This document shows, in pieces, positions 1 through 64,000 of a DNA stretch of 64,000 nucleotides (within the stretch, counting starts at the first letter, position 1; each line of letters opens with the position of its first letter). The notes under the pieces were generated by a model, which was given only the letters and a program-made list of their open reading frames with translations, had not been told where the DNA came from and ran no database searches. Source of the stretch: Chryseobacterium sp. MYb7 (GTDB lineage Bacteria > Bacteroidota > Bacteroidia > Flavobacteriales > Weeksellaceae); NCBI RefSeq assembly GCF_002979455.1, contig NZ_PCOU01000023.1, forward strand, positions 1 to 64,000, read 5' to 3'. Both the position numbers and the translations under genes were made by a program.

Positions 1-775
1 CTTTGCTGTCTTTAATAACTCCCCAATCATCCCATTTTATTGGGGTTTCTGTTTTAATAAAAGATTCAATCTCTTCATATTTCCTGTTTTCTTTGGAACG
101 GATAATAAATTTCAGAAGCTTTTCTTCAAAATCTTTCATCGTCCTTGTAGACTGGATCCCTCTGTCTATGATATAAATATTATCATGATGATCTTCTTTT
201 TTCACCTGGTTCAGAACAGCCTGGGCAAGAGCATTATCTTCTGTTGAGTATTTTTGCCCCGTAAAAACATCTACCGCTGATGGCAAAATTCCGTCAAATG
301 AAAAACTGAATTTCACTAATTTTTTTCCACTTTTCTGATCAATTCCTTCTTTAAGCTTGTTACATGTATCAGCTACAATGGTACTGTCAACTCTGATTAA
401 GTTGTATTTTTCGATTTCTGTCTTGGAATAAAGTTCCGAAAATCTTTCGTACATCTGTTCGTAGATTTCTAGGAAATAATTGGAATCAATTTTTGAAAGC
501 CTCTCAGAAATTGAACTCCTTCGAATCTTTTCCTCTTCCCCTAAACCAAATAAGGCTTTGAATCCACTGCTATTAAAAGTATCTTCGAGTGTTCTTTGAC
601 TTAATTTTTCATTATCAAATATGCAATACAAAAGCAGGTAGAATATTTTTCTTCCATGCAAAACTTTACTATAATAATCCACTTTTGTACTTGCGGAAAG
701 GTGACTTAAAAGTGCTTCGGGAATAAATTCTAAAACATCTTTAAGTGATATTTTATGATCTTTAAAAACTGACAT
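1..775 (-). CDS. IS4-type transposase, N-terminal part (cut by window edge)
   Basis: The frame opens at ATG 775 on the minus strand and runs off the left edge without a stop, giving about 258 residues of a protein that should exceed 400. It reads as a DDE transposase of the IS4 group: an N-terminal helical region, then a Val-Asp-Ser-Thr motif with the first catalytic Asp at residue 130, and Ile-Ile-Asp-Arg-Gly with the second Asp at residue 204. The YREK signature carrying the catalytic Glu would lie beyond the edge. It would catalyse cut-and-paste transposition of its element. The right end of the element probably lies between 780 and 860, where there is a dyad. No frameshift is visible in the part shown. 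The family call is from motif reading, not a search. Confidence 0.8.
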   Translation of the reverse strand, partial: MSVFKDHKISLKDVLEFIPEALLSHLSASTKVDYYSKVLHGRKIFYLLLYCIFDNEKLSQRTLEDTFNSSGFKALFGLGEEEKIRRSSISERLSKIDSNYFLEIYEQMYERFSELYSKTEIEKYNLIRVDSTIVADTCNKLKEGIDQKSGKKLVKFSFSFDGILPSAVDVFTGQKYSTEDNALAQAVLNQVKKEDHHDNIYIIDRGIQSTRTMKDFEEKLLKFIIRSKENRKYEEIESFIKTETPIKWDDWGVIKDSK

Positions 776-779
776 AAAC

Positions 780-848
780 AATTGATTATCAGCAATAAAG
801 ATACAAAAAATGAAACAACAAAACAAATTAAATAGTTGATAATCAATT
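780..848. repeat. 12-bp inverted repeat upstream of transposase
   Basis: Arms aattgattatca (780-791) and tgataatcaatt (837-848) are perfect reverse complements 45 bp apart. The pair lies just upstream of the transposase start and flanks its promoter. It could be a transposase binding site or part of the element's terminal inverted repeat; the other end is outside the window, so this cannot be settled here. Confidence 0.6.
796..827 (-). promoter_or_regulatory. Bacteroidota-type promoter of the transposase
   Basis: On the minus strand TTTG (827-824) is followed after 20 bp by TATCTTTA (803-796). This is one base from the TAnnTTTG -7 consensus with normal -33 spacing, and it ends about 20 bp before the transposase ATG. 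Confidence 0.55.
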
Positions 849-880
849 AATTAAAATAATAATATTGAATATCTAAAAAC

Positions 881-908
881 AAAAAGTCGGAAGAAAAAAT
901 CTTCCGAC
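881..908 (-). terminator. Terminator of the M16 peptidase operon
   Basis: An 8-bp perfect stem gtcggaag/cttccgac with a 7-nt loop lies just past the M16 stop. Read on the minus strand it is followed by a run of T. Confidence 0.75.
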
Positions 909-941
909 CATGACTAGTGATATCAGGGCTTTTTGTTTATT

Positions 942-3881
942 TTAATAACCGAATATTTCAGTTAAATTAAGTTTTTTTACTTCGCCTAATTTTTTCATAT
1001 CGGCCTCATTCACTTTGTCTTGAGATGCAACGAGACAGTATGTGTAGTTCTTGTTCTTCATTTCCTTATCATGGAAAGAATTGATGTCTGTGAAAGACAG
1101 TTTTGGTGCCTGTTCATAGACATTCTTTCTCATGTCAAAATTGTTTCCAAGTCTTTGAGATTTCAGATAAGAGAAGATGATTCCGTCCTGAGTAATTCTT
1201 TCAGAAGCAATTGATTTTTTCAATCCGCTTTTTGCTGTTTCGAACAACTGCTCAGATTTTGGAAGTGTAGTTAGAAGCTCGTTCATAGCCGTTGTAGACT
1301 CATTGAATTTGTCTGCCTGCGTTCCAACATATGCCATAACCATATCCTTATCTGTTTTCTTGCTTGGAAGTGCAAAATAAGAGTAGGTAGAATAAGCTAG
1401 TGCTTTTGATTCTCTGATGGTCTGGAATACAATAGATCCCATTCCTCCTCCGAAATAATTGTTGAACAAACTTACCGTTGGAGTTGTAGAAGGATTGTAT
1501 TGGTCTGAATTTCTTACCCAGAAAACTTCTGCCTGTACCATGTCGTAGTGAGCAAATAGTACTTTGTTCTTATCCGTTGGGATCTGAGCAAATGTTTTAG
1601 ACTTAGGAAGATCCTTTAGGGTTGCAGGAAGCTTGTGAACAGGTTTTAAAGATGCTACTACTTCGTTTCCTGATTTTGGTCCGTAATACAGTACTTTATG
1701 CTTGAAATTAAACAAATCGTGAAGAACGTTAATTAGATCTTCAGCTTTTAATGCATCAAGTTCAGCATCGCTCAGTACGTTGTTAAAAGGATTCTGTGCA
1801 CCATATTGAGCATAGCTTCTTAGTCCTGCCATAATGGTTCCTTTGTTTTGCTTGGCATTTGCTCTGGCTTTTTTAAGTCTTGTTTTGTAGGCATCAAGAG
1901 CGGTCTGGTCTGCCTGACAGTTTTTAATAAGATCTTCAAATAAAGCAATCGTTTTATCGAAGTTTTCATTCAATCCTTCCAGAGATACATACGTTTCTTC
2001 ATTTCCGGCTCCTACATTGAAGCTTGAAGCCAGTTTGTAGAACTCTTTACTGATAACCTCAGACGACTTGTCTTTAGTTCCTAGATATTGAAGATATTCT
2101 GCTGCCAATGGAAGAATTTTGTTATTCCATTTTCCTGAATCAAAGTGGTAATACATTCTGAATAATGCATTGTCTGTATTTTTCACAGAAAGTACGTCTA
2201 CATCAGCTAGTTTGTTTTTAGCAATGTCTTTGTCATAATTCAACCATACAGGAGCGATAGGGTTTTCAGGCATTTCATCAATCTTCTTAAGGAAAGGAGA
2301 CTGGTCTTCTCTGTTTACGGAAACCGGAGTGATGGTTGGTTTGTCAACTTTTACAATGCTCTTATCTTCACCTTTTCTTTTGTAAACTGCAACGTAATTG
2401 TTATTCTGAAGATATTTGGACACGAAATCCATAATATCTTTTTTCGTTAGTTTTGAAATTTCGTCAACATATTCCAACGATGCTTTGTGGTCAATGTCTG
2501 AAGTAAATTCATCCATCAGAATACTTGCTCTTGATGAATATTTTTCATCTTTCTGAATAATACCTTTCTTTTCGTTGTTGACGATAGACTGGATCAGATC
2601 ATCAGAAAATTCTCCTTTTCTTAACTTATCTACTTCCTGAAGAAGAAGATTCTTTACTTCATCCAGAGATTGTCCCTCAGTAGGTTTTCCCTGTAAAAGT
2701 AAAACGGAATAATCCTTTAAAGCATAAGATCCCGCATAAGCTCCAAGTAATTTTTGTTTTTTTACCAAATCAAGATCAATTAATCCAGCTTGGCCGTTGG
2801 TCAGCATATTTCCGACAAGATTCAGCATTCTTGCATCTTTGGTAGAAGCTCCCGGAAATCTGAACCCAAGCATTACGTTTTCAGGATTGGGTCCTACAAC
2901 TTCTTTTACAATAGGAGCGGTAATCGCTTTTTCCTGTCCTACTTTATATTCAGGAATTGCTTTAGGCTTCATGTATGAAAAAGCCTTGTCAATCTTTGCA
3001 ATTACTTCATCCGGATTAAAATCCCCTGACATAATGATTCCCATGTTGTTAGGAACATAATAGTTGTTGAAATACTCTCTGATAGCATGCAGAGATGGAT
3101 TTTTTAAATGCTCAATCGTCCCGAGAATTGTTTGTTTTCCATAATTATTGTTAGGGAAAAGATTGGCAAACATAGTCTCCTGAACTTTACTGTCATCATC
3201 ATCAAGAGATATGTTTTTTTCTTCATATACCGCTTCAAGTTCCGTGTGAAATAACCTAAGAACAGGTTCTCTAAATCTTTCAGCTTGTACAGCAAGGAAT
3301 TTGTCAAGAACATTGGATGGTACATCTTCTGTGTATACCGTTTGTTCAAATGAAGTAAAAGCATTAGATCCATCTGTTCCCATACCAGCCATCATTTTGT
3401 CGTATTCATTCGCGATTGCAAACTTTGCAGCTTCTCCAGAAACTTTATCAATCTCTTTGTAGATTTCTTTTCTCTTGGCTTCATCCTTGGTCTGATTGTA
3501 CTTTTCGTAAAGAGCATCAATCTGGTCTAAAAGAGGTTTTTCTTTAGCCCAGTCTTTAGATCCAAACTGATTAGTTCCTTTGAAAAGCATATGCTCAAGA
3601 TAATGGGCAAGACCGGTGTGGTCTGCAGGGTCGGTTTTACTTCCTGCTTTTGTTGCAATATACGTTTGAATTCTCGGATCCTTATTTGTTGGACTCAAAA
3701 TAACCGTTAATCCGTTTTTCAAAGTGTAGTACCTTGCGGAAGTAGGGTCATTGGTTACGTACTTGTACTTGTAGCCATTAGAATTAGCTTCTTTCCATTG
3801 GAAATCCTGGCCAAAAGCATGTCCTGCAAAACTTGCTGCGGCAATACTTGTAGCGATGGTTAGTTTTTTTAACAGATTCAT
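942..3881 (-). CDS. M16 family zinc metallopeptidase, periplasmic
   Basis: A 979-residue two-copy M16 (pitrilysin/insulinase) peptidase with a Sec signal peptide (about residues 1-24). The inverted zinc motif HYLEH is at residues 93-97. The distal zinc Glu should lie in the stretch ELEAVYEE near 214-221, later than usual because a charged helical insertion occupies about 110-150. The C-terminal half is a second, catalytically inert M16-like lobe, giving the clamshell that degrades peptides in the periplasm. No T9SS tail is present. The gene follows the aminotransferase by 25 bp and probably shares its transcript. Family assignment is secure; the substrate is unknown. Confidence 0.93.
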   Translation of the reverse strand: MNLLKKLTIATSIAAASFAGHAFGQDFQWKEANSNGYKYKYVTNDPTSARYYTLKNGLTVILSPTNKDPRIQTYIATKAGSKTDPADHTGLAHYLEHMLFKGTNQFGSKDWAKEKPLLDQIDALYEKYNQTKDEAKRKEIYKEIDKVSGEAAKFAIANEYDKMMAGMGTDGSNAFTSFEQTVYTEDVPSNVLDKFLAVQAERFREPVLRLFHTELEAVYEEKNISLDDDDSKVQETMFANLFPNNNYGKQTILGTIEHLKNPSLHAIREYFNNYYVPNNMGIIMSGDFNPDEVIAKIDKAFSYMKPKAIPEYKVGQEKAITAPIVKEVVGPNPENVMLGFRFPGASTKDARMLNLVGNMLTNGQAGLIDLDLVKKQKLLGAYAGSYALKDYSVLLLQGKPTEGQSLDEVKNLLLQEVDKLRKGEFSDDLIQSIVNNEKKGIIQKDEKYSSRASILMDEFTSDIDHKASLEYVDEISKLTKKDIMDFVSKYLQNNNYVAVYKRKGEDKSIVKVDKPTITPVSVNREDQSPFLKKIDEMPENPIAPVWLNYDKDIAKNKLADVDVLSVKNTDNALFRMYYHFDSGKWNNKILPLAAEYLQYLGTKDKSSEVISKEFYKLASSFNVGAGNEETYVSLEGLNENFDKTIALFEDLIKNCQADQTALDAYKTRLKKARANAKQNKGTIMAGLRSYAQYGAQNPFNNVLSDAELDALKAEDLINVLHDLFNFKHKVLYYGPKSGNEVVASLKPVHKLPATLKDLPKSKTFAQIPTDKNKVLFAHYDMVQAEVFWVRNSDQYNPSTTPTVSLFNNYFGGGMGSIVFQTIRESKALAYSTYSYFALPSKKTDKDMVMAYVGTQADKFNESTTAMNELLTTLPKSEQLFETAKSGLKKSIASERITQDGIIFSYLKSQRLGNNFDMRKNVYEQAPKLSFTDINSFHDKEMKNKNYTYCLVASQDKVNEADMKKLGEVKKLNLTEIFGY

Positions 3882-3906
3882 TGCTGTTGTGTTTTATTGT
3901 TGATGG

Positions 3907-5112
3907 TTAGTTGATTAATTGATTGAATGGAGCTAGTAAATCTTTGATTCGTTTCATCGCCTCTCTTAAATCTTCCTCAGAAGCGGCATAAGAAAATCTG
4001 ATACATTCCGGGCTTCCGAAAGAAAATCCACCTACACATCCTACATGAGCATTTTCAAGAAGAAACATGGCAAAGTCATCAGAGTTATTAATTTCTGTTC
4101 CATTAAGGGTTTTACCGATATAGTGCGATATATCCGGGAAGAAATAGAATGCTGCCTTTGGAAGCAGTACTTTGAATCCTGGGATTTCTTTGATCAACTC
4201 AAATACAAGATCTCTTCTTTTTTTGAAAGCATCAATCATGTATCTGTATTCGGAAGGATCTGTTTTCAACGCTACAATAGATGCTCTTTGTGCTACCGTA
4301 TTAGCCCCGCTGGTCATCTGTCCTTGTACTTTTTCACAAGCTTTTGCGAGCCATTCCGGACATGCAGAATACCCGATTCTCCATCCTGTCATAGCAAATG
4401 CTTTTGACATTCCATTGATGACAGCTGTCTGCTCGTATACTTCAGGAAACTGAGCGATAGAAGTAGTATTCGTTTCGTAATTGATATATTCATAAATTTC
4501 ATCGGAAATGATTGTCACCTGTGGGTATTTGGCAATCACTTTTGCGATAGATTTTAGTTCGTCATAAGTATAATATCCTCCTGAAGGGTTACATGGTGAA
4601 CTGAAAAGGATAGCTTTGGTCTTTTCAGTAATGGCTTCTTCAATTTGTTCTGCAGTTACTTTAAAATCAGTAAGGTAAGAGGTAGGAAGCATTACGGAAG
4701 TTCCGCCCATCATTTTTACCATTTCATCATAGCTTACCCAATAAGGCGCAGGAAGAAGTACTTCATCACCGTCATTAATGATAGCTGCCAAAACATTGAT
4801 GATCGCTTGTTTAGCTCCATTTGAAACACAAATCTGAGTAGGTTTGTATTCCAGTTTATTATCTCTTTTTAATTTATATGCAATAGCTTCACGCAGTTCC
4901 AGAAATCCGGGAACAGGGGAGTAGTGACTGTAATTTTCATTGATGGCATCGAAAGCGGCCTGTTTAATATTGTCCGGAACATCAAAATCCGGTTCGCCAA
5001 GAGTTAAGCTGATCACATCTATTCCATTGGCTTTCATTTCTCTGGCTTTGTTTGACATTACGAATGTCTGGGAGTATCCTAATCTTTTTACTCTATCTGA
5101 AAGTCTATCCAT
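3907..5112 (-). CDS. Pyridoxal-phosphate aminotransferase, class I (aspartate aminotransferase-like)
   Basis: A 401-residue fold-type I aminotransferase. The Schiff-base lysine is K237 in NGMSKAFAMTGWRIGY. The cofactor-binding motifs are SSPCNPSGG (about 171-179) and ISDEIYEY with D204 and Y207, and SNGAKQAI near 98-105 binds the phosphate. The frame stays open back to 5283, but residues upstream of MDRLSDRV are unlike the family, so ATG 5112 is chosen. It would move amino groups between an amino acid (probably aspartate) and 2-oxoglutarate in the cytoplasm. It is the first gene of a likely two-gene unit with the M16 peptidase. Exact amino-acid specificity cannot be read from the sequence. 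Confidence 0.93.
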   Translation of the reverse strand: MDRLSDRVKRLGYSQTFVMSNKAREMKANGIDVISLTLGEPDFDVPDNIKQAAFDAINENYSHYSPVPGFLELREAIAYKLKRDNKLEYKPTQICVSNGAKQAIINVLAAIINDGDEVLLPAPYWVSYDEMVKMMGGTSVMLPTSYLTDFKVTAEQIEEAITEKTKAILFSSPCNPSGGYYTYDELKSIAKVIAKYPQVTIISDEIYEYINYETNTTSIAQFPEVYEQTAVINGMSKAFAMTGWRIGYSACPEWLAKACEKVQGQMTSGANTVAQRASIVALKTDPSEYRYMIDAFKKRRDLVFELIKEIPGFKVLLPKAAFYFFPDISHYIGKTLNGTEINNSDDFAMFLLENAHVGCVGGFSFGSPECIRFSYAASEEDLREAMKRIKDLLAPFNQLIN

Positions 5113-5305
5113 TGTATTTTTTTGAATTTTAACAAATATATAATAAAAACGCCTTGTGAGGATAATAAAAATGGGTTTGCTTTGAAGATTTTTATCAGGT
5201 TTTGGACAAAAATTGATATTAAAAAGCGATACAGTTTCATTAAATAAATGAGAGCAATTGAGCAAATAGCGATCGGAGCACATAATCAGAAAGAATAAAA
5301 GATGA

Positions 5306-5334
5306 TTGATGAAACGAAGGGTTTTGTATCTTTA
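5306..5334 (+). promoter_or_regulatory. Promoter of the M28 peptidase
   Basis: TTG (5306-5308), 18 bp, then TATCTTTA (5327-5334), ending 20 bp before ATG 5355. Close to the Bacteroidota consensus with one mismatch in the -7 box. Confidence 0.5.
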
Positions 5335-5354
5335 AACAATCTAAGACTTATCCT

Positions 5355-6692
5355 ATGAAATATTCCGTTTTTTTGTTATTGATATCCTGTACTGCCTTTT
5401 CTCAGAGATATTCAAAAGATGAGGAAGTGAAAAAGTATGTTTCGCAAGTGAACGAAGATTCGCTAAAGTTTTATATTGGTAAAATGGTAAGCTTTGGAAC
5501 AAGACACACTTTAAGTACAACAGATGATCCCAAGCAGGGAATAGGTGCAGCAAGAAACTGGGTGATTAAAAAATTCAACGATTACGCAAAAAATTCCGGA
5601 GGTAGAATGGAAGTCTATCTTCAACAGGAAGATATTCAGCCCGATGGAAAACGAATTGATAAAGTCGTAAATCTTGGAAACGCAGTCGCTTTTCTGAAAG
5701 GAACTGACCCAAACGATAAAAGGATCTTCCTGATCGGAGGACATCTTGACTCAAGAGTAACCGATGTGATGAACAGGACTTCTATAGCACCCGGAGCCAA
5801 TGATGATGGCAGTGGAGTAAGTGCAGTTATAGAATCTGCGAGAATATTGAGTAGATCTTCATTTCCGGCATCCATCATTTTTGTGGCTTTTTCCGGCGAA
5901 GAACAATCGTTATTGGGGTCTAAACAGTTGGCAGAAAAGATTAAAAGAGAAAATCTACAACTGGAAGCCGTTCTTAATAATGATATGATTGGTAATCCCA
6001 AAGCAGGAGAAACCGGAGAAATTAATACCCGCATACTTCGTGTATTCAGTGAAGGTATGCCTTACAAAGACCTCGATAAAAAAGCAATGACGATCAGGAA
6101 TCTAGGGCTTGAAAATGACAGTGAATCCAGACAACTGGCCCGTTATATCAAAGAAATTACAGAACAATATGTAAAAGGATTAGAGATAAAACTTATCTAC
6201 AGGAATGACAGATTCTTGCGTGGAGGAGATCATACCAGCTTTGTGAATAACGGATTTCCTTCCGTGAGACTCACTGAGTATTATGAAAACTATGATCATC
6301 AACATCAGGATATCAGAATAGAAAATAATAAGCAATATGGTGATCTTCCCGAATTTATAGATTTTAAATATCTAAAAAAGAATGTTGCTGCCAATATTGC
6401 TGTTCTGGCCAATCTTGCAAAATCCACTTCAAAGCCGGAAAAAGTAGAAATGGAGGTAAAAGAATTGACCAATTCAACGACTTTGCATTGGGAAAAACCA
6501 AAATCAGGAACACCAACAGGATATTATGTGCTGGCAAGGGAAACAGACAATCCGGTATGGCAGAAAAAAATATTTACAACAGCGCTTTCCATGAAGGTTC
6601 CGCTTTCGAAGGATAATTATATTTTTGCTATACAGACAATCAGCCAATCCGGAAACCTGAGTGTGCCTGTAATTCCGGGAATTGCGAAGTAA
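5355..6692 (+). CDS. M28 family zinc aminopeptidase, secreted
   Basis: A 445-residue protein with a short signal peptide ending near the Ser-Gln at residues 16-17. The two-zinc M28 centre is complete: HLD at 130-132, NDDGSG at 149-154, the catalytic GEE at 181-183, NND with D210, and late histidines in GGDHTSF (H293) and the YDHQHQD stretch (about 314-319). After about residue 365 a fibronectin type III-like domain follows, commonly seen behind M28 domains in flavobacteria. It should remove N-terminal amino acids from peptides outside the cytoplasm. There is no T9SS tail, so it is probably periplasmic. The next gene, rsmG, has its own promoter. Confidence 0.9.
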   Translation: MKYSVFLLLISCTAFSQRYSKDEEVKKYVSQVNEDSLKFYIGKMVSFGTRHTLSTTDDPKQGIGAARNWVIKKFNDYAKNSGGRMEVYLQQEDIQPDGKRIDKVVNLGNAVAFLKGTDPNDKRIFLIGGHLDSRVTDVMNRTSIAPGANDDGSGVSAVIESARILSRSSFPASIIFVAFSGEEQSLLGSKQLAEKIKRENLQLEAVLNNDMIGNPKAGETGEINTRILRVFSEGMPYKDLDKKAMTIRNLGLENDSESRQLARYIKEITEQYVKGLEIKLIYRNDRFLRGGDHTSFVNNGFPSVRLTEYYENYDHQHQDIRIENNKQYGDLPEFIDFKYLKKNVAANIAVLANLAKSTSKPEKVEMEVKELTNSTTLHWEKPKSGTPTGYYVLARETDNPVWQKKIFTTALSMKVPLSKDNYIFAIQTISQSGNLSVPVIPGIAK

Positions 6693-6740
6693 CGGATTGT
6701 ACTGAAAAGCTGATTTTACAGCCGGATCAGGAAAAGTAGA

Positions 6741-6772
6741 TTTGAATACAAGAGAAATAAAACTTATTTTTG
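6741..6772 (+). promoter_or_regulatory. Promoter of rsmG
   Basis: TTTG (6741-6744), 20 bp, then TATTTTTG (6765-6772). Both boxes match the Bacteroidota consensus exactly. The expected transcript start leaves a leader of only about 12 nt before ATG 6791, which also argues against the TTG start at 6770. Confidence 0.7.
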
Positions 6773-6790
6773 CGGTTTATAATAATTCAC

Positions 6791-7426
6791 ATGTCTGCAT
6801 CGTTACTATTAAAATATTTCCCGGATCTTACTGAAAAACAGAAAGAGCAGTTCTCTAAACTGGAAAATCTGTACAATGAATGGAATGAAAAGATCAACGT
6901 AATTTCCAGAAAAGATATGGAATCGCTGTATGAAAAGCACATTCTGCACTCTTTGGGAATTGCAAAAGTGATGGAATTTGCACCGGGAACCAAAGTTTTG
7001 GATATCGGAACAGGAGGCGGTTTTCCTGGAATTCCTTTGGCGATCCTTTTTCCTGAAACAGAGTTTACCCTGATTGATTCTATCGGAAAGAAAATCAGTG
7101 TGGTACAGGCTGTAGCTGATGGAGTGGGCTTAACCAATGTAACAGCTATCCACGGAAGGGCAGAAAAGCTGAAAGAAAAATTCCACTTTGTAGTCAGCAG
7201 AGCAGTAACCCAAATGCCGGAATTTTTAAGATGGCTGAAAGGGAAATTTGAAAAAGAACAGTTTAACGCTAAGCATAACGGGATTTTATATTTAAAAGGT
7301 GGTGATCTTGCAGAAGAACTAGCTGGACTTAAATGTGAAATTTTCAATCTTAGACACTATTTTGATGAAGAATTTTTTGATACTAAAAAAGTAGTTTATG
7401 TATCAAAAGGTAATTTTAATTCCTAA
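6791..7426 (+). CDS. rsmG: 16S rRNA (guanine-N7)-methyltransferase RsmG
   Basis: A 211-residue RsmG/GidB homologue. The SAM-binding motif is VLDIGTGGGFPGIPLAI (about 68-84), preceded by the family's N-terminal segment containing NEWNEKINVISRKD and the H-I-L-HSL motif. It methylates N7 of G527 (E. coli numbering) in 16S rRNA in the cytoplasm. The frame can be extended to a TTG at 6770, but that codon overlaps the -7 promoter box, so ATG 6791 is preferred. The length is typical for the family. Confidence 0.96.
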   Translation: MSASLLLKYFPDLTEKQKEQFSKLENLYNEWNEKINVISRKDMESLYEKHILHSLGIAKVMEFAPGTKVLDIGTGGGFPGIPLAILFPETEFTLIDSIGKKISVVQAVADGVGLTNVTAIHGRAEKLKEKFHFVVSRAVTQMPEFLRWLKGKFEKEQFNAKHNGILYLKGGDLAEELAGLKCEIFNLRHYFDEEFFDTKKVVYVSKGNFNS

Positions 7427-7487
7427 TTTTATATAAATAAGGAATAATTTTTGCTAATATTTGTTAATAATCAGAAAAGTAAAGGTT

Positions 7488-7892
7488 ATGAAAAAGCTTT
7501 TAAATATTGGATTTTCAGTATTCGTGCTAAGCGTGCTTCTGGTTTCGTGTAATGATGACGATTACCATACGATCGAGTCTATTGATAAAATCAAAATAGA
7601 TAGTGTGAAAATCGTCAATGATACCATGGATGTTTTTGCGATACAGAGCATAAAGACTTATTCCACCTATCCGTCTCACTGCGAAGGCTTTTACGGATAT
7701 GATTATATTTACAACAATAACCTGGAAAGAACCGTAACTTCCTACAAATATATTACAAACGGACCTTGTACACAGGGGAATTATGTAGGAGCAAATCAAA
7801 TCAACTTTAGTCCGCAGAAAAAAGGAACCTATACTTTTAAATTCTGGAATGGAGGGAATAATTGGATTACCAAAACAATTGTAGTGGAATAA
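7488..7892 (+). CDS. Small lipoprotein of unknown function, probably surface-exposed
   Basis: A 134-residue protein starting at ATG 7488, with a hydrophobic signal ending in a lipobox and Cys at residue 21. The Cys is followed by Asn-Asp-Asp-Asp, an acidic run like the lipoprotein export signal that sends Bacteroidota lipoproteins to the cell surface. Three further cysteines and an otherwise beta-rich, Tyr/Asn-rich sequence are visible; I do not recognise the family. The end has a beta-sandwich-like pattern (GTYTFKFWNGG). Its stop overlaps the next start (TAATG), so the two are probably translationally coupled. Confidence 0.75.
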   Translation: MKKLLNIGFSVFVLSVLLVSCNDDDYHTIESIDKIKIDSVKIVNDTMDVFAIQSIKTYSTYPSHCEGFYGYDYIYNNNLERTVTSYKYITNGPCTQGNYVGANQINFSPQKKGTYTFKFWNGGNNWITKTIVVE

Positions 7893-8428
7893 TGAGATTG
7901 ACTTTTGTATTGTGTGTATTGGCAGCTCAGGCTGTGGCCGGACAGAAAATTTTCTGGGAAGAAGGAAAAAAACTGACGTGGGATAACTTTAAAAGCCCTG
8001 TTAATAAGAAAAAGAATCCTGATGTAGCAGCATACACCCATTGTGGCTGGGAATTTTACTCTAAGAAATCTTCAGATCCAAAGGCTCCTGTTACGATTAC
8101 GATTAAGACCCTGTTTCACGAAGAAAAATCCTGGAAAGATGTCAAAAGAATGGATGATTATATCCTGCTGCATGAGCAGAAGCATTTTGATATTGCAGAA
8201 TTATTTGTAAGAAAATTCAGAAAGGTAGTCGCTGAAAAAATCAGAACATCAGGAGATTATAATAAATATTTCCAAACTATTTATGATGGAATATCCGTAG
8301 ATTATAAAAACTTCCAGATGGCTTATGACAGAGATACCCGCCATGGAATAGATAAAGAAAAACAGGCTGAATATAATAATACCATTTCTGAACAACTAGA
8401 CAACTTAAAAAGCTACCAAGCCAATTGA
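7892..8428 (+). CDS. DUF922-like secreted protein with HEXXH motif
   Basis: A 178-residue protein with an N-terminal signal peptide (MRLTFVLCVLAAQAVAG). It has the sequence HEQKH at residues 94-98, a zinc metallopeptidase-like HEXXH, followed by FDIAELF, the pattern seen in the DUF922 group of putative Zn-dependent proteases. ATG 7892 is used because it overlaps the upstream stop as TAATG; the longer frame from 7862 lies inside the lipoprotein gene. The C-terminal third is charged and helical. A proteolytic activity is an inference from the motif. Its stop overlaps the start of the nuclease gene. Confidence 0.75.
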   Translation: MRLTFVLCVLAAQAVAGQKIFWEEGKKLTWDNFKSPVNKKKNPDVAAYTHCGWEFYSKKSSDPKAPVTITIKTLFHEEKSWKDVKRMDDYILLHEQKHFDIAELFVRKFRKVVAEKIRTSGDYNKYFQTIYDGISVDYKNFQMAYDRDTRHGIDKEKQAEYNNTISEQLDNLKSYQAN

Positions 8429-11112
8429 AATTCCTCAATAAGATCATCCACGAACTGCTAGCCCAAAACACGGATCTTTCTGCGTTTAATATCATTCTGC
8501 CCGGAAAACGTCCCATTGTGTTTATCAGGCAGATCTTAGAGGAAAATAATTATTCCGGGTTTCTGCCCAATTTTTTTACCGTAGAAGAGCTTATCAATAC
8601 AATTGCTGATCAGCAGTCCATTCAGGGAATTCCGCTGTGGCTTTTCTCATTTGATGTATACAGAAGTCTGAATCTTATTCCAAGAGATGATTTTTCAGAC
8701 TTTCTGAAGTGGTTTCCTACGCTCCAGAAAGATTGGGATGATATTCTCAAATTCTCCGACAGTGATCAGGCTGTTCTTCAATATATGTTTGACGAAGAAA
8801 GGATCAAAGAATGGGCCCAGGACTTGGGTGAGGATGATGATGTCCCAAGAAAGAAGTTTCTTAATTTCTGGCAGAATATGAACGTTTTTCTCCCTGTTTT
8901 AAAGGAAAGACTGCAGGAAAAAAACTGGGCAACTTCAGGGATGATCCATGAAGCAGCTAAAGCCAGAATTGTTGATTTTGCTAAAAATACCAAAGAAGAG
9001 TTTATTTTTTGCGGGTTCAATGCCTTTACCCCGGTAGAAGAAAAGCTGGTAAGAAGTCTTTTGCAGTGGAATAAAGCACAGTGCTTTTTTCAGGCAGACC
9101 ATTATTATTTCGATGATGAAAGACAGGAAGCAGGAAAATTCCTTAGAAATCATAAAACATGGAAAGAATTTGATGAAAACAGAGCTTTCCAATGGATAGA
9201 AGATGATTTTAACCAGCCTAAAAAAATTAAGGTATACGAAGTGTCCGGGAATGTAACCCAGACCAAAGTGCTGCCTGAGATCTTTAAAGAGATCAATAAT
9301 AAAACCTATTCCAATACTGCAGTGGTATTGCTGGACGAAAATCTTCTTCCTGCAAGTCTTGACGTAATGCATGGAGTTGATAATTTGAATATTACAATGG
9401 GATTTCCATTGAAGAACTTATCCTTCTCCAATGCCGTCAAACGTCTTTTCTATCTGCAGAAACAACTGGAAAAAAATAAGTCTTCTTACTATTACAGAGA
9501 TGTTTTTCCAATTCTGGAAGAGCTGCCGAAATCTGTAGAAGACGAAAAGATTATCAATGATTTTAAAGCCAAAGTAGAAGAGCGGAATATCGTTTATATC
9601 TCTAATAAGCTTTTACAAGAACTGCTGAGTGGTTTGTCTTACTTTGGACTTCTTAAGAAAGCGCCGGGAACAAATAGGTATCTGGATATGCTTATTGAGT
9701 TCTGCCAGCAGGTAAAATGGCTCGAAATAGATGATATTCAGTATGAGAATGTCTCTCACTTTGAAAATGCATTCAGAATCATCAAAAACCAGCTGACTCC
9801 CTACAATATTGAGATCAAAATGGAGACGCTGGAAATTCTGATCAACCAGCATATCAACTCTGAGAGTATCGATTTTCAGGGAGAGCCTTTGAGGGGGCTA
9901 CAGATCATGGGACTACTGGAAACACGTCTCCTGAATTTTGAAAATGTTATTCTGCTTTCCGTAAACGAAGGAAAACTTCCCCTTGGGAACTCGCAGAATA
10001 CCTATATTCCTTTCGATATCCGAAGATTCTTTGATCTCCATACTTTCCTGGAAAATGACAGCATTTATGCATATCACTTTTACAGGCTGATTCAGGATGC
10101 AAAGAACGTCCATTTACTGTACAATGCATTAAGTTCGGGAGTGAATACCGGAGAAAAAAGCAGGTTTATAACACAGATTGAAATGGAGAGTTCTCATGAG
10201 ATAGAACATCTGATTATTGAAAATTCTTCTGAACCTATTACGACCAAACCAATCGAAATTACAAAGACACAGATTGTGCAGGAACGTCTACAGAAATGGA
10301 AGGGAAAAGTATCAGCTTCCCACCTTACAAGTTACCTATATAATCCGATTGATTTTTACCTTTCCAAGATTTTGAATACCTCCGAAACGGATGAAATTGA
10401 GGAAGAGCTATCGATAAAAAATTACGGAAATCTGGTGCATTATTCGCTTCAAGAAGTGTATGAGGTATTGAAGGGCAAGGTGTTAAAAGAAAGTGATTTA
10501 AAGAATTCAGTTAAAGCGATAGATAACTATATAAATATTGCTATTGAAAAGCTGAAACATCAGCCGGAATTTTATGAAAAAGGGATGAACTATATCCATA
10601 AAGCAATTGCCAAAAAAGTAATTGAAAATGTCCTGAATCATGATCTTGAACTCATAAAGCAAGGCAACAAACTGGAGATTGTAGATATCGAAAGAAAGTT
10701 TGAAAACATAGATTTTCCTCTTAATGGAAATGATAAAATTTCATTCTTAGGATATATAGACAGAATTGATAAACTGAACGGAACACTAAGAATCATTGAT
10801 TATAAAACAGCCAAAATCAAAAATCTTACTGTAAAAATTGATCAGGATAATATAGATCAATATTTCCATAATAGTGACAGAAAACAGGCACTTCAGCTTT
10901 GTATTTATCATTATGTGGTACAACACCTTCCAGAATTCTGGGGCTTCCCGATTGAAACAGGAATCTGGAGTTTTGCAGATGCTAGAAAAGGAATGGTTTC
11001 TCTACAGTTTGATAAAGGAAATATTGATGATGCCATGAAATCTGTTAAAAGCCTCATCCTCGAAATTCTGAATCCAGATATAAATTTCGTGGAAACTATA
11101 AAAACATATTGA
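8425..11112 (+). CDS. AddB-like PD-(D/E)XK nuclease family protein
   Basis: An 895-residue protein whose N-terminal two thirds resemble an inactivated helicase of the AddB type and whose C-terminal third is a PD-(D/E)XK nuclease. The nuclease part shows the HLTSYLYNPIDFYL stretch (about 632-645), GNLVHYSLQEVYE with an active-site His, and IDYKTAKIK supplying D and the K of the motif. The cysteines that hold the iron-sulfur cluster in Bacillus AddB are not evident. The start is TTG 8425, overlapping the upstream TGA; no ATG close downstream fits better. In AddAB-type enzymes it would process double-strand breaks with a UvrD-type helicase partner, which is not in this window. Confidence 0.82.
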   Translation: MKFLNKIIHELLAQNTDLSAFNIILPGKRPIVFIRQILEENNYSGFLPNFFTVEELINTIADQQSIQGIPLWLFSFDVYRSLNLIPRDDFSDFLKWFPTLQKDWDDILKFSDSDQAVLQYMFDEERIKEWAQDLGEDDDVPRKKFLNFWQNMNVFLPVLKERLQEKNWATSGMIHEAAKARIVDFAKNTKEEFIFCGFNAFTPVEEKLVRSLLQWNKAQCFFQADHYYFDDERQEAGKFLRNHKTWKEFDENRAFQWIEDDFNQPKKIKVYEVSGNVTQTKVLPEIFKEINNKTYSNTAVVLLDENLLPASLDVMHGVDNLNITMGFPLKNLSFSNAVKRLFYLQKQLEKNKSSYYYRDVFPILEELPKSVEDEKIINDFKAKVEERNIVYISNKLLQELLSGLSYFGLLKKAPGTNRYLDMLIEFCQQVKWLEIDDIQYENVSHFENAFRIIKNQLTPYNIEIKMETLEILINQHINSESIDFQGEPLRGLQIMGLLETRLLNFENVILLSVNEGKLPLGNSQNTYIPFDIRRFFDLHTFLENDSIYAYHFYRLIQDAKNVHLLYNALSSGVNTGEKSRFITQIEMESSHEIEHLIIENSSEPITTKPIEITKTQIVQERLQKWKGKVSASHLTSYLYNPIDFYLSKILNTSETDEIEEELSIKNYGNLVHYSLQEVYEVLKGKVLKESDLKNSVKAIDNYINIAIEKLKHQPEFYEKGMNYIHKAIAKKVIENVLNHDLELIKQGNKLEIVDIERKFENIDFPLNGNDKISFLGYIDRIDKLNGTLRIIDYKTAKIKNLTVKIDQDNIDQYFHNSDRKQALQLCIYHYVVQHLPEFWGFPIETGIWSFADARKGMVSLQFDKGNIDDAMKSVKSLILEILNPDINFVETIKTY

Positions 11113-11280
11113 AAATTTTTAGTTTTAATTGCGTTTAAATCTTTGTTTATTCTCGATGAATAGGCTGAATTAGAATTATTTACTTTGTTGATAATGTAGA
11201 TGATGTGGGTGTGTTTTTTGTGTATCTTTAACTCTTGGAAACTTTAAAGATTTAAATTAAACACTAGAAGAAGCATATAC

Positions 11281-13644
11281 ATGAAAAAAATATTGATATT
11301 TTTAGCTATAGCCATTTCTCTTATTATCAAATCTCAACAAAAAAACGACACTCTTAATTCTGGCCTTCAGAATATTACTAAAGATACTAAATTTGGTCTT
11401 GCTCTAAGCGGTGGCGGTGCAAAAGGGTTTGCACACATTGGTATTCTGAAAATGATCGACTCATTAGGAATCAAAGTAGATTATATTACCGGAACCAGTA
11501 TGGGAGGTATTCTCGGTGGTTTATACGCAATGGGATATAATGCTGACCAGCTGAAACATACAGTATATAAGATGGACTGGGGTAGAATTCTAAGTAACAA
11601 AATTCCTTATAATAAAATCAATATCAGCGAGAAAGATGAATACGATAAATATATCCTTGAGTTTCCGGTAGTGAAAGGAATTCCTACACTTCCAAGTTCT
11701 TATATTGAGGGTCAATACATGGGGGAGGTTCTTAATACACTTACTTTCAACGCTAAACATATCAACGATTTCAGTAAACTAAGAATTCCTGTTGAGCTTA
11801 CTTCATCCGATATTGAAAACGGAGGTCTGGTAATGCAGAAAGAGGGATCCTTACCATTGGCTATTCGTTCCACATTGGCTATTCCTGCAGCGTTTGCTCC
11901 TGTTTATATTGACGGAAAGCTTTTGGTAGATGGCGGATTGGATCGTAATTATCCGGCTAATGAGGTCCGGGAGATGGGAGCTGATTTTGTAATCGGAGGG
12001 TATACCGGTTTCAGACTTTTTACCAAAAAAGAAATTGAGAATCCGATGAAAATGATTTATCAGACTCATGCCATCCGTTCTGTGGAGGATTTTAAGCATC
12101 AAAAAGAATTGTCCAACATCCTCGTAGATTTCGTAAATCCATTAGGAGAGATTACAACAAAAGATTTCGACAAGTTCAGAAAGATTATTAAAATAGGAGA
12201 GATTGAGGCAAAGAAGCATCTTCCTGAGTTTGTGGCTTTGGCAGAAGCTCAAAGAAAATTAGGAATCAAGTATGAACACACGATGATTGAAGAAGTCCAG
12301 CTGCCTACTGTAAAATTCACTTTTAATGAAGAAGATGGAACTCCTATGACAGATGCTGCAGAGATTGAAGTGATGAAAAGGCAGATGGGACTTACAGAAG
12401 GTAAATATTATGATGCGCAAACCGTTAATGAAGCAATTGACCGGGTATTCGGAATGCGGCAGTATCTAAAGGTATATTATACTTACACGAATGCGAACGA
12501 CGGCCTTGTAATGAATATTTTTGTTAAAAGAGCAAAGAAAGGAGCTTTTAAACTAGCTCTGCACTATGATACGGAGCAGTCGGTTGGAATTATTGTTAAT
12601 TACACCTACAGGAATATTATACTGAACAGATCAAGATTTTTGGCAACGGTAGATATTTCCGAACGTTTTAAGGCTAAATTAGCCTATCAGCAGTTCCTGG
12701 ATAAAGGAGATCGTTTGTGGCTGGATCTGGAGGCTAAAATGATTAATCTTAAAAGTAACGATTTGAACTTCAGGCTGTATTCTATCAATGAAGATGGCAG
12801 TGACCGCTTTCCTAACCATATGTACCGTAATATCACCGGAAAGATTGCTCTTAATTATAATATTACCCCCAATGCCTATCTGTCATTGGGAACGGAGTTC
12901 AGTACAGAAAGAATGTACAGTTTACTGGATAAAGTAGATCAGGCAAAAGTGGATAATTACAGTAATAAATTATATGACCACAGCAATTTCAATACATTTC
13001 TGAAGTTTGAACAGAACAATCTTAATAAAAGATACTTTACAACAAAAGGGAACCATCTTCAGATGAGCACAAGACTCTATTATGGTGACAGGTATAAGCT
13101 TTATGACCTGGAAACAGTGCAACCCATTTTAAATGTTCTACTAAACCCTGAAACGGAGGGGTATTTCCGACCTAGAAACCTGATATCTTTTACTTTAAAT
13201 GAAAATTTCTATCATCCGATTACAAATAGGCTGACAGTAAGAGCAAACGTTTTTTTAGGAGCAAGTTTTGGCAAAGAGAGAGAGTATGATATTCCGTATC
13301 TTTTCCTTAATCAGAAATATAATCTCGGAGGGAGTGAATACAACGGTGATATGCTAAACCCCGAATTCAATGGTCTTCGTCAGAAAGAGATCCCTGTGAC
13401 TTCAGTTGCTAAGGCGGCAATATCATTTCAGTACAGAATTATGAAAAAGCTCTATCTTACCCCTTCAGTTAGTTATGGTAAAGTGAGTGATGAACTTTCT
13501 CCTTTTAATCAAAGCGTTGATATATTTGGTTATGGAGTAAATTTAGGATATGAATCTGTTATAGGTCCTATCAGTCTTAATATTTCCAGAAATGACGTGC
13601 TTGATTTTTCAAGGATCTATTTCAGTGTAGGCTTTAAGTTTTAA
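11281..13644 (+). CDS. Patatin-like phospholipase with outer-membrane barrel (PlpD-like)
   Basis: A 787-residue protein: signal peptide (1-18), patatin domain (about 38-290), a POTRA-like linker and a C-terminal 16-strand-type barrel of the Omp85/surface antigen D15 kind ending FSVGFKF. The patatin oxyanion loop is LSGGGAKGFAHIG, the nucleophile lies in GTSMGG, and the dyad aspartate in VDGGLDRNYP. This architecture matches the type Vd autotransporters (PlpD, FplA), in which the barrel displays or releases a phospholipase A at the cell surface. The gene stands alone behind a 168-bp spacer and ends at a strong terminator. Confidence 0.88.
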   Translation: MKKILIFLAIAISLIIKSQQKNDTLNSGLQNITKDTKFGLALSGGGAKGFAHIGILKMIDSLGIKVDYITGTSMGGILGGLYAMGYNADQLKHTVYKMDWGRILSNKIPYNKINISEKDEYDKYILEFPVVKGIPTLPSSYIEGQYMGEVLNTLTFNAKHINDFSKLRIPVELTSSDIENGGLVMQKEGSLPLAIRSTLAIPAAFAPVYIDGKLLVDGGLDRNYPANEVREMGADFVIGGYTGFRLFTKKEIENPMKMIYQTHAIRSVEDFKHQKELSNILVDFVNPLGEITTKDFDKFRKIIKIGEIEAKKHLPEFVALAEAQRKLGIKYEHTMIEEVQLPTVKFTFNEEDGTPMTDAAEIEVMKRQMGLTEGKYYDAQTVNEAIDRVFGMRQYLKVYYTYTNANDGLVMNIFVKRAKKGAFKLALHYDTEQSVGIIVNYTYRNIILNRSRFLATVDISERFKAKLAYQQFLDKGDRLWLDLEAKMINLKSNDLNFRLYSINEDGSDRFPNHMYRNITGKIALNYNITPNAYLSLGTEFSTERMYSLLDKVDQAKVDNYSNKLYDHSNFNTFLKFEQNNLNKRYFTTKGNHLQMSTRLYYGDRYKLYDLETVQPILNVLLNPETEGYFRPRNLISFTLNENFYHPITNRLTVRANVFLGASFGKEREYDIPYLFLNQKYNLGGSEYNGDMLNPEFNGLRQKEIPVTSVAKAAISFQYRIMKKLYLTPSVSYGKVSDELSPFNQSVDIFGYGVNLGYESVIGPISLNISRNDVLDFSRIYFSVGFKF

Positions 13645-13675
13645 AGAATCACGTATCAGTTTAGAAGATATTAAA

Positions 13676-13711
13676 AATCCTTTTATCTAAGGTACTTTAG
13701 ATAAAAGGATT
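13676..13711. terminator. Bidirectional terminator between convergent genes
   Basis: A 15-bp perfect stem (13676-13690 with 13697-13711), 6-nt loop, lies between the phospholipase gene and the peroxidase gene that converge on it. The stem is AT-rich (its core is ccttttatctaa), with short A/T flanks on both sides. Confidence 0.75.
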
Positions 13712-13749
13712 TACTGTTTATAAGATCAATTATTTAATTTGTTTTCAAT

Positions 13750-14889
13750 TTATTTTCTTGGGATTTCCGGTCTTGGCATTTTGTAATAACTTCCGGACAT
13801 GCTTTTTAAAAATGCTACAATGGCATCCACTTCCTGTTCATTCAGATGCAAAGGCTTTATCAGATGATCGGTGACCGGGAAATTGGGGTCAGCTTTCTTT
13901 TCTTCTGGAGTAGGGTTAATCATCTGCATACCGCTGTTGTATAAGCTGACAATACCATGCATGTCATCCATGAGCCCGTTGTGCATCCATGGAGCAGTAT
14001 AGTCAAGATCTCTCAGCGAAGGGGTTTTAAATTTCCCTGTGTCATCCGGATTTTTAGTGATATGATAGAGCCCAAGATCCTCATATTCCCGTTTGTAATA
14101 GGTAAGTCCTATATTGTGAAAAGATTCATCGGTTAGATATTTCCCATAGTGACAGTTCATGCACCTGGCCTTGGTACGGAATAGATGCATCCCATAAATT
14201 TCCTTGTCACTCATGGCTTTATAATCACCTTTGATGAATTTATCGAGCTTGCTGGGCTGACTTCTGATTGTTCTTTGAAAAGTGGCCAGCGCTTTTGCGA
14301 TTTTATCAAATGTGATCTTATCAGTTTGATAAACTTCTTTAAAAAGCTGTCTGTATTCTTTCAGTTTAGATAGCTTTCCAGCCAGTTTTTCCGGTTTCAT
14401 GTTCATTTCGTTATGAGCGGAAATAGGTCCTACAAGCTGTTCTTCCAGTGTTTTGGCTCTTCCGTCCCAGAAATAGGACTGGCGGTCTCCAATATTGAAC
14501 AGAGACTGGGTATTTCTTTTTCCCTGTAAATGATCTGTTCCCAATGCCACCTCCTGGCCATCTCCCCAACCCAATTCAGGATTGTGACAGCTGCTGCAGG
14601 ATACCTGACTGGATTGTGACAGTTTGGGATCAAAAAACAGCTTTTTTCCAAGCATTACTTCAGGGAGTTCCTGGGTGTCATAATAGTTGGAATCCCATTC
14701 AATAGCCTCAAATTCTTTCCAGTTGACCTCAGCATCTACTGTAGGTTTTGGCCAGTATTGTACAGGCTTTTTATAGTGTTCCACAGTTTCTCCATAATCT
14801 ACTCTGTATTGTTGAAGAGTATGCTGCATAAAGAAAAAGGATATTCCCCCAAGGACTGCAATTAATTTAATATCTGAAAATTTTATCAT
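13750..14889 (-). CDS. Di-heme cytochrome c peroxidase (MauG/CcpA family)
   Basis: A 379-residue protein with an N-terminal hydrophobic anchor (about 8-20) and two covalent heme c sites, CSSCH at 98-102 and CMNCH at 243-247. Conserved family patches follow: FWDGRAKTLEEQ (about 140-151), FKTPSLRD and PWMHNG. Such enzymes reduce hydrogen peroxide or oxidise a partner molecule using the two hemes in the periplasm. It is the last gene of the operon headed by the TonB-dependent receptor, 7 bp behind the DUF6850 gene. That context suggests a role in handling the imported substrate or a metal rather than general peroxide defence, which is inference. Confidence 0.92.
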   Translation of the reverse strand: MIKFSDIKLIAVLGGISFFFMQHTLQQYRVDYGETVEHYKKPVQYWPKPTVDAEVNWKEFEAIEWDSNYYDTQELPEVMLGKKLFFDPKLSQSSQVSCSSCHNPELGWGDGQEVALGTDHLQGKRNTQSLFNIGDRQSYFWDGRAKTLEEQLVGPISAHNEMNMKPEKLAGKLSKLKEYRQLFKEVYQTDKITFDKIAKALATFQRTIRSQPSKLDKFIKGDYKAMSDKEIYGMHLFRTKARCMNCHYGKYLTDESFHNIGLTYYKREYEDLGLYHITKNPDDTGKFKTPSLRDLDYTAPWMHNGLMDDMHGIVSLYNSGMQMINPTPEEKKADPNFPVTDHLIKPLHLNEQEVDAIVAFLKSMSGSYYKMPRPEIPRK

Positions 14890-14896
14890 AATGTGT

Positions 14897-16411
14897 TTAA
14901 AAAATACTTCCTATACTGACTGCCCATAAAGTATTGCTGCCATTTTTAAAATTACTGTACATCATTTTTCCTCCTACAAAAGCATTTTTAACAATTGGGA
15001 AGTTGAAATGAAAATGGATATCAAGCTTTGCCTGCCAGAAATCCGAAGACTGAAATATATAGTTTTCCTGAAGCATAGCGTTGATAGACTGCTTTCCGGA
15101 ATTGTTGAAAATAGCATCCTTTTGATAGACATTGGTTCCTGAAAGTCCCGCTGTTACAGACAATATCTGTTGATGATCAAAAATTTTCATCCATTGATAA
15201 TCCGCACCATACATAAGCTTACTTAATTCTATTCTTGATAGAGGGCTGCTGTATTTCTCTTTTTCCTGAACCCATCCAAAGAAGGGAAGCAGAGAGGATT
15301 TTGCCTTTTCATCTCCCATCTGTATGAGTCCTTTCAAAATAATGCTATTGATTTTTTGGTTGTATTTCTCCACACTTCCTATCTGTATATAATTTCTTGA
15401 ATTTTCATTCAGGAAAAGGTTTTCTGTTCCTTTTCTCTCTGTGCTGTTTCCTTCAGCAAAAATTCCCCAGACTGTTTTTCCGGAATCAAAGAATTTTCCG
15501 GCGGAAAAGCTGAACTGCTGTTCATCAATTTTTGAAGCGTTGAGATCTGCGTATTCTGTTAATAATTTATCAAGATTAAACTTTTTAAGGCTCATATTCA
15601 GATACCAGTTTCTGCTGTTGGCTTCAAAGACCTGTAAACCTCCTCCGTAAGACCAGCCTTCATAATACGCCTGGCGGAGTTTTCCGGAAAGAAGTTCGTT
15701 ATAATTTCCCAGTCCGTTCATATTATAAATCAGAGGATATCCCTGATTGCTGACAAAGCTCAGATAATGTTTTTGAGTATACTTTTCAGCATTCACATAA
15801 GCTCCGATTTTGAACTTTTGGAACATCAGTTTGTTGGCTCCCATTGCCAGAGAAAAATGAGCCGCAGTATTTTTCGGTCGAGGATCTACATTTCTATAAC
15901 TCAATGTTGCCTGATAACTTCCAGTAATTCCTAAAGTATAGGTATTGATTTTTCTGGAATATCCTCCTGAAAAACTATAGTTTTCAAATTTCATATTACC
16001 ACCTACACTGTCTGCTGCTACATAAGGGTAAATCAGATCATAATCTGAATTTTCATTCCATACCACCTGCTTATTTTTCCCCTGTGTGTATGAGGCATTC
16101 CCCCAGACTGATGTTTGTTCATCGAGCTTTTGTAAGCTGTAAACTTCTACACCCCATAGGTTTTTCCCTTTTCCTTTCTGTTGTAGTTGATTGGGAGTGT
16201 TGCTTTTTTCCGTAAACACATTAAAGGTTGTGATGCTGTATTTCCTTCCTCCGGCATAACTGGCAGGATTGAGCATAATATTGTTTTTAATAAGCCTTTC
16301 AAAGCTGTATTCTTCACGTACTTTTTCTATGATGGTATCATTGGCCTGAGCGTGCAGTTTTGCACCAGAAAAAGATAGTAACAGGATGGATATGGAAAGA
16401 AAATATTTCAT
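14897..16411 (-). CDS. DUF6850-like outer membrane beta-barrel protein
   Basis: A 504-residue protein with a signal peptide (MKYFLSISILLLSFSGAKLHA), followed by alternating amphipathic strands typical of a beta-barrel and a C-terminus ending in SIGSIF. The opening mature region, with LIKNNIMLNPASYAGG and WGVEVYSLQ, resembles the family that databases call DUF6850; the assignment is from memory of the pattern. No catalytic motif is visible. It sits 1 bp after the DUF4876 gene and 7 bp before the peroxidase gene, so all are certainly co-transcribed. A role as an accessory outer-membrane protein of the receptor system is plausible but unproven. Confidence 0.72.
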   Translation of the reverse strand: MKYFLSISILLLSFSGAKLHAQANDTIIEKVREEYSFERLIKNNIMLNPASYAGGRKYSITTFNVFTEKSNTPNQLQQKGKGKNLWGVEVYSLQKLDEQTSVWGNASYTQGKNKQVVWNENSDYDLIYPYVAADSVGGNMKFENYSFSGGYSRKINTYTLGITGSYQATLSYRNVDPRPKNTAAHFSLAMGANKLMFQKFKIGAYVNAEKYTQKHYLSFVSNQGYPLIYNMNGLGNYNELLSGKLRQAYYEGWSYGGGLQVFEANSRNWYLNMSLKKFNLDKLLTEYADLNASKIDEQQFSFSAGKFFDSGKTVWGIFAEGNSTERKGTENLFLNENSRNYIQIGSVEKYNQKINSIILKGLIQMGDEKAKSSLLPFFGWVQEKEKYSSPLSRIELSKLMYGADYQWMKIFDHQQILSVTAGLSGTNVYQKDAIFNNSGKQSINAMLQENYIFQSSDFWQAKLDIHFHFNFPIVKNAFVGGKMMYSNFKNGSNTLWAVSIGSIF

Positions 16412-16412
16412 T

Positions 16413-17633
16413 TTAATTGAATAAAGATGGCTTTACACCATGTTCAAAGTCTGTTGTAGAGTTATTGGTATCTTTAAGGATATTTTTGCCATCCATTGTT
16501 TTTCCGGTTACTTTTCTGCGGACTGCTTTTCCAAAACGGTTTTTATCTCCGTCAAATGCAGCTACGGAAGTCCATCCCATATCCAAAGAAGGAGAAGTTA
16601 CCAGCCATTGGAAGGAATCATGTACGCTTAAATTCACAGCATCTGTGATCCATTCATTGGGGATTTTGACAGCTGTTCCGTCCATAGGATATACATCACC
16701 ATTAATCGTAAGGTTGTAGGTGTAAGTATAAGAATTTTGAGCAACCAAAGCTGCATTCGTCATTCCCTGAGGTAAACGTGCCAGCGCATAAGCATAATAG
16801 CCCTGCGTGTGAATCACCATTTTTTCAAAAACATTCACCATTTTCGGAACGGCAGGATTGTCGATATCATCAGAATCTTCTTTGAAAATCTGGAAGTTGG
16901 CATTAGAAAGATTGATAGATGAAGGATTGAAATTTTTATGATTAATAGCATCTTCCGCAATAATAATTGATTCTCCGGCTTTTACAGGGTACATTGTTCC
17001 GTTTCCTGGAATTCTGATAATAGCACCGGCAGAGAGAGTAGTTCCCATGATATTGGGGTTGTAATCCTGCTTTTCATTCGTCATAAAACTGGATTGTATC
17101 AGCAGCATCCCATCTGCATACAAAGTCTTATCTGTATTATTCGTAATTTTAAAATACTGATCACCGAAATACATGACTCCCTGTGGTGTTTTGGTTCCGG
17201 TAAAGAAGATTTCTTCCAGGATCAGATCACTGCTGGCACCTGATTTCAAAGAAAGTTCTAAAGTTTTGCTGGTCTCACTTCCATTGATGACGATTCCGTT
17301 CTGTACACCGGCAGCTTTAGCTTCTATTGAACCGGAATTATCACCATACATAATACTTCCTTCCGCTGTCATGTTATACGTTCCTGAAGGAAGCACAACC
17401 TGCAAAACGTTAGTGTTTTTAAGCTCCTGAGTAATGGTAAATCCTGAATTTAATTCTTTGAAATTGATGGTAAGATTTTTATATTCTTTAACCTGAATAT
17501 TGTCAGGAACTACTTTAAGTTCAAGCTTTAATGAGGTTTTTGCTTCCGGAGCATCGTTTGAATCTGAAGAACAGGCTGTAATGGCAAAAGCTGCACACAA
17601 AACGAACAGTGTTCTTAATACATGTTTTAACAT
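16413..17633 (-). CDS. DUF4876-like lipoprotein
   Basis: A 406-residue lipoprotein: the signal MLKHVLRTLFVLCAAFAITAC puts the lipid-bearing Cys at residue 21, followed by Ser-Ser-Asp-Ser-Asn-Asp, compatible with export to the cell surface. An N-terminal immunoglobulin-like region (about 35-135) with a self-contained beta-sandwich pattern precedes a longer domain with EEIFFTGTKTPQG and a run of Asn-rich turns. The pattern fits the DUF4876 family, found in Bacteroidota beside TonB-dependent receptors. It may capture a ligand for the receptor, as SusD-type lipoproteins do, though it has no SusD sequence. Function is not known. Confidence 0.72.
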   Translation of the reverse strand: MLKHVLRTLFVLCAAFAITACSSDSNDAPEAKTSLKLELKVVPDNIQVKEYKNLTINFKELNSGFTITQELKNTNVLQVVLPSGTYNMTAEGSIMYGDNSGSIEAKAAGVQNGIVINGSETSKTLELSLKSGASSDLILEEIFFTGTKTPQGVMYFGDQYFKITNNTDKTLYADGMLLIQSSFMTNEKQDYNPNIMGTTLSAGAIIRIPGNGTMYPVKAGESIIIAEDAINHKNFNPSSINLSNANFQIFKEDSDDIDNPAVPKMVNVFEKMVIHTQGYYAYALARLPQGMTNAALVAQNSYTYTYNLTINGDVYPMDGTAVKIPNEWITDAVNLSVHDSFQWLVTSPSLDMGWTSVAAFDGDKNRFGKAVRRKVTGKTMDGKNILKDTNNSTTDFEHGVKPSLFN

Positions 17634-17654
17634 AATTTATTGAATTGAAATTGT

Positions 17655-20450
17655 TTATAAATTGAAATTGATTTCCATTCCGAAATAAGGATCATATGCT
17701 CCTTTTCTGTTGATGGTAAATCCGTTGATGTTATAAGGGGTATAATAGCTGAATAATCTGTTGACAAACATGGAAACAACCACCGCTTTATTTCTGAAGC
17801 TTTTGGTTACTTTCAGATTGAGATTCATTTCCATAGGTCTTCTGGTGGTATTGTATAAATTCTCATTCTGAGAAATCATCAGGCTTTCCAGGATAGTTCC
17901 TTTTACAGCATCCGGGTTGTAAATGAGAACAGTACCATTTTGATCTACATAATGGCTAGGAATCCCGCTCATAGGAAGAACTTTTCTCATAGAATACCAT
18001 GAAAACTGGAATGATGAAGAAAAAACAAGATCCAGGCGTAGAATATAGGTATCCAACATCAGATTGGTATTCAAAACTTCATTCACCGAATTGGGTTCCA
18101 TTCCTTCATATAATCCAAGATAAGGATAAGGCCTTCCGTTGATCAATAAATCTCTTCCTCTGTAGACCGGAATACTATTACCATATTTTGTGCGAAACCA
18201 CGCTCCATTTAAAGTAAACCTTGTATTAATTACAGGAATTCTATTGGAGGAATATTGAAATTCAATCCCTTCTTTATCCACTTTGCTTCCATTTCGCTGA
18301 GTAGTGTAAAGAAAGTTTTCATTCATTGTCTGATAGGGAAGTGTGTTCACATCCGGTGGGGAAGTGATGGCATCATGATTCAGTACTGAAGTATCATATT
18401 TTTTATACTTATACAAAGCATATTCATTCATAGAACGGAATGCATTGCGCATATTTTCTTTAAAAACAGTTACCGAAAGCTGATGTGCTCCCAGACTGAA
18501 ATCAACTCTTGCTTCAAATTTTTCATTCACAGCGGGTTCTATCTCCGGATTCTGTGGGTTGTAAATCAGTGTTTTATAATTGATTCTTCTGTAATTTGGA
18601 TTATTATGAAAATAATTCAGCTGCTGGATATCTTTGTAAATAAGTTCTGGATACAGAAGATTGAGATCAGGGAACAGACTTTGTTTTCCATATCCTAATG
18701 TTAAAGCTAAGGTTGCCTTTTTATTCATCAAATCAAAAGAGGGAAGTTCCCACTGGAAATTGGCTCTTGGATCTGCATACAATTTTCCGTTCATTTTGAA
18801 TTGGGAAGGCAAATTCATCATTGTATTCCCTCTGAGTCCTAATGCCAGTATAAGTTTATGTTTACCTGCTTGTAATGAGTTGACAGACTCCAAAAACAAT
18901 GCAGAAGTCATATAAGCAGGAATATCGCGGTATGCACGCGGTCTGAATGTCGCCTTGGGGTCAACAGGTCTGTAGATGTCAAATAATTGTCCTTTACCCC
19001 AATTTTTACTCATTTGCCAGTCAAATCCGGCATTGAACTCATGTGTTACCGATTTATAATTAATCTGAAAATTATTAATCATTTTGACAAACAGATCAAG
19101 TGGTTTTCCGTCTACTGTATAATTAGAAATGTAACGAGGTTCAGGATAATACCCATCATATTCTCCTGCAGTTGTTGAGAGAGGAAAAGCCGTTGCATTT
19201 TCAAGTTGAATAAATTTAGTCTGCTTGATTTTGTCAAATCTCTGGTTGACTGTTGCCTGAATTTCGGTAGAACGGTAGAATGAAGATTCATTTTTAGTAT
19301 AATTGAACAGGTTAGAAAGACTCAACAAATGATTATTCACTTCATAAGAATTAAGCTCAGACAAGTCTATATCAGGATCTGATTTTGAACCATCCAGAGA
19401 TCCTGTATAACCTAGATTACTTTGCCATTTTGCCGTTCCGTGATCATAATTCTTTTCTTTAATGATACTGAGGTGAGCCGTAATTCTTTTATAACTTTCC
19501 AAACGGTCTCTTGGGTCGGTCTTTGCATTCAGATAATCCAGACCTGTATTGATTTTGAGATCTTTTTCTTTGTTTTCAAAACCTTTGCTCACTGCAAAAA
19601 GCTTACTGTAGCCGTCTGCTTTAAATCTGGCTTTCCATTTTGTATATCCGGATTTGTTCGTGATTTTTACAATTCCTGAAGTCAGGTTTCCATAGATGAC
19701 GGAAGGGATTCCGCGGAGAACTTCCACACTTTCAATCTGATCTGTAGAAATGGTTCGCATATCTACACCGCTGGTTATATTGAGTCTGCGTTTCAGCCCG
19801 TTATTTGTTTTATCTAAAAAATCATAGGAATACTGCAGGTTGGCATTGGAGTTCAGCGGAGCACCATCCACCAAAAAAATAGTTCCCATCGAGGACGTAT
19901 TGTAATCTGTGCCGGGTCTTCCGGTTTCACGAAGACTGATTTTGTTAACCTGATTAAGAACCGGATCATTTGATCTTCCACCTGGAAGAAGTTCCAGAAG
20001 ATCGGAAAAACTTGACGGTTGCAAATGTTGCATAGCCCGCTGATTAATGATGGAAGAAGAGGTAAGTCCTTTTCCTTCTTTGGCAGTAATCACTACTTCT
20101 TCAATCGTATTGAGCTTTTCCTGAAATGGCAGAGTGAAAGTTTCTGTTTTTGTCACAAATATTTTATTGGAATACCCTGGAATTCCGTTTTTCCAGATTT
20201 CTATTTTATATTTTCCAGAAGTAAGTGGAATGATAGCACTTCCTTTATCATCGGTAGATACTGAATAGGAATTTTCTTCATTGGAAATCTTGATTTCAGA
20301 ACCTTTTATTAAGGATTGATCATTGTTTTTTACTTCAAAAGTGATTGTAAACTGTAGATTCTGTGACTTGACTGCTGTAATCGTAAGGATAAAAATAAAA
20401 AAACTGAGAAATCGGAGTCTCAAAGGGAATCGGGGGTCATTATGTATCAT
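17655..20450 (-). CDS. TonB-dependent outer membrane receptor
   Basis: A 931-residue receptor: signal peptide (about 1-29), a carboxypeptidase-regulatory-like domain (about 31-112), a TonB box-like EEVVITAKEG, a plug domain (about 125-265, with IFLVDGAPLN, IESVEVLRGIPSVIYGN and GIVKITNKSG), then a 22-strand-type barrel to the C-terminus. It is not of the SusC type, since the usual SusC signatures and a SusD partner are missing. It would import a ligand across the outer membrane with energy from TonB. The substrate is unknown; a metal chelate or peptide are options. It heads the operon running through DUF4876, DUF6850 and the cytochrome c peroxidase. Confidence 0.93.
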   Translation of the reverse strand: MIHNDPRFPLRLRFLSFFIFILTITAVKSQNLQFTITFEVKNNDQSLIKGSEIKISNEENSYSVSTDDKGSAIIPLTSGKYKIEIWKNGIPGYSNKIFVTKTETFTLPFQEKLNTIEEVVITAKEGKGLTSSSIINQRAMQHLQPSSFSDLLELLPGGRSNDPVLNQVNKISLRETGRPGTDYNTSSMGTIFLVDGAPLNSNANLQYSYDFLDKTNNGLKRRLNITSGVDMRTISTDQIESVEVLRGIPSVIYGNLTSGIVKITNKSGYTKWKARFKADGYSKLFAVSKGFENKEKDLKINTGLDYLNAKTDPRDRLESYKRITAHLSIIKEKNYDHGTAKWQSNLGYTGSLDGSKSDPDIDLSELNSYEVNNHLLSLSNLFNYTKNESSFYRSTEIQATVNQRFDKIKQTKFIQLENATAFPLSTTAGEYDGYYPEPRYISNYTVDGKPLDLFVKMINNFQINYKSVTHEFNAGFDWQMSKNWGKGQLFDIYRPVDPKATFRPRAYRDIPAYMTSALFLESVNSLQAGKHKLILALGLRGNTMMNLPSQFKMNGKLYADPRANFQWELPSFDLMNKKATLALTLGYGKQSLFPDLNLLYPELIYKDIQQLNYFHNNPNYRRINYKTLIYNPQNPEIEPAVNEKFEARVDFSLGAHQLSVTVFKENMRNAFRSMNEYALYKYKKYDTSVLNHDAITSPPDVNTLPYQTMNENFLYTTQRNGSKVDKEGIEFQYSSNRIPVINTRFTLNGAWFRTKYGNSIPVYRGRDLLINGRPYPYLGLYEGMEPNSVNEVLNTNLMLDTYILRLDLVFSSSFQFSWYSMRKVLPMSGIPSHYVDQNGTVLIYNPDAVKGTILESLMISQNENLYNTTRRPMEMNLNLKVTKSFRNKAVVVSMFVNRLFSYYTPYNINGFTINRKGAYDPYFGMEINFNL

Positions 20451-20468
20451 CTGGCATTATTCTTTCGG

Positions 20469-20476
20469 CAAAAGTA
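20469..20476 (-). promoter_or_regulatory. -7 box of the receptor operon
   Basis: TACTTTTG on the minus strand, an exact TAnnTTTG match, ends 18 bp before the receptor ATG. A -33 box at normal spacing is not evident. Confidence 0.5.
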
Positions 20477-20690
20477 GGAGCCTCAATACTAGTTTGCTAA
20501 TCTTATTTAGAATAATTTAAAATAAATGACAAGAATCATTTTTGTGATTTTAATATATTTTTTTCTAAAAGATAAAATGGAATAGCGTAAAATGATAAAT
20601 AATAATGGATTACATAATTTTAATAGTTTTAAATCGAAATTTATTTCCAATTCTTTTTTGTGGAGTTATTTTAAATGTGAGACAAAAAAA
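20477..20690. other. AT-rich intergenic stretch with no gene seen
   Basis: With the flanking promoter box and terminator this makes the 300-bp gap between the receptor operon and the lipase-like gene. It is strongly AT-rich; I see no convincing coding frame or further structure in it. Confidence 0.6.
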
Positions 20691-20710
20691 GCACTTCATC
20701 GCTGAAGTGC
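20691..20710 (-). terminator. Terminator of the lipase-like gene
   Basis: Perfect stem gcacttca/tgaagtgc with a TCGC loop; on the minus strand it is followed by seven T. It lies 41 bp after the stop at 20752. Confidence 0.85.
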
Positions 20711-20751
20711 CAAAAATTAACTTGAAATGAGATTATTGAAGAGGATTGTTG

Positions 20752-22710
20752 CTAGAGTTTTATTTTTTTATTGATGACTTTTCCGTTAGAAAGTGTGATT
20801 TGTACCAGATATACTCCTGATTCCAGGCTTCTGGATTCAAACAATGGCTGGTTTACTTCCTGCTGAACAATCAGAGCACCGGAAATACTGTAGATGCTAA
20901 TATTTTTAATGTCATTGCTGGCTCTGGCTACAATTTGTTGTTTTTGAGCATAGATATCAGTGTTGTTTTCTGGTGAAGGAGTACCGCCAACCGCTTTACT
21001 GAACTGAAGATTATAATAAGGCGTAACTACTTCAAACGTATAGTTTTTATTTTCCAGATCCTGAATATTGATTCCCCCGGCTTCATGATATTGTTTTTGG
21101 GAAATACTTTTGATCAGCGTTTTATTTTCGTCAAAAATATTCACTGCAGTAAGTTCTTCCTGATCCACTTTTAATTGGAGAACTGATGCATTCGTAGATT
21201 GTACGATTTCGTTTTCAGCAACTTCTTTAGGGGTATTTTTGATGTACGGGATTATTTTGTTTTCATTGTTTTCTGATACTTTTAATAAATAAACTCCGTC
21301 TTTTAAAGTTGATAAATTATGGTCATTGGCAGCTCTGCTCTGTGCTTTTTCTTTATTAAAATCTGTAATTTCAACCAGCTGCATATTTCCTAGATCCGGT
21401 TTTATCTGTGAAGATAGAAGGGTAGGCTTGTCAGAAGTTTTCTCTGCCGATTGCTTACCGAAAATTGATCCTGCAATAGCCCATTCATTAAGAAGTCCAC
21501 CGCTTCTCAACGTATTGAATTTCGCATTGGAAGCTAAAGTAAATGGCAGAATTCCTCCCACATGTCCTAGTGGTCCCCAGTAGAAAGAATCCAGTTTGTA
21601 TTTATTCAGATCCCACCATGGATAATATCCGCGCTGAACATCAATTGTTTTGGAAGTATTTTCCGGCGGAATAGCTAAATCTATAGTAGAATGCCCCAAT
21701 GTCATCGGTGTTTTATTATACCAGTCGTACACATCCTTAGGCTTCATACATAGTCTGAGCTTGTTATTGGGATTATTGGTGACATCATTCACGAAGCTGG
21801 GTGTAAAGAGCTTTCTCCATATGACAGGACCCCACAAAAGTCCGCCATTATCCTGAACAACATGATAATTGTATTTGTCGAGATATTCCGCAGAAATAAC
21901 TTCTGAAATGTTGTTAGTATAGGTTTTATATCCTGTGTTATTGCAGGTGTGAAGAACATTTGCCAGGAATGAAGTAAACGGATAAATATCTTTTTCCAGG
22001 ACGCCTTTATTTAAAGTTACTCCGGAAAAATCATACGGTCCGTCTCCCATATACGCATATTTGAATTTTATATTATTGGGATTCGAAATGCTTAATCTTT
22101 TTAGGGTAGACATGGCAGCATGTGCACCCTGAGAATATCCGGCTAAGAAATATTCGTCATAACGTTTAATGTTCAATTGTGCCAATACTTTATTGGCAGC
22201 AGTAACGAAATCAATGGTTGCACCGGCTTCTGTAGCGTAATCCACATAAGGATGGACTCCGTCACCAGATCCCATACCTACATAGTCAGGTGCCATTAGA
22301 ATATAACCGTTGAGTACATAAGATAGTTCTACAACAAATCCTGCAGTTAAAGCTCCTTTGAAATTGGAAGGAACATTATCTCTGCTGTCCGTTGTTCCGT
22401 GATCTGATACCACCGTTGAAAGTTTGAAAGGTACATTAGGATACATAAGCAATCCGGTTGCTTTTACAAGTACATTGTTTTCATTTTTGGTGTAGTAAGT
22501 AATCTTGTATCCTTTCAGACCAATATTAAAGCTGTTTAGATAACTTGAAAATTCCGGTGCATTCTGATCGCCAAGATTATTGGCTATAAAATTGATAACT
22601 CCCTGTGGGGTAAGATCCAGTTTCTGTTCGGCGCTTACAACATCGCCGGCTTGTTGTGCAAAATAGAATGGGGCCGCAAGACCCAATAAAAAAGTCGTAA
22701 TTTTTTTCAT
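20752..22710 (-). CDS. Secreted alpha/beta hydrolase (lipase-like) with T9SS sorting domain
   Basis: A 652-residue protein: signal peptide (1-18), an alpha/beta hydrolase domain to about residue 430 and a C-terminal T9SS type A sorting domain (about 580-652, with ISIYSISGALIVQQ and ESGVYLVQITLSNGK, ending KKIKL). The nucleophile elbow is GYSQGAH with Ser193, preceded by MAPDYVGMGSGDGVHPY, the layout of the secretory lipase group of fungal and bacterial enzymes. It should cleave esters outside the cell after export by T9SS, whose machinery lies elsewhere. A linker of about 130 residues joins the two parts. Lipid, polyester or other ester substrates cannot be told apart from sequence. Confidence 0.85.
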   Translation of the reverse strand: MKKITTFLLGLAAPFYFAQQAGDVVSAEQKLDLTPQGVINFIANNLGDQNAPEFSSYLNSFNIGLKGYKITYYTKNENNVLVKATGLLMYPNVPFKLSTVVSDHGTTDSRDNVPSNFKGALTAGFVVELSYVLNGYILMAPDYVGMGSGDGVHPYVDYATEAGATIDFVTAANKVLAQLNIKRYDEYFLAGYSQGAHAAMSTLKRLSISNPNNIKFKYAYMGDGPYDFSGVTLNKGVLEKDIYPFTSFLANVLHTCNNTGYKTYTNNISEVISAEYLDKYNYHVVQDNGGLLWGPVIWRKLFTPSFVNDVTNNPNNKLRLCMKPKDVYDWYNKTPMTLGHSTIDLAIPPENTSKTIDVQRGYYPWWDLNKYKLDSFYWGPLGHVGGILPFTLASNAKFNTLRSGGLLNEWAIAGSIFGKQSAEKTSDKPTLLSSQIKPDLGNMQLVEITDFNKEKAQSRAANDHNLSTLKDGVYLLKVSENNENKIIPYIKNTPKEVAENEIVQSTNASVLQLKVDQEELTAVNIFDENKTLIKSISQKQYHEAGGINIQDLENKNYTFEVVTPYYNLQFSKAVGGTPSPENNTDIYAQKQQIVARASNDIKNISIYSISGALIVQQEVNQPLFESRSLESGVYLVQITLSNGKVINKKIKL

Positions 22711-22823
22711 ATTGATGATTTTTTGTGTTCATTAAGGTAATAACTTTAATAAATTGACAAAAATATTATAGCATCAATAATTATTCATTGAATATCAATT
22801 CTCTGAAAAGTGAGTAAAATAAA

Positions 22824-22848
22824 AGAGTCTGACCATTGGCCAGACTCT
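22824..22848 (-). terminator. Terminator of the acyl-CoA dehydrogenase gene
   Basis: Stem agagtctg/cagactct; on the minus strand it is followed by a T run. It is placed 23 bp after the stop. Confidence 0.75.
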
Positions 22849-22870
22849 TTATTTATAAGTTTGTCTTTTT

Positions 22871-24049
22871 TTAGAAAGCGTTAATTCCTGTAATATCTAA
22901 ACCAGTGATTAACAAATGAACGTCATGAGTTCCTTCATAAGTAATTACAGATTCCAGGTTCGCGGCATGTCTCATCATTGGGAACTCACCCATGATTCCC
23001 ATACCACCAAGGATCTGTCTTGATTCTCTTGCAATTTCAATAGCCATGTTTACGTTGTTACGTTTAGCCATAGAGATTTGAGCCGGAGTTGCTTTGTGGG
23101 CATTTTTAAGATTTCCTAACTGAAGACATAATAGCTGAGCTTTTGTAATCTCTGTTAAGAATTCAGCTAATTTTTTTTGCTGAAGCTGGTAAGAAGCGAT
23201 TGGTTTTCCAAACTGTTTTCTTTCCTTAGAATACTGAACAGCAGTACAGTGGCAATCAATAGCAGCACCAATTACCCCCCATGAGATTCCGTATCTTGCA
23301 GAGTTCAGACAAGAAAGAGGTCCCTTTAGTCCGGTTACTCCAGGAAGAAGGTTCTCTTTCGGAACTTTTACATCATTAAATACCAGTTCTCCTGTTTTGG
23401 AAGCTCTTAAACTCCATTTATTGTGTGTTTCAGGAGTGGTGAAACCTTCCATTCCTCTTTCAACGATTAATCCCTGTACTTTTCCTTCCTCATTTTTCGC
23501 CCATACTACAGCGATATCGCAAAGTGGAGAGTTGGTGATCCACATTTTAGCACCATTTAAAAGATAATGATCTCCCATATCTTTAAAATAAGTTTCCATA
23601 GAACTTGGGTCTGAACCATGGTTAGGCTCTGTCAATCCAAAAGATCCGATCATTTCTCCGGCAGCAAGCTTAGGAAGATATTTCATTTTCTGTTCCTCAG
23701 AACCGAATTCGTTGATAGGAAACATCACCAAAGAGCTCTGTACTGAAGCAGCAGAACGTACTGCAGAATCTCCTCTTTCCAACTCCTGCATAATCAGACC
23801 ATAAGAAATCTGATCTAATCCTGAACCGCCATACTCAACAGGGATATAAGGTCCTAATGCCCCGATTTTCCCCAATTCTCTCATCAGATTAGGAATATCT
23901 GTATGATTTTGTGCGGCCTGATCTATCTGCGGCATTACAAAACTTTCAACCCAGTCTCTTACAGATTGGCGGATTAGTTTGTGTTCTTCAGTAAGTAAAG
24001 CATCAATTCCGTAATAATCAGGGATGCTTGTAAGAGGATAATATGACAT
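22871..24049 (-). CDS. Glutaryl-CoA dehydrogenase-like acyl-CoA dehydrogenase
   Basis: A 392-residue flavoprotein of the acyl-CoA dehydrogenase family. GSFGLTEPNHGSDPSSM, WITNSPLCDIAVVWAK and RQILGGMGIMGEFPMMRH are FAD and substrate motifs; the catalytic base is E372 in ITYEGTHDVH, and the tail LDITGINAF is nearly that of glutaryl-CoA dehydrogenases (ITGIQAF). It would convert glutaryl-CoA to crotonyl-CoA in lysine and tryptophan breakdown, passing electrons to electron transfer flavoprotein. It has its own terminator and no pathway neighbours here. The glutaryl specificity is likely but rests on overall resemblance. Confidence 0.88.
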   Translation of the reverse strand: MSYYPLTSIPDYYGIDALLTEEHKLIRQSVRDWVESFVMPQIDQAAQNHTDIPNLMRELGKIGALGPYIPVEYGGSGLDQISYGLIMQELERGDSAVRSAASVQSSLVMFPINEFGSEEQKMKYLPKLAAGEMIGSFGLTEPNHGSDPSSMETYFKDMGDHYLLNGAKMWITNSPLCDIAVVWAKNEEGKVQGLIVERGMEGFTTPETHNKWSLRASKTGELVFNDVKVPKENLLPGVTGLKGPLSCLNSARYGISWGVIGAAIDCHCTAVQYSKERKQFGKPIASYQLQQKKLAEFLTEITKAQLLCLQLGNLKNAHKATPAQISMAKRNNVNMAIEIARESRQILGGMGIMGEFPMMRHAANLESVITYEGTHDVHLLITGLDITGINAF

Positions 24050-24177
24050 GATTTTTTGATTTGGTTAAAAGTAACATTTTTCGTGGTGTCTGAAAAGTTT
24101 TTTTAGAAACTTATTTTGTTGTTGGTTTCCAGATATATAATGCTACTTTATTGATGATTTGGGTTAAATTTATATTT

Positions 24178-24966
24178 TTATGACTCCTCATCATTTGAGA
24201 TGGGATACTGATTGGTAGAATTATGAACTTCAGTTTTAAATTTGTACAGATAAGGCGCTTTATTGGCTGAACCGTCATAGAGCTTTTCCATTCTGTCAAG
24301 GATATTTAAACTTAAAATTTTTCGCTGAAAGTTATTTCTTCTGAATTTCTGTCCTAAAATAGTTTCATAGAGAGCCTGAAGGTCTTTCATTGTAAATTTT
24401 TCCGGAAGCAGGTTACTTGCTGCCACTTCCGTATTGATGTTCATTCTCAGATATTCCAGACCGGTTTCTATAATTCTGTCATGATCGAAAGCCATTTTGG
24501 GCAGGTTATTCACTTCAAACCATTCACAGCTTTCGTTGAAAGCATCAGGAAAAGTATCTGTTAATGAAAAATCAATAAGGCTGCAATAGCCTACTGTCAC
24601 AAAGCGCTGGAAAATCCAGTGGTCTTCAGGTACGGTTATTCCTTTATTTTGAAGAAGAATCTGATGAACATTATTTTCTGTACGGTCTATTCTTCCAAAC
24701 GTGTGAAACTGTTTCAAAAATAAACCTTTAAGATGGGTTCTTTCATATAAAACCCTTTCAGCAGCTTCTCTAAGATCTTCGTCATTGAAAACAAAACCAC
24801 CTGGAAGTGACCACAGATCCAGATCATGATATTTTAAAAGCAGAACTTTCAGAATATTATTATGAAAGCCGAATATGGTGCAGTCTACAGAAATATGTGC
24901 TACGAAATCTTTAGTATCGATAAGTTCCCGAAGCGTTTCTTTACTTTTTGTGTCTTTGATTTTCAT
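24178..24966 (-). CDS. Nudix-type transcriptional regulator (NrtR/AraR-like)
   Basis: A 262-residue protein with an N-terminal Nudix fold (about 22-150) and a C-terminal winged-helix region (about 160-235, with KFTMKDLQALYETILGQKFRRNNFQRKI). The Nudix box begins normally (GFVFNDE) but continues RVLYERTHL where the family needs REUxEExGU: two Glu and the Gly are replaced. This suggests loss of hydrolase activity and use of the fold as a ligand sensor, as in AraR/NrtR regulators of sugar and NAD genes in Bacteroidota. It lies 16 bp after the MFS gene in one operon. The divergent glucan locus is the obvious regulatory target, which is inference. Confidence 0.8.
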   Translation of the reverse strand: MKIKDTKSKETLRELIDTKDFVAHISVDCTIFGFHNNILKVLLLKYHDLDLWSLPGGFVFNDEDLREAAERVLYERTHLKGLFLKQFHTFGRIDRTENNVHQILLQNKGITVPEDHWIFQRFVTVGYCSLIDFSLTDTFPDAFNESCEWFEVNNLPKMAFDHDRIIETGLEYLRMNINTEVAASNLLPEKFTMKDLQALYETILGQKFRRNNFQRKILSLNILDRMEKLYDGSANKAPYLYKFKTEVHNSTNQYPISNDEES

Positions 24967-24982
24967 GGTAGTAAAAATAAAA

Positions 24983-26167
24983 CTATTTTCTATTTGTGAC
25001 AGTAAAATATATTAAACTAATCACAAAAAGCAGAATTACAGAGGATAAGATGTATAATGGATAGTAATTTAACAGCTGTTTTTCAAATAAAATGGCCATA
25101 ATAATTGAACTGACAGAGCTTCCCAGGGAAGAAAAAATCACAATTAGAGATGTGAACAGATTGATTTTATCTTTGTCCACCTGAGCAATCATTTTCGAGT
25201 TGATAACAGGGTAGAGTGGCGAAAGGAACAGACCAATAACCGGAAACAAAAAAAGAAGCATTCTGGAATCTTCTGATTCAAAATATTGTATGCTAACGAT
25301 AGTGACCAGTAATGCGATGATCAGAATCATGCATGTAATGTAATATTTTGGCAGTGCAAATCTTTTGATAATATTAGCAGTAGCCGTTCTTCCGGCATAA
25401 GAAAAAAGGGATAGGAAAGAAGTAGCCTGAAGAGCAAAAAAAGAATTGACTTTCAGATGGTTTTTGTAAAAAGAAGGCAGCCACGAATTGAATCCCTGTT
25501 CTACAAAAACGATAAAAAATACGACTCCTAGAAATAAAGCTACAGCTGGGGTAGTAAATCCTGATAACTCAGAGAGAATACTTTTGTTTTCCATAGGCTT
25601 GGATTCTACTATTTCTATTTTTGAAAGCAGAAAGATGGTAAACACAGCTAGTAAAGCAATTAATAAGAAGCCAAATTTCCAGAATTCTGAATACTGACTG
25701 GAAATGATCCACCCAAATCCGGTATTCACCACGAAAATTCCGATCATAAAAGACGCTTCCACATTATTCATGGTTTTGGCCAAGGATTTTTCATCCGAAA
25801 TATTATTCCTGATGATCCCAAAAACACAGATCTTACCAATGGCAAAACAGGCTCCTATGATAGCAAACCACAATTTATAAAACCAGAAAACTTCTACAAA
25901 TGGAAGAAGGCAAGAGCAGAGCCCAACAATCGTCAAAGCTAAAATCAATGCTTTTTTAGGTCCGGTTTTGTTAATAAAGCTCACCGCAAAAAGCGAAATA
26001 AAAGCAATAGGTAAATCTTTAAAAGACTCCAGCAGCCCCAGTTCTCCATAAGTGATTTTCTCCTGAGATAACTGCAGAATCACAAGTCCCATGCAGTTTA
26101 AAACCATTGAAAAAATAAGAAAGGTAAGTTTTAAGGGAAGGGAAATTTTAGAAGGCTTGACGATCAT
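24983..26167 (-). CDS. MFS transporter, probably for a sugar
   Basis: A 394-residue membrane protein with about 12 hydrophobic segments and the major facilitator pattern: INKTGPKKALIL between TM2 and TM3, a charged central loop (SKIEIVESKPMENK) and a second six-helix half. It moves a small solute across the inner membrane. The substrate is not visible in the sequence; its position upstream of a Nudix-type regulator and divergent from the glucan locus suggests a sugar, perhaps glucose or a disaccharide. The 176-bp gap to susC holds the divergent promoters. Confidence 0.85.
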   Translation of the reverse strand: MIVKPSKISLPLKLTFLIFSMVLNCMGLVILQLSQEKITYGELGLLESFKDLPIAFISLFAVSFINKTGPKKALILALTIVGLCSCLLPFVEVFWFYKLWFAIIGACFAIGKICVFGIIRNNISDEKSLAKTMNNVEASFMIGIFVVNTGFGWIISSQYSEFWKFGFLLIALLAVFTIFLLSKIEIVESKPMENKSILSELSGFTTPAVALFLGVVFFIVFVEQGFNSWLPSFYKNHLKVNSFFALQATSFLSLFSYAGRTATANIIKRFALPKYYITCMILIIALLVTIVSIQYFESEDSRMLLFLFPVIGLFLSPLYPVINSKMIAQVDKDKINLFTSLIVIFSSLGSSVSSIIMAILFEKQLLNYYPLYILSSVILLFVISLIYFTVTNRK

Positions 26168-26312
26168 TTTGGGAGATAACTTTATTAATTTTTTATGATA
26201 TTTTATGAAATATTGATGCGAAGATAGGGCTTCTAACCCTGAAAAATAAAAGAAAAATTAAAATATTTATGAATAGAATGTTAATTAATTAAAAAAAAAT
26301 ATATTTTTATTG

Positions 26313-26325
26313 TCTCAATTTGAGA
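26313..26325. promoter_or_regulatory. Palindrome upstream of susC, possible operator
   Basis: tctcaa-t-ttgaga is a perfect 6-1-6 dyad ending 18 bp before the SusC start in the divergent control region. It could bind the nearby Nudix-type regulator; there is no direct evidence for that. Confidence 0.35.
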
Positions 26326-26343
26326 ATTAAACAATAACTGTAT

Positions 26344-29265
26344 ATGAATGTAAGAATATCAAGAAGCGTAGGAGTGGTTGCCGTCCTCTATTTTACGGCC
26401 AACTTCAGTGCCCAGACCAAACAGGCGAAGGACACACTTGCTAAAGAAAACAAAATAGACGAAGTTGTAGTTATCGGTTACGGTACTCAGAAAAAGAGTA
26501 ATGTAACGGGAGCTATAGCCAGTATTAAAGCCAGCGACATAGAAAACATTCCATCTGGTAAGCCAGAGCAGGTATTACAAGGAAGGGCAGCTGGTGTTTC
26601 TGTTGTAACCAATTCGGGGCAGCCTGGTGCTGCAGCTACTGTACGTGTAAGAGGTATTACCAGTTTTGGAGCGGGAAGTAACAGTCCTTTATGGGTCGTA
26701 GATGGTATCGTTGTAGATAATATCGGATGGCTTAATCAGTCTGATATAGAAAGTATTGAAGTATTAAAAGACGGTGCTTCAGCTGCAATTTACGGAGTCT
26801 CTGCTGCCAAAGGGGTAATTCTGGTAACCACTAAAAAAGGAAAAAAAGGAAAACTTACCCTTTCTTATAATGGTTTTTATGGCTTTTCAAATGCCTCAAA
26901 AAAGCTGGATCTTTTGGATGCTACACAATATGCCAAAATTATCAATGAAGGTTTCGTTAATGATGGAGGAGCGCCTAGATTCACTAATCCGGAATCACTT
27001 GGAAAAGGAACAAACTGGCAGGATGCTATTTTCGGAACAGGTGAAAAATCGTCTCATGAAGTAAGCATTACTGGTGGTAATGAAAAATCAACATACTATA
27101 CATCATTTGGATATTTTGATCAGAGTGGTATTGTACTGAGTGATATTTCTTATTACAAAAGAATCAATGCCAGATTTAACTCAACACATAAAGTTACAGA
27201 CTACCTGACGTTAGGTCAAACCTTTGCATATACCCATGTGAAATCTCAGGGAGTAAGTGCAAACGAGGAATACGGGGGGCCGTTGGCTTCAGCCGTTAAT
27301 CTGGATCCTACCACTCCAGTTGTTGTAACAGATTGGTCAATGGTAGATCCGAGCGGCTATACCAATCCGTATATCATTCGTGATTCTGAAGGTCGTCCAT
27401 ATGGAATTTCAAGATATGTAAATCAGGAAATGACCAATCCACAGGCTTTCCGTCACATACAACAAGGAAATTATAACTGGTCAGATGATTTTGTAGGAAA
27501 TGTTTTTGCTGAACTTAAATTTCTTGAGCATTTTACATTTAAGTCCAGCTTGAATGGAAAAAAATCCTATTGGGGAAGCCGTTCTTTTACTCCGAAATAT
27601 TATTTAAGTCCAAACTATAACAATACCAGCTTCAACAGTTTGAATAAGGTGGACGAAAATAAATTTGAGTGGAGTATGGAAAATACGCTGACATATCAGA
27701 ATAAGTTTGGAGATCATAATATCAATATTATGGTTGGGCAGGGAGTTTACCGATACAACATTGCTGGTGGAGCTAGTTTGACATATAGTAACCTACCTAT
27801 TGATAATTGGCAGGATGCTTCCTTCAATTTCAATATTCCGCAGGATAATATTACTGCCACAGGATGGGATGGTATTCAAACCCGTAAAGCATCTTATTTT
27901 GGTAGAATTATTTACGATTATGCAGACAAATATTTGTTCACCGGAACAATTCGTAGAGATGGATCTTCAAAATTTGCGACCAATCAGCATTGGGGAACTT
28001 TCCCATCTATGTCATTAGGGTGGAATGTTCATAAGGAAAACTTCTGGCCTGAGAATAAAGTAATCAACAACTTAAAACTAAGAGGAGGTTATGGAGTTTT
28101 AGGTAATGATGAGATGGATAATTTCAGATTTGCAAGTTTCATGGTTTCAGGAAGTAACTATACCAACTCTGGAAATAATATCATCATTGGATATGCACCA
28201 AGTACACTGGAAAACCCAAATCTAAAATGGGAACAGACCAGTCAGCTGAATATTGCTGCTGATTTAAAATTATTCAACAATTTTACCCTTACAGCAGACT
28301 GGTACAAAAAGAAAACAACTGATATCCTTAGACAGATCAATATCCCTGGTTATGTAGGAGTTCCGAATTTACCTTGGTCAAACGTAGGAGATATGCAGAA
28401 TACCGGACTGGAACTTGAATTAGGCTACAAAAAGAACTGGGAAGATTTCGGAATTTCAGTTAATGGTAACTTCGCTACCATAAAGAATGAAGTTTTGAGA
28501 TTGGAAGATGATATTAAATACTTCAACCTGGCTTCTTTCCAAACCATGGGAGCGGTATCCAGAGTAGCAGTAGGACAGCCTTACGGATCATTTTACGGAC
28601 AAACTTATAGTGGTGTTTTCCAGAATCAGACACAGATCGACAACTATGTAAATGCGAATGGAGTAAAATTACTACCTGATGCCAAACCGGGAGACTTTAT
28701 CTGGCAGGATAATAACGGAGATGGTAAAATTGATGATGAAGATAAAGTAAACTTAGGAAGCTCTATCCCGAAATATACTTTCGGACTTACCGTAAATCTT
28801 AATTATAAGAATTTTGATTTGATGATGTTCGCACAAGGACAGGCTGGTAACAAGATTTTCCAAGGTCTAAGAAGATTAGATATGCTTGATGCCAATTACC
28901 AGACAAAAATCTTAGACAGATGGACAGGTGAAGGATCTACCAATGATAACCCAAGAGTTACCCGTAATGACCCTAATCATAACTATTCATGGATGTCCAA
29001 TTATTATCTTCAGAAAGGAGATTATGTACGCTTGAAAATCGTTCAGTTAGGTTATACCATTCCTAAGGATGTTACCCAACGTTTCGGAATGAGCAAAGTA
29101 AGATTGTACATCACTGGAGAAAACCTTGTTACATTTACAAAATATACAGGATATGATCCGGAAATTGCAGGAAGAAATAACTCTGAGCAAGATATTATTG
29201 GTGTAGACAGAGCTTACTATCCACAGGCGAGAACATTCCTGATAGGTGCTAATATTCAATTTTAA
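26344..29265 (+). CDS. susC: SusC/RagA-type TonB-linked outer membrane transporter
   Basis: A 973-residue SusC-family receptor. IDEVVVIGYGTQKKSNVTGAI (about 38-58) is the SusC TonB box and plug entry, followed by LQGRAAGV, TVRVRGITSFGAGSNSPLWVVDG and IESIEVLKDGASAAIYG; the barrel ends TFLIGANIQF. The signal peptide runs straight into the TonB box with only some 15 residues between, so the usual N-terminal carboxypeptidase-like domain is missing. It forms the import channel of the SusCD pair and takes up oligosaccharides across the outer membrane. Its stop overlaps the SusD start (TAATG). Confidence 0.95.
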   Translation: MNVRISRSVGVVAVLYFTANFSAQTKQAKDTLAKENKIDEVVVIGYGTQKKSNVTGAIASIKASDIENIPSGKPEQVLQGRAAGVSVVTNSGQPGAAATVRVRGITSFGAGSNSPLWVVDGIVVDNIGWLNQSDIESIEVLKDGASAAIYGVSAAKGVILVTTKKGKKGKLTLSYNGFYGFSNASKKLDLLDATQYAKIINEGFVNDGGAPRFTNPESLGKGTNWQDAIFGTGEKSSHEVSITGGNEKSTYYTSFGYFDQSGIVLSDISYYKRINARFNSTHKVTDYLTLGQTFAYTHVKSQGVSANEEYGGPLASAVNLDPTTPVVVTDWSMVDPSGYTNPYIIRDSEGRPYGISRYVNQEMTNPQAFRHIQQGNYNWSDDFVGNVFAELKFLEHFTFKSSLNGKKSYWGSRSFTPKYYLSPNYNNTSFNSLNKVDENKFEWSMENTLTYQNKFGDHNINIMVGQGVYRYNIAGGASLTYSNLPIDNWQDASFNFNIPQDNITATGWDGIQTRKASYFGRIIYDYADKYLFTGTIRRDGSSKFATNQHWGTFPSMSLGWNVHKENFWPENKVINNLKLRGGYGVLGNDEMDNFRFASFMVSGSNYTNSGNNIIIGYAPSTLENPNLKWEQTSQLNIAADLKLFNNFTLTADWYKKKTTDILRQINIPGYVGVPNLPWSNVGDMQNTGLELELGYKKNWEDFGISVNGNFATIKNEVLRLEDDIKYFNLASFQTMGAVSRVAVGQPYGSFYGQTYSGVFQNQTQIDNYVNANGVKLLPDAKPGDFIWQDNNGDGKIDDEDKVNLGSSIPKYTFGLTVNLNYKNFDLMMFAQGQAGNKIFQGLRRLDMLDANYQTKILDRWTGEGSTNDNPRVTRNDPNHNYSWMSNYYLQKGDYVRLKIVQLGYTIPKDVTQRFGMSKVRLYITGENLVTFTKYTGYDPEIAGRNNSEQDIIGVDRAYYPQARTFLIGANIQF

Positions 29266-30827
29266 TGATTAACAAAATGAAAAATAAGAATTTTATATAT
29301 AAAGGACTTGCCGTTGCATTTCTGACAGGTCTGAGTTTTACCAATATGGGGTGCAGCGATTCCTATCTGGATAATGTGCAGAATTCAGGATCTTTTAATA
29401 CTGATTTGTATTTTCAGAATGAACAGCAATCTTTTAGCGCATTAGTTTCTGTATATGATCTTTTAAGAAAATATTCAGGTGGATTTGAGAATAGCGTTAC
29501 TTTCTTTAATGCAGGGTCTGATGATTTTTATTCAGGAGGAGGAAACTCTAATGATGGAGCAGGAATTCAGGGATTGAATAACTATATGATAAACCCGAAT
29601 ACAATGCCAGCCAGTTACTGGAGAGACTATTATCAGGGAATTGCACGTGCTAACCTTTTAATAGAAAGAGTTCCGGGTGCTAATATGGGTGATGATATTA
29701 AGAAAAGATATATCGCAGAAGCAAAAGTTCTTCGTTCCTTATATTATTTCGAACTGCTAAGAATGTTTGGAAATATTCCTTTGATTCTTAAATCCGTAAA
29801 ATTTGATGATAACTATTGGAATATTCCACAAGCTAATCCAAGTGATGTATATACTCAGATAGAAGGTGATATCAATGCTGCCATTCCGGATTTAATGATG
29901 GTATCAAGCGGGAATGATAAAGGAAGAATCACACAGGGAACAGCAAGAGCTATTTTAGGTAAAATCTATCTTTATGATAAAAAAATGCCTCAAGCAGCAG
30001 CTCAGTTTGCTGAGGTAAATGGTACTCCGGGAGGAACCAGCCAATATGGGTATAAACTGGTAGCGAACTATGCAGACTTATTTAAAGTAGGTCCTGAATT
30101 ATCAGATCCTTATAAATTTTCAACAGAATCTATTCTGGAAGTAATGCATACCAATAAAGGAAATTCCGATTGGGGATTCTGGGGACAGGGTAAAGATGAA
30201 GGAAACTCTATCAATGTAATGGTAGGACCTCGTTCTTACTCACTAAAAAATATCCCGAATAATGATGCACCGGATATCTATTCAGGCTGGGCATTTAATA
30301 CTGTAACAGAGAATTTTGTTACTTTCATGCAGGGAGATCCAAGGCTGGATGTTACTGTTTTCAATGCAAAAAAACTGGTAACAGATGGTAAAATCTCTTA
30401 CAGTCCTGCTTTTGCGGATACAGGGTATTTCTTAAATAAATACTTACCTACAAATGCTTTAAAAAGTTCACTTCCAGGACCAGCAGAACTGAATTTCCGT
30501 CAGAATTATATTGCAATAAGACTAGCTGATACGTATCTCATGGAAGCAGAGGCTTTAGGTGGAGCAGGAGCAAGAGCTCAGGCTTTATTAGACGCAGTAA
30601 GAGCAAGAGTTGGATTAGCATCAGTTCCTGTTTCTTTACAGGCTATTAAAGATGAAAGAAGAAGAGAACTTGCAGGAGAAGGACACAGATGGTTTGACCT
30701 TGTAAGATGGGGGGATGCTCCTTCCAAGCTTGCATTCAAAGGATTTAAAGCCAATAAAAATGAAATTCTGCCAATTCCGTTCAATGAATTGCCGAATACC
30801 ATTTTAAAACAAAATCCTGGATATTAA
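29265..30827 (+). CDS. susD: SusD/RagB-type surface lipoprotein
   Basis: A 520-residue SusD homologue: signal peptide with lipobox Cys near residue 30 (MGCSDSYLDN), TPR-type helices with YWRDYYQGIARANLLIERV and AKVLRSLYYFELLRMFGNIPL, and the C-terminal family motif RRRELAGEGHRWFDLVRWG. It caps the SusC channel and binds the glycan at the cell surface. ATG 29265 overlaps the SusC stop; ATG 29277 would also give a full signal peptide. No SusE/F-type glycan-binding protein follows: the next gene is a GH30 enzyme only 2 bp away. Confidence 0.95.
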   Translation: MINKMKNKNFIYKGLAVAFLTGLSFTNMGCSDSYLDNVQNSGSFNTDLYFQNEQQSFSALVSVYDLLRKYSGGFENSVTFFNAGSDDFYSGGGNSNDGAGIQGLNNYMINPNTMPASYWRDYYQGIARANLLIERVPGANMGDDIKKRYIAEAKVLRSLYYFELLRMFGNIPLILKSVKFDDNYWNIPQANPSDVYTQIEGDINAAIPDLMMVSSGNDKGRITQGTARAILGKIYLYDKKMPQAAAQFAEVNGTPGGTSQYGYKLVANYADLFKVGPELSDPYKFSTESILEVMHTNKGNSDWGFWGQGKDEGNSINVMVGPRSYSLKNIPNNDAPDIYSGWAFNTVTENFVTFMQGDPRLDVTVFNAKKLVTDGKISYSPAFADTGYFLNKYLPTNALKSSLPGPAELNFRQNYIAIRLADTYLMEAEALGGAGARAQALLDAVRARVGLASVPVSLQAIKDERRRELAGEGHRWFDLVRWGDAPSKLAFKGFKANKNEILPIPFNELPNTILKQNPGY

Positions 30828-30829
30828 AC

Positions 30830-32254
30830 ATGAAGTTTTACAACTTATATAGTTTCTTTAGAGGTGCCGCACTACTTAGTGGTGTGGCCCTTTTTTCTTT
30901 ATCATGTAACTCCGTTGCTTCCCATAAAGGAAATGAAGTACAGTATTGGCTTACAAAAGGTGATGAAAGTGTAAAGTTACAGCAGCAGACTCCGGTTAAA
31001 TTTGTAAATAACACCAACGGCTTTCAGAATATTGAAATTGATGATGCTCAAAAGTTTCAATATATTGATGGCTTTGGATATACATTAACAGGAGGAAGTG
31101 TTGAGGTAATCAACAGATTGTCGCCTTCCAAAAGAAAAGCACTGCTTAACGAACTTTTTGGAACTGATAAAAATTCAATCTCCATCAGCTATTTAAGACT
31201 AAGCATAGGTGCTTCTGATCTTGATGGCGAAGTATTTTCTTACGATGATCTGCCGCAAGGACAGACCGATGCTTCACTTTCAAAATTCAGTCTTGCAAGA
31301 GATAAAGCTTTGATTTCTATGTTGAAAGAAATTTTAGCAATCAATCCAAAAATTAAAATCATTGCTGCTCCGTGGTCGGCTCCGGTTTGGATGAAAGACA
31401 ACGGAAAATCAAAAGGAGGAAGTCTGAAACCTGAATTCTACGGAACATATGCGCAATACTTTGTAAAATACATTCAGGAAATGAAAAAAGAAGGCATCAC
31501 CATTGATGCTGTAACTCCTCAGAATGAGCCTTTACATCCGGGAAACAATCCGAGTTTGTATATGCCGTCTGAACAACAAGGCGATTTTATTAAGAACAAC
31601 CTTGGTCCGGTTTTTAAAACTAATGGAATCTCTACCAAAATTGTTGTTTACGACCACAATTGCAATAAACCTGAATATGCTATTGATATTTTAAAAGATG
31701 CAGAAGCAAACCAATATATAGATGGTTCAGCTTTTCATTTGTATGAAGGAGAAATTTCTGCATTGAGTACGGTGCATGAAGCTTTTCCAAATAAAAACCT
31801 ATACTTTACTGAACAATGGACAGGTTCAAAAGGAACTTTTACTGAAGACCTGAACTGGCATACAAAAAATGTCATCATCGGTTCTATGAGAAACTGGAGT
31901 AAAATAGCTCTGGAATGGAACCTTGCCAATGATCCGAAATTTGCACCGCATACAGATGGCGGATGTACAGAATGTAAGGGAGCTATTACCGTTTCTGATA
32001 GTGAAAATTTCACAAGAAATGTTTCCTATTATATTATTGCACACGCATCGAAATTTGTTCCTGCAGGATCTCAGCGTATCGCTTCCACGCAGACCGATAA
32101 ACTTTCCACAGCGGCTTTTAAGACTCAATTTGGGAAAATAGTATTAATTGTTCAGAACGATAATAAAGAAGATGAAAATTTTAATATTAAATTTGCCGGA
32201 AAAACCGCTGCAGTAACAATTTCAGGACGTTCTACAGCAACCTATATTTTTTAA
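30830..32254 (+). CDS. GH30 family beta-glycosidase, lipoprotein
   Basis: A 474-residue glycoside hydrolase of family 30. Lipobox Cys is at residue 26 (FSLSCNS). The acid/base Glu is E233 in TPQNEPL, the nucleophile E328 in YFTEQW, and IAAPWSAPVWMKDNG is the family's early barrel strand. The C-terminal beta domain ends in SGRSTATYIF. GH30 enzymes include beta-1,6-glucanases and beta-glucosylceramidases. Beside a GH16 and a GH3 in a SusCD locus, the beta-1,6-glucanase role, removing laminarin side chains, is likely. As a lipoprotein it may act at the cell surface or in the periplasm. Confidence 0.9.
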   Translation: MKFYNLYSFFRGAALLSGVALFSLSCNSVASHKGNEVQYWLTKGDESVKLQQQTPVKFVNNTNGFQNIEIDDAQKFQYIDGFGYTLTGGSVEVINRLSPSKRKALLNELFGTDKNSISISYLRLSIGASDLDGEVFSYDDLPQGQTDASLSKFSLARDKALISMLKEILAINPKIKIIAAPWSAPVWMKDNGKSKGGSLKPEFYGTYAQYFVKYIQEMKKEGITIDAVTPQNEPLHPGNNPSLYMPSEQQGDFIKNNLGPVFKTNGISTKIVVYDHNCNKPEYAIDILKDAEANQYIDGSAFHLYEGEISALSTVHEAFPNKNLYFTEQWTGSKGTFTEDLNWHTKNVIIGSMRNWSKIALEWNLANDPKFAPHTDGGCTECKGAITVSDSENFTRNVSYYIIAHASKFVPAGSQRIASTQTDKLSTAAFKTQFGKIVLIVQNDNKEDENFNIKFAGKTAAVTISGRSTATYIF

Positions 32255-32263
32255 TTTGATACT

Positions 32264-34486
32264 ATGAAAAGAGTTTATTTCTTACTGGCATTTTCCGCAT
32301 TTGGATTGAATGCTTACGGACAAAAGACAATTGATCAGAAAGTAGCGGAGCTGCTGTCTAAAATGACTTTGGAAGAGAAAGTAGGACAAATGGTTCAGTA
32401 CAGTGGGTTTGAATATGCCACAGGACCACAGCATTCTAATTCTGCTGCTGTTTTGGACGAAATTAAAAAAGGAAAAGTAGGTTCTATGCTGAATGTTGCG
32501 GGATCAGAAGAAACAAGAGCTTTTCAGAAACTGGCCATGCAGTCAAGGTTGAAAATTCCTTTGCTGTTCGGACAGGATGTTATCCATGGATATCGTACCA
32601 CATTTCCTGTAAATCTTGGGCAAGCCGCAAGCTGGGATATGGGAATGATTGAAAAATCTGAAAGAATTGCAGCTACAGAAGCTGCTGCTTACGGTATTCA
32701 CTGGACATTTGCTCCAATGGTTGATATTGCCAGAGACCCGAGATGGGGAAGGGTAATGGAAGGTTCCGGTGAAGATACTTATTTGGGAACAAAGATAGGT
32801 TTAGCCAGAATTAAAGGATTTCAAGGCAGAGGTTTAGGAAGTCTTGATGCGGTGATGGCCTGTGCAAAACACTTTGCTGCATACGGAGCCGCTGTAGGAG
32901 GGAGAGATTACAATTCCGTAGATATGAGTCTCAGACAGCTGAATGAAACGTATCTTCCACCATTCAAAGCTGCTGCAGAAGCAGGTGTTGCCACTTTTAT
33001 GAATTCATTCAACGATATTAGCGGAGTTCCAGCAACGGCCAACCAATATATTCAGAGAAATCTTTTAAAAGGAAAATGGAATTACAAAGGGTTCGTCGTT
33101 TCAGACTGGGGAAGTATCGGGGAAATGGTTCCTCATGGTTACGCTAAAGATGCCAACGAAGCAGCAGAAAGAGCTATACAAGGGGGAAGCGATATGGATA
33201 TGGAAAGCCGTGTCTACATGGCAGAACTTCCAAAATTGGTTAAAGAAGGAAAAGTAGACCCTAAATTGGTAGATGATGCAACGGGAAGAATTTTAACCAA
33301 GAAATTCGAAATGGGACTTTTCGATGATCCTTACAGATTCAGTAATGAGAAAAGACAAAAAGAACAGACCGATAATCAGGAAAACAGAAAATTCGGAAGA
33401 GAATTCGGATCAAAAAGTATCGTTCTTCTTAAAAATCAGGGAAATATTCTTCCACTTTCAAAAACGGTAAAAACAGTTGCTCTGATTGGGCCTTTTGGTA
33501 AAGAAACAGTGGACAATCATGGGTTCTGGTCTGTTGCTTTCAAAGATGATAATCAAAGAATTGTTTCACAGTTTGACGGAATTAAAAATCAGCTGGATAA
33601 AAATTCCACTTTATTATATGCCAAAGGTTGTAACGTTGACGATCAGGACAAAAGTCAGTTTGCGGAAGCCATAGAAACCGCAAAAAAAGCTGATGTTGTC
33701 ATCATGACATTAGGAGAAGGTCATGCGATGAGCGGAGAAGCAAAAAGTAGAAGTAATATCGGGTTTACAGGTGTTCAGGAAGATCTACTGAAAGAAATTG
33801 CTAAAACTGATAAACCAATCATTCTGATGATCAATGCTGGAAGACCTTTGATTTTCAACTGGGCATCAGACAATATTCCTGCAATTGTGTACACATGGTG
33901 GCTGGGAACAGAAGCTGGAAACTCTATTGCAGACGTTGTATTCGGTTCGGTAAATCCTGGCGGGAAACTTCCAATGAGTTTTCCAAGAACAGAAGGTCAG
34001 ATTCCAGTGTATTACAATCATTATAATACGGGAAGACCTGCAAAAAATAATACAGACAGAAACTATGTTTCCGCCTATATAGATCTTGATAATGATCCGA
34101 AATATCCGTTTGGATACGGCTTAAGTTATACAGATTTTAAATATTCTGATATGGCTTTAAGTTCCACAACTCTTACAGGAAATCAAACATTGAACATCAG
34201 CGTTACTGTTTCCAATACCGGAAAATATGATGGAGAAGAAGTAGTACAGCTTTATATCAGAGATCTTTTCGGAAAAGTAGTAAGGCCTGTAAAAGAGCTG
34301 AAAGGGTTCCAGAAAATATTCATCAAAAAAGGGGAAAGTAAAAAAGTAGATTTTAAACTTACTCCGGAAGATCTGAAGTTCTTTGATGACGAATTAAATT
34401 TTGACTGGGAAGGTGGAGAATTCGATATTATGATCGGAACCAATTCTCAAAATGTTCAGACCAAAAGAATTAACTGGACAAAATAA
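32264..34486 (+). CDS. bglX: GH3 family beta-glucosidase (BglX-like)
   Basis: A 740-residue GH3 enzyme with signal peptide (1-19). The catalytic nucleophile is D281 in FVVSDWGSIGEM, preceded by KHFAAYG and GRDYNSVDMS. The second domain carries LGEGHAMSGEAKSRSNIGF, a region expected to hold the acid/base Glu, and the C-terminus is a fibronectin III-like domain (about 645-730). It cleaves terminal beta-linked glucose from oligosaccharides in the periplasm, the last step of the locus. It lies 9 bp after GH30 and 81 bp before GH16; that gap holds a palindromic repeat. Confidence 0.95.
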   Translation: MKRVYFLLAFSAFGLNAYGQKTIDQKVAELLSKMTLEEKVGQMVQYSGFEYATGPQHSNSAAVLDEIKKGKVGSMLNVAGSEETRAFQKLAMQSRLKIPLLFGQDVIHGYRTTFPVNLGQAASWDMGMIEKSERIAATEAAAYGIHWTFAPMVDIARDPRWGRVMEGSGEDTYLGTKIGLARIKGFQGRGLGSLDAVMACAKHFAAYGAAVGGRDYNSVDMSLRQLNETYLPPFKAAAEAGVATFMNSFNDISGVPATANQYIQRNLLKGKWNYKGFVVSDWGSIGEMVPHGYAKDANEAAERAIQGGSDMDMESRVYMAELPKLVKEGKVDPKLVDDATGRILTKKFEMGLFDDPYRFSNEKRQKEQTDNQENRKFGREFGSKSIVLLKNQGNILPLSKTVKTVALIGPFGKETVDNHGFWSVAFKDDNQRIVSQFDGIKNQLDKNSTLLYAKGCNVDDQDKSQFAEAIETAKKADVVIMTLGEGHAMSGEAKSRSNIGFTGVQEDLLKEIAKTDKPIILMINAGRPLIFNWASDNIPAIVYTWWLGTEAGNSIADVVFGSVNPGGKLPMSFPRTEGQIPVYYNHYNTGRPAKNNTDRNYVSAYIDLDNDPKYPFGYGLSYTDFKYSDMALSSTTLTGNQTLNISVTVSNTGKYDGEEVVQLYIRDLFGKVVRPVKELKGFQKIFIKKGESKKVDFKLTPEDLKFFDDELNFDWEGGEFDIMIGTNSQNVQTKRINWTK

Positions 34487-34500
34487 ATTGAATTGGATTC

Positions 34501-34560
34501 AATAGGAGCGGGTTTTAACCCGCTTATTAAGATATAAAAGAGCGGCTTTAGCTAAAACCT
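34501..34560. repeat. Palindromic dispersed-type element, copy 1
   Basis: A 60-bp element inside the glucan operon. Its first part is an 8-bp perfect stem (agcgggtt/aacccgct around TT); its second part is a gcggctttagctaaaac block. A diverged second copy lies at 57268-57337. It could form a hairpin in the operon mRNA between bglX and GH16. Confidence 0.7.
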
Positions 34561-34567
34561 AATACAT

Positions 34568-35377
34568 ATGAATATCAAAGCTAAAAATCTCATCAAAATG
34601 AGTGCAGCAGGAATTTTCTTCTTTTCTGTACTCAACTGTGCCTTAAAGAAACCAGATGCTGGCAGAACACTGATTTGGAGTGATGAGTTTAATGGCAAAG
34701 GACTTCCGGATTCATTAAAATGGAATTATGATACCGGAGGAGATGGTTTTGGAAATCAGGAAGCTCAGTTTTATACCAAAAACAGGCTTGAAAATGCCAG
34801 AATGGAAAATGGAAATCTCATCATTGAAGCCAGAAAAGAAAATTGGGAAAAGAGTAAATATACTTCTGCAAGACTTTTAACCAAAGGAAAATTCTCTTTT
34901 CAGTATGGAACAATAGAAGTGAGAGCAAAACTTCCCAAAGGTCGCGGAACATGGCCTGCCATCTGGATGATGAGCGAAAATATGAAAAAATGGCCGGATG
35001 ACGGTGAACTGGATATCATGGAACATGTTGGTTTTAATCAGGGATATATCCATGCTTCTGTTCATACCAAAAAATATAATCATATTCAGGGAACACAAAA
35101 AACGGATACCCTGTTTGTGAAGGATGCCAGTGAGAAATTCCATGTCTATAAAGCAGACTGGACACCGGAAAAGATAGATGTTTATATAGATAACCAAAAG
35201 TTCTTTACCTATGAGAATAAAGAGAAAACCAATGAAGCATGGCCTTTTGATCAGCCTTACTTTATTCTTTTAAATCTTGCAGTAGGAGGGTTTTGGGGTG
35301 GGAAAGAAGGCATTGATGATACGGTTTTTCCACAGAAGTATTATATAGATTATGTAAGAGTCTATCAGAATAAATAA
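34568..35377 (+). CDS. GH16 family endo-beta-1,3-glucanase (laminarinase), lipoprotein
   Basis: A 269-residue GH16 enzyme with lipobox Cys at residue 24 (VLNCALKK). The active site is E147-x-D149-xx-E152 in GELDIMEHVG. The flanking motifs WSDEFNG, GTWPAIWMM and the C-terminal PYFILLNLAVGG and YYIDYVRVYQ are those of bacterial laminarinases. It would cut internal beta-1,3 linkages of glucan at the cell surface, feeding oligosaccharides to SusCD. The single-domain length fits a compact laminarinase with no carbohydrate-binding module. The gene follows the palindromic element after bglX. Confidence 0.93.
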   Translation: MNIKAKNLIKMSAAGIFFFSVLNCALKKPDAGRTLIWSDEFNGKGLPDSLKWNYDTGGDGFGNQEAQFYTKNRLENARMENGNLIIEARKENWEKSKYTSARLLTKGKFSFQYGTIEVRAKLPKGRGTWPAIWMMSENMKKWPDDGELDIMEHVGFNQGYIHASVHTKKYNHIQGTQKTDTLFVKDASEKFHVYKADWTPEKIDVYIDNQKFFTYENKEKTNEAWPFDQPYFILLNLAVGGFWGGKEGIDDTVFPQKYYIDYVRVYQNK

Positions 35378-35416
35378 TGAAAAAGGGGACGAAAGATCCA
35401 AAAACAGAAAAAAATC

Positions 35417-36856
35417 ATGAGAAAACTAATTGTAAGTTGTTTTGTAGTAGGTGTTGTCATTAATGTCAATGCTCAGAATTATTGGAAAAAAAATGCAGGA
35501 AAAACAGCTAAAGTAGTCCTTACCAACTCGAAAGTGAATGAGAAGATGGTGGATAAAGGAGCCGTTACATTTGCACAATTCGGGCAGCCTAAAGAAACGG
35601 ATGCCTGTATTTTTGTGGCTCCGAATTTTAAATATCAAAAACTGATAGGAATAGGAGGTGCTATCACAGATGCATCAGCGGAGACTTTTTATAAAATGCC
35701 AAAGAACAAGCAGAAAGAAATTCTTGACGCTTATTTTGGAAAAAACGGATTGGGATATACTGTGGTTCGTACTAATATGAACTCTTGCGACTTTTCCAGT
35801 GATTCTTATACGTATGTGCAGGATAATGATACTTCACTGAAAACTTTTAATGTTGCTCATGATGAGAAATATAAAATTCCTATGATTAAAGAAGCTCAGA
35901 AGGCTATAGGAAATAATTTTACTTTTTATTTCTCTCCATGGAGTCCGCCAGCATGGATGAAGTCAAACCAAAGCTTATACAAAGGCGGAAGATTGGAAAA
36001 TCAGTATTACCAGACGTGGGCAGATTATTATATCAAATTCATCAAAGAATACGAAAAAAGGGGAATCAATATCTGGGGATTAACCGTTCAGAATGAGCCA
36101 ATGGCTACCCAAAGCTGGGAATCGTGTATTTACACTGCTGAAGAAGAAGGAGAATTCCTGAAAAAGAATCTTGGCCCAACTCTTTGGAAAAACGGATATA
36201 AAGATAAAAAAGTAATGATCTGGGATCACAACAGAGATCTTATTTATCAGAGAGCTACGACCACTTTAAGTGATCCTGAAACAGCAAAATATGCCAGCGG
36301 TATCGGATATCACTGGTATGAAACATGGAATAATAAAACCCAGCTTTTTGATAACTTAGCAGAAACGCACAGAGCCTTTCCAGACAAATTTCTTGCATTC
36401 ACCGAAGGATGTAAAGAGCAGTTCAGTATGGATAAAATCTATGATGTAAGCTTAGGTGAGCTATACAGCAAAAATATGTTGAACGACTTCAACAAAGGAA
36501 ATGCGCTATGGACTGACTGGAATATTCTTCTGGATGAAACCGGAGGACCTAATCATAAAGGAAACTTCTGCTTTGCCCCAATTATCGCAGATACCAAAAC
36601 AGGAGAAGTATTCTACACCTATGAATACTATTATATTGGCCATGTTTCAAAATATATCAAACCAAATGCACAGAGAATAGGAAGTTCTTCCAACAGAGCT
36701 GCCCTTACATCTTCTGCATTTATGAATGAAAATGGGCAATTGGTAACCGTTATCATGAACGATTCAGACAATGATATCGAAACGAATCTATGGATAGAAG
36801 GAATGGCTGCTAAACTAAATGCTCCTGCACACTCAATACAGACCGTAATTTTATAA
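35417..36856 (+). CDS. GH30 family beta-glycosidase, secreted
   Basis: A 479-residue second GH30 with a cleavable signal peptide (1-20). The acid/base Glu is E227 in TVQNEPM, the nucleophile E330 in AFTEGC, and YFSPWSPPAWMKSNQ matches the same barrel strand as in the first GH30. It carries no lipobox, so it is probably periplasmic and may act after uptake, whereas the first is lipid-anchored. The two are clearly diverged paralogues. It is the last gene of the locus, 39 bp after GH16, and ends before a GC-rich palindrome. Confidence 0.9.
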   Translation: MRKLIVSCFVVGVVINVNAQNYWKKNAGKTAKVVLTNSKVNEKMVDKGAVTFAQFGQPKETDACIFVAPNFKYQKLIGIGGAITDASAETFYKMPKNKQKEILDAYFGKNGLGYTVVRTNMNSCDFSSDSYTYVQDNDTSLKTFNVAHDEKYKIPMIKEAQKAIGNNFTFYFSPWSPPAWMKSNQSLYKGGRLENQYYQTWADYYIKFIKEYEKRGINIWGLTVQNEPMATQSWESCIYTAEEEGEFLKKNLGPTLWKNGYKDKKVMIWDHNRDLIYQRATTTLSDPETAKYASGIGYHWYETWNNKTQLFDNLAETHRAFPDKFLAFTEGCKEQFSMDKIYDVSLGELYSKNMLNDFNKGNALWTDWNILLDETGGPNHKGNFCFAPIIADTKTGEVFYTYEYYYIGHVSKYIKPNAQRIGSSSNRAALTSSAFMNENGQLVTVIMNDSDNDIETNLWIEGMAAKLNAPAHSIQTVIL

Positions 36857-36881
36857 TATCATATTAATATTATTTTTGACA

Positions 36882-36912
36882 GAATCGGCGGCCTCGAAGA
36901 GGCCGCCGATTC
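36882..36912. repeat. GC-rich 14-bp palindrome between convergent genes
   Basis: Arms gaatcggcggcctc (36882-36895) and its perfect complement (36899-36912) surround a GAA triplet. Neither side has a long T run. It could still end transcripts of the GH30 and T9SS genes that converge here, but its GC content is unlike the surrounding DNA. Confidence 0.7.
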
Positions 36913-36944
36913 GCATTTAAAATATCTTTAGAAATAGGTAAAAA

Positions 36945-38819
36945 CTATTGTACTGAAAATTTCCCGGAAAGAGTTCCGTTACTATTTTTAGCATTATAGA
37001 AATAGACTCCTGTTCTCATCCCTGAAGTAGAGATGGTCGTTTTACCTGCCTTTGCCTGTTGGGATTTTAACGTTAATCCTTCTGCATTGATGATCGTCAA
37101 TTCATATGTGTTTCCGTTTTCAGGAAGATTGATGGTAAGATCTTCCCCTTGTTTTACCGGATTTGGATAAGCGGTAGAGGCAATCTCTTGTTTTACAGAA
37201 ATTTTGGATGTTTCAGTTGTTACCTGTTCAAGCACCCACTGATGGTTAGCACCTGCTGACCCATTCATGTCTTGATCCCAGATATCTATATTAGTTCCTG
37301 AGGTTTGGGAATTACCAGGATTATCCATTGATTTCATATTGGATAATGCAGTTCCTATAACAACTTTATTAGAGGTATAAGGTTTTAATATCCATTGTTG
37401 ATTATTACCACTGTGTTTTGGATATTGTATCAGCGTAGTACCATTGGTTATATTGGATCCTGGAATATCAATAGCTAAACCTGAAGCACGATTGATAATG
37501 ATGTAATTATTTCCAGCTTTTTCCAGTTTCCATTGTTGAGCAGTATTGCTGTTAAAAGGGTATTGAACCATTTTGGTATTGGAGGCAGTACTGTAATTAG
37601 CTGGGGTAATGTATAGGTCGCTTCCTACACATTTTATGCGGTAATAAGCATTGGGGTCAATAGTGGGTGGTGTTGTAATGTTGCTTATTGTCAGGCTGTT
37701 ATATCCAAAATTGGAAGTTTGTTTAAAAATATCTTCCAGTACAACACTTACATAATATTTTCCCGGTTGAGAATTTGCAGGAAGTGCTACCTGGGCACTT
37801 CTCTGATCTGGGCGAATACCCGTAACCACAGCTACAGGAGTATAAGAATTTGCCCAGCTTGCTTCTGTATATAATGAAACCTTATAGGAAAGCTGTGGGC
37901 TTGTGGTTTCTAAGTTAGCCCAATTTACATTCACTTTATTATTAGAAGTATTATAAGATGAAGTAACGCTGGCCACGGAAACTGGTACTGTTGTTCCGGG
38001 CTTTGTTCCCGTCTGAGTAATTCCGGTAAATGTTATTGCCCCTCCGGAAGGTGCTGGAGCCGTACCACAGGAAGTTACCTTAATTGCTGTATTGTTAAAG
38101 GCTGTTTGAGCTCCCCATGAACCTGTTCCGGCTGAAGCTGTATATCGTGAGGGTTTTGACCAGTTACCTTCTGTATTCATACTCCAGAAATTCCTGAAAT
38201 ATCCGCAACGGGTATCTTTGCTTGCTGCTGTATTCCAGTTTTCTACAAAGCCTCCTAGTTTAGTTCCTGTAAATTTTGCATCATTTTCAGGAGTAACAAT
38301 AGTAACATAATGTTTCCATTTTCCTGTACCATAATCAAACATAAAGAATCCGATTCTGGTTTTTCCGTCACCGGTAGACCATCTTCTCACAACAGTGGCA
38401 TACCATGTTCCGGGAGTCCATGGCATTGGATTGTCGGTGTGAAGACCTGTTCCTTCCCCTCCGAAACCATCTACAAGAGTGTTGGGTGCAGTGTATTCTG
38501 TAGTACACTGTGGGGTGTTAGTGTCCTGCAAATCCCACATTGAAAAAATGTTGTTGTAGATTTCGTTTTGTTTATACTGAATTCCAGCATAACCACCTCG
38601 CGGACCTAAGAAAAAATTCGATGTAGAGTAGTAGGTATTTACTTTTTTGCAGGCGTTGTCTGCCATCACTTCAGAATACCAGAGTTCACCAGAGTTAGCC
38701 ATATCAAAGCCTTCAATGTACGGTCCCCAACTTGGGCAAGTCTGAGCATTGGAGACATTGAAAAATGAGGATACAGCAATAAGTACTATTGCTGCACAAG
38801 ATTTAAATTTTTTTTCCAT
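36945..38819 (-). CDS. DUF3472 and ricin-type lectin domain protein with T9SS tail
   Basis: A 624-residue secreted protein: signal peptide (about 1-25), a DUF3472-type domain (about 30-245, with YIEGFDMANSGELWYSEV, FLGPRGGYAGIQY and WYATVVRRWS), a fibronectin-like region (about 265-380), a ricin-type beta-trefoil with QQW repeats (about 390-530) and a T9SS type A sorting domain (about 550-624). The beta-trefoil should bind a sugar, so the protein may attach to or act on a polysaccharide outside the cell. DUF3472 has no agreed function. It converges on the glucan locus end and is not in its operon, so the link is only positional. Confidence 0.85.
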   Translation of the reverse strand: MEKKFKSCAAIVLIAVSSFFNVSNAQTCPSWGPYIEGFDMANSGELWYSEVMADNACKKVNTYYSTSNFFLGPRGGYAGIQYKQNEIYNNIFSMWDLQDTNTPQCTTEYTAPNTLVDGFGGEGTGLHTDNPMPWTPGTWYATVVRRWSTGDGKTRIGFFMFDYGTGKWKHYVTIVTPENDAKFTGTKLGGFVENWNTAASKDTRCGYFRNFWSMNTEGNWSKPSRYTASAGTGSWGAQTAFNNTAIKVTSCGTAPAPSGGAITFTGITQTGTKPGTTVPVSVASVTSSYNTSNNKVNVNWANLETTSPQLSYKVSLYTEASWANSYTPVAVVTGIRPDQRSAQVALPANSQPGKYYVSVVLEDIFKQTSNFGYNSLTISNITTPPTIDPNAYYRIKCVGSDLYITPANYSTASNTKMVQYPFNSNTAQQWKLEKAGNNYIIINRASGLAIDIPGSNITNGTTLIQYPKHSGNNQQWILKPYTSNKVVIGTALSNMKSMDNPGNSQTSGTNIDIWDQDMNGSAGANHQWVLEQVTTETSKISVKQEIASTAYPNPVKQGEDLTINLPENGNTYELTIINAEGLTLKSQQAKAGKTTISTSGMRTGVYFYNAKNSNGTLSGKFSVQ

Positions 38820-38967
38820 AAATAGATTATTTAATAGCGCTAATTTACGGATATTTCAATAAATTCATAAATATTTTAAATTAATGTTATTAAATATTAA
38901 AATTATTAATTTAATTCGTTTTTTTTATTGAAAAATATTTGTTTATTGTGATGATTGTATTAAAAAA

Positions 38968-38990
38968 AGCAATGCACTGAATGCATTGCT
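38968..38990 (-). terminator. Terminator of fabI
   Basis: Stem agcaatgca/tgcattgct with a 5-nt loop; on the minus strand it is followed by seven T. Confidence 0.85.
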
Positions 38991-39044
38991 TGTATTGAAT
39001 AGAATTACTCCTTTATTGTATTGAAAAAATAAGTTTTCTGCTAA

Positions 39045-39854
39045 TTATTCAGTATCATATTTACTGATTACTCTCTGAGTAACTCCTGAGCTGCTGAAAC
39101 CTCCGTCATGGAAAAGATTCTGCATCGTTACTTTTTTAGTAAGATCAGAGAATAGTGTTACACAGTAGTCTGCACATTCAAGAGCCGTAGCATTCCCTAG
39201 TGGAGACATATCTTCTGCATATCCAAGGAATCCTCCGAAACCTTTCACACCGCTACCTGCAGTAGTCATTGTAGGAGACTGAGAAACTGTATTTACACGT
39301 ACTTTTCTTTCACCCCAATAGTTTCCGAAAGTTCTTGCGATACTTTCCAGATACGCTTTGTTATCAGACATATCATTATAATCCGGGAATGTTCTCTGAG
39401 CAGCAATATAAGTAAGTGCCAAAATGCTTCCCCACTCATTCATACAGTCTTTTTCCCAAGCCACACGCATTACTTTGTGGAAAGAAACAGCGGAAATATC
39501 CCAGCCTTTTTCCAACCAGTCGTAGTTCATTTCTGTATAATGTTTTCCTTTTCTTACGTTGATAGACATTCCGATAGAGTGAAGGATAAAGTCGATTTTT
39601 CCAAATTTTGCAACAGCGGCATCAAAAAGTTTTTCAAGATCTTCTATAGAAGTAGCATCAGCACCTATTACTTCAGAGCCTGTTTTTTCTGCTAAACCAT
39701 TAAGTTCTCCCATTCTCAAAGCAATAGGAGCGTTTGATAAAATGAATTCAGCACCTTCTTCATGACATCTTTCAGCAACTTTCCATGCGATAGATTGTTC
39801 ATTAAGGGCTCCAAAAATAATTCCCTTTTTGCCTTTAAGTAAACCGTATGACAT
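39045..39854 (-). CDS. fabI: Enoyl-[acyl-carrier-protein] reductase, SDR type (FabI)
   Basis: A 269-residue short-chain dehydrogenase with FabI features. The N-terminal nucleotide motif IIFGALNEQSIAWKVA replaces the usual SDR glycine pattern, as in FabI. Y149, Y159 and K166 in TYIAAQRTFPDYNDMSDNKA match the catalytic Tyr-Tyr-Lys of E. coli FabI (spacing 10 and 7). QSPTMTTAGSGVKGF corresponds to the flexible substrate loop. It reduces trans-2-enoyl-ACP in the last step of each round of fatty acid synthesis. The gene is monocistronic between two terminators. Confidence 0.95.
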   Translation of the reverse strand: MSYGLLKGKKGIIFGALNEQSIAWKVAERCHEEGAEFILSNAPIALRMGELNGLAEKTGSEVIGADATSIEDLEKLFDAAVAKFGKIDFILHSIGMSINVRKGKHYTEMNYDWLEKGWDISAVSFHKVMRVAWEKDCMNEWGSILALTYIAAQRTFPDYNDMSDNKAYLESIARTFGNYWGERKVRVNTVSQSPTMTTAGSGVKGFGGFLGYAEDMSPLGNATALECADYCVTLFSDLTKKVTMQNLFHDGGFSSSGVTQRVISKYDTE

Positions 39855-39913
39855 AATTTTTTAATGTTTATTATACTACAAATGTAACAATAATTGTGGT
39901 TATGACATAATAA

Positions 39914-39947
39914 AAAATGGAGCCTTATCAATTTAAGACTCCATTTT
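39914..39947 (-). terminator. Terminator of the small helical-protein gene
   Basis: Stem aaaatggagcctta/taagactccatttt (one non-Watson-Crick position) lies between the small gene ending at 39975 and fabI, with A/T-rich flanks. Confidence 0.6.
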
Positions 39948-39974
39948 ATTGAAAATATTTATATGACTGAAATA

Positions 39975-40274
39975 CTAATTGGTTTTCTTATTCCATTCTG
40001 CCTTTACATCCTCTGCTGCATCTTTGGTTTTTTCCCATGCTTCATCTGCTTTATCCTTTATATCTTCCCATGCATCTGATACATTAGCTTTTACCCTGTC
40101 TAACCAGTCTTCCTGGCTGGCCTCCTGATCATTGCTTCTTTTCTCATTGATGTAATCTTTGGCCTTGCCTGCCAATTCATTGATTTTCCATTTGGCGTTG
40201 TCCGTTGCATTCTGTAAAGAATTTTCTACATTGTTTACTGCATTTTCCGCTTTGTTATACTCTGAATTGTTCAT
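39975..40274 (-). CDS. Small charged helical protein, YtxH/CsbD-like stress type
   Basis: A 99-residue protein from ATG 40274; the frame continues upstream to 40313 but that extension is unlike the rest. It is almost wholly amphipathic helix rich in Lys, Glu, Asp, Asn and Ala, with repeating DAWEDIKDKADEAWEKTKDA units and no signal peptide or membrane segment. Such sequences resemble general-stress or desiccation proteins (YtxH, CsbD, LEA type), but no specific family can be claimed. It is transcribed separately from fabI. Confidence 0.7.
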   Translation of the reverse strand: MNNSEYNKAENAVNNVENSLQNATDNAKWKINELAGKAKDYINEKRSNDQEASQEDWLDRVKANVSDAWEDIKDKADEAWEKTKDAAEDVKAEWNKKTN

Positions 40275-40413
40275 AATACTATAAATTTTAGTTTGGTAGT
40301 TGTAATTAAACAAGAACCATTCCTAAAATCAGGATAGGTTGTTAAACTTTTGATAATATTTTGTTATCTTTTTCCAAATCGGTAGTATCTTTAATATACA
40401 AAATTTGATAATT

Positions 40414-40974
40414 ATGGAAAAAATTCGGTGCGGATGGTGCGAGAAAGATGATCTCTACAGAAAGTATCATGATGAAGAGTGGGGAAGGCCTGTATATGAT
40501 GATGAAACGATATTTGAATTCCTTATTCTGGAAAGTTTTCAGGCCGGACTGAGCTGGTATACTATTTTGTCTAAAAGAGAAAACTTCAGAAAAGCTTTTG
40601 ATCATTTTGATTATAAAAAAGTTGCGGGCTATGCACCTGAGAAAATCGAAGAATTGATGAACAATCCTGGAATTATAAGAAACAGACTGAAAATTCTGGC
40701 GGCGGTCACCAATGCACAAAAATTTATGGAAATTCAAAAGGAGTTTGGTAGCTTTTCCCAATACATATGGAACTTTATAGGTGGCAAACCGATTGATAGC
40801 AGCCCGGAATCATTGTCTGCTGTTCCTGCTACTACAGAAATTTCAGATCTTATTTCTAAAGAACTTAAAAAAAGAGGCTTCAAATTTGTTGGGTCTACGG
40901 TAATTTATGCCCATATGCAGGCGACCGGAATGGTAAATGACCACTTAAAAGACTGTTTTACCAGAAAAAAATAG
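40414..40974 (+). CDS. tag: DNA-3-methyladenine glycosylase I
   Basis: A 186-residue Tag homologue starting at ATG 40414 (the TTG at 40405 is less likely). The zinc ligands of E. coli Tag are all present: C6, H19 in KYHDEEWG, and H177 and C181 in VNDHLKDC. ESFQAGLSWYTILSKRENFRKAFDHFD is the family's glycosylase core. It removes 3-methyladenine from alkylated DNA in base-excision repair. The gene stands alone. Confidence 0.96.
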   Translation: MEKIRCGWCEKDDLYRKYHDEEWGRPVYDDETIFEFLILESFQAGLSWYTILSKRENFRKAFDHFDYKKVAGYAPEKIEELMNNPGIIRNRLKILAAVTNAQKFMEIQKEFGSFSQYIWNFIGGKPIDSSPESLSAVPATTEISDLISKELKKRGFKFVGSTVIYAHMQATGMVNDHLKDCFTRKK

Positions 40975-41208
40975 TTGTTTTTTATTCAAAATTTGGTGAA
41001 GTTTATTGTTAATTATATAATTAAAAAAGTTAAGCAGAAAATTAGAGATATCTGCAAAGTCCAATGAATGCACTGTTTAATAAATGCTTGATATTTAAAC
41101 ATTTTTCATTGTTTTGTGATTAAGTGTTGTTTTAATCACTATAATGTGTTTTTAATTATTGTTTTTTCAATAATATTGGTGTTTTATTAATAAATTGTTA
41201 AAAAATCG
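40975..41208. other. Intergenic stretch with one dyad
   Basis: An AT-rich gap between tag and the head-repeat protein. It holds an 8-bp dyad gtgattaa (41116-41123) and ttaatcac (41132-41139). No coding frame is seen. Confidence 0.5.
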
Positions 41209-41216
41209 TATATTTG
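41209..41216 (+). promoter_or_regulatory. -7 box of the head-repeat protein gene
   Basis: TATATTTG, an exact TAnnTTTG match, ends 20 bp before ATG 41237. This position also excludes the TTG start at 41195. Confidence 0.5.
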
Positions 41217-41236
41217 CACCTCCTAAAATTACAGGA

Positions 41237-42514
41237 ATGCAAAAAAACTATAAACTACACTACATTATTCTTTTATTATTCTTTACTTGTTTTATAAGTG
41301 CTCAGGTTGGGATAGGTACTCCGAATCCTGCACCTTCAGCAATGCTTCATATCAATGCCAGTCATAAGGGAGTACTGCTTCCAAGCGTGGCTTTAGCATC
41401 TACAACAGATAATGTTACTGTACCTTCACCCGCAGACGGACTTATCGTATGGAATAACGGAACTTCCACACTCATTGAAATTGGATTTTATTATTGGTTT
41501 GAATCTAAATGGAATAAAATTCTGGCAAACGGCGGTACTCCCACAAAAATAGAGGATGGAAACAACTGGAATCTTACAGGAACCAATGTCGGAAACTATG
41601 GCGGAGCCAATACAACCCTTGCTTTAGGAACAAAAACATATGATGATCTCATTTTTAAAGTAAACGCGTTAACAGCCGGCAGATTGGGGGTTGATAATTC
41701 TGTAAGCTTTGGAACAGGCTCCAATGCAGGACAGAACGGTGTTGCCATTGGAAGTGCCAATTCAGCATTTATGGGAATAGCTATTGGAAGTGCCACAACG
41801 GTATCCGGAAATGAAGCTTTGGCTGTAGGTAATAAAACTACCGCAGCCGGATTCAGATCTACAGCAATAGGATTTCATGCGCAGACCAGCAGTAATGAAT
41901 CAGTAGCAGTTGGAAATAATTCTTCGGCAGATGGGTTTCAATCCATCGCATTAGGATACAACGCTAAAACAAATACCAATAGTGAAACAGCTTTAGGATA
42001 TAATGCGGTAACCAATAGTCAAAACTCCACAGCTTTAGGTTCTGGTGCTAGTGCATTGGGGCAATATTCAACAGCAGTAGGATATGGGGCAAGTACTTCA
42101 CAGGCCAACGCTATTGTTTTGGGCGATAATAATGCTAATGTAGGGATTAGTACTAGTGCTCCGAATATCTCTGCAAAGCTGGATGTCAACGGGCAGTTTA
42201 AATTGGGTGAAAAAGGCAGTGTGCAGAAAAATCAAATCAGTTTTGAAACATGGCCTGGAATATCCATCAACAATTTACCTCCGGGAAAATCTACCACTAT
42301 TGATATTCCGGTTCCGAATGGTTATCAGCCAGGTTCTACAAAAGCTGTAGTAATAGTTTCTCCGGCAGGAGATTTTATAGGAAATTCCTCATTCTCCATT
42401 TCAAATCCAAGGTTGACTTCTGCTTCCAGTATTACAATTAATCTCACTAATATTTCAGGAAATGCCAATAGTTTGTACTCCGGACATTTTTATGTGATGA
42501 TTAATGAATTTTAA
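41237..42514 (+). CDS. Secreted protein with YadA-like head repeats, no anchor
   Basis: A 425-residue protein with signal peptide (about 1-22) and the flavobacterial surface-protein opening QVGIGTPNPAPSAMLHINAS...GVLLPSVALA. Residues about 160-310 are a run of 14-16-residue repeats such as STALGSGASALGQ, STAVGYGASTSQ and SIALGYNAKTN, the pattern of left-handed beta-roll heads in trimeric autotransporter adhesins. The C-terminus is a short globular domain, not the YadA membrane anchor, and no T9SS tail is seen, so how it is displayed is unclear. It may trimerise as a fibre. It is transcribed alone. Confidence 0.8.
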   Translation: MQKNYKLHYIILLLFFTCFISAQVGIGTPNPAPSAMLHINASHKGVLLPSVALASTTDNVTVPSPADGLIVWNNGTSTLIEIGFYYWFESKWNKILANGGTPTKIEDGNNWNLTGTNVGNYGGANTTLALGTKTYDDLIFKVNALTAGRLGVDNSVSFGTGSNAGQNGVAIGSANSAFMGIAIGSATTVSGNEALAVGNKTTAAGFRSTAIGFHAQTSSNESVAVGNNSSADGFQSIALGYNAKTNTNSETALGYNAVTNSQNSTALGSGASALGQYSTAVGYGASTSQANAIVLGDNNANVGISTSAPNISAKLDVNGQFKLGEKGSVQKNQISFETWPGISINNLPPGKSTTIDIPVPNGYQPGSTKAVVIVSPAGDFIGNSSFSISNPRLTSASSITINLTNISGNANSLYSGHFYVMINEF

Positions 42515-42548
42515 ATAATAGGTTTTTTATTATAGTTGATATGGTGTG

Positions 42549-42577
42549 AAGGACTTCCGGACTGGGAGTCCTTTTTT
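42549..42577 (+). terminator. Terminator of the head-repeat protein gene
   Basis: Stem aaggact/agtcctt followed by a T run. Confidence 0.75.
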
Positions 42578-42648
42578 GCTTCTATATTATAAGTATATAT
42601 TTAATTGAAATTTCTCCTGTATAAAATGCTTCACACTTGTAAATAGGC

Positions 42649-42656
42649 TATTTTTG
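42649..42656 (+). promoter_or_regulatory. -7 box of the SDR gene
   Basis: TATTTTTG, exact TAnnTTTG match, 31 bp before ATG 42688. Confidence 0.45.
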
Positions 42657-42687
42657 TACTATTAAAAATGAATATCTCTTTCAAAAT

Positions 42688-43449
42688 ATGAAGAAAATAG
42701 GAATTATAGGGTATGGCTGGCTGGGGGAGAGAATAGCTTCTTCCTTCTCAGGGAAATATATCATATCGGCAACAACTACAACGGAAAGTAAAGCAGATCA
42801 ACTCAATAATAAAGGGATCGATGCTGTAATAGCTTCTTTCCCGGACTATCAGTTGACAGAAGCTTATTCACAATGGTCTGAGATTAAAAATATTGATGTC
42901 TTAATTATTACCATTCCGGTTTCAGAAAAGAGCTGTTGTGTAAGTTCTTTATACAACAGAATTCAAAATTTATCAGCTTTTATAGGAGCTTTTAAAGGAC
43001 AGATGTTCCTGATGAGCTCTACAGGGGTTTATCCCGATCTTCCTCAGGAATTTACAGAAGAAGACGTTCCTTTGGAAAAAGTATCTGGCGAAAGAATGCT
43101 GAGAAATAAATATCCTCAGCTAAATATTTTAAGACTTGGCGGTCTCATGGGAGGCAACAGGCTTCTGAAAAACTATAAGGTGAGTAATCTGGATCACGCT
43201 GTCAACCATATTCATTACGCTGATATCAGTGGTATTATCTTAGAAATGATTGAAAGAAAAACTGAATCAAAATTATACAATGTAACCGCGCCGGTTCATC
43301 CGGCAAAAAGCCAGGTGATTAATGCACAGAAAAATATAGCAGATAATAAAGAATTTGAAGTGAAGGGTAAGAAAGTATTATCTTCAAAGCTGGTTTCAGA
43401 GCTGAAATATGTATTTCAGTATCCGGATCCCAAGATATTTCACTTGTAA
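42688..43449 (+). CDS. NAD(P)-binding SDR-like protein (YeeZ-type)
   Basis: A 253-residue protein beginning with a dinucleotide-binding fold (MKKIGIIGYGWLGERIA, G-x-G-xx-G variant). MSSTGVYPDLPQEFTEED (about 110-127) and ILRLGGLMGGNR resemble extended SDR epimerase-like proteins of the YeeZ group, in which the usual Tyr-x3-Lys is lost; here no YxxxK is evident either. It may bind NAD(P)H but its reaction is unknown. No signal peptide is present. It converges on the nucleoside phosphorylase gene with a shared terminator. Confidence 0.75.
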   Translation: MKKIGIIGYGWLGERIASSFSGKYIISATTTTESKADQLNNKGIDAVIASFPDYQLTEAYSQWSEIKNIDVLIITIPVSEKSCCVSSLYNRIQNLSAFIGAFKGQMFLMSSTGVYPDLPQEFTEEDVPLEKVSGERMLRNKYPQLNILRLGGLMGGNRLLKNYKVSNLDHAVNHIHYADISGIILEMIERKTESKLYNVTAPVHPAKSQVINAQKNIADNKEFEVKGKKVLSSKLVSELKYVFQYPDPKIFHL

Positions 43450-43458
43450 TAAAAAAAT

Positions 43459-43486
43459 CTCCGGAAACTATTCCGGAGGTTTTTAT
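43459..43486. terminator. Bidirectional terminator
   Basis: Stem ctccggaa/ttccggag with loop acta, A run on the left and T run on the right, between convergent SDR and phosphorylase genes. Confidence 0.85.
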
Positions 43487-43504
43487 CTGTATGTAAAAAA
43501 ATAA

Positions 43505-44359
43505 TTACTTAATAATTCTTTCCAATACCCACTCAATCAGGTTTTTCTCAGAAGCATGGTGGTCTGCGGAGAATTCTCCACGTCTTCTGTTGGCAATAAC
43601 GTTATTCACGGTAATAGCTTTGTGTCCTAATAATTTTGAAAGGGCATAGATCGCAGAGGTTTCCATCTCAAAATTGGTGATTCCAAGATCATTCAAGGTT
43701 TCTAAGAATTTGTCATCTACTGCTTTTAATCGAAGCTGTCTTCCCTGTGGAGCATAGAATCCTGGGAATGTTGCTGTATTTCCGTGGTATTTGGCATCTT
43801 TATAATAGTCACCCATTTCTGCTGCCCAGTCTGAGAAATAAAGCATAGGCTTGATTTTTTCATAAGGGAATTTTTCTAAGAAGCTTTTAGAAAATTCATT
43901 TTCGAAATTGTAATCCTGATAGAAATGCATCAATCCGTCTAAACCTACAACGTTCTGGGTAACCAACATGTTGTCTACCTGTACATCCGGGTTTACACTT
44001 CCGCAAGTTCCCATACGGAATAGTTCAAGGGCTTTGTGCTCAGTCTTAAACTCTTTGTTTTTAAGATCAATATTCACCAAAGCATCCAGTTCGTTCATAA
44101 CGATATCGATGTTTTCCGTTCCGATACCGGTTGACATTACAGTGATTCTTTCTCCGCGAAGGGTTCCTGTATGCGTATAGAATTCTCTTTTATTTTTTTT
44201 GATCTCTACGGTATCAAAATATTTTGAAACTTTTGCCACTCTGTCAGGATCACCTACAAGGATGATTTTGTCAGCAATATCTTCAGGGAGAAGATTCAGG
44301 TGGTATACACTTCCGTCTTCATTCAGAACAAGTTCTGAGGCAGCAAGTTTGTTTAGCAT
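43505..44359 (-). CDS. Nucleoside phosphorylase (uridine phosphorylase-like)
   Basis: A 284-residue PNP/UDP phosphorylase family protein. The phosphate site shows VGDPDRV (35-41) and STGIGTEN; FRMGTCGSVNPDV and the nucleoside-binding NFEMETSAIYALS are family hallmarks. It would cleave a nucleoside with phosphate to base and ribose 1-phosphate in the cytoplasm. The length exceeds E. coli Udp (253 residues), with an extra N-terminal segment. Base preference is uncertain. It follows the small signal-peptide protein by 21 bp. Confidence 0.87.
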   Translation of the reverse strand: MLNKLAASELVLNEDGSVYHLNLLPEDIADKIILVGDPDRVAKVSKYFDTVEIKKNKREFYTHTGTLRGERITVMSTGIGTENIDIVMNELDALVNIDLKNKEFKTEHKALELFRMGTCGSVNPDVQVDNMLVTQNVVGLDGLMHFYQDYNFENEFSKSFLEKFPYEKIKPMLYFSDWAAEMGDYYKDAKYHGNTATFPGFYAPQGRQLRLKAVDDKFLETLNDLGITNFEMETSAIYALSKLLGHKAITVNNVIANRRRGEFSADHHASEKNLIEWVLERIIK

Positions 44360-44380
44360 AATCTGTATATTTTTTGTTTT

Positions 44381-44866
44381 TTAATTAATCATAATAGCCT
44401 CTTTATAAGGAGATGCCATAACCTCATAGATGTCATTGTATTCTTCTACAATTCTCTTCTGACCATTCATTACTTCATATACGGTAACGACAGTTTTTTC
44501 AATATTTTTAGGATCTTTCCTCTGTGAAGTAATTTCGTAGAAATGATCATCTTTTTTAAGAATAGAAATCAGTTCTTCTTTGGTAGAATTATTGGAAGTC
44601 ATCATTCCCGGGAATTCTACAACAATATCCTTCAGATCTGTATAGTTTTTATAAGGCTTGGTAACCCCGTTGGAATATACATAAACATTGGGAATATTTT
44701 TATCCTTTTCCAAGCGGACCAAATAATAATCAGAGCCTCTTTTCTCGGCATATACAGCCATTTCCTGCTGCTTTCCGGATGGTTTTTCCGGTTGCTTCTT
44801 TTTCTGCGAAAATACCGTCATAGAAAGAAAACTTGCCGCAACAGCAAACCATAGTTTTGTTTTCAT
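44381..44866 (-). CDS. Secreted protein of unknown function
   Basis: A 161-residue protein with a signal peptide (MKTKLWFAVAASFLSMTVFS) followed by a Lys/Pro/Gln-rich linker. The rest alternates strand-like segments (YYLVRLEKDKN, VYVYSNGVTKPY, KTVVTVYEVMN). I do not recognise the family. It precedes the nucleoside phosphorylase by 21 bp in the same direction, so the two may be co-transcribed. Confidence 0.7.
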   Translation of the reverse strand: MKTKLWFAVAASFLSMTVFSQKKKQPEKPSGKQQEMAVYAEKRGSDYYLVRLEKDKNIPNVYVYSNGVTKPYKNYTDLKDIVVEFPGMMTSNNSTKEELISILKKDDHFYEITSQRKDPKNIEKTVVTVYEVMNGQKRIVEEYNDIYEVMASPYKEAIMIN

Positions 44867-45076
44867 AATTTTATTTTAGTTTTTTTGATGTGTTGAATTC
44901 AATTTAAAAAAATCCTCTCCCAATAATCTCCCGCCATTATTTTTCCGGTATTTCGAAGAACCGCTTTCTTTAGAATAATGAATTTGATTTCGGGGTTTAA
45001 AATTAGTGAAAAATATGATATCAGAAATATAAACATTATTTAATCTGCTATTAAAACTGAGATAACATCGGATGAA

Positions 45077-45084
45077 TACTTTTG
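45077..45084 (+). promoter_or_regulatory. -7 box of the second cytochrome c peroxidase gene
   Basis: TACTTTTG, exact TAnnTTTG match, 13 bp before ATG 45098; no -33 box at normal spacing is seen. Confidence 0.45.
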
Positions 45085-45097
45085 CCGCTAAAAATTC

Positions 45098-46927
45098 ATG
45101 AGATCTTATCCACTGCTTGTAATTGTCCTTCTGATAGGATTTGCAGTAATGTCTTTTAATCCTGTTTATAAAGGAAAAGAAAGCGAAAATACATTTGTTA
45201 ATAAAGGCTTGTCCGACTTTAAAAATAAGCTTGAACAGCTGAAATCAGCTGTTGATAAGTTCTCAGAAGACCGTATTTCCCTGGCAGAATTACAAAAATC
45301 TCTGAGCAGTACAAGAAATTCATTCAAAGAAATAGAGTTTTATGTTGCTTACCATTACCCTGAATTTACCAAAACCCATCTTAATGCAGCCCCTCTGTTT
45401 CATATTGAAGCTGCGGGTACATCTTCCTATACACTTCCTCCCGAAGGATTGCAGGTGCTGGATGAGCTTATATTCTCAGACGAAGCAGAAAATGAGAAAG
45501 AAAAGATCAAAACGATTACCACCTTTTTATACAATAGCTATTCCGGGTTTTATTTAAGTGCTTTAAAAAATGGATTGAGCAAAGGAAACAACAAAACACT
45601 GCCTTTACGTATAGAATTAATCCGGATCTACTCCCTTGGTGTTTCTGGTTTTGATACCCCAGGTTCACTGAATATTTCTGAGGAAACAAGCCATACTCTT
45701 GCGGGAATGCAGAAATACATCAATGATGATCCTTATTTTAAAAACTATAATATTCAGAAAGCTGACCAGACTTTAACAGAAGCTATCAGCTATCTTTCAA
45801 TAAATACAGATTTTGAAACTTTCGACAGAATTGAGTTTTACAAAAAATATATACAGCCATTGTACGAAGAATTGGGAAAATGGGATGGAAGACCGGATGA
45901 TCTTAAAGAGTTTTCAGGATGGAACGTTGGTAACAAAAACTTTTTTAGCAGTGATTTTTTAGATCCCTATTTTTATACTTTATTAAAATCTTCAGAAGAT
46001 AATCCGAATCTCAGAAATCTTGGAAAATCAATTTTCTATGATCAGAACTTAAGTGGTAACGGAAAAATGAGCTGTGCGACATGCCACCTTCAGGAAAATG
46101 CTTTTACAGATCTTAAAGCAAAATCACAAAGCAATGTGGAGGGGAAAACAGTTTTGAGAAATTCTCCATCTTTATATAATGCTGTTTTTGCCAAGAGATT
46201 TTTTTATGACCTTCGTGCATTCTATCTTGAACAGCAGGTGGAGCACGTCATTTATAATGAACAGGAATTCAATACAAGCTATGAAAGCATTATTCAGAAA
46301 CTAAAAACAAAACCTGAGTATAAAAAAGCGTTCCGAAATGCCTTTAAGGACGGAAAAATCAGTAAAGAAAATTTTTCGAAAGCATTAAGCTCTTATGTGG
46401 CTTCACTATACTCATTTGACAGTGATTTCGACCGTTTTATGAGGAATGAAAAAAATGTTTCTGATGATGTGAAGAAAGGCTTCAACCTGTTTATGGGAAA
46501 AGCCAATTGTGCAACCTGCCATTTTGCCCCTCATTTTTCCGGATTGGTACCGCCATTTTTTAATGAAAATGAATCCGAAGTGTTGGGAATTACCACGAAG
46601 CCGATCAAACAGCTTCCTGTAGAACTTGATCAGGATTTAGGAAGAGGAAACAGCCCTGTAAAAAAGGAGAAATCATGGATTTATGATTACTCTTTCAAAA
46701 CAGTAACCGTTAGAAATATTGCTATTACGAAACCTTATTTCCATAACGGAGCTTTCAATACGCTGGAAGAAGTACTGGATTTTTATAACGAAGGTGGGGG
46801 AGAAGGATTAGGATTGAAAATGAAAAATCAAACCTTAGCACCGGATAAATTAAACCTTACCGAAACAGAAATCAAACAGATTATAGCCTTTCTGAATGCT
46901 CTTACGGATGTGAGTAAAGTGAAATAG
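45098..46927 (+). CDS. Di-heme cytochrome c peroxidase with long N-terminal helical domain
   Basis: A 609-residue protein with an N-terminal signal or anchor, a helical region of about 270 residues, then a MauG/CcpA-type domain. Heme sites are CATCH at 326-330 and CATCH at 471-475; FFYDLRAFYLEQQVEHV, VTVRNIAITKPYFHNG and IIAFLNALT are the family's later motifs. The helical part contains FHIEAAG, which recalls the GxHxxE motif of imelysin-like iron-related proteins, though this is weak. It is much longer than the other peroxidase at 13750 and is followed by a repeat-filled gap and a PhoX-like gene. Confidence 0.88.
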   Translation: MRSYPLLVIVLLIGFAVMSFNPVYKGKESENTFVNKGLSDFKNKLEQLKSAVDKFSEDRISLAELQKSLSSTRNSFKEIEFYVAYHYPEFTKTHLNAAPLFHIEAAGTSSYTLPPEGLQVLDELIFSDEAENEKEKIKTITTFLYNSYSGFYLSALKNGLSKGNNKTLPLRIELIRIYSLGVSGFDTPGSLNISEETSHTLAGMQKYINDDPYFKNYNIQKADQTLTEAISYLSINTDFETFDRIEFYKKYIQPLYEELGKWDGRPDDLKEFSGWNVGNKNFFSSDFLDPYFYTLLKSSEDNPNLRNLGKSIFYDQNLSGNGKMSCATCHLQENAFTDLKAKSQSNVEGKTVLRNSPSLYNAVFAKRFFYDLRAFYLEQQVEHVIYNEQEFNTSYESIIQKLKTKPEYKKAFRNAFKDGKISKENFSKALSSYVASLYSFDSDFDRFMRNEKNVSDDVKKGFNLFMGKANCATCHFAPHFSGLVPPFFNENESEVLGITTKPIKQLPVELDQDLGRGNSPVKKEKSWIYDYSFKTVTVRNIAITKPYFHNGAFNTLEEVLDFYNEGGGEGLGLKMKNQTLAPDKLNLTETEIKQIIAFLNALTDVSKVK

Positions 46928-46935
46928 GAGTGTTC

Positions 46936-47247
46936 GAGTGTGGGAGAGTTTTAGAGTGAAAGTGTAGAAATTCTGGTTGCGAGTTTCGAGTTTCGAGTTG
47001 CGGGGTTAGAGTGTTTGAGAGTGATAGGGAGGAGATTTGGGGTATATCATGAATAGTTTTGAAAGTGGGGATGAATAACTTTTATTTCATGTATAACTTT
47101 TAAACAATTTTTTTACTCATAATTTCCGCGCAAATTCCGTATCCCGAACCTCGTACCATAATTATCTCCTCATATCTCACCTCGCATCCTACTTCAACCT
47201 TGTACCGCGCAACTTCAACACTCTCACTCTAAAACCCTCTCACACTC
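46936..47247. repeat. Long-spaced inverted repeat of G/A-rich low-complexity DNA
   Basis: Left arm 46936-46969 and right arm 47214-47247 are reverse complements at 30 of 34 positions. Between them are gagtttcgag-type units on the left and their complements on the right, so the whole 480-bp gap is roughly a palindrome of degenerate short repeats. No gene is seen. The pattern looks like a mobile or dispersed intergenic repeat. Confidence 0.75.
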
Positions 47248-47376
47248 AAACCCTACAACCCCGCACTCCGCATCATTTAACACAAAATTAATCCCCTTAA
47301 CATTACGTTTTTGATAAGTTAATATTAGGGGATTTATATTTAAAGTCCTATTAACAGGATAAAAGCTCTAATAAAA

Positions 47377-47384
47377 TAGTTTTG
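47377..47384 (+). promoter_or_regulatory. -7 box of the PhoX-like gene
   Basis: TAGTTTTG, exact TAnnTTTG match, ends 24 bp before ATG 47409. Confidence 0.5.
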
Positions 47385-47408
47385 CAACGTCTAATAAATC
47401 AAATAAAA

Positions 47409-49562
47409 ATGAAGAGAAAACTACTAAGAATGGGAGCTTTGGCTTTACTGGCCAGTTCTGGCATCCATGCACAGACGTTCATATTTAATAAGAATGCGTC
47501 GTGGAGCTATAAAGATAACAATCAGGCTCAGCCGGCAGGATGGAATGCTCAAACTTATGACATTTCAACATGGGCAGCTGGAAATGGTCCATTAGGATAT
47601 GGAGATCCTGTAACAACAACAATCAATTCAGGGCTTACTACAGCTTATTTTGCTAAAGATTTTACAGTGGATCTTTCTACACTTTCTGACAATATGGAGC
47701 TTGGTGTAATGAGAGATGACGGTATCATTGTATATCTTAACGGAGAAGAAGTTGTAAGAGACAATATGCCTGCAGGTACTGTTACATTCAATACTTTTTC
47801 AACCACAACTATTGATGGAGCTGCAGAAAATGTTTATAATATTTTTTCCATTCCAAAATCAAAATTTGTAAACGGTGTCAATAGAATTTCTGTTGAATTG
47901 CATAACAGAAGTACCACCAGTTCAGATTTAAGAATTGATGCTTATCTGAAAACAACCACTAATACAACGACACCTGTCACTTGTAACGGAACACACATCA
48001 GTTGCTTTACTTCAATTGTACCTACAGCACAGACAAATAAACTGATTATCCCTGCTGAACATAAATATCAGCTTATTTTAAAAGAAGGTGATAGCTATAC
48101 CGAAGGTGGAGGATTTGTAGGAGGCCAGAATGACTTTACAGGGTATGTTGCAAAAGCAGGAAGCAGCACCAATGGATATCTTTCTGTAAACCATGAAACG
48201 AATCCTGGAGGAGTTACCATGGCGGAAATCAACTATAACGCGACTTCAAAACTTTGGCAGCTGACAAAATCAAGAGCGGTAAGTTTTTCAGATCCAAGTT
48301 TAGTACAAACCATCAGAAACTGTTCAGGAGGAGTTACCCCTTGGGGAACCATTGTTACAGCAGAAGAATCTGTAACTTCTAATGATGTGAATGCTGACGG
48401 ATATAAAGATTATGGTTGGTTGGTAGAAATAGACCCGGCTACTGCTCAGGTTATATCTAAAAACCCTAACGGAACAAAAGGTAAGCTTTGGCAGATGGGG
48501 ATCATGAACCATGAAAACGTAGTGATCAATAATGCGGGAACTGTGGCTTACTACGGGGAAGATGGAGGTACTCATATGGTGTACAAATATGTAATGGATA
48601 CTCCCAATGATCTTTCTTCAGGAAATCTGTATGTTCTGAAATTAGACCAGGGATTAACTGCCGCAGGAGATCCGGTAGGAACTACAGCAACATGGGTTCA
48701 GGTTCCTAATAAAGAAAAAGCCGATCAGAACAATACCAATAATAATGCTTTATCTGTAGGAGGAACAAAATTCAACGGAGTAGAAGACGTTGACATCAGC
48801 CCGCTGGATGGGAAAATCTATTTTACAGCCAAAGGATTAGACAGAGTATACCGTCTTCAGGATAACGGAACTACAGCTTCTCAGGTAGAAACATTTGTAG
48901 GAGGAGGTTCTTCCGTATATTCTTTCAATACCGCTCAGGGAATGAAATCTGAAGCTTGGGGAGATGGTAATGATAACCTTACTTTTGATGAACTTGGAAA
49001 CCTTTGGGTACTTCAGGATGGAGGAAAAAACTATATCTGGGTAATTGCTCCGGATCATACACAGGCTAATCCTAAAGTAAGATTATTTGCTTCTATGCCG
49101 GCTGGTTCAGAACCTACAGGTCTTACATTCACGCCTGATCACAAATTTGGTTTCTTCTCTATTCAACATCCGGATTCAACAATTTCTACAGATGTGGATG
49201 CAACAGGGAATACCATCGATTATAAAGGAAAATCTGCAACGATCGTAATTGCCCTTAAAAATAACTTAGGAATTGAAGGTTCTTTAGGAACTATTGAAAA
49301 CCATACTGCAGAAAATACAGTAACAGTAGCTCCTAACCCAACTTCAGGAATCGTGAAAATCAATTCACCAAAAGGATTGAAAGATATTTCTGTGACGGCT
49401 TACAGTATGGACGGGAAAATCGTTTATACAAAGAAATTCAATGGAACCAACAAAGTTTTGGATATTGATTTTACACAACAGTTGGAAGGATCCCGAGTTT
49501 TAGTTTTAAATATTGAAGCTGAAGGAGGTTTCCAGAAAACAGTTAAACTTTTAAAGAAATAA
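47409..49562 (+). CDS. PhoX-like (DUF839) secreted protein with T9SS tail
   Basis: A 717-residue protein from ATG 47409. After a signal peptide (about 1-22) comes a beta-sandwich domain (about 23-185, with ELGVMRDDGIIVYLNGEEVVRD), then a PhoX/DUF839 beta-propeller (about 200-620). SVNHETNPGG, CSGGVTPWGTIVTAEES and GVEDVDISPLDGKIYFTAKG are the metal-site-like patches of PhoX alkaline phosphatases. The last 75 residues are a T9SS type A sorting domain (VAPNPTSGIVKI...). It may be an extracellular phosphatase, but ligand residues need alignment. A cytochrome c peroxidase gene lies upstream in the same direction with its own promoter. Confidence 0.83.
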   Translation: MKRKLLRMGALALLASSGIHAQTFIFNKNASWSYKDNNQAQPAGWNAQTYDISTWAAGNGPLGYGDPVTTTINSGLTTAYFAKDFTVDLSTLSDNMELGVMRDDGIIVYLNGEEVVRDNMPAGTVTFNTFSTTTIDGAAENVYNIFSIPKSKFVNGVNRISVELHNRSTTSSDLRIDAYLKTTTNTTTPVTCNGTHISCFTSIVPTAQTNKLIIPAEHKYQLILKEGDSYTEGGGFVGGQNDFTGYVAKAGSSTNGYLSVNHETNPGGVTMAEINYNATSKLWQLTKSRAVSFSDPSLVQTIRNCSGGVTPWGTIVTAEESVTSNDVNADGYKDYGWLVEIDPATAQVISKNPNGTKGKLWQMGIMNHENVVINNAGTVAYYGEDGGTHMVYKYVMDTPNDLSSGNLYVLKLDQGLTAAGDPVGTTATWVQVPNKEKADQNNTNNNALSVGGTKFNGVEDVDISPLDGKIYFTAKGLDRVYRLQDNGTTASQVETFVGGGSSVYSFNTAQGMKSEAWGDGNDNLTFDELGNLWVLQDGGKNYIWVIAPDHTQANPKVRLFASMPAGSEPTGLTFTPDHKFGFFSIQHPDSTISTDVDATGNTIDYKGKSATIVIALKNNLGIEGSLGTIENHTAENTVTVAPNPTSGIVKINSPKGLKDISVTAYSMDGKIVYTKKFNGTNKVLDIDFTQQLEGSRVLVLNIEAEGGFQKTVKLLKK

Positions 49563-49578
49563 ATTATTTATAATTCTT

Positions 49579-49613
49579 GTCTGTCGGCAGCCTCGGTTGC
49601 TGGCAGACCTTTT
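49579..49613 (+). terminator. Terminator of the PhoX-like gene
   Basis: An imperfect stem formed by gtctgtcggcagcc and ggttgctggcagac, followed by a T-rich stretch, just before the LRR gene. Confidence 0.7.
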
Positions 49614-49619
49614 ATTTTT

Positions 49620-50519
49620 ATGAAAAAACTTTTCTTATTCATTTCCATAATCTCACTTTCTCAGATCAAAGCACAGATTGATCCGGTGAAGTATCCCACT
49701 TTTACCAATATTGAAGATGCTCTAAAGAGTAGAAAAACTGTTTATAGTATGAGTTTCAGAGAGAAGGGATTATTTAATATTCCCCCTCAGATTGTCAAGC
49801 TGGATTCACTGTTCTTTTTGAATATTATGGCGAATAAGCTTGAGAAAATGGATCAGGAACTCTTTGCCCTGAAAGAATTAGAAATTTTGAATGTCAATGA
49901 AAACAGTATTAAATACATTCCAGATGAGGTAGGTAACCTTAAAAAACTAACCACTTTTTCAATGAATCTGAATAGCCTTACAAGTATTAACCCTAATCTT
50001 GCAAAGCTTCAGAACCTAAAGGCAGTGCATTTTGATGCCAACAACCTGAATACTTTTCCGGAAGCCTTTATGGAAATTCCCACACTGGAAGAAATTAACC
50101 TTCAGGGAAACCAAATCAGCTTTATTGCAGACAGATTGGATCAAATCAAAAACCTGAAATTCCTGAACCTTTCAGATAATCAGATCAATGATTTAGGTAA
50201 TTTATCTTTTCCTGACAATTTAAAATATCTTGAATTACAGCAGAACGCTATCAATAAACTTCCCGAAAACCTTTTCAAATCAAGAAATCTTGAATTTTTG
50301 AATGTAAGCGGAAATAATATTACAGAAATCTCACCCAAAGTAAAAGGGTTGAAAAATATCGTCAGCATGAATCTGGCCAATAATAATTTGAAAGACCTTC
50401 CTGTAGAAATCAAGCAGCTTAAAAATCTGAAAACATTGATTCTTACAGGAAATCCTATAGAAAAATCTACTATTGAAAATTTAAAAACCTTATTGCCGGA
50501 GACCCAGATCTATTTCTAG
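49620..50519 (+). CDS. Leucine-rich repeat protein, exported
   Basis: A 299-residue protein with signal peptide (about 1-19) and about ten leucine-rich repeats of 22-24 residues between residues 60 and 285, for example LKFLNLSDNQINDLGNL and LEFLNVSGNNITEISPKV. Such solenoids bind proteins or other ligands; no enzymatic domain, lipobox or T9SS tail is present, so a periplasmic place is likely. It follows the PhoX-like gene after a terminator and has a convergent neighbour 2 bp from its stop. Confidence 0.85.
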   Translation: MKKLFLFISIISLSQIKAQIDPVKYPTFTNIEDALKSRKTVYSMSFREKGLFNIPPQIVKLDSLFFLNIMANKLEKMDQELFALKELEILNVNENSIKYIPDEVGNLKKLTTFSMNLNSLTSINPNLAKLQNLKAVHFDANNLNTFPEAFMEIPTLEEINLQGNQISFIADRLDQIKNLKFLNLSDNQINDLGNLSFPDNLKYLELQQNAINKLPENLFKSRNLEFLNVSGNNITEISPKVKGLKNIVSMNLANNNLKDLPVEIKQLKNLKTLILTGNPIEKSTIENLKTLLPETQIYF

Positions 50520-50521
50520 AT

Positions 50522-50845
50522 CTATCCGCCAACACGTTTGGTCTTATATCCCATTTCTTTAAGGATATTCATTATTTTATCACGGTTATCCCCTTGAATG
50601 ATAATCGTTCCGTCCTTCTCAGAGCCGCCTATACCCAGGGTGGTTTTTATTTTCTTTGAGATTGTTTTCAGATCCTCTTCACTTCCTTCCCAGCCTTCAA
50701 CAATCGTTACAGGCTTACCGTTTCTTCCTTTCTTCTCAAATTTACATACCAAAGGTTCCTTCTGCTTGAACTGCTCTTCAGGCATCTCAAAATCCTGCTC
50801 GTCATGATCAGGAAAAAGATTTTTCAATTGATCTCTTAAATCCAT
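50522..50845 (-). CDS. SUI1/eIF1-type translation factor (YciH-like)
   Basis: A 107-residue protein with an acidic N-terminus and a C-terminal SUI1 domain (about 30-107): KKGRNGKPVTIVEGWEGSEEDLKTISKKIK followed by GIGGSEKDGTIIIQGDNRDKIMNIL. In bacteria such YciH proteins bind the 30S subunit and affect start-site fidelity. Length and motifs are normal. The gene overlaps nothing but lies only 2 bp from the convergent LRR stop. Confidence 0.92.
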   Translation of the reverse strand: MDLRDQLKNLFPDHDEQDFEMPEEQFKQKEPLVCKFEKKGRNGKPVTIVEGWEGSEEDLKTISKKIKTTLGIGGSEKDGTIIIQGDNRDKIMNILKEMGYKTKRVGG

Positions 50846-50911
50846 ACCGCAAAATTAAAAAGATTTACTGATTAATGAACTGAAATAACCTACGAAATTT
50901 CAAATTTTTAC

Positions 50912-50940
50912 CCGTGCCAAGGTTTCAAACCTTGGCACGG
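50912..50940. repeat. 29-bp near-continuous palindrome
   Basis: Arms ccgtgccaaggttt (50912-50925) and aaaccttggcacgg (50927-50940) around one C. It lies between divergent genes, so it is not a terminator of either. It has the look of a dispersed palindromic repeat. Confidence 0.75.
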
Positions 50941-51010
50941 TTCAATTGACTGATCATCAGTAATCAATAAAATTCGAGGCTTCAAATTCTTCTATTCCTA
51001 GGAAATTAGG

Positions 51011-51018
51011 TAAATTTG
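51011..51018 (+). promoter_or_regulatory. -7 box of gpmI
   Basis: TAAATTTG, exact TAnnTTTG match, 20 bp before ATG 51039. Confidence 0.45.
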
Positions 51019-51038
51019 TCTAACAAAAGTTTTACAAA

Positions 51039-52580
51039 ATGTCAAAAAAAGCAATACTGGCCATTCTTGACGGATGGGGATTGGGAACAAACCCTGACGT
51101 TTCTGCAATAGATAAAGCAAACACACCATTCATAGACAGCTGTTACCAAAAATTTCCACATACTACGCTTGAAGCAAGTGGACTAGCTGTAGGTTTACCA
51201 GCCGGACAGATGGGGAATTCTGAAGTAGGACACATGAACCTGGGAGCCGGGAGAGTAGTATACCAAAACCTGGTGAAGCTGAACATGGCCGTTGAAAACG
51301 GAACACTGGGTCAGGAAAAAGTAATTCAGGATGCTTTTGAATATGCCAAAAAAGAAAATAAAAAAGTACACTTTATCGGATTGGTTTCCAATGGAGGAGT
51401 ACATTCCCATATTAATCATTTAAAAGGATTATTAACTGCTGCAAAAGAATTCGGATTGAATGATAACGTTTTTGTTCATGCATTTACCGATGGCAGAGAT
51501 TGTGATCCGCATTCAGGATTAGGATTTATTGATGAGCTTCAGAAGCATATGGATGCTACCACAGGAAAACTGGCAACAGTGGTAGGAAGATATTATGCAA
51601 TGGACAGAGATAAAAGATGGGAGCGTGTAAAATTAGCTTACGATGCCCTTGTAGAAGGAGTTGGCGAACCATCAACAGATGCTTTGGCTTCTATTAAAGC
51701 TTCTTATGATAACAACGTTACCGATGAATTCCTTAAGCCAATCATTTTAATGAATACTACTGCTACTGGAAATATAGTACCGGTGGCAAAAATCATTGAT
51801 AATGACGTAGTAATCTGCTTCAACTTCCGTACAGACAGAGGTAGAGAGATTACAGAAGTGCTTTCTCAGAAGGACTTCCCTGAATATGATATGAAAAAGC
51901 TGAACCTTTATTATATCACATTAACGAACTATGATAAAACATTCCAGAATGTACAGGTAGTTTTTGATGAAAATGTACTCACGGAAACTATGGGTGAAAT
52001 TCTTGAAAAGAATGGAAAAACCCAGATCAGAATAGCAGAAACAGAAAAATATCCACACGTGACTTTCTTCTTCTCAGGAGGGAGAGAGGAGGAGTTTAAA
52101 GGCGAAAGAAGATTACTTTGCCCAAGCCCGAAAGACGTTCCTACCTACGATCTGAAGCCGGAGATGTCAGCCTATGATATTACCAACGCTATCGTACCGG
52201 AACTGGAAAGCGGAACTGCTGATTTTGTTTGTTTAAATTTTGCCAATACAGACATGGTAGGGCACACAGGAGTTTTTGAAGCTGCTGTAAAAGCCGCTGA
52301 GGTGGTAGATCAGTGCATCGAAAAAGTAGCAACCGCTGCTTATGAAAACGGATATGCTGTCTTCATTCTTGCAGACCACGGAAATTCAGATGTAATGATG
52401 AATCCGGACGGTACACCTAATACACAGCACTCAACGAATTTGGTTCCTTTTATCGTAATGGATAAAGATCATACATGGAATTTAAAACCAGGAAAACTGG
52501 GCGATGTAGCCCCTACAATCCTTAAAGTAATGGGGGTTGAAATACCAGATGCAATGACTGGAGAAGTTTTAGTTAATTAA
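51039..52580 (+). CDS. gpmI: 2,3-bisphosphoglycerate-independent phosphoglycerate mutase
   Basis: A 513-residue GpmI. The two-metal phosphatase-fold centre shows D11 in LAILDGWG and the catalytic S61 in QMGNSEVGHMNLGAG; HAFTDGRDCDPHSG, GRYYAMDRDKRWER, NFADTDMVGH-like NFANTDMVGH and FILADHGNSD follow in order. It interconverts 3- and 2-phosphoglycerate in glycolysis and gluconeogenesis in the cytoplasm, using manganese. Length is typical. It has its own terminator. Confidence 0.97.
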   Translation: MSKKAILAILDGWGLGTNPDVSAIDKANTPFIDSCYQKFPHTTLEASGLAVGLPAGQMGNSEVGHMNLGAGRVVYQNLVKLNMAVENGTLGQEKVIQDAFEYAKKENKKVHFIGLVSNGGVHSHINHLKGLLTAAKEFGLNDNVFVHAFTDGRDCDPHSGLGFIDELQKHMDATTGKLATVVGRYYAMDRDKRWERVKLAYDALVEGVGEPSTDALASIKASYDNNVTDEFLKPIILMNTTATGNIVPVAKIIDNDVVICFNFRTDRGREITEVLSQKDFPEYDMKKLNLYYITLTNYDKTFQNVQVVFDENVLTETMGEILEKNGKTQIRIAETEKYPHVTFFFSGGREEEFKGERRLLCPSPKDVPTYDLKPEMSAYDITNAIVPELESGTADFVCLNFANTDMVGHTGVFEAAVKAAEVVDQCIEKVATAAYENGYAVFILADHGNSDVMMNPDGTPNTQHSTNLVPFIVMDKDHTWNLKPGKLGDVAPTILKVMGVEIPDAMTGEVLVN

Positions 52581-52602
52581 AATTCAACAATATTGTTAAA
52601 AA

Positions 52603-52637
52603 AATGCCGTTATGCTTTTGCTGCGGCATTTTTTTTA
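52603..52637 (+). terminator. Terminator of gpmI
   Basis: Stem atgccg/cggcat with a T run after it, 23 bp past the gpmI stop. Confidence 0.8.
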
Positions 52638-52700
52638 TGATTTATGTCAGATAAAGTATGAGTTGCATACTTTATTATGCGTTAAATAACAAATAAATCA

Positions 52701-52708
52701 TATCTTTG
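52701..52708 (+). promoter_or_regulatory. -7 box of the acyl-ACP desaturase gene
   Basis: TATCTTTG, exact TAnnTTTG match, 22 bp before ATG 52731. Confidence 0.5.
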
Positions 52709-52730
52709 TAAATTAAAACTGAATAGTAAA

Positions 52731-53708
52731 ATGTATCAAAAGCTTGTTAGGAAAGAAGTAATGGGATTATTGGAAAAGGAAGTAGGTTCTTTTCTTGATA
52801 AATTTTTAACGCCAATTGAAAAAATATGGCAGCCTTCCGATTATTTACCAGATCCTTCAAGCGATGATTTTAAACATGACTTAGAAGAAATTCAGACTTT
52901 TGCCCGTGAAATGCCTTACGATCTTTTTGTAACATTGATTGGCGACTGTATTACAGAAGAAGCACTTCCTTCTTATGAGTCTTGGTTGATGGGAGTTGAC
53001 GGTATCAATCAGGAAGAAAAAGTAGGCTGGGCGAATTGGGTAAGAGCATGGACTGCTGAGGAAAACAGACACGGAGATTTATTAAACAAATATCTTTATC
53101 TGTGTGGAAGAGTAAACATGAGAGAAGTGGAAATCACCACTCAATATCTTATTAATGATGGCTTCGATTTAGGGACAAGTATGGATCCGTACAGAAACTT
53201 CATTTATACAAGTTTCCAGGAAACAGCTACTAATATTTCTCACAGAAGAGTAGGTACATTGGCAAAACAATCCGGAAACGGGAAATTAGCAAAAATGTGT
53301 GGGGTAATTGCTGCAGACGAAGCAAGACACGCTAAAGCATACAAACACTTCGTAGCGAAAATTCTTGAAGTAGACCCTTCAGAAATGATTCTGGCATTCG
53401 AAGATATGATGCGTAAGAAAATTGTAATGCCTGCTCACTTGATGAGACAGTCCGGACAAAAAGCAGGAGAACTTTGGGGACATTTCTCAGATGCTGCCCA
53501 AAGATGTATGGTGTATACAGGTAATGATTATATCAATATTATGAAAGACCTTTTAGATGAATGGAAAATTGAGCACGTAAAAGGACTTACAGAAAAAGCA
53601 GAAAAAGCTCAGGAATACCTGATGAAGCTTCCTGCAAGACTTCAGAAGATCACAGACAGAGTCTCTACTCCGGATCTTCAGTTTCAGTTTAGCTGGGTAA
53701 AAAGTTAG
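52731..53708 (+). CDS. Acyl-[acyl-carrier-protein] desaturase
   Basis: A 325-residue soluble di-iron desaturase of the plant stearoyl-ACP type. The two ExxH iron motifs are EENRHGDLL (about 107-115) and DEARHAKAY (about 196-204); FQETATNISHRRVG lies between. It would introduce a cis double bond into acyl-ACP in the cytoplasm using oxygen and reduced ferredoxin, tuning membrane fluidity. Length is somewhat under the plant enzymes because no transit peptide is present. The gene is monocistronic. Confidence 0.93.
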   Translation: MYQKLVRKEVMGLLEKEVGSFLDKFLTPIEKIWQPSDYLPDPSSDDFKHDLEEIQTFAREMPYDLFVTLIGDCITEEALPSYESWLMGVDGINQEEKVGWANWVRAWTAEENRHGDLLNKYLYLCGRVNMREVEITTQYLINDGFDLGTSMDPYRNFIYTSFQETATNISHRRVGTLAKQSGNGKLAKMCGVIAADEARHAKAYKHFVAKILEVDPSEMILAFEDMMRKKIVMPAHLMRQSGQKAGELWGHFSDAAQRCMVYTGNDYINIMKDLLDEWKIEHVKGLTEKAEKAQEYLMKLPARLQKITDRVSTPDLQFQFSWVKS

Positions 53709-53746
53709 TAAGAATCTATATTATTCTTTAAAATATAAAAGTTATT

Positions 53747-53778
53747 GAGTGCCTTTCTTTTGGGCACTCTTTTTATTT
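53747..53778 (+). terminator. Terminator of the desaturase gene
   Basis: Stem gagtgcc/ggcactc with a 9-nt loop and a T-rich tail; it overlaps the -33 box of the next promoter. Confidence 0.8.
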
Positions 53779-53788
53779 CTTATCTTTG
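53758..53788 (+). promoter_or_regulatory. Promoter of the HAD-like gene
   Basis: TTTG (53758-53761), 19 bp, TATCTTTG (53781-53788): a full match to the Bacteroidota consensus, ending 21 bp before the ATG. Its -33 box lies inside the upstream terminator. Confidence 0.7.
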
Positions 53789-53809
53789 CAAAGCTAAAAA
53801 AAGAACAAA

Positions 53810-54241
53810 ATGTTAAATAATAAAAAGATTGCTGTTGACTTTGACGGAACTATTGTTGATGACGCTTACCCGGCAATTGGGAAACCAAAAACTTTTGCTT
53901 TCGAAACATTGAAAAGACTTCAGGCTGAAGGTTTCAGACTTATTCTTTGGACATACAGACACGGAAGAGCTTTAGATGAAGCAGTAGAATTCTGCCAGAA
54001 AAACGGGGTAGAGTTTTATGCAGTGAATTCAAGCTTTGAAGGAGAAGTTTTTGATTCCGAAACTCAATCCAGAAAATTAGATGCAGATTGGTTTATTGAT
54101 GACAGAAACCTTGGTGGATTCCCAGGATGGGGTGAGATCTACAACATTATTCAGGAGAGAATAGAATTCCGCGTAGAAGGGAAAGAAGTTCTTGCCTATT
54201 CAAAACTTAAAAAAGAAAAGAAAAAAGGACTTTTCTGGTAG
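53810..54241 (+). CDS. HAD-like hydrolase, small (BT0820-like)
   Basis: A 143-residue HAD-superfamily protein with the nucleophile motif VDFDGTIVDD (D10, D12) and a late acidic motif ADWFIDDRNLGGFPGWGEI. LILWTYRHGRALDEAVEFC is the second motif region. No cap domain is present, which points to a large or protein substrate, or to a simple phosphatase role. It resembles small phosphatases known structurally from Bacteroides; the substrate is unknown. The 81-bp spacer after it holds a repeat. Confidence 0.82.
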   Translation: MLNNKKIAVDFDGTIVDDAYPAIGKPKTFAFETLKRLQAEGFRLILWTYRHGRALDEAVEFCQKNGVEFYAVNSSFEGEVFDSETQSRKLDADWFIDDRNLGGFPGWGEIYNIIQERIEFRVEGKEVLAYSKLKKEKKKGLFW

Positions 54242-54252
54242 AAAAATAACAA

Positions 54253-54322
54253 TTTAACAGTGTACCAATTTATCAATCAATATTGTTACACTGATACATT
54301 AATACATTGGTAAATTAATACA
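54253..54322. repeat. Short tandem and inverted repeats before map
   Basis: The spacer consists of variants of taccaatttat, ttggtaaatta and acaatgta-type words. cagtgtaccaat (about 54259-54270) and attgttacactg (about 54283-54294) pair with one mismatch. It resembles an intergenic minisatellite rather than a promoter. Confidence 0.55.
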
Positions 54323-55132
54323 ATGATTCAATTAAAAACGATAGACGAATTACGTCTGATGAAGGAGAGTGCCCGACTGGTTTCTAAAACATTGGGAATG
54401 TTGGCAAAAGAAATTAAACCGGGGATTACAACCTTATATTTAGATAAACTGGCTCATGATTTTATCAAAGATCATGGTGCTGAACCTGCATTCTTAGGTT
54501 ATGGAGGGTTTCCAAACTCTCTTTGTATTTCTCCGAATGAGCAGGTAGTTCATGGTTTTCCAAATAATGACGTCATAAAAGAAGGAGATGTTCTTTCTGT
54601 AGATTGTGGAGTTATTCTGAACGGTTTCGTAGGAGATCATGCCTATACATTTGAAATCGGGGAAGTGAAACCTGAGGTTAAAAAATTACTACAGGTTACC
54701 AAAGAATCTCTATACAAAGGAATTGAGCAGTGTGTAAGAGGAAAAAGAATAGGAGATATCTCCCATGCTATCCAGACACATTGTGAAAAAGAAGGATATG
54801 GAGTGGTAAAAGAGCTTGTAGGACACGGATTGGGAAGAAAAATGCACGAAGATCCACAAGTTCCAAACTACGGAAGACAGGGAAGCGGAAAAGTAATCAA
54901 AGACGGTTTAGCAATTGCTATCGAACCGATGGTTAATATGGGAACTGAAAAAGTGAAGTTCCATAACGACGGCTGGACAGTAACGACTTTAGATAACATG
55001 CCATCTGCTCACTTTGAACATGATGTAGCCGTGATCAATGGTAAGCCGGTACTGCTGTCAACATTTGATTATGTATACGAAGCTTTAGGGATTGTAAGTG
55101 ATGAAGAAAAGCAGTTCCAACTGGATTTTTAA
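54323..55132 (+). CDS. map: Methionine aminopeptidase, type I
   Basis: A 269-residue type I methionine aminopeptidase. Metal ligands fall in VDCGVILNGFVGDHAYTF (two Asp), GHGLGRKMHEDP (His) and IEPMVNMG and EHDVAV (two Glu). It removes the initiator Met from new proteins in the cytoplasm. It overlaps the following methyltransferase gene by TAATG, so the two are translationally coupled. It is not linked here to secY or infA, its usual place in the ribosomal operon, so it could be a second copy. Confidence 0.95.
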   Translation: MIQLKTIDELRLMKESARLVSKTLGMLAKEIKPGITTLYLDKLAHDFIKDHGAEPAFLGYGGFPNSLCISPNEQVVHGFPNNDVIKEGDVLSVDCGVILNGFVGDHAYTFEIGEVKPEVKKLLQVTKESLYKGIEQCVRGKRIGDISHAIQTHCEKEGYGVVKELVGHGLGRKMHEDPQVPNYGRQGSGKVIKDGLAIAIEPMVNMGTEKVKFHNDGWTVTTLDNMPSAHFEHDVAVINGKPVLLSTFDYVYEALGIVSDEEKQFQLDF

Positions 55133-55899
55133 TGAAAAAGTTAACGAAGCTTTTACTGAATAAAATTCCGCGTCCAATGCTTATTAAAATGAGCATCTGG
55201 GCAAGACCGCTTATTTATCAGTTGTTCAAAGGAGATGAATTTTATGATCCTATTGATGGAAGATCTTACAGGAAATTCCTTCCTTACGGATATGGAAAAC
55301 AAAGAGAAAATGCACTGTCTCCGGGAACCTTAAGTTTGGAGAGACACCGTCAGATGTGGCTGTATCTTCAGAACGAAACTGATTTTTTCATCAAAAATTA
55401 TAAAGTTCTGCATATTGCTCCCGAACAGGAATTTCTAAGAAAATTCAAGAGAATGAGCAATCTGAATTATATTTCAGCAGACCTGTATTCTCCCATTGTG
55501 GATGTGAAAGCGGATATCCTGGATTTACCTTTCGAAAATGACAGTTTTGATATCATTTTCTGTAACCATGTTCTGGAACATATTGAAGACGATGCAAAAG
55601 CAATGAACGAGCTTTACAGGGTAATGAAACCCGGTGGTTGGGGAATCCTTCAGGTTCCGATGAAAAATTCATTGGAGAAAACCTATGAAGATTTTACCAT
55701 TAAAGATCCTAAAGAACGTCAGAAACATTTCGGACAGTACGATCATGTTCGCTGGTATGGAATGGATTATTTTGACCGCCTAAAAAAAGCAGGCTTCGAA
55801 ATAGAACAGAACTTCTATTCACAGAAATTCTCTGAAGAAGAAATAAAAAAATACGGATTAAGACATAACGAAATCTTACCTGTAGTTTACAAAAAATAA
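55132..55899 (+). CDS. Class I SAM-dependent methyltransferase
   Basis: A 255-residue protein with a Methyltransf_11-type Rossmann fold: VLHIAPEQEFLRKF in place of the usual GxGxG, SADLYSPIVDVKADILDLPFENDSFDIIFCNHVLEHIEDD (about 113-152), then LYRVMKPGGWGILQVP. The substrate is unknown; an N-terminal region of about 85 residues is typical of flavobacterial homologues. It overlaps map by TAATG and ends at a strong terminator, so the two form a pair with possible functional coupling. Confidence 0.83.
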   Translation: MKKLTKLLLNKIPRPMLIKMSIWARPLIYQLFKGDEFYDPIDGRSYRKFLPYGYGKQRENALSPGTLSLERHRQMWLYLQNETDFFIKNYKVLHIAPEQEFLRKFKRMSNLNYISADLYSPIVDVKADILDLPFENDSFDIIFCNHVLEHIEDDAKAMNELYRVMKPGGWGILQVPMKNSLEKTYEDFTIKDPKERQKHFGQYDHVRWYGMDYFDRLKKAGFEIEQNFYSQKFSEEEIKKYGLRHNEILPVVYKK

Positions 55900-55902
55900 A
55901 AC

Positions 55903-55936
55903 AAAACCCGTTTCAACTATTGAAACGGGTTTTTAT
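55903..55936. terminator. Bidirectional terminator
   Basis: Stem aaaacccgtttca/tgaaacgggtttt with loop actat, between the methyltransferase and the T9SS gene that converge here. Confidence 0.85.
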
Positions 55937-55951
55937 ATAATAGGTACTATT

Positions 55952-56662
55952 TTATTCTTTAATAAAAGGATAAGGCTTATAATTTTCTACTGATACAATA
56001 TATTGTCCTTTCTGGAGGCTCCTTGTATCAATTGATATTTTACTATCATTTGTTTTAGTTTCCAGTACTAGTTTCCCTGACAGATCAAAAATTTGAAGGG
56101 AAAGGTTTTTCTCAATATTTTCAATGTTTAAAACTTCCTTTACAGGATTTGGATACGTTTTGAGAGTTTTCTTTACAGCTTCTGTTTCTCTAGTGCTCAG
56201 TTGTGCGGTGTTGTTATAGTAGATTTTGTTTCCTGAGGGATCTGTCATTACCAAAGTCTTTACATTGCCGCTGGTTGTAATCTGGTAACTGTATATTGAT
56301 GCGTAAGCTCCTAAGCCATAAATGTCACAGTTTTTCTGATCATAAGCACGAACAGGGGCTGCATTTCCTCCGTTATAAAACAAAAGAGTGCATGAGCTTG
56401 ATGTTTTGATAAGATTGTTGCCTCCGGGCATAATCCCGAAACCCATCATGGAAGTATTATAATATTTGGAATTAATAACATAGCTTGTTCCTCCCGCTGA
56501 ATTGAATGTAGTAGCTGGAACTCCGTTATCAATTAAGGGAGTGTTGGTTGTTTGTCCGCTGCTTGTTACCATTTTGGAAATATACCACGTATTGGAAAGT
56601 AATTCAGAGGTTTGTTGGGCAGTCAGTAAACTACCTGCTAAAAGGAATAGTATTTTTTTCAT
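55952..56662 (-). CDS. Secreted protein with T9SS type A sorting domain
   Basis: A 236-residue protein with signal peptide (about 1-16), a beta-rich N-terminal domain of about 135 residues (NTWYISKMVTSSGQ, then a lipocalin-like series of strands) and a C-terminal sorting domain (about 165-236: YPNPVKEVLNIENIEKN, SLQIFDLSGKLVLETK, QKGQYIVSVENYK). It should be exported through T9SS and attached to the surface or released. The N-terminal domain matches no family I can name. Confidence 0.8.
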   Translation of the reverse strand: MKKILFLLAGSLLTAQQTSELLSNTWYISKMVTSSGQTTNTPLIDNGVPATTFNSAGGTSYVINSKYYNTSMMGFGIMPGGNNLIKTSSSCTLLFYNGGNAAPVRAYDQKNCDIYGLGAYASIYSYQITTSGNVKTLVMTDPSGNKIYYNNTAQLSTRETEAVKKTLKTYPNPVKEVLNIENIEKNLSLQIFDLSGKLVLETKTNDSKISIDTRSLQKGQYIVSVENYKPYPFIKE

Positions 56663-56741
56663 GAGTTAAAAGTTTACTGTAAAGATATAAAAGAATTTCT
56701 TTTTCCTGATTCAATTTAATCATGATCATAAAATGAGTAAA

Positions 56742-56769
56742 AAAACCGCCTTTATAGCAAAGACGGTTT
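56742..56769 (-). terminator. Terminator of the SMR exporter gene
   Basis: Stem of aaaccgccttt with aaagacggttt (one G-U type position), followed on the minus strand by a T run. Confidence 0.75.
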
Positions 56770-56803
56770 CCATTTTTAAATATAGATAAAAGTTTATGCA
56801 CTT

Positions 56804-57136
56804 TTAATGTGATGAAGAAACAGCTTTTAATCCTACAACAGAACCAATAAGTGTTACAATAAAGAATACTCTCCAGAAGCTTACAGGATCTTTAAAGAAG
56901 ATAATTCCCATTAAAGCAGTTCCCACAGCCCCAATTCCTGTCCATACCGCATAAGCAGTACCGATAGGCAGAGTTTGAGTTGCTTTGATCAGCAAAAGCA
57001 TACTGATTGTCATTGTTATCAAAAAGCCGGTATACCACAGGTACATCTCAGTTCCTGATGTTTCTTTTGCCTTTCCCAGACATGATGCGAAGGCAACTTC
57101 AAATAATCCCGCGATAACTAATATTAACCAATTCAT
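56804..57136 (-). CDS. SMR family transporter, Gdx/SugE type
   Basis: A 110-residue protein with four membrane helices and the essential Glu at position 13 (GLFEVAFA). The segment PIGTAYAVWTGIGAVGTALMG matches the SugE/Gdx branch, which exports guanidinium in exchange for protons, rather than EmrE, which has AYAIWSG. No guanidine riboswitch could be recognised in the upstream gap. The downstream end is a clear terminator. A Crp/Fnr gene of the same direction lies 237 bp upstream. Confidence 0.88.
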   Translation of the reverse strand: MNWLILVIAGLFEVAFASCLGKAKETSGTEMYLWYTGFLITMTISMLLLIKATQTLPIGTAYAVWTGIGAVGTALMGIIFFKDPVSFWRVFFIVTLIGSVVGLKAVSSSH

Positions 57137-57267
57137 TTTTTAAAATTTTACTACTGCAAATTTCAGAATTTGATGTGAGAAAAAATTTTACAATTGTTAA
57201 AAAATGAAGATGTGGAGAGGCTAAAGAAAAGAAGCTGGAAGAAGTAAAAAAACAATACTGGTCTATC

Positions 57268-57337
57268 AATAGGGGCGGACTTTAGTCCGCTCGCTCTCAA
57301 TATAAATACATATTCCTCCGGCTTTAGCCAAAACATA
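57268..57337. repeat. Palindromic dispersed-type element, copy 2
   Basis: Same plan as 34501-34560: a gcggact/agtccgc stem around TT, an AT spacer and a ccggctttagccaaaac block. The stem bases differ from copy 1 but pairing is kept. Confidence 0.7.
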
Positions 57338-57373
57338 AGAATTTTTAAATCCTTCAATCTTTGAATTTTAAAT

Positions 57374-57937
57374 TCATTTTATCTCCGCCCGAATTCTACT
57401 TAAACTCACCTGCGTAATCCCAAGATAAGACGCAATATAACCCAGCTGAACCCTTTTCAGCAAGTCCGGTTGATAGGTGATGATATCTTTATAACGTTCC
57501 AGTGAAGTCTTGAACTGTCGGGAAATAATTAATTCCTCAGATTTTATCATCTCTGCTTCTGCCAGTTTTCTTCCCCAGTTAGCAATATGAATGTCTTCGT
57601 TGAAAAGTTTTCTGAGACTTTCTGTTTCCATTCTATACAGATCGCAGTCTTCCAGCAATTCAATGCTTTCATATCCCGGTTTGTCCTCTACATAGCTTTT
57701 CATTGAGAGAATGCATTGTCCCTCACTTCCGAACCAGAAAGTAATATCATTATCAGCCGTTGAAGAATAGGCTCTTGCAATTCCTTTTCGGATAAAATAC
57801 AGATAAGGAATTACTTTATCGGCTTCCATCAGACAAAAGCCTTTAGGATACGAAACCTCTGTGATATGCTCTTTTAAACTGTTTTTTGATGCTTCAGGAA
57901 GAAGGTAAACCTTATCAAGAATCTGGTCTATATTCAT
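57374..57937 (-). CDS. Crp/Fnr family transcriptional regulator
   Basis: A 187-residue protein with an N-terminal cyclic-nucleotide-binding-like beta-roll (about 10-110) and a C-terminal winged helix (about 150-187: GYIASYLGITQVSLSRIRAEI). The cysteine cluster of Fnr is not present and the cNMP-binding Arg pattern is not clear, so the ligand is unknown. It could control the SMR gene downstream, but the gap holds a repeat element and no operator could be picked out. Confidence 0.85.
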   Translation of the reverse strand: MNIDQILDKVYLLPEASKNSLKEHITEVSYPKGFCLMEADKVIPYLYFIRKGIARAYSSTADNDITFWFGSEGQCILSMKSYVEDKPGYESIELLEDCDLYRMETESLRKLFNEDIHIANWGRKLAEAEMIKSEELIISRQFKTSLERYKDIITYQPDLLKRVQLGYIASYLGITQVSLSRIRAEIK

Positions 57938-58090
57938 AAAGATGAATTCTAATAGTCAAAAATATTAGTTTTAAGTAATGCAATACAAAATTATCAGGTA
58001 ATTTTTATAAGAAATATTGCAGTCCATATAATCAAAATTCTTCCGAATTCAATTTATTTATCGTCAATATTACAAAGGAAAGAGTAAAAT

Positions 58091-58146
58091 TCCCCTCCAC
58101 TGGAGGGGTGGCGAAAATTCAAAGAATTTTTGACGGGGTGGTTTAA
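58091..58146. repeat. Palindrome-bearing dispersed-type element before era
   Basis: Begins with cccctcca-c-tggagggg (58092-58108) and includes gaaaattc/gaatttt pairing further on, ending in gacggggtgg. An open frame through it reads NHPVKNSLNFRHPSSGGE, a sequence typical of spurious proteins made from such repeats. Confidence 0.6.
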
Positions 58147-58230
58147 GCTTTTACAATCCTGTATTTCACAATATAACTCTCTTTTTTCTTTAAAAATTAA
58201 GATTAACTGTAAAGACCAATTTTGTTTTAC

Positions 58231-58238
58231 TAACTTTG
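58231..58238 (+). promoter_or_regulatory. -7 box of era
   Basis: TAACTTTG, exact TAnnTTTG match, ends 20 bp before ATG 58259. Confidence 0.5.
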
Positions 58239-58258
58239 CAGTTCGTAATATTATTTTT

Positions 58259-59134
58259 ATGCACAAAGCAGGATTTGTAAATATAGTTGGAAAGCCCAAT
58301 GCGGGAAAATCGACCTTACTCAACCAATTAATGGGAGAGAAGTTGGCGATTGTAACGCAGAAAGCTCAGACAACCCGTCACAGAATTTTTGGAATTTATA
58401 ATGAAGATGACCTTCAGATTGTATTTTCTGATACTCCCGGAGTATTGGATCCTAAATACGGACTGCAGGAAAAAATGATGGATTTTGTGAAGGACTCTTT
58501 GCAGGATGCTGACGTTTTTCTATTTATTGTAGATGTTACCGATAAAGCAGAACCGTCAGAGTTTTTAATTGATAAACTGAATAAAATCCCTGTACCCGTA
58601 CTTCTTCTATTAAATAAAGTAGACCAGACGGATCAGGCAGGTCTTGAAAAACTGGTTGAAGACTGGCATGCCAGAATTCCTAAAGCTGAAATTTTACCTA
58701 TTTCTGCATTGAACGCCTTTAATACAGAGATTATTTTACCTAAAATAAAATCATTACTTCCAGAGAATCCTCCTTATTACGACAAAGATCAGTATACGGA
58801 TAAACCTGAAAGATTTTTTGTAAACGAAGCAATTCGTGAGAAAATTCTTTTGAATTATGATAAAGAAATTCCATATTCTGTGGAAGTAGTCACTGAACAG
58901 TTCAAGGAGAAAGAAGGAATTATCTTTATAGATTCTATTATTTATGTAGAAAGAGATACCCAGAAAGGAATTATTATCGGGCACAAAGGGGAAGCCATCA
59001 AAAAAGTAGGAACTGAAGCAAGAATGGACCTTGAGAAATTCTTCACCAAAAAGATTCACTTAAATCTATTTGTAAAAGTGAAAAAAGATTGGAGAAAGAA
59101 CGACAGAGATCTGAAAAATTTCGGTTACCGTTAA
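58259..59134 (+). CDS. era: GTPase Era
   Basis: A 291-residue Era. ATG 58259 is used because it matches the family start and follows a good promoter; upstream sequence in frame is repeat and non-coding. G1 is GKPNAGKS (11-18), G3 DTPG, G4 NKVD; the C-terminal KH domain runs GIIIGHKGEAIKKVGTEARMDLEK. Era binds 16S rRNA and helps assemble the 30S subunit in the cytoplasm. DoxX follows after 65 bp. Confidence 0.97.
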   Translation: MHKAGFVNIVGKPNAGKSTLLNQLMGEKLAIVTQKAQTTRHRIFGIYNEDDLQIVFSDTPGVLDPKYGLQEKMMDFVKDSLQDADVFLFIVDVTDKAEPSEFLIDKLNKIPVPVLLLLNKVDQTDQAGLEKLVEDWHARIPKAEILPISALNAFNTEIILPKIKSLLPENPPYYDKDQYTDKPERFFVNEAIREKILLNYDKEIPYSVEVVTEQFKEKEGIIFIDSIIYVERDTQKGIIIGHKGEAIKKVGTEARMDLEKFFTKKIHLNLFVKVKKDWRKNDRDLKNFGYR

Positions 59135-59199
59135 ACTAAAACCGCCGGAATCCCGTTGTATTAAAAGATTTTTATTACCTTAGTATAAATTTTTAGTAC

Positions 59200-59628
59200 A
59201 TGAACTATAATAATTCAAATTCGAGCTCAATACCTAAAGATATTGTTTTGTTAGTGGTAAGAGTATTTGTAGGTTTTGCGATGCTTTCTCACGGCTTTCC
59301 AAAACTTCAGATGCTATTGGCAGGCGGTAAAATCGAGTTTTTCGATTTTATGGGACTTGGCCCTCAGATATCACTTATTCTTACAGTTTTTGCTGAATTT
59401 GTTTGTTCAATACTCCTTATACTAGGCCTCTTTACAAGAGTTTCTTTAGGATTTCTGATCTTTACAATGATTATTGCAGGTTTTGTAGTACATGGTGCAG
59501 ATCCTTTTGAAAAAAGAGAAATGGCTCTTGTTTACCTTTCCGTTTATCTTTTATTGATGGTAATCGGAGCCGGAAAAATCTCAGTAGATCATATGATTGA
59601 GAGAAGAAAAAGGGCCTCAGAATGGTAA
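59200..59628 (+). CDS. DoxX family membrane protein
   Basis: A 142-residue protein with four hydrophobic segments and the DoxX pattern (RVFVGFAMLSHGFPKLQ, GLGPQISLILTVFAEFVCSILLILGLFTR, then HGADPFEKREMALVYLSVYLLLM). Members are inner-membrane proteins of uncertain role, some linked to quinone or redox chemistry. It ends at a 15-bp bidirectional stem. Confidence 0.87.
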   Translation: MNYNNSNSSSIPKDIVLLVVRVFVGFAMLSHGFPKLQMLLAGGKIEFFDFMGLGPQISLILTVFAEFVCSILLILGLFTRVSLGFLIFTMIIAGFVVHGADPFEKREMALVYLSVYLLLMVIGAGKISVDHMIERRKRASEW

Positions 59629-59654
59629 TTTTAGAATAAGAACAATACAAAATA

Positions 59655-59689
59655 AAACAAGGCGCTTCAGAGATTGAAGCGCCTTGTTT
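59655..59689. terminator. Strong bidirectional terminator
   Basis: A 15-bp perfect stem (59655-59669 with 59675-59689), 5-nt loop, A and T runs at its ends, between doxX and the small peptide gene. Confidence 0.85.
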
Positions 59690-59693
59690 ATTC

Positions 59694-59843
59694 TTAATAA
59701 TTGCAGTGAGGTAAGCAATCCCAGATCAGTTTTCCGTTTTCGTCTCTTACTCTGCAAGCCATAAAGCCTGCATCACATAAAGGAGCACTTCCGCCATTGA
59801 TTGTTTTTAAATGTAATTTTGATAATTTTTTTAAATTTTTCAT
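59694..59843 (-). CDS. Double-glycine leader peptide, bacteriocin-like (49 aa)
   Basis: A 49-residue gene from ATG 59843, missed by longer-ORF thresholds. The leader MKNLKKLSKLHLKTINGG ends in a Gly-Gly at 17-18, the cut site of peptidase-domain ABC exporters. The following 31 residues hold four Cys (23, 30, 43, 47) plus Trp and His. The sequence is typical of the small peptides Chryseobacterium genomes annotate as bacteriocin-like. It could be a secreted antimicrobial or signalling peptide with Cys bridges. No exporter or modification enzyme is nearby, so processing would have to come from elsewhere. A strong terminator follows. Upstream (59887-59902) gacactttttagtgcc makes a small hairpin. 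Confidence 0.72.
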   Translation of the reverse strand: MKNLKKLSKLHLKTINGGSAPLCDAGFMACRVRDENGKLIWDCLPHCNY

Positions 59844-59962
59844 ATTATTTTAATTTGTAAAGTAAATGTAATAAAAAAACGAATACGGCACTAAAAAGTG
59901 TCTTATTTATTTAATTTTATAAATCTCTTAAAATTTACTACATTCGTAAAAAATGAATTTAT

Positions 59963-62365
59963 ATGAAGATAAAACTGACCATCTGCCTTCTGGCATTTCT
60001 CAATTTTTATGATGCACAGGAGAATATCACTTACCAGAAACCCTCTGCGGAGATTTTAAAACTGGCAGACTATCAAAGACCACCAAGCGTTCTGATGAAC
60101 AGCAAAAAAGACTGGGTGGTTTTTACGTATCGTCCAACATATAAAACACTGGAAGACCTTAGTCAGCAGGAAATGAAACTTGGAGGACTAAGAATTAATC
60201 CTGTTACCAATATTTCAAGCAGCACTACCTACTCAAACAACCTGAAGATCAGAAAGATCAATGATAAAAATGAGGTTCAGGTAAAAAACCTGCCTTCCAA
60301 TCCGAAAATTACCTATGTGTCATTTTCTCCGGATGAAAAAAAGCTGGCATTTACCAATACAACAGCTAAAGGAGTTGAACTTTGGTTAGTGGATATGGAA
60401 ACCGCTGCTGCCAAAAAAATTACGGCTGATAACCTGAATGCCAATTTAGGAATGCCTTATGTGTGGTATAATGATTCTCAAAGCTTCCTGATCAGAGCAA
60501 TTCCTCAAAACAGACCTGCTCTTATAGATGCAAGCAAAGACCTTCCAACAGGCCCGATTGTTTCAACAGCAGACGGTAAAGTTTCTCAAAACAGAACGTA
60601 TCAGGATCTTTTGAAAAACCCTCAGGACGAAAAGAACTTCGAAACGCTTACTGCTTCTGAAATCTACAACGTAGATCTTACGGGAAATCTTAAGAAACTG
60701 AAAGATCAGGATATGTATGCCGGCTTAAGTTTTTCTCCGGATGGAAATTACCTGATGGCTACAACGATCAAAAAGCCCTTTTCTTATATCGTTCCGTTGA
60801 ACAGATTCCCATCAACAACTGTAGTGTATGATATGAAAGGAAATGCTGTAAAAACAGTAAATGAAGTTCCTTTGAATGAAATTATGCCAAAAGGTTTCTC
60901 ATCCGTAAGAACCGGAAAAAGAGATATGACCTGGAGAAGTGATGCTCCGGCTACTCTTACCTTTGCTGAAGCATTGGATGGAGGAGATCAGTCTAAAACA
61001 GCAGATTACAGAGATGAAGTATTTACATGGGAAGCTCCATTTACAGAAGCTCCTAAATCTTTCTTCAAAACAAAACAGAGATATGATGATGTAACCTGGA
61101 CCAATGATCATTATGCCATTGTTTCTGAAGGATGGTATGATACAAGAAATACAAAATCTTATCTGATAGACACCAACAACGGAGAATCTAAAGTTTTCGA
61201 TGATAGAAATTATCAGGATGTTTACAGTGATCCGGGTAATTTTAACACCACAAAAAATCAGTACGGAAGATATGTAATCGATATGAAAGGTGGAAAAGCT
61301 TACCTTATCGGCGATGGATTTACCAAAGACGGCCAACATCCTTTTATTGATGAAATGGATGTAAAATCGTTGAAAAAGAAAAGACTTTACACTTCCAATA
61401 TAAAGAATGGTAAAGAAGAGATTATTGATATTCTTAACGCTTCAAAGGGAGAAATTCTTACGACTCAACAGTCACCAAGCCTTTACCCAAATTATTTCAA
61501 AAAGAATATCAAATCTAATAAAGAAGAAGCGGTAACCAACTTTGCAAATCCTTTTGAGAGCATCAAAGATGTTTACAAAGAAGTAATTACTTATAAGAGA
61601 AATGATGGAGTTACCTTAACCGGAACACTTTATCTTCCTGCCAATTACGACAGAAAAGCCAAAAAAGAGAAACTTCCATTGTTGATCTGGGCATATCCTA
61701 CAGAATATAAAGATAAAAATACAGCAGGGCAGAACACTCAAAACCCGAACGATTTTACATTCCCTTACTACGGATCTTTCGTGTACTGGACAACGAAAGG
61801 GTACGCTGTTCTTGATGATGCCGCTTTCCCGATTATTGGTGAAGGAAAAACAGAACCTAATGATACATTTATCCCACAATTGGTAGCCAATGCTGCAGCT
61901 GCAATTGATGCTGTAGATCACCTTGGGTATATCGACAGAAAGAAAGTGGCTGTAGGTGGACATTCTTATGGTGCATTTATGACCGCGAACCTTTTGACGC
62001 ATTCCAATCTTTTTGCATGTGGAATAGCAAGAAGTGGGGCTTACAATAGAACTTTGACACCATTTGGGTTCCAGAGCGAGCAGAGAAACTATTGGGATAT
62101 TCCTGAGATCTATAACAAGATGTCTCCATTCATGAATGCAGATAAAATGAAGACTCCTCTTCTTCTGATTCACGGTGATGCAGATAACAACCCTGGAACA
62201 TTTACTTTGCAGACGGAAAGATATTTCCAGGCATTGAAAAATCTGGGTGCTCCGGTAAAAATGGTTCTTCTTCCAAAAGAAGCCCACGGATATCAGGCCA
62301 AAGAAAATATCTTACACCTTTTATGGGAACAAGATCAGTTCCTTGAAAAGTGCTTAAAGAAATAA
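59963..62365 (+). CDS. S9 family serine peptidase (prolyl oligopeptidase-type), exported
   Basis: An 800-residue protein with signal peptide (about 1-18), a long beta-propeller region (about 60-520) and a C-terminal alpha/beta hydrolase. The catalytic Ser is S668 in GGHSYGAFM, the Asp is in HGDADNNPG (about 739-741) and the His is H775 in EAHGY. The propeller and the SPDEKKLAF repeat resemble the glutamyl endopeptidase/acylaminoacyl group of S9 rather than DPP IV. It cleaves peptides in the periplasm or outside. It is followed by a terminator and a convergent HAD gene. Confidence 0.93.
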   Translation: MKIKLTICLLAFLNFYDAQENITYQKPSAEILKLADYQRPPSVLMNSKKDWVVFTYRPTYKTLEDLSQQEMKLGGLRINPVTNISSSTTYSNNLKIRKINDKNEVQVKNLPSNPKITYVSFSPDEKKLAFTNTTAKGVELWLVDMETAAAKKITADNLNANLGMPYVWYNDSQSFLIRAIPQNRPALIDASKDLPTGPIVSTADGKVSQNRTYQDLLKNPQDEKNFETLTASEIYNVDLTGNLKKLKDQDMYAGLSFSPDGNYLMATTIKKPFSYIVPLNRFPSTTVVYDMKGNAVKTVNEVPLNEIMPKGFSSVRTGKRDMTWRSDAPATLTFAEALDGGDQSKTADYRDEVFTWEAPFTEAPKSFFKTKQRYDDVTWTNDHYAIVSEGWYDTRNTKSYLIDTNNGESKVFDDRNYQDVYSDPGNFNTTKNQYGRYVIDMKGGKAYLIGDGFTKDGQHPFIDEMDVKSLKKKRLYTSNIKNGKEEIIDILNASKGEILTTQQSPSLYPNYFKKNIKSNKEEAVTNFANPFESIKDVYKEVITYKRNDGVTLTGTLYLPANYDRKAKKEKLPLLIWAYPTEYKDKNTAGQNTQNPNDFTFPYYGSFVYWTTKGYAVLDDAAFPIIGEGKTEPNDTFIPQLVANAAAAIDAVDHLGYIDRKKVAVGGHSYGAFMTANLLTHSNLFACGIARSGAYNRTLTPFGFQSEQRNYWDIPEIYNKMSPFMNADKMKTPLLLIHGDADNNPGTFTLQTERYFQALKNLGAPVKMVLLPKEAHGYQAKENILHLLWEQDQFLEKCLKK

Positions 62366-62372
62366 ATAACAA

Positions 62373-62406
62373 AAGAGACTGTTTACCATAAACAGTCTCT
62401 TTTTTT
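62373..62406 (+). terminator. Terminator of the S9 peptidase gene
   Basis: Stem aagagactgttt/aaacagtctctt followed by T7. Confidence 0.85.
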
Positions 62407-62501
62407 GATTAAAAAATATAATAAGGAAGTTGTATTAAAACTTAAAGCGAAGCTCATCTTAATGAACTTATCCTCTTAATAAAACTTAATGGTTTTAAAA
62501 A

Positions 62502-63191
62502 TTAAAGATATTTAAGAATTTCATTAATACTCTTAAGCTCCATAAAATTTGGATGCTCCAGATTGACATCATGCTGTTCATGACTCCATGTCACATGATA
62601 AGGAATATGTGCTGCATATCCTCCGATTTCCAATACCGGTAAAATATCCGACTTAATAGAATTTCCGAGCATCAGAAAGTTTTCAGGCTGGCAGTCCAGA
62701 TGTTTCAAAAGCTTTTTGTAATCATGTTCTTTTTTATCACTCATGATTTCAATATGATGGAAATAATCTTGTAATCCTGAATTTTTGAGTTTACGCTCCT
62801 GATCCAGAAGATCTCCTTTTGTAGCGACAACAAGCCTGTATTTTCCCTTTAAGCTTTCAAGAGTTTCTGTAACGCCATCCAACAGTTCAATAGGTTTCTG
62901 AAGAAGTTCCTGACCAAGTTGTATCGCTTTGTTGACCAACTCTAATGAAGCTGTATTATTCGATACTCTGCCGATGGTTTCAATCATACAAAGCATAAAT
63001 CCTTTCACTCCGTAACCATACAAATGAAGATTCTGCATTTCCGTTGTAAACAATTCCTGTGATACCGAATGCTGTGGAAGGTAATCTTCAAGCAGTCTGC
63101 AAAATTCGTGCTCTGCTTCCTGAAAATAAGGTTCATTGATCCAAAGTGTATCATCCGCATCAAAGGCAATCGTAGTAATATGATTATTCAT
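62502..63191 (-). CDS. HAD family hydrolase
   Basis: A 229-residue protein from ATG 63191; the upstream in-frame part to 63218 looks non-coding. Motif I is AFDADDTLW, motif II VVATKG, motif III and IV near DKKEHDYKKLLKHL and LMLGNSIKSDILPVLEIGG. It has a helical cap (about 25-105), so it is probably a small-molecule phosphatase or haloacid dehalogenase-like enzyme of unknown substrate. It diverges from the Crp/Fnr gene across a short control region with a palindrome. Confidence 0.87.
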   Translation of the reverse strand: MNNHITTIAFDADDTLWINEPYFQEAEHEFCRLLEDYLPQHSVSQELFTTEMQNLHLYGYGVKGFMLCMIETIGRVSNNTASLELVNKAIQLGQELLQKPIELLDGVTETLESLKGKYRLVVATKGDLLDQERKLKNSGLQDYFHHIEIMSDKKEHDYKKLLKHLDCQPENFLMLGNSIKSDILPVLEIGGYAAHIPYHVTWSHEQHDVNLEHPNFMELKSINEILKYL

Positions 63192-63246
63192 TTTTGTTTT
63201 GTAATTTTCTGACTTCAAAATTCAATATAAAATTTCAATAAGCAAA

Positions 63247-63258
63247 GGACATTTGTCC
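63247..63258. promoter_or_regulatory. Crp/Fnr-type operator palindrome
   Basis: ggaca-tt-tgtcc is a perfect 12-bp palindrome ending 9 bp before the Crp/Fnr ATG 63268 and 55 bp from the divergent HAD start. Its shape fits a site for the regulator it precedes, so autoregulation is likely. Confidence 0.55.
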
Positions 63259-63267
63259 CAGATCCAT

Positions 63268-63831
63268 ATGTTACGTACAAATCAGGCATTTTTAATCTAT
63301 TTTGAAGAACTTTACACTAAGCAAAAAGGTAGAGAAGAAGTTGTGTTAAAGTCTTTTTCCAGGGATGAGAATATATTGATACAGGATCAGTTGCCCTCAA
63401 AGGTTATGCTTATTAAAGAAGGTATTGCCAAATGTTATCTCACCGAAGAAAACGCGAAAGAATATATTGTTGAATTTTTGGGAAGCGGTGAAATCCTTGG
63501 AGAAGTTGAGTTGATTAAAAACATCAACTGTTTGTGCAGTGTGAAAGCCGTATCAGAAGTAACCGTTTATGAAACATCTATTTCTTATTTTAAGTCTTTG
63601 ATTAAAAATGATCTTGCTCTCAATCACTTATTGCTGGATTCATTTGCACAGAGAATTATCAATACTTCAAGCAGGGCATCTTATCAACAGTTGTATACCG
63701 TAGAGCATACGTTAACGCAACTCCTGAATATGCAGGCAAAACAAGGAATTCAAATTTCAAAAGAAGATATGGCTTCCTATTTGGGAATTACCTTGAGAAG
63801 CTTAAATAGAATTTTAAAGGATTTGAAATAA
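63268..63831 (+). CDS. Crp/Fnr family transcriptional regulator
   Basis: A 187-residue protein from ATG 63268 (the TTG at 63253 lies inside the operator palindrome). An N-terminal beta-roll (about 15-115, with IVEFLGSGEILGEVELI) precedes a C-terminal winged helix ending ISKEDMASYLGITLRSLNRILKDL. No Fnr cysteine cluster is seen. Ligand and targets are unknown. The palindrome before it suggests autoregulation; the divergent HAD gene may be a target. Confidence 0.87.
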   Translation: MLRTNQAFLIYFEELYTKQKGREEVVLKSFSRDENILIQDQLPSKVMLIKEGIAKCYLTEENAKEYIVEFLGSGEILGEVELIKNINCLCSVKAVSEVTVYETSISYFKSLIKNDLALNHLLLDSFAQRIINTSSRASYQQLYTVEHTLTQLLNMQAKQGIQISKEDMASYLGITLRSLNRILKDLK

Positions 63832-64000
63832 GACAGTTGGAATTCGCGAAGGCGTAAAGTTTTTTTAATCTATGTTTAAAATTTTTAAGGCGCAAAAATA
63901 TTTCGACTTCGCTCAATATGAGATTTTCAACAAATAATTATCATCATTTAACAAAATAATCAGCATTCAATTTTATCGGAGATAAAATCTTTGCGCCTTA
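63832..64000. repeat. Repeat-like intergenic end of window
   Basis: After the Crp/Fnr stop the sequence holds aaggcgcaaaaat (about 63889) and, inverted, atctttgcgcctta at the very end, plus a hairpin attttatc/gataaaat (63970-63988). No coding frame is seen. It looks like a dispersed repeat continuing past the edge. Confidence 0.45.

What the first reader, a model, noticed from the sequence alone, without database searches (positions are those of the whole stretch)
59694..59843. Unlisted 49-residue double-glycine, four-cysteine peptide
A complete frame with a leader ending INGG and a short Cys-rich core sits between two strong structural boundaries, with its own terminator. No exporter or tailoring enzyme is adjacent, so it is an orphan precursor served from another locus. 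Such orphans are common in Chryseobacterium, and their function (antimicrobial, signal or surface peptide) is not settled.
Basis: partly seen in the sequence, partly recalled or inferred. Interest (0 to 1): 0.7.

Follow-up and report, generated by a model that had tools for sequence, protein, structure and literature searches.

The report
Orphan secreted cysteine-rich peptide precursor
This is a real, conserved gene for a small secreted peptide, one of about 30 similar precursors scattered through this Chryseobacterium genome, and comparison of genomes suggests that a single distant locus, a peptide exporter paired with an unusual disulfide-forming enzyme, serves them all.

Summary
A 49-codon frame on the minus strand (59843..59694) encodes an 18-residue leader ending in GG and a 31-residue core with four cysteines. 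It is a gene: 29 intact syntenic orthologues keep all four cysteines, with dN/dS about 0.17. The leader belongs to a catalogued family (NCBIfam NF047798, 'bacteriocin-like protein') with 32 copies over cut-off in this genome, so the peptide itself is a new member of a known kind.

I located the likely service locus at contig C15:17130-22632: a VKOR-thioredoxin protein, a C39 peptidase ABC exporter, a leader-family peptide, and HlyD. Across 173 genomes of the genus and 56 of sister genera, leader peptides and this VKOR occur together. Forty genomes have one C39 exporter and 1-46 leader peptides. In-operon peptides always carry 4 or 6 cysteines.

The VKOR's N-terminal domain is predicted to be a C39 peptidase fold with no catalytic cysteine. 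Charge distribution suggests that its redox sites face the cytoplasm. Best reading: leader-guided disulfide formation, then cleavage at GG and export.

Linkage to the locus is well supported; disulfides are likely; cytosolic oxidation is inferred; the mature peptide's function is open. Slow, vertical evolution argues against a fast arms race.

The parts
59694..59843 (-). 49-codon precursor peptide gene including the stop codon
   Evidence: orthologues
59790..59843 (-). 18-residue leader MKNLKKLSKLHLKTINGG, with hydrophobic residues at -4, -7, -12, -15 and GG at -2/-1
   Evidence: NF047798 29.5 bits; positional conservation in 159 leaders; matches the LahT/PCAT contacts of PMC6363468
59697..59789 (-). 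31-residue core SAPLCDAGFMACRVRDENGKLIWDCLPHCNY with 4 Cys
   Evidence: 4 Cys, G26, W and two Pro invariant in 29 orthologues, core dN/dS 0.16
59655..59689 (.). bidirectional intrinsic-terminator-like hairpin shared with the convergent DoxX gene
   Evidence: stem of 8 or more pairs downstream in 27 of 30 orthologues, with compensatory changes visible
59844..59962 (-). intergenic upstream region, largely conserved among orthologues; no convincing promoter called
   Evidence: alignment; scan near chance level
59200..59628 (+). syntenic neighbour: DoxX family protein (not part of the system)
   Evidence: PF07681; conserved neighbour
59963..62365 (+). syntenic neighbour: S9 prolyl-oligopeptidase family protein (not part of the system)
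   Evidence: PF00326; conserved neighbour

Best explanation
The gene encodes an orphan double-glycine precursor of the leader_Chryseo family. SHOWN by sequence: it is a conserved coding gene with a leader that fits the recognition rule of C39 peptidase exporters, and the genome has one operon (C15:17130-22632) in which a peptide of the same leader family sits with a VKOR-thioredoxin protein, a C39 ABC exporter and an HlyD adaptor. INFERRED, well supported: that operon serves the window peptide and its roughly 30 paralogues in trans. INFERRED, likely: the four cysteines are joined into two disulfides by the VKOR-thioredoxin protein, which carries an N-terminal, catalytically dead C39-like domain that would dock the same leader. 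INFERRED, tentative: oxidation takes place on the cytoplasmic side before the exporter's C39 domain cuts after GG and the 31-residue miniprotein is secreted through a type I (ABC-HlyD-outer membrane factor) path. Its role outside the cell is unknown; slow, vertically inherited evolution without a linked immunity gene fits a conserved secreted or signal-like miniprotein, or a bacteriocin with a constant target, better than an arms-race toxin.
For: Coding and conserved. Leader rule: hydrophobic in 98-100% at -4, -7, -12, -15, then GG/GA/GS; -4, -7 and -12 are the positions contacted in LahT (PMC6363468). Operon: VKOR + thioredoxin, C39 + ABC, leader peptide, HlyD; in 80 named Chryseobacterium loci C39 follows VKOR in 75, HlyD in 72, and a leader peptide lies inside in at least 57. 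Co-occurrence of leader peptides and VKOR in the genus: both 159, neither 10, leader only 1, VKOR only 3 (Fisher 6e-13); sister genera: 12 of 13 with leaders have VKOR against 2 of 43 without (Fisher 2e-9). Mere presence of a C39 exporter is a much weaker predictor (Fisher 1e-3). Forty genomes have one C39 exporter but 1-46 leader peptides. Types that are orphans here lie inside the operon elsewhere, by inspection: the L005 type in G044, the L002 and L006 types in G001, G031, G094, G130. The single-exporter genome G088 has a syntenic orthologue of this peptide. Disulfides: 113 of 113 in-operon peptides have 4 or 6 Cys; 52 of 53 core clusters are even. VKOR redox cysteines C175, C189, C256, C259, C368, C371 invariant. 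N-terminal domain: predicted C39 peptidase fold (pLDDT 87; ComA 3k8u E 3e-5, LahT-leader complex 6mpz TM 0.72) with no Cys in 30 of 30 sequences. Cytosolic side: K+R means 3.5, 2.0, 7.9 in the loops with the redox sites against 0, 0, 0 on the other face.
Against: No expression, peptide or export data. Co-occurrence partly follows phylogeny: the Der tree needs 6 changes, at least 4 well supported, with 3 concordant independent pairs, 0 discordant and 1 tie, too few for a test. Exceptions: G069 has 4 leaders but no VKOR or C39 exporter; G089 and G137 have VKOR but no leader hits; sister-genus genome G285 has leaders but no VKOR. The window peptide's own core family was not found inside an operon: in-operon hits are marginal (best E 0.0097) and the two similar own-genome cores score 0.015 and 0.03. 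Two orthologues are broken, so the peptide is dispensable. The full-length VKOR model is poor (pLDDT 69), so topology rests on charge counts; a canonical periplasmic active site is not excluded. Leader docking on the C39-like domain was not modelled; a profile comparison of that domain with the exporter's C39 domain found nothing.
Confidence: 0.7

Rival explanations
1. Same export hub, but VKOR has the canonical topology: the C39 exporter cleaves in the cytoplasm, and thioredoxin/VKOR oxidises the core in the periplasm during or after export.
For: VKOR-thioredoxin fusions generally act in the periplasm (general knowledge); bacteroidetocins have a thiol oxidoreductase gene beside a C39 exporter (PMC6671954). 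If helix 119-137 is not membrane-spanning, the C39-like domain is cytoplasmic even with a periplasmic active site.
Against: All positive loop charges lie on the redox-site face; a C39-like domain on a periplasmic oxidase has no obvious ligand if the leader is cut off in the cytosol; type I export bypasses the periplasm.
Confidence: 0.35
2. The peptide is exported by another C39 exporter of the genome (C67, C12 or C31) or by several without preference.
For: These exporters exist and C39 proteases such as LahT tolerate diverse leaders (PMC6363468).
Against: None has a leader_Chryseo peptide beside it; ten genomes have C39 exporters of some kind but no leader peptides; forty genomes have one C39 exporter, and in the 17 whose coordinates I compared it lies within about 6 kb of VKOR.
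Confidence: 0.1
3. A modified RiPP: the cysteines are altered by an MNIO, lanthionine or radical-SAM enzyme encoded elsewhere.
For: The genome has one MNIO, one LanC-like and one SPASM protein.
Against: Candidate precursors with other leaders lie beside the MNIO and LanC-like genes, and the SPASM hit is in a graspetide cluster with its own precursors; even cysteine numbers point to disulfides.
Confidence: 0.08
4. A relic or untranslated frame.
For: Two orthologues are broken; no expression data.
Against: dN/dS 0.17, invariant Cys, conserved terminator.
Confidence: 0.04

Closest known systems
NCBIfam NF047798 leader_Chryseo (bacteriocin-like protein)
   Same: Leader matches above cut-off over its full 18 positions
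   Different: The model covers only the leader and says nothing of exporter, oxidase or core
Bacteroidetocins (Coyne et al. 2019, PMC6671954)
   Same: GG leader, four cysteines, small mature peptide, C39 ABC exporter with a thiol oxidoreductase
   Different: Those are encoded beside their exporter and are proven anti-Bacteroidales toxins; here the precursor is distant, the leader 18 rather than 15 aa, the oxidase a VKOR-thioredoxin with a dead C39-like domain; core homology was not tested
Prochlorosins (ProcA / ProcM)
   Same: Many precursors with a shared leader served by one promiscuous machinery (PMC10783134)
   Different: Lanthionine chemistry and Nif11-type leader; here disulfides are expected and the leader is of another kind
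HlyB C39-like domain (CLD)
   Same: Degenerate C39 domain thought to recruit substrate (PMC6363468; 3zua is a fold hit)
   Different: There it is part of the ABC exporter; here it is fused to a VKOR-thioredoxin

Membership tests
NF047798 leader_Chryseo | Leader score over 23.5 bits | tested here: met
   29.5 bits, positions 1-18 of 18
Double-glycine (C39/PCAT) substrates | Hydrophobic residues at -4, -7, -12 and GG/GA/GS at -2/-1 | tested here: met
   I-4, L-7, L-12, L-15, GG; family pattern, contacts
Double-glycine (C39/PCAT) substrates | Cleavage after GG by a C39 peptidase | not testable with these tools
   needs enzyme assay or mass spectrometry
NF047792 CCPGW putative bacteriocin | Score over 80 bits | tested here: not met
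   18.8 bits
PF10439 Bacteriocin_IIc | Score over 27.1 bits | tested here: not met
   13.8 bits
Bacteroidetocins | Four cysteines and a GG leader | tested here: met
Bacteroidetocins | Cis-encoded C39 exporter and thiol oxidoreductase | tested here: not met
   no C39 exporter on the contig and no tailoring enzyme seen among the window's larger ORFs; a VKOR-C39 pair lies on C15
Bacteroidetocins | Killing of Bacteroidetes | not testable with these tools
   needs assay
Class II (disulfide) bacteriocin | Antibacterial activity, immunity gene | not tested
   no activity data; none of the adjacent genes is recognisable as an immunity gene

The most novel reading that the evidence does not exclude
The C15 operon is a leader-guided disulfide factory: a VKOR-thioredoxin with a dead C39 domain captures dozens of trans-encoded GG-leader precursors in the cytoplasm, oxidises their cores there, and hands them to the partner C39 exporter, so that one hub matures a whole genome's repertoire of disulfide miniproteins, of which the window peptide is one conserved member.
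Probability: 0.4. Interest if true: 0.82.

Novelty: new variant of a known kind. Interest (0 to 1): 0.6.

Why it matters
Chryseobacterium genomes carry up to about 45 'bacteriocin-like' orphans whose maturation is not described in the literature that could be searched. Tying them to one operon makes the whole repertoire testable with two gene deletions. If the degenerate C39 domain really steers a VKOR enzyme to leader-bearing peptides, disulfide formation joins the leader-guided modifications, and the system could be of use for making disulfide-rich miniproteins.

Tried and rejected
Sequence-profile comparison of the VKOR N-terminal domain with the exporter C39 domain was uninformative (alignments too shallow); structure prediction resolved it. 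Promoter scan: near chance level. Core HMM search for the window family inside operons: only marginal hits. Pfam Bacteriocin_IIc and NCBIfam CCPGW: below cut-off. MNIO, LanC, SPASM partners: each found in a cluster with other precursors. Phylogeny-corrected test of VKOR and leader loss: direction right but too few independent events. Literature searches for VKOR together with C39-like domains or bacteriocin systems gave nothing relevant in the held library, which lacks most subscription journals. A first reading of loci without turning the minus-strand ones was corrected.

Full report
THE OBSERVATION. The minus-strand frame 59843..59694 encodes MKNLKKLSKLHLKTINGGSAPLCDAGFMACRVRDENGKLIWDCLPHCNY. 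It is the only leader-like small ORF in the window and none arises in 60 dinucleotide shuffles. The leader passes NCBIfam NF047798 'leader_Chryseo' (29.5 against 23.5 bits); the core matches no named family. So the peptide is a new member of a catalogued but functionally undescribed group.

IT IS A GENE. Relatives occur in 147 of 173 genomes of the genus. The 30 best loci all keep the place between DoxX (convergent) and an S9 peptidase (divergent), with Era beyond DoxX. The 29 intact frames keep all four Cys, the GG, a core Trp and two core Pro; median pairwise dN/dS is 0.17, with the core (0.16) as constrained as the leader (0.20). The downstream hairpin is conserved with compensatory changes, and serves both convergent genes. 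Two orthologues are broken: G116 (11-base deletion in the leader) and G015 (stops), so the gene is dispensable in some species. Slow core evolution and vertical inheritance do not look like an arms race.

A LARGE ORPHAN REPERTOIRE. The own genome has 32 leader_Chryseo matches over cut-off and about 50 candidates in short frames; the 30 I read as peptides share the leader but have very different cores. In the genus 160 of 173 genomes have matches over cut-off, up to 46 per genome; in sister genera the leader is sparse. Of the own-genome paralogues read, only one, on contig C12, shares the window peptide's core (E 6e-18).

THE SERVICE LOCUS. The genome has four strong C39 exporters and one weak hit. 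Only that on C15 lies with a leader_Chryseo-type peptide: C15:17130-18644 VKOR + thioredoxin (PF07884, PF13462), 18835-21030 C39-ABC, 21093-21287 a 64-residue peptide with the MKNLKKLSR.. leader (slightly under the NCBIfam cut-off), 21334-22632 HlyD. In 80 named Chryseobacterium loci C39 follows VKOR in 75, HlyD in 72, and at least 57 have leader peptides inside. By inspection, peptide types that are orphans in the window's genome lie inside the operon in others: this links orphans and operon directly.

CO-OCCURRENCE. Genus: leader and VKOR both present 159, both absent 10, leader only 1 (G069), VKOR only 3 (G030 weak, G089, G137) (Fisher 6e-13). Having any C39 exporter is a much weaker predictor (10 of 13 leaderless genomes have one). 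Sister genera: 12 of 13 leader-bearing genomes have VKOR, 2 of 43 leaderless ones do. These p-values ignore kinship; on a Der gene tree VKOR presence needs 6 changes, at least 4 well supported, with independent pairs 3 concordant, 0 discordant, 1 tie. By my count, forty genomes hold one C39 exporter and 1-46 leader peptides, and all have VKOR; in the 17 whose coordinates I compared the exporter lies within about 6 kb of VKOR (G143 is an outlier at about 13 kb). G088, a single-exporter genome, carries a syntenic orthologue of the window peptide; there the C39 gene and VKOR lie on different contigs, each at a contig end.

CHEMISTRY. All 113 in-operon peptides have 4 or 6 Cys; of 53 core clusters (in-operon plus own-genome paralogues) 52 have an even number. 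Even numbers point to disulfides. The VKOR protein has exactly six Cys in 28 of 30 sequences, none in the first 118 residues; the six are the loop pair, the CxxC of the VKOR core and the CGFC of thioredoxin, all invariant.

THE DEAD C39 DOMAIN. AlphaFold2 models VKOR residues 1-115 well (pLDDT 87), and Foldseek against the PDB gives ComA, PCAT1, LahT-with-leader and the HlyB C39-like domain among the top hits (best E 3e-5, TM about 0.7). The catalytic Cys is absent. Degenerate C39 domains are thought to recruit substrates in other exporters (PMC6363468). The leaders keep the hydrophobic positions contacted in the LahT complex. Hence the proposal that this domain docks the leader. Docking itself was not tested.

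TOPOLOGY. The full-length model is weak (pLDDT 69) but shows six hydrophobic helices; the three loops with redox sites carry all the positive charge. By the positive-inside rule the redox sites face the cytoplasm, the reverse of the usual VKOR arrangement. A precedent is indicated by the title of Hibender et al. 2017 on Aeropyrum pernix VKOR in two compartments, seen only in a reference list. I hold this at moderate confidence.

WHAT IT DOES. Steps shown: gene, conservation, leader rule, operon, co-occurrence. Inferred: export by the C15 hub, two disulfides, mature 31-mer. Unknown: role outside the cell. Bacteroidetocins (PMC6671954) are the nearest characterised peptides and are antibacterial; the constancy of this core and lack of a recognisable immunity neighbour leave signal or surface roles equally open.

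Noticed in passing
G000 contig C31:8256-13529 (locus L070): Grasp-with-spasm graspetide cluster with three tandem near-identical precursors and its own C39 exporter.
   Followed up: partly
G000 contig C23, locus L257:200-2517: LanC-like gene with a luciferase-like gene (by eye) and a 60-residue precursor-like ORF MSKKLTKK..CVCPA.
   Followed up: no
G000 contig C10, locus L255:1180-2502: MNIO (MbnB_TglH_ChrH family) protein with a 73-residue precursor-like neighbour ending GHGCPACGMG.
   Followed up: no
L028 (G000:C24:1055-1108 and on) and L144:8110-8277: The one leader_Chryseo core family seen with an odd number (5) of cysteines; perhaps a dimer or a free thiol.
   Followed up: no
genome G069: Four leader_Chryseo matches but no C39 exporter and no VKOR, although its close relative G094 has the operon; possibly a recent loss with leftover precursors.
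   Followed up: no
L145:6785-8992 and L147:3882-6076: Two genes inserted between in-operon leader peptides and the C39 gene; by eye they resemble graspetide maturase genes, as if the exporter were shared with a graspetide system.
   Followed up: no
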